This document shows positions 1-9,464 of a stretch of DNA of 9,464 bases, piece after piece. The notes under the pieces were generated by a model. That model was not told the origin of the DNA. It saw only the letters and a list, made by a program, of their open reading frames with translations, and did no database searches. Position numbers and translations under genes: made by a program. This DNA comes from Myxococcota bacterium (GTDB lineage Bacteria > Myxococcota_C > UBA6777). Location: contig JAKLKB010000181.1 of NCBI GenBank assembly GCA_023150835.1, positions 1 through 9,464 of the forward strand, read 5' to 3'. Numbering within the stretch: position 1 is the first letter of the stretch; each line of letters begins with the position of its first letter.

Positions 1-2
1 CG

Positions 3-18
3 CACGCTGTATGCACGA
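3..18. repeat. 16-bp repeat shared with the right edge of the window
   Basis: The motif cacgctgtatgcacga occurs here and again, in the same orientation, at 9448-9463. Next to each copy lies G/C-homopolymer-rich hairpin DNA (45-63 on the left, 9382-9405 on the right). This suggests one dispersed intergenic repeat family rather than the ends of a single 9.4-kb element, because the genes between are core envelope genes. The sequence identity is directly visible; the interpretation is inferred. Confidence 0.5.
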
Positions 19-44
19 AATGCAGACGCTGCCCGTTCCAACTT

Positions 45-63
45 CCCCCCGTTGGCCGGGGGG
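45..63. repeat. G/C hairpin in intergenic repeat DNA
   Basis: CCCCCCG (45-51) pairs perfectly with CGGGGGG (57-63) around a 5-nt loop. It is followed by a G-run and then nine A's. No T-tract follows the stem on either strand, so it does not look like an intrinsic terminator; it is more likely part of a dispersed intergenic repeat. Confidence 0.45.
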
Positions 64-131
64 ATTGAGGGGGGGAGAAAAAAAAAGGCGATCAAGACCG
101 ACTCTACGAGGTTTCCACCTTAACAAGGCGC

Positions 132-259
132 GTATGGGGCTTTGCCCCACGCCCCACAAGGGAACTTCGTCCCCTTGACCCCCGTGTTGGCGAAGAGAGC
201 ACGGGTATTTCAACCAGACAACTCTGTCGCTTGAGCGGGTGCGAACACGGGTTTTTGGG
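132..259 (+). repeat. Dispersed multi-hairpin element, copy 1 (full length)
   Basis: This copy is homologous along its whole length to 2781-2907. It shows three successive stems: TGGGGC/GCCCCA (135-140 with 144-149), CAAGGG/CCCTTG (157-162 with 172-177), and a long-range stem CCCGTGTT/AACACGGG (181-188 with 244-251). The third stem encloses about 55 nt that carry a further small GACA/TGTC hairpin. The last arm runs into a T5 stretch. The conserved block between the long-range arms includes gttggcgaagagagca and ctgtcgcttgag. It may be an intergenic repeat of REP/MITE type or a structured RNA; the sequence alone does not separate these. Confidence 0.65.
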
Positions 260-518
260 GGACGAACTCTGCGCCACCACCGATCTGGCCTTGGTCGTCG
301 GTTCGGAAACATTGGATCGTCGCGTCGCCTACTTCGTCACGCGCACACGACCCCCACGACAGCGGGATTTGAGCTTTGGTTTTTGCTCAGCCTGCTTTTG
401 CCTTTTGTACGCGGTGTCTGGAGCGGCTTTAGAGGTGGTGTGGTATCTTGCTGACATCTCTTGGTTTTTCAAAACAGAAACAGAATGTATGTCCCCCCAA
501 ATACGCTGTTTTTCAAAA

Positions 519-680
519 ACCAAGTTTCCTTTCCCACAAACCAAGTTTCCTTTCCCACAAACCAAGGTTCATCTCTCGTTGTCCAAGGTTCATCTCTCGT
601 TGTCCAAGGTTCATCTCTCGTTGTCCAAGGTTCATCTCTCGTTGTCCAAGGTTCATCTCTCGTTGTCTAAGGTTCTTTGT
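519..680. repeat. 21-bp tandem array of two unit types
   Basis: Two identical 21-bp units (519-539 and 540-560, containing accaagtttcctttccc) are followed directly by five identical 21-bp units of a second type (562-666, containing ggttcatctctcgttgt), then a decaying sixth unit. Both types share the ccaag core, so the second probably arose from the first by mutation followed by fresh amplification. There is no spacer sequence between units, so it is not CRISPR. No gene can be assigned to it. Confidence 0.9.
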
Positions 681-835
681 GAAAAGGAGCGAACCGATCG
701 AGCGGTGCGACGTTTTGCGTTCGAGAGCGATGCTCTGTTGTGGAGAGCGGCGGAGAAAAGCCGTCCTACGAAATCCGCCCGTTGTGTGATCGTAAAGAGG
801 TAAGGGCAGCCACAGGGGCCATTTGATCCAACTAA

Positions 836-904
836 TTCTCTTCGCCAACGCGGGGCCAAGGGAGTCGGGCTCCCTTGCGGGGTGTGGGGTTCCAACCCCA
901 CAAC
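836..904 (-). repeat. Dispersed multi-hairpin element, copy 3 (truncated, inverted)
   Basis: On the minus strand this matches the first half of the elements at 132-259 and 2781-2907. A perfect 8-bp stem GTGGGGTT/AACCCCAC lies at 884-901 and a perfect 8-bp stem CAAGGGAG/CTCCCTTG at 857-877. They are followed by the conserved gcgttggcgaagag (reverse complement of 836-850). Homology then stops, so the closing arm of the long-range stem is missing. The stem sequences differ from the other copies but keep pairing. Confidence 0.6.
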
Positions 905-1021
905 ACTTTTAAGATGCGTAAGTCCGGATGAGAAAGGAAAAACCTTTTTGCGCGATGGTTTGAGGCCACAAGGCGGATGACTTTGTGTGGCTTCCTCTAC
1001 AAAAAAGAGAGAATGATGGCG

Positions 1022-1495
1022 ATGAATCGCAAAAAGATACGGACGATCCGAGTGGATGGGATGGTGTTTTGTTGGCGTTATAACGAGCGTTGCTGGAGTT
1101 TGGTGTTGGAACCTCGGTGGAATTACCCGTATGTCCGTGTTGTGTTGCATTTTCCAACGCTCGCGTATTCTTCTCATCTGTGCAATCCGTTGTATCTGAC
1201 TCCGCGTTATGTTGCGCAATTGATCCGAGACGGTTTGGCGCTTGGATGGCCGAATTCGCGCAAGACGGGGCTTTATCGGGCGTGGTTTGCGTTGATGCAA
1301 GAGCGCTTGGTTGAGATCTCTGCGGAAGCTTGTGGATCGCGAGAACGAAAACGCAACAAAAACCAAGCATTACGTGCAGCGCGGGGTGCCTTTTTGCAGG
1401 TCTTGACTGCGCGTCAAACGGATATCCTCCGATGCAGCGAACAGATGGCGGAATGGTGGGAGGGAGTGCTTTTTGGCGCGTCGGAGGGTGGCTAA
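1022..1495 (+). CDS. Uncharacterised small protein, about 157 aa
   Basis: I do not recognise the family with certainty. The frame is open from 977. ATG codons at 977, 1013, 1016 and 1022 are all possible starts. I prefer 1022, because the purine-rich GAGAG at 1007-1011 lies about 10 nt before it and the protein-like part begins with NRKKIRTIRVDG. The sequence is rich in Trp, Tyr and Arg. It has a short strand-rich start (IRVDGMVFCWRYN) and later LTPRYVAQLIRDGLALGW, ending in a basic, helix-prone tail. The pattern 'basic start, W-R, TP-x2-V-x2-LI-x2-GL-x2-GW-P' resembles small uncharacterised bacterial proteins I have seen, but no function follows from that. No signal peptide or membrane segment is visible, so it is probably cytoplasmic. 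It converges on the tol-series, with only 6 bp between the two stop codons. Coding status is likely; function is unknown. Confidence 0.7.
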   Translation: MNRKKIRTIRVDGMVFCWRYNERCWSLVLEPRWNYPYVRVVLHFPTLAYSSHLCNPLYLTPRYVAQLIRDGLALGWPNSRKTGLYRAWFALMQERLVEISAEACGSRERKRNKNQALRAARGAFLQVLTARQTDILRCSEQMAEWWEGVLFGASEGG

Positions 1496-1501
1496 AAAAT
1501 A

Positions 1502-2374
1502 TCAGTCAAAGAGTGGAGCTTCGAGTTGGAGCTTCCAAGCTTGTAAGATGCCTTGGGACGGGCATTTGCACAATGCTTGAAGAAGGCGCTGTCGGGCTTC
1601 TTGGAGTGCGGCTTCTTGGGAGAGGAAGAAGGCTTTTTGCCAGAGGATCTCTTGTTCGACGGCGATGCTGGAGGGGGGAGCGTTGGGGCATGTATTGGCC
1701 CGAGCAGCGGCAGCTTTCACAGCGGCGGTGCTGGTATGGATGCCGCTTTGGTGGGAGATGCCGAGAGCAGCGGCCAAGGTTTCAAGGCTGCCGAGGTGCG
1801 CCCATGCGGCGAATCCGTAGGGGTGCTTTTCTTTGAGAGCGAGTCGGCGGTGTTGGCGTAAGAGTTCGGTGACAACAAGGCGTTCGTTGTCGTAGGTTTG
1901 GAGTTCGAGGCTACCATTGATCCACATACGTTTGCGTTCGAGAAGCTGCCACGCGAGGACGGGAGGCGGGCGATCTTGGGCTTTTTCTTGTTGGAGTGCG
2001 CGGATCGCGCAGTCATAAGCGAAGCTGTGGGCTTGCTTGACGGAGGCGGTCTCAAGGAGCGTCCAAAGATTGACGCTGCGGACCTCTACGCCGCAGACGT
2101 GAAGGGGTGGGGGCTTTGATGCCGAAACAGTAGGGTACACAGACAGAGCGGTGGTTCGATCGATGTGATGTGAAGAAGGAGCGGTGGTTCGATCGATGTG
2201 ATGTGAAGAAGGAGCGATAGGTCGATCGATGGGATGTGAAGAAGGAGCGATAGGTCGATCGATGGGATGTGAAGGGGGGGCGGTGGGTCGATCGTTCGGT
2301 TGCACGGGGAAGCTCCTGCGGGTGGGAGTAGCCGTTTGGGGGCGCGGTTTTTTAGGATGGAGACTTTTTCGCAA
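1502..2374 (-). CDS. Unrecognised helical protein with 11-residue Pro-rich repeats
   Basis: The ORF is 290 codons from a TTG at 2374, with no clear Shine-Dalgarno site before it, so the N-terminus is uncertain. Residues 1-85 are low complexity: four to five copies of an 11-residue unit (SHPIDRPIAPS and variants) encoded by the 33-bp array at 2146-2300. From about residue 90 the composition looks like a real folded protein: LHVCGVEVRSVNLWTLLE, then helices rich in Ala, Leu, Gln and Glu, ending in AALQEARQRLLQALCKC, which could be TPR-like. It is the last gene of the minus-strand series, 34 bp after the preceding stop codon, and probably belongs to the same transcript. The cpoB/ybgF gene, which encodes a TPR periplasmic protein, usually lies after pal. 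This gene is close to that place, but no signal peptide is visible and I cannot claim homology. The true start may lie near residue 85-95. Confidence 0.55.
   Translation of the reverse strand: MRKSLHPKKPRPQTATPTRRSFPVQPNDRPTAPPSHPIDRPIAPSSHPIDRPIAPSSHHIDRTTAPSSHHIDRTTALSVYPTVSASKPPPLHVCGVEVRSVNLWTLLETASVKQAHSFAYDCAIRALQQEKAQDRPPPVLAWQLLERKRMWINGSLELQTYDNERLVVTELLRQHRRLALKEKHPYGFAAWAHLGSLETLAAALGISHQSGIHTSTAAVKAAAARANTCPNAPPSSIAVEQEILWQKAFFLSQEAALQEARQRLLQALCKCPSQGILQAWKLQLEAPLFD
2146..2300. repeat. 33-bp tandem array inside a coding region
   Basis: Four full units lie at 2146-2178, 2179-2211, 2212-2244 and 2245-2277, with a degraded fifth to about 2300. Units 1-2 and units 3-4 form two near-identical pairs that differ at a few positions (gcggtggttcgatcgatg versus gcgataggtcgatcgatg). 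This shows successive duplication. Each unit contains the palindrome GATCGATC. On the minus strand it encodes an 11-residue peptide repeat in the 290-aa protein, and the unit length keeps the frame. Confidence 0.9.
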
Positions 2375-2408
2375 AGGTCAAGCCGCGCCGAATCCTCAAG
2401 AATCGGGA

Positions 2409-3362
2409 TCAGTTGGGGACATCGCAACGAGCAAGGCAAGTCGAAAAAGCGTTGGTTTGTGGGGAAGGTATCGCAGGAGAAAAGCATAACGCGGCTTGGG
2501 CGGGGAGCGTCTCGCACAAAGGCCGAAGGGTGCGGAGTGTTTGCTCGAAGTTTGCGGTGCGTGTCGAAAAGATATTGGTGCAAGCGCTAAAGCAGGGTTC
2601 GCTGGTTGCACAAGAAGTCTTGCACGCGGTCTCTTCGTCGTCGAGCTTTTTTCGCATATTTTTTTCGAGGATGGCCAGATCACGGCGGCAGTGTTGGATG
2701 CGTGTAAAGGCGGCGAGTAGACACGCGATCTTTTTGTTTTTGAGTTTTGTTTTGTCCGATGGATGGGGGTTTGTTGTGTTTGTGGGGCGCGGCCCCACAC
2801 CCCGCAAGGGGTCGCGGCCCCCTTGACCCCGTGTTGGCGAAGAGAGCAGAGGTTTTTCAAACCGACGGTTCTGTCGCTTGAGTGGGCGCGAACACGGGGG
2901 TTTTTGGTTTACTTCGCCGCTTCGGGCTTTGTTGTTTTGGATTGTTTTGCGATGTGGTGCTTTGTTTTCGGAAGTGTCGGTGTATCCGTTTTTGGCGGCG
3001 CATCGAAGCACACAACAAACAGCGGTAAATTGAGCGGTAGAGAGTCGGACGTGTGGGGCGGGCGGGGGTGTGGTGGGGATGTTGTGGGGATTTTGGAGAG
3101 AGGATGAGCGGGGAGCGCGGATATAGGAGAGGTTTCGGAGAGAGGATGGGCGCGGAACGCGGATATAGGAGAGGTTTCGGAGAGAGGATGGGCGCGGAAC
3201 GCGGATATAGGAGAGGTTTCGGAGAGAGGATGGGCGTGTGGTTTGCGCGGAAGCAAGGGGAACATGGAAAGAGAACAAACAGAGCGAACAGAAGAGGCCG
3301 AAGTGTCGGGGGGAGAGGTTGAAGTATCTAAGGAAGAGGCCGAAGCGTCGGAGAGATATCAT
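2409..3362 (-). CDS. Predicted secreted cysteine-rich protein, coupled to pal
   Basis: The ATG at 3362-3360 overlaps the pal stop codon (ATGA arrangement), which suggests translational coupling to pal. The 317-aa product starts with a signal peptide: basic residues, the hydrophobic stretch FGLFCSLCLFSF, and a likely signal peptidase I site after ASA near residue 39. Residues about 42-85 are three 14-residue repeats (PRPSSLRNLSYIRV) encoded by the 42-bp array at 3095-3236. A low-complexity middle follows; part of it is antisense to the hairpin element at 2781-2907. The last 110 residues look like a genuine domain: helical, with ten cysteines spaced for disulfides (including CKTSC, CFSAC, CLARC). 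An exported disulfide-bonded partner of the Tol-Pal machine is an inference. I do not recognise the family. The middle may be an insertion of repeat DNA that happened to keep the frame. Confidence 0.6.
   Translation of the reverse strand: MISLRRFGLFLRYFNLSPRHFGLFCSLCLFSFHVPLASAQTTRPSSLRNLSYIRVPRPSSLRNLSYIRVPRPSSLRNLSYIRAPRSSSLQNPHNIPTTPPPAPHVRLSTAQFTAVCCVLRCAAKNGYTDTSENKAPHRKTIQNNKARSGEVNQKPPCSRPLKRQNRRFEKPLLSSPTRGQGGRDPLRGVGPRPTNTTNPHPSDKTKLKNKKIACLLAAFTRIQHCRRDLAILEKNMRKKLDDEETACKTSCATSEPCFSACTNIFSTRTANFEQTLRTLRPLCETLPAQAALCFSPAIPSPQTNAFSTCLARCDVPN
2781..2907 (+). repeat. Dispersed multi-hairpin element, copy 2 (full length)
   Basis: This is homologous to 132-259. It has a perfect 7-bp stem GTGGGGC/GCCCCAC (2782-2788 with 2792-2798), a perfect 7-bp stem CAAGGGG/CCCCTTG (2805-2811 with 2819-2825) and a perfect 9-bp long-range stem CCCCGTGTT/AACACGGGG (2827-2835 with 2891-2899), followed by a T5 stretch. 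Inside the long-range arms a CGACG/TGTCG hairpin replaces the GACA/TGTC of copy 1. This copy lies antisense within the open frame of the cysteine-rich protein, so it is either an in-frame insertion or marks a break in that gene. Confidence 0.65.
3095..3236. repeat. 42-bp tandem array inside a coding region
   Basis: Three full units lie at 3095-3136, 3137-3178 and 3179-3220, with a partial fourth to 3236. Units 2 and 3 are identical; unit 1 has a few substitutions. On the minus strand each unit encodes 14 residues of the secreted protein, directly after its signal peptide, without shifting the frame. Confidence 0.92.
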
Positions 3363-4090
3363 TGCCCGATCTTGAACTCCGCACGGCGGTTTTTGTTGTG
3401 GGCTTCAGCGGTCATGCCGGGATCTGCGGGGCGTTGGTGGCCGTAAGAGATGGTGCTTAGCTGTGAAGAAGAGACCCCAAGTTTTTCGAGGTATTTTTTG
3501 ACCGCGATGGCTCGGCGTTCACCGAGGGCGAGGTTGTAATCGATGCTACCGCGTTGATCGCAATGTCCTTCGATCTGGATGCGTGCGTTGGGGCGTTGCT
3601 TGATCCATTCGGCGTGGCGTTGAAGGATATCGCGGTTGTTGCCTTCGAGGGTGTATTGATTGAAGCCGAAGTAGACGGGTTCAAGGCTTTGTCGGTTGTC
3701 GGCGGTGGGGTTCTCGTTGGCGGTGATCAGGGTGGGCGGTGGGGTTTGTTTGACGGTGTTGTCGGGCTTGGGTTTGAGGCATTTTTCTTTGTTGAGATCG
3801 GACTCTTCGCGGGCTTTGTCGGCGAGTTTGCGTGCGGCATCAAAGGCGACTTTGGCTTCTTCAAACTTGCCTTCGTCCATGAGCTTGTTGGCTTCTGCCA
3901 TCATCTTTTCGGCGGACTGGAGTTCTTCTTTGGCGCACTTGTCGGCTTGGGCTTGTCGAGCGCGTTTGAGGGCTTCGAGAGCGTCTTGATAAGAGCGTGT
4001 GGGTGGTTTTTTGGGGCATCCTGAGAGCAAGATCAAGAAGCCCAAAAGAAGGAACACGCTATAGCGTTGGGGAGCATATCGTTCAAACAT
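3359..4090 (-). CDS. pal: Pal, peptidoglycan-associated outer-membrane lipoprotein
   Basis: Pal anchors the outer membrane to peptidoglycan and docks with TolB. The 243-aa precursor has a lipoprotein signal peptide with lipobox LSGC, making Cys25 the lipidated residue. Residues about 34-100 form a charged, Ala-rich helical hairpin resembling the DUF4398-type helices placed before OmpA domains in some deltaproteobacterial Pal proteins. A Pro/Thr linker follows. The OmpA C-terminal domain spans about 137-243, with EGHCDQRGSIDYNLALGERR and the terminal NRRAEF. Asp178 and Arg193 have the spacing of the two residues that hold diaminopimelate in OmpA-family domains. It is longer than E. coli Pal (173 aa) because of the helical insert, which carries Cys52 and Cys104 at its ends. 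AGGA lies 7 nt before the ATG. It follows tolB by 79 bp and overlaps the next gene by 4 bp. Confidence 0.95.
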   Translation of the reverse strand: MFERYAPQRYSVFLLLGFLILLSGCPKKPPTRSYQDALEALKRARQAQADKCAKEELQSAEKMMAEANKLMDEGKFEEAKVAFDAARKLADKAREESDLNKEKCLKPKPDNTVKQTPPPTLITANENPTADNRQSLEPVYFGFNQYTLEGNNRDILQRHAEWIKQRPNARIQIEGHCDQRGSIDYNLALGERRAIAVKKYLEKLGVSSSQLSTISYGHQRPADPGMTAEAHNKNRRAEFKIGQ

Positions 4091-4103
4091 ACGAGCATCC
4101 TTT

Positions 4104-4145
4104 TTCGGGTGGATCGTCCCTGTCTTCGGGCGGATCGTCCCAGCC
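4104..4145. repeat. Imperfect 21-bp duplication in the tolB-pal spacer
   Basis: Two adjacent 21-bp units (4104-4124 and 4125-4145) share ttcggg(t/c)ggatcgtccc. They make up half of the 79-bp spacer and end just before the Shine-Dalgarno region of pal. No stable hairpin between the units is evident. Confidence 0.75.
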
Positions 4146-4169
4146 TGATGGTTCGCGAAGGGCGAAGGT

Positions 4170-5507
4170 TTAGTCTTTGGAGAGGCGCGGAGACCAGCTT
4201 GGCGTGAGGTATTGTCCGGGTTGGAAGGTGATCTGCCGCTGGTGTTTGCCTTCGTGGGTCATGATAAACAGTTTGGCGACGCCGTTTCGGGTGGAGACAA
4301 AGATGATATTGCGCCCGTTTGGAGACCATGCAGCTTCGATATTGCTGCCTTGGTTTTGGGTGAGCCGTTTGACTTGCCCGTCGGTGGGCGAGACGAGGAA
4401 GAGATCGAAGACATTGCGCTCATCGCGTCCTGTGAAAAGAATCCAGTCACCGCGAGGGGACCATTTGGGGGCTTGGTTGTAGTTGCCTTGCATGGAGACG
4501 CGCCGAGCGCCCGAGCCATCGACATTCATCACAAAGATCTGAGGAGATGCAAAGCGGGTGGATACGAAGGTGATCTGTTTGCCATCGGGGGACCAAGAGG
4601 GCGAAAGATTGCGTTCGCCCCACTTGGCTTGGGTGAGTTGTTGAAGTCCTGAACCATCGGCATTGACGATGTATATGTTCATGTTATCGGTGCCGCGTGA
4701 GGCGCTAAAGGCGATGCGTTGGCTGTCGGGAGACCACGTTGCGCCTGTATTCAGGCCCTGAAAGGAAGAGATCTTTTGGGCTTTGCCTGTGTTGATATCG
4801 TGGACAAAGATATCGGGATTGCGTTCTTTCCAAGAGGTATAAGCGATGTACCGACCGTTGGGAGACCATGCAGGAAGCGCGTTAATCGAGCCGTTGTTGG
4901 TGAGGCGCTGCATGGCTTGTCCATCGATATCCATCAGCCAGACTTCTTGTTTGCCTCGGTTGTTGCGGATGAACGAGACTTTGGAGGCAAAGATGCCGGG
5001 TTCACCGGTCATAAACTTATAGAGATGATCGGCAAAGAGGTGAGTGTACCAGCGGACTTGGCTATCGTTGGAGGCGATGTAGTCTTGTTGGAGGGCGAGT
5101 TTTTGCGTGCCGACTTCGTAAAAACGAAACTGGAGGCGGTAGCTTGAGCCGATCGCCATGACGTTGCCTTTGAGGATGCCTTCGGCCCCGACGCTTTTCC
5201 ACGGTTCAAAGTCAAAACTGTTTGGGTCAAAGCCATCGCGGGGAGCGCGTTCGAGGTAGGATGCAGGAGAAAGGACGCGAAAGGCTCCGCAGAGATCGAG
5301 GCTTTTGCGCAGGATGGCGACGGTTTTTGCGGCGGTGCGACCATCGCCTTTGAAGTCGGGTACAGCGATGGGATAGCGTTTTAGGCTGAGATCGCCGAGC
5401 TTGACTTTGAGGCGTTGGGCTTGGGCGGGCTGCACAAAAGAGATGGCGAAGAACACCCACAAGGCCGAAAAAAGATAGCGGTAAAAACATAGAAAAAAAC
5501 GAGACAT
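4170..5507 (-). CDS. tolB: TolB, Tol-Pal system beta-propeller protein
   Basis: TolB is the periplasmic component that links TolA in the inner membrane to Pal in the outer membrane. The 445-aa precursor matches the normal length of the family (about 430). It has a signal peptide of about 30 residues ending AQA, then the N-terminal domain beginning QRLKVKLGDLSLKRYPIAVP with the DFKGDG segment (about 31-175). The propeller carries six WSP motifs near residues 214, 258, 305, 349, 394 and 437, several as WSP(D/N)G. NADGSG, MNVDGSG and RLTQNQGSNIEAAWSP are characteristic TolB blade sequences. A strong AAGGAGG precedes the ATG with 4 nt between. It lies 79 bp before pal and 308 bp after a second, longer tolB paralogue. 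Of the two copies, this is the canonical one. Confidence 0.96.
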   Translation of the reverse strand: MSRFFLCFYRYLFSALWVFFAISFVQPAQAQRLKVKLGDLSLKRYPIAVPDFKGDGRTAAKTVAILRKSLDLCGAFRVLSPASYLERAPRDGFDPNSFDFEPWKSVGAEGILKGNVMAIGSSYRLQFRFYEVGTQKLALQQDYIASNDSQVRWYTHLFADHLYKFMTGEPGIFASKVSFIRNNRGKQEVWLMDIDGQAMQRLTNNGSINALPAWSPNGRYIAYTSWKERNPDIFVHDINTGKAQKISSFQGLNTGATWSPDSQRIAFSASRGTDNMNIYIVNADGSGLQQLTQAKWGERNLSPSWSPDGKQITFVSTRFASPQIFVMNVDGSGARRVSMQGNYNQAPKWSPRGDWILFTGRDERNVFDLFLVSPTDGQVKRLTQNQGSNIEAAWSPNGRNIIFVSTRNGVAKLFIMTHEGKHQRQITFQPGQYLTPSWSPRLSKD

Positions 5508-5815
5508 AGACCCTCCTTGTCGAATGGAACGTTGCTTTGCGTCGAGGCCGTCTGCCAGAAAGAGAACGCGAACGAGGGCATTTTATTCATCTGGGGCGAT
5601 TTGGCGAGGGCGTGTACACATCGTCTTGGGTATCGTAGGACTCGCAGCGCGTGAGCGTTCTATATCGTAGGACTTGCAGCGCATGAGCGTTCTCTCGGCC
5701 TTGTTGGGGCAGTCGTGGGGATATCGTCAAATGGAGCGGTGCGTTTCTTGTGCGAGCGCGGCCTAGTCGGTGGAGTTCAGCGCGAAGCACCGACGGGATG
5801 GACGCTTCTCTCGTG
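5508..5815. other. 308-bp spacer between the two tolB genes, with a 32-bp duplication
   Basis: No gene is supported here. Two 32-bp units (5631-5662 and 5663-5694) share tatcgtaggac(t/c)... and gagcgttct and differ at a few positions. A cggccttgttgggg motif near 5697 recurs as ggggccttgttggggg at about 5819-5834, inside the 3' end of the upstream tolB paralogue. This points to an older duplication of about 120 bp across the stop codon. The last bases before 5507 carry the tolB ribosome-binding site. I see no clear promoter or terminator. Confidence 0.65.
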
Positions 5816-7600
5816 TTATCGGGGCCTTGTTGGGGGAGTGGGCGAAGAAGATCCCGAGGTTTTGAGGGGCTGGGTGCTTGGAGGGAGAGTGCGCAACGAA
5901 AGGCGTTTGCGCTCGGTGGGAGCGGAGATATCAGTACGTGGAGGGAGAGGTAGTGCGGGTTGAGGAGAGAGGGGAGCGGTGGTGGGGGAGTTCTTTTGTG
6001 GTAGCGCGGGATCTCGGGTGGGTTGTTCGGGGCCTTGCTCGTCTTTGGACTCGGGGAGTTCTTGGAGCGGGGGGCCTTCGAGCATACGCACGCGGCGGTA
6101 ATAGCTACGCCCTGCCGCTCCGTCGGGAAGGTATTGTTGGTTGATGATCGGCGACCATGCGGGGCTTTCGACATCTCCTTTGATCTTGAGGAAAGGCTGT
6201 TGCTCGGAGCCGTCGGCGTTCATGATGTAGAGCTTTCGTGGGCCGCTGCGTGTCGAGATAAACAGAATAAAGCGACCATCGGGGGACCAACACGCCTCGA
6301 AGTTCCGCCCTTGGTTTTGTGTCAGTCGGCGATATTCGTGCGAGGTTTTTCCGTGTTCATCGGTGCTTAATTGGATCACAAAAAGATCATATTTGAGGAA
6401 TTCATCGCGTGCGGTAAAGAGGATCTCGGAGGCTTTGGGAGACCACTGTGGCTCTTGGTTGTATTCGCCTTTGTAGGTCAGACGGACTTGATTGGAGCCG
6501 TCTACGTTCATCACAAAGATGTGCGGGGTTGCGAAGCGTTCGGAGACAAAGGCGATGCGTTTTCCGTCGGGTGACCATGTGGGGCTGATGTTGATTCCCC
6601 ATGTTTTGGTGAGGCGTCGAAAGTTGTTGCCGCTTGGGTCGCTGGCGAAGATATCGGAGCCTGTTTTGGTGCTGATGGAAAAGGCGAGCCGTTGGCCGCT
6701 TGGGGCGTAGGTTCCGCCTGTGTAGTTTCCGCGAAGGCGGCTGATCCGAGAAAGTTGTTCGGTGGCGAGGTCCAGTTTGTACAGGTAGGGGCGGCCTTCA
6801 AGGAAGGAAGTGAAGGTGAGGTAGCGTCCTGTGGGAGACCAGTTGGGGAGGATATTGATGGCACCGTTGCTGATCACGCGGCGGCGGTTTTTTCCGTCAA
6901 AGTCCATCACCCAGATATCTTTGCCGCCTTTGGGGTTGGGTTTGACGTAAGCGATGTAGCTGGTAAAGATGCCTTCTTGGCCCGTTAATTTTTTGTAGAT
7001 ATCATTGCAGACTTGGTGCAAAAACCAGCGCAGTCGGTCTCTCGTCACGACACGATTGACGCGGATCTCTTGGCGTGTGGTGTCGACGTCGTAGTAGCGG
7101 AACATCACGCGCAGGTGTTTTTCATCTTGGGCGCGCAGGGCGATCTTGATCAGGCCGTTGGCTGCGATGTTTTGCCATGTCACAAACGAAAAGGTGCCGA
7201 GTTCGATACCGTTCTCGCCTTCTTTTTCCAAAAAGGTTTTCCTTTCCAAGACGCGGATCATGCCTACCAGACGGCGAAAGTTGTCATCAAGCTGTGTTTC
7301 GATATCGCGCTGGATATCTTCTTTGGGGTGGCCTTTGATCGGACCCTGCCAGAGGACGGGGGCGATCGCCAAGTGAAAGGCTGTGGTGCCAACGCCCGAC
7401 AAGACCACGCGGAAGCGCGGCTTTTTTTGACAACGCCGACGCAAGCAAAGCTCGTCTTTGTTGCAATCGCGGTGGGCGATACAGCGCTTGGGACGGGCGC
7501 TAGAGGCGGTGTTGGGAGGCCAGCAAAACAAAGACAGCAGCCCGAAAAAAACAGAGAACCCAAACAACAAAGCGGTTCGTTGAGGGATGGCTTTCGTCAT
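5816..7600 (-). CDS. TolB paralogue with Cys-rich N-terminus and Pro-rich tail
   Basis: This is a 594-aa TolB-family protein, about 150 residues longer than typical TolB. It has a hydrophobic export signal at residues 11-27. Cys26 is not in a good lipobox, so signal peptidase I cleavage near TASSA (31-35) is likelier. Four cysteines at 40, 46, 52 and 57 (CIAHRDCNKDELCLRRRC) resemble the short disulfide motif frequent in myxobacterial secreted proteins. The TolB N-terminal domain spans about 62-215. The propeller spans about 216-490, with six WSP-type motifs near 254, 299 (YAP), 342, 386, 438 and 482. Residues 505-594 are a Pro/Ser/Thr-rich, probably disordered tail that ends in repeat-like DNA. 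AGGAG lies 6 nt before the ATG. It precedes the canonical tolB in the same direction and may be an alternative or accessory TolB. The family is clear; the specific role is unknown. Confidence 0.9.
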   Translation of the reverse strand: MTKAIPQRTALLFGFSVFFGLLSLFCWPPNTASSARPKRCIAHRDCNKDELCLRRRCQKKPRFRVVLSGVGTTAFHLAIAPVLWQGPIKGHPKEDIQRDIETQLDDNFRRLVGMIRVLERKTFLEKEGENGIELGTFSFVTWQNIAANGLIKIALRAQDEKHLRVMFRYYDVDTTRQEIRVNRVVTRDRLRWFLHQVCNDIYKKLTGQEGIFTSYIAYVKPNPKGGKDIWVMDFDGKNRRRVISNGAINILPNWSPTGRYLTFTSFLEGRPYLYKLDLATEQLSRISRLRGNYTGGTYAPSGQRLAFSISTKTGSDIFASDPSGNNFRRLTKTWGINISPTWSPDGKRIAFVSERFATPHIFVMNVDGSNQVRLTYKGEYNQEPQWSPKASEILFTARDEFLKYDLFVIQLSTDEHGKTSHEYRRLTQNQGRNFEACWSPDGRFILFISTRSGPRKLYIMNADGSEQQPFLKIKGDVESPAWSPIINQQYLPDGAAGRSYYRRVRMLEGPPLQELPESKDEQGPEQPTRDPALPQKNSPTTAPLSPQPALPLPPRTDISAPTERKRLSLRTLPPSTQPLKTSGSSSPTPPTRPR

Positions 7601-7732
7601 CAGAAACTCCTGTGGCAGATGCGATGATCCTGCCCGTCTGTGCGCTTTTTCCGAAGGTCTGCGATCCGAGCGGCAGGCTCGATGCGTTGAGCGGGCATCG
7701 TTTGGAGATCACAAACACCGCATCGTTTGGTT

Positions 7733-8302
7733 CTATTGCTTATCATGCTGTGCGGGCGGCTTCAAAAAACAGGCTTCTTTTGCTGCGGGGAGGAGCGTCG
7801 GGAGCGAGGAATACGGAGCAACATGGTGTGTCGTTCGTGGTTTTTTTGATCGCAGTGTTTCGGGTCGCGTTTGCGGAGCAACATGGTGTGTCGTTCGTGG
7901 TTTTTTTGATCGCAGTGTTTCGGGTCGCGTTTGCGGAGCAACATGGTGTGTCGTTCGTGGTTTTTTTGATCGCAGTGTTTCGGGTCGCGTTTGTGTGTTC
8001 GAGAGGCCCGAGTGGTTTTGCGTTTCTGCGGCCATCGGGATCTCCACATCGATCCAAACCAATCCAACGAAGCCTTCTTCCTCAATCCACGGTTGCAACT
8101 GGTTTTGGGTTCTGGGCTGTGGCAGCGCGTCACCGTCTTCGAGCATCCAAAGCAGGTGCTCTTGCAAGGCTTCCGCAGCCATCTCAACCGCTTCTTCTTG
8201 TGTTTCTCCAGCGCTAAAACAACCGAGTACGTCGGGGAATTGGACGCCAAAGTCGCTGGTGGGGTCTTTGTGTAGGATGGCTGCGTATGTGTAAGTGGTC
8301 AC
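7733..8302 (-). CDS. HicB-like protein with C-terminal 20-residue tandem repeats
   Basis: The start is GTG at 8302-8300, supported by AAGGAGG (8313-8307) 4 nt upstream. Residues 1-90 match the HicB-like fold (partly degraded RNase H-like): YAAILHKDPTSDFGVQFPDV, LGCFSAGETQEEAVEMAAEA, then LEDGDALPQPR and a strand LVWIDVEIP. HicB proteins are antitoxins that bind HicA mRNA interferase and usually carry a C-terminal ribbon-helix-helix or HTH domain for operator binding. Here that domain is absent. It is replaced by three perfect 20-residue units (TRPETLRSKKPRTTHHVAPQ), very basic, from the 60-bp array, plus 26 tail residues. No HicA-like ORF lies on either side: 154 bp upstream and 132 bp downstream are too short and show no such frame. 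Solitary HicB-like proteins are known. The gene lies inside the tol series in the same direction. The HicB domain is confident; antitoxin activity is not. Confidence 0.82.
   Translation of the reverse strand: MTTYTYAAILHKDPTSDFGVQFPDVLGCFSAGETQEEAVEMAAEALQEHLLWMLEDGDALPQPRTQNQLQPWIEEEGFVGLVWIDVEIPMAAETQNHSGLSNTQTRPETLRSKKPRTTHHVAPQTRPETLRSKKPRTTHHVAPQTRPETLRSKKPRTTHHVAPYSSLPTLLPAAKEACFLKPPAQHDKQ
7814..7993. repeat. Three perfect 60-bp tandem units inside the HicB-like gene
   Basis: Units lie at 7814-7873, 7874-7933 and 7934-7993 and are identical base for base, so the amplification is recent or kept uniform. Each begins cggagcaacatggtgtgtcg and contains a T7 tract. On the minus strand the unit encodes exactly 20 residues and ends within the open frame. 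Confidence 0.96.
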
Positions 8303-8306
8303 CGTG

Positions 8307-8313
8307 CCTCCTT
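8307..8313 (-). promoter_or_regulatory. Shine-Dalgarno site that fixes the GTG start of the HicB-like gene
   Basis: AAGGAGG on the minus strand lies 4 nt before the GTG at 8302. No ATG is available nearby in this frame, so this site decides the start. Confidence 0.7.
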
Positions 8314-8370
8314 ATGTGAGCTTCACGCGTTTGCCTTCTTCTATGATATGCGAGCCATACACGGCCTTTG

Positions 8371-8444
8371 GCGGGGTGGGGGGGGCTTTCCTCGGCTTAA
8401 CCTAACGCCTATGGGACAGCGCCCCACAACATCAAACCCCATAG
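8371..8444 (-). repeat. Hairpin repeat, left copy of an inverted pair flanking tolA
   Basis: The reverse complement matches 9315-9377. The shared core of 21 identical bases (8395-8415) contains taacctaacgcctatggg. It is flanked by a G-run block (8371-8385) that matches a C-run block at 9367-9377. CTATGGG (8409-8415) can pair with CCCATAG (8438-8444). The repeat fills the gap between the tolA-like stop codon and the HicB-like gene. Confidence 0.75.
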
Positions 8445-8456
8445 AAGTTATCTCGA

Positions 8457-9176
8457 TCACCAGCTAATCTCGATGCCGTTTTTCACGAGCTTCCAGACGC
8501 TGTCGGGCGGTCGGGGGAAGGGGGCAGCGCGCCGAATACAGGCCAGCAAGGCGCTGTCAAATCGGTTGTTTCCGCTGGTTTGCGTGACGTCCGCTTTCAC
8601 AAGACGACCTTCGCGGCTGATCTGGATCGCGATCTGGATACGACTCTTGTAAGACGCGAGTTGGGCGCTGAAAAGATCGGGGAGTTTTTGGCGATCGATG
8701 GCGCGGCGGATCTCCAGTCCGTACATACTGCCTGCTCGCGCAAGGCGTGGATCGTCGGTGGTTCCGATGTCTGAGCCGCTTTCGACTCCGGGCGGTTTGT
8801 CGTCATCCCCTCGAACATCGGTCTCTTCGTTCGAGCGTTGTTCGAGCCGTTTGAGTGCGCGTTTCATTAAGTCATCATCGTTGACACGGCGACGGCGTGG
8901 TTGGGGCGGTGGGTTGGGGGTTGGGTCGCGTCGTACGATCACGCGGCGACGTTGTTCGGGCTGAGGACGAGGTTTGTAGATGCGGGGGAGCAGATGGCGC
9001 GGTCGGGGCTGCCCTTTGCGCAAAAGTACCGCTGTTTGGATCGCTTCGACTTTCAGGCGCGGCCCTTGGCTGGCATTGGCCGATGCGTACATATAAAACA
9101 CCGCCGCAAGGTGCAAAAACACCGAGCTTCCCACCCCCACCAAAAACAACCGATCGAATCGTCTGTGATCGAACAT
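8457..9176 (-). CDS. tolA: TolA/TonB-family energy-transducing protein
   Basis: This is an inner-membrane protein that would transmit energy from a TolQR/ExbBD-type motor to the periplasm; next to tolB and pal, TolA is the likelier role. The frame opens at an ATG at 9191, but the ATG at 9176 is preferred: GGAG lies 9 nt before it, while the first ATG has AAAGG directly abutting it. Numbered from 9191 (244 aa), there is a single N-terminal membrane segment (about 15-38) containing the S-x3-H motif (Ser23, His27) used by TonB and TolA to engage the motor. A Pro/Arg-rich periplasmic linker follows (about 60-105), then a charged helical stretch, and a TonB C-terminal domain at about 180-244 (IQIAIQISREGRLVKADVTQ, SGNNRFDSALL, PFPRPP). 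It is shorter than E. coli TolA (421 aa), as is common in deltaproteobacteria. tolQ and tolR are not in the window. Confidence 0.85.
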   Translation of the reverse strand: MFDHRRFDRLFLVGVGSSVFLHLAAVFYMYASANASQGPRLKVEAIQTAVLLRKGQPRPRHLLPRIYKPRPQPEQRRRVIVRRDPTPNPPPQPRRRRVNDDDLMKRALKRLEQRSNEETDVRGDDDKPPGVESGSDIGTTDDPRLARAGSMYGLEIRRAIDRQKLPDLFSAQLASYKSRIQIAIQISREGRLVKADVTQTSGNNRFDSALLACIRRAAPFPRPPDSVWKLVKNGIEISW

Positions 9177-9185
9177 CGTTTTCTG

Positions 9186-9189
9186 CTCC
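9186..9189 (-). promoter_or_regulatory. Shine-Dalgarno site favouring the second ATG of the tolA-like gene
   Basis: GGAG on the minus strand lies 9 nt upstream of the ATG at 9176-9174. The alternative ATG at 9191-9189 has AAAGG immediately adjacent, with no spacing. The N-terminal difference is five residues before the membrane segment. Confidence 0.5.
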
Positions 9190-9314
9190 ATCCTTTGTTT
9201 TCTCGGTTGGACGGGGCTTTTGACCCTTTCCTTCCCTTCAACATCACACCATCAAGCTGAACCCATTGTGGGCAAAGATCAAGAAACGCGCAACTCCTTC
9301 CTTTTGATCTATCT

Positions 9315-9377
9315 CCTATGGTCGTGTGGGGTTCCACCCCATAGGCGTTAGGTTAAGCGCTTGTTGGCCCCCCCACC
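9315..9377 (+). repeat. Hairpin repeat, right copy of an inverted pair flanking tolA
   Basis: It shares a 21-base perfect core (9338-9358, containing cccataggcgttaggttaag) with the reverse complement of 8395-8415, and a C-run block with the reverse complement of 8371-8385. CCTATGG (9315-9321) pairs with CCATAGG (9339-9345), and the enclosed TGGGGTTCCACCCCA forms an inner hairpin. Confidence 0.75.
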
Positions 9378-9447
9378 CCAGCCCTCCCCCGTGAACAGGG
9401 GAGGGAGCGAAAGTCGGAAGCAGCGGGGATTTTGTTTTTTCATGACA

Positions 9448-9463
9448 CACGCTGTATGCACGA
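9448..9463. repeat. 16-bp repeat shared with the left edge of the window
   Basis: This is the same cacgctgtatgcacga in the same orientation as at 3-18. It is preceded at some distance by a G/C-rich hairpin (9382-9405), which places both copies in similar intergenic surroundings. Confidence 0.5.
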
Positions 9464-9464
9464 C

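Follow-up and report, generated by a model that had tools for sequence, protein, structure and literature searches.

Bacterial surface proteins show variation in repeat number, i.e., in-frame changes of length in low-complexity linkers. The arrays described here resemble these repeats in that the length of linkers varies in frame, and differ from them in that they extend beyond surface proteins and that a phenotype is not part of the case. That the units of prokaryotic repeats tend to be divisible by three (3n) is already published: in a survey of 261 prokaryotes most long-unit satellites were 3n and often encoded amino acid repeats (PMC6749651). The medians of that survey, 0–3 satellites per Mb under its own definition, are not comparable with the ~284 arrays per Mb counted here by TRF at a score of at least 50, the criteria being different.

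The stretch of DNA analysed here, referred to as the window, is 9,464 bp long and constitutes the whole of contig 133 in a 239-contig, 7.56-Mb assembly of a Myxococcota bacterium. Its tandem arrays very probably exemplify a load of long-unit repeats that extends throughout the genome and is shaped by slippage or recombination and, within genes, by selection on the reading frame, so that what appeared as a local oddity becomes a measured genome-wide pattern.

The window and its arrays

The closest named relative is the MAG “Myxococcota bacterium isolate KLAP109”, which belongs to the same genus, has a TolB 97% identical (the “sister species” below) and carries the matching locus on its contig L051; two members of the family, G003 and G004, were also compared, with an 18 kb stretch of the locus from each. 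On the minus strand of the window the order is TonB/TolA-like, HicB-like, TolB-like, TolB, Pal, ORF C and ORF B, with ORF A on the plus strand (Table 1); ORFs A, B and C had no match in Pfam or NCBIfam profile searches. The order TonB-TolB2-TolB-Pal is retained in G003 and G004, whose TonB-TolB2 interval is without HicB, and on their locus stretches TRF found no array in the former and one 15-bp array in the latter. The two TolB-type propellers that stand in tandem in the window (4170–7600) are kept in the sister as well as in G003 and G004.

Table 1. Genes, tandem arrays and a lineage-specific segment of the window (positions in bp)
Feature	Position	Strand	Copies	Remarks
21-bp array, type 1	517-570		2.6	AAACCAAGTTTCCTTTCCCAC; no convincing gene; TRF
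21-bp array, type 2	562-675		5.4	CCAAGGTTCATCTCTCGTTGT; no convincing gene; TRF
ORF B core, hypothetical protein	1502-2140	-		codon-usage call; conserved in sister
33-bp array	2146-2294		4.5	TRF
ORF C, hypothetical secreted protein	2409-3362	-		ATG overlapping pal stop by 4 bp
42-bp array	3091-3236	-	3.5	encodes RPSSLRNLSYIRVP; TRF
Degenerate 21-bp run	3291-3353			66% match; 5′ end of ORF C; TRF
pal (OmpA/Pal lipoprotein with DUF4398)	3359-4090	-		TIGR02802 over cut-off; no array
Imperfect 21-bp duplication	about 4107-4148		two	tolB-pal spacer; read by eye, absent from TRF output
tolB	4170-5507	-		TIGR02800 over cut-off; no array
32-bp duplication	5631-5693		2.0	spacer; TRF
Second TolB-like protein	5816-7600	-		profile match; no array
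HicB-like ORF	7733-8302	-		PF15919, residues 6-92
60-bp array	7814-7993	-	3.0	100% identical; TRF
Segment present here, absent in sister	7814-8456			~643 bp; clean junction, AT at both ends
TonB/TolA-like protein	8457-9191	-		profile match; no array

The arrays are real and lie far above chance: in 200 versions of the window shuffled by dinucleotides, TRF returned in all 6 rows with a score of at least 50, the top score being 61, and the main arrays score 101 to 360. The arrays of 21 (two types), 33, 42 and 60 bp listed in the first-pass annotation are thus borne out; the only unit not divisible by three, that of 32 bp, does lie in a spacer, and the identity of the units is as had been claimed, since the full 60-bp units, the five full units of the type 2 21-bp array and two of the three units of the 42-bp array are identical, as are two of the four 33-bp units. 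The “21-bp spacer duplication” also mentioned there is most likely the imperfect repeat between tolB and pal. That five of the six units (21, 21, 33, 42 and 60 bp, with 32 bp as the exception) are 3n is what would be expected in a genome where this applies to 77% of the arrays.

Every array having an alignable counterpart in the sister species is shorter or missing there. The sister has approximately one unit at the locus of the 33-bp array and a single unit in the tolB-pal spacer, and lacks the spacer segment of ~130 bp within which the 32-bp duplication is found; at the type 2 21-bp array it aligns only with the array end, i.e., with about one (the last) unit, and the type 1 array is unalignable.

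Arrays inside open reading frames

According to the first-pass annotation three of the arrays are inside an ORF, which is mechanically correct for those of 33, 42 and 60 bp, but translation is likely only for the 42-bp array. ORF C, in which this array is found, is open in both species, with 317 residues here and 255 (62 fewer) in the sister, and the overlap between its ATG and the pal stop is present in both. The overlap, together with a signal-peptide-like N-terminus ending in ASAQ or TSAQ, upstream of the array, makes translation through the repeats likely; it is unproven because the third-position codon bias is strong only past residue 200 and a conserved GTG occurs at residue 189. Judging from these sequence features, the 42-bp array probably encodes a linker within a small secreted protein.

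The 33-bp array is placed directly upstream of the GTG at position 2140, a start codon located 212 codons from the stop, conserved in both species and picked by the gene caller. The 190-codon core of ORF B is 96% identical between the sister species; the longer frame shows no conservation at its 5′ end. Since a conserved start is available downstream of the array, the 3n length of the latter may need no selection, and the repeats are more likely to represent leader sequence than coding sequence.

In the HicB-like ORF the PF15919 domain is followed by the 60-bp array, which forms a C-terminal tail, and then by codons placed in DNA that corresponds to an intergenic region of the sister. The array and most of this ORF are carried by the ~643-bp segment, whose junction reads GAGGAAT/CACCAGC in the sister vs GAGGAAT...GAT/CACCAGC here and which G001, G003 and G004 lack at the corresponding locus. 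The ORF itself was not found in the four genomes G001–G004, and the sole match considered as a possible family relative of its product turned out to be a non-coding flank. The 60-bp array is therefore not part of a translated gene shared with relatives, from which both ORF and segment are missing, and, being the tail of an ORF on such a segment, needs no selection to account for its frame-preserving length. The domain covers only positions 1–84 of the 123 of the profile and no HicA partner was identified adjoining the ORF, which may encode an antitoxin that has decayed or is an orphan.

Hence, the 33- and 60-bp arrays are probably not under reading-frame selection, and the continuity of an open frame does not by itself make an array “coding”. 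Apart from the 33- and 42-bp arrays and from the 60-bp array on its lineage-specific HicB-like segment, the remaining arrays of the window would be spacer DNA.

Frame bias and copy-number change across the genome

In a sample of 80 stretches, amounting to 1.38 Mb of the 7.56 Mb, TRF called 392 non-overlapping arrays with a score of at least 50. The comparison of unit lengths inside and outside genes, which had been put forward in the first-pass annotation, reveals a strong bias: 200 of 207 arrays are 3n inside called genes vs 91 of 160 outside (odds ratio 21.7, p = 7e-22), the outside class being contaminated by missed genes because the calls come from a simple codon-usage script, which missed both ORF C and the HicB-like ORF. 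At a match of at least 90%, all 96 arrays inside called genes are 3n. Outside, the 3n fraction drops from 12/18 where both flanks are coding-like to 30/61 where neither is, so that part of the excess is due to missed genes; the arrays without coding-like flanks still lean towards 3n (30/61, p = 0.0075), and 21 of the 47 near-perfect ones among them are 3n. The idea that non-coding units follow the helical repeat, in multiples of 10.5 bp, was considered and discarded, the mean distance of 2.48 vs ~2.6 expected giving no signal; likewise, the search for an RNA family beneath the arrays produced a chance snoRNA match below cut-off and no tRNA. The proposal that purifying selection on frame explains the coding arrays is consequently upheld at the level of the genome (200/207 vs 91/160) but probably does not apply to two of the three supposedly coding arrays of the window.

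Copy number is labile between the sister species. Both flanks are anchored in the sister for 43 arrays, of which 34 do not have the same length there; of the 19 gene arrays that differ, it is in the sister that 7 are longer, even if the anchored arrays, having been picked in the present genome, are biased towards being longer here. The copy numbers are therefore not fixed, so that, given the frame bias above, neither of the two outcomes named as refutations in the first-pass annotation is borne out. The difference in length is itself 3n in 16 of 19 cases in genes and in 6 of 13 outside; in some cases, such as two 23-bp spacer arrays, it corresponds to exactly one unit. The arrays resemble VNTRs in their head-to-tail copies above chance and in copy numbers that differ between related genomes, in this case of different species.

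These data are consistent with a mechanism in which units of ~9 to 80 bp would arise and change in copy number through replication slippage or unequal recombination, processes that would act alike in genes and spacers, with purifying selection on frame leaving almost only 3n units within translated genes. The density of arrays is greater outside genes (4.3 per 10 kb) than inside (2.05 per 10 kb). The 96 near-perfect gene arrays are found in 78 genes and distributed along the length of the proteins, and the peptides encoded by the repeats show an excess of P, T, N, S and E and a deficit of W, C, F and L; statistically, by bias and composition, the units retained as 3n are mostly in Pro/Thr/Ser/Glu-rich linkers, which are probably disordered.

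Arrays in core genes and the alternatives

Ten array-bearing genes were scanned and include those for an H+-pyrophosphatase, a histidine kinase, MnmE, RNase E/G, a Clp ATPase and an ABC1 kinase-like protein. The mnmE gene (L005:6079-7755, G000 contig 3) contains a 48-bp tandem array of ~4 copies, which in both members of the genus immediately follows the switch II motif DSAGLR, in one loop, and is shorter in the sister; MnmE of G003 and G004 is without the repeat. A far longer unit, of 324 bp and repeated ~5.9 times, is found at L056:10394-12952 inside a predicted protein of 852 residues having only weak Pfam matches.

Could the genus possess an unusual property of repair or replication that makes long-unit repeats arise more often? 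In favor of this possibility, the density of near-perfect arrays here is about fourfold that of two family members (1.64 and 1.29 per 10 kb in the two members of the genus vs 0.38 and 0.42 in G003 and G004, the relatives' samples being small, 276 kb, and not random). On the other hand, all four genomes have a mutS1 over cut-off, and three of the four, including the present one, a mutL over cut-off, the sister's mutL match being a fragment in a draft assembly; loss of mismatch repair is ruled out by the presence of mutS and mutL, and weaker purging or demography could yield the same densities. An unusual property of this kind is accordingly unlikely, and it is equally doubtful that a genus-specific mutational process seeds long-unit repeats genome-wide, with in-frame expansions being tolerated even in core enzymes such as MnmE. 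If such a process existed, the proteome would vary in linker length among close relatives; the high density of near-perfect repeats in the genus relative to the family in any event offers a place to study how in-frame insertions in core proteins originate and are tolerated.

Less probable still is the possibility that the arrays, or the numbers of units in them, were created when short metagenomic reads were assembled. That repeats give rise to assembly errors is well established (PMC6868369) and represents the main caveat on the copy numbers given here, which, like the 3 × 60 bp, could be assembly products since both assemblies are fragmented and the sister is a declared MAG; furthermore, the window is a complete contig bounded by dispersed repeats. 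However, the imperfect units of the 33- and 42-bp arrays bear distinct substitutions that an assembler is unlikely to produce, the near-absolute 3n rule in genes would not come from assembly error, and the same class of arrays is found independently in the sister.

Finally, it is most improbable that array length near Tol-Pal is an adaptive switch varying envelope proteins, as do surface-protein repeats in pathogens, for although the six non-overlapping arrays in 9.5 kb place the window in the top ~6% of equal-sized stretches and ORF C combines a signal-peptide-like start with a variable linker, TolB, TolB-like, Pal and TonB are free of arrays, denser stretches occur elsewhere (e.g., L014 and L066; counts reach 11), cytoplasmic enzymes also have arrays and translation is doubtful for two of the three ORF arrays. 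For the same reasons, the earlier suggestion that the arrays could serve to vary the length of envelope-linked proteins is not supported; the same kind of repeat being spread through the whole genome, including cytoplasmic core enzymes, no special envelope mechanism is involved.

The genome-wide repeat load favored here is composed of tandem arrays; the window also contains dispersed repeats. Those at its two ends (1–135 and 9324–9464) have 34 and 37 copies in the 1.38-Mb sample and are probably the reason why the assembly broke at the contig ends. A short element of ~46 bp (762–818) has 134 copies in the sample, with 0 in called genes. Another of ~128 bp, without match in Rfam, is located at 2767–2911, again at 135–258 and, inverted, at 837–889; it has 156 copies in the sample, with 0 in called genes, and 742 first-look candidates in a search of the whole genome, and one of its copies lies in frame within ORF C, as it does in the sister.
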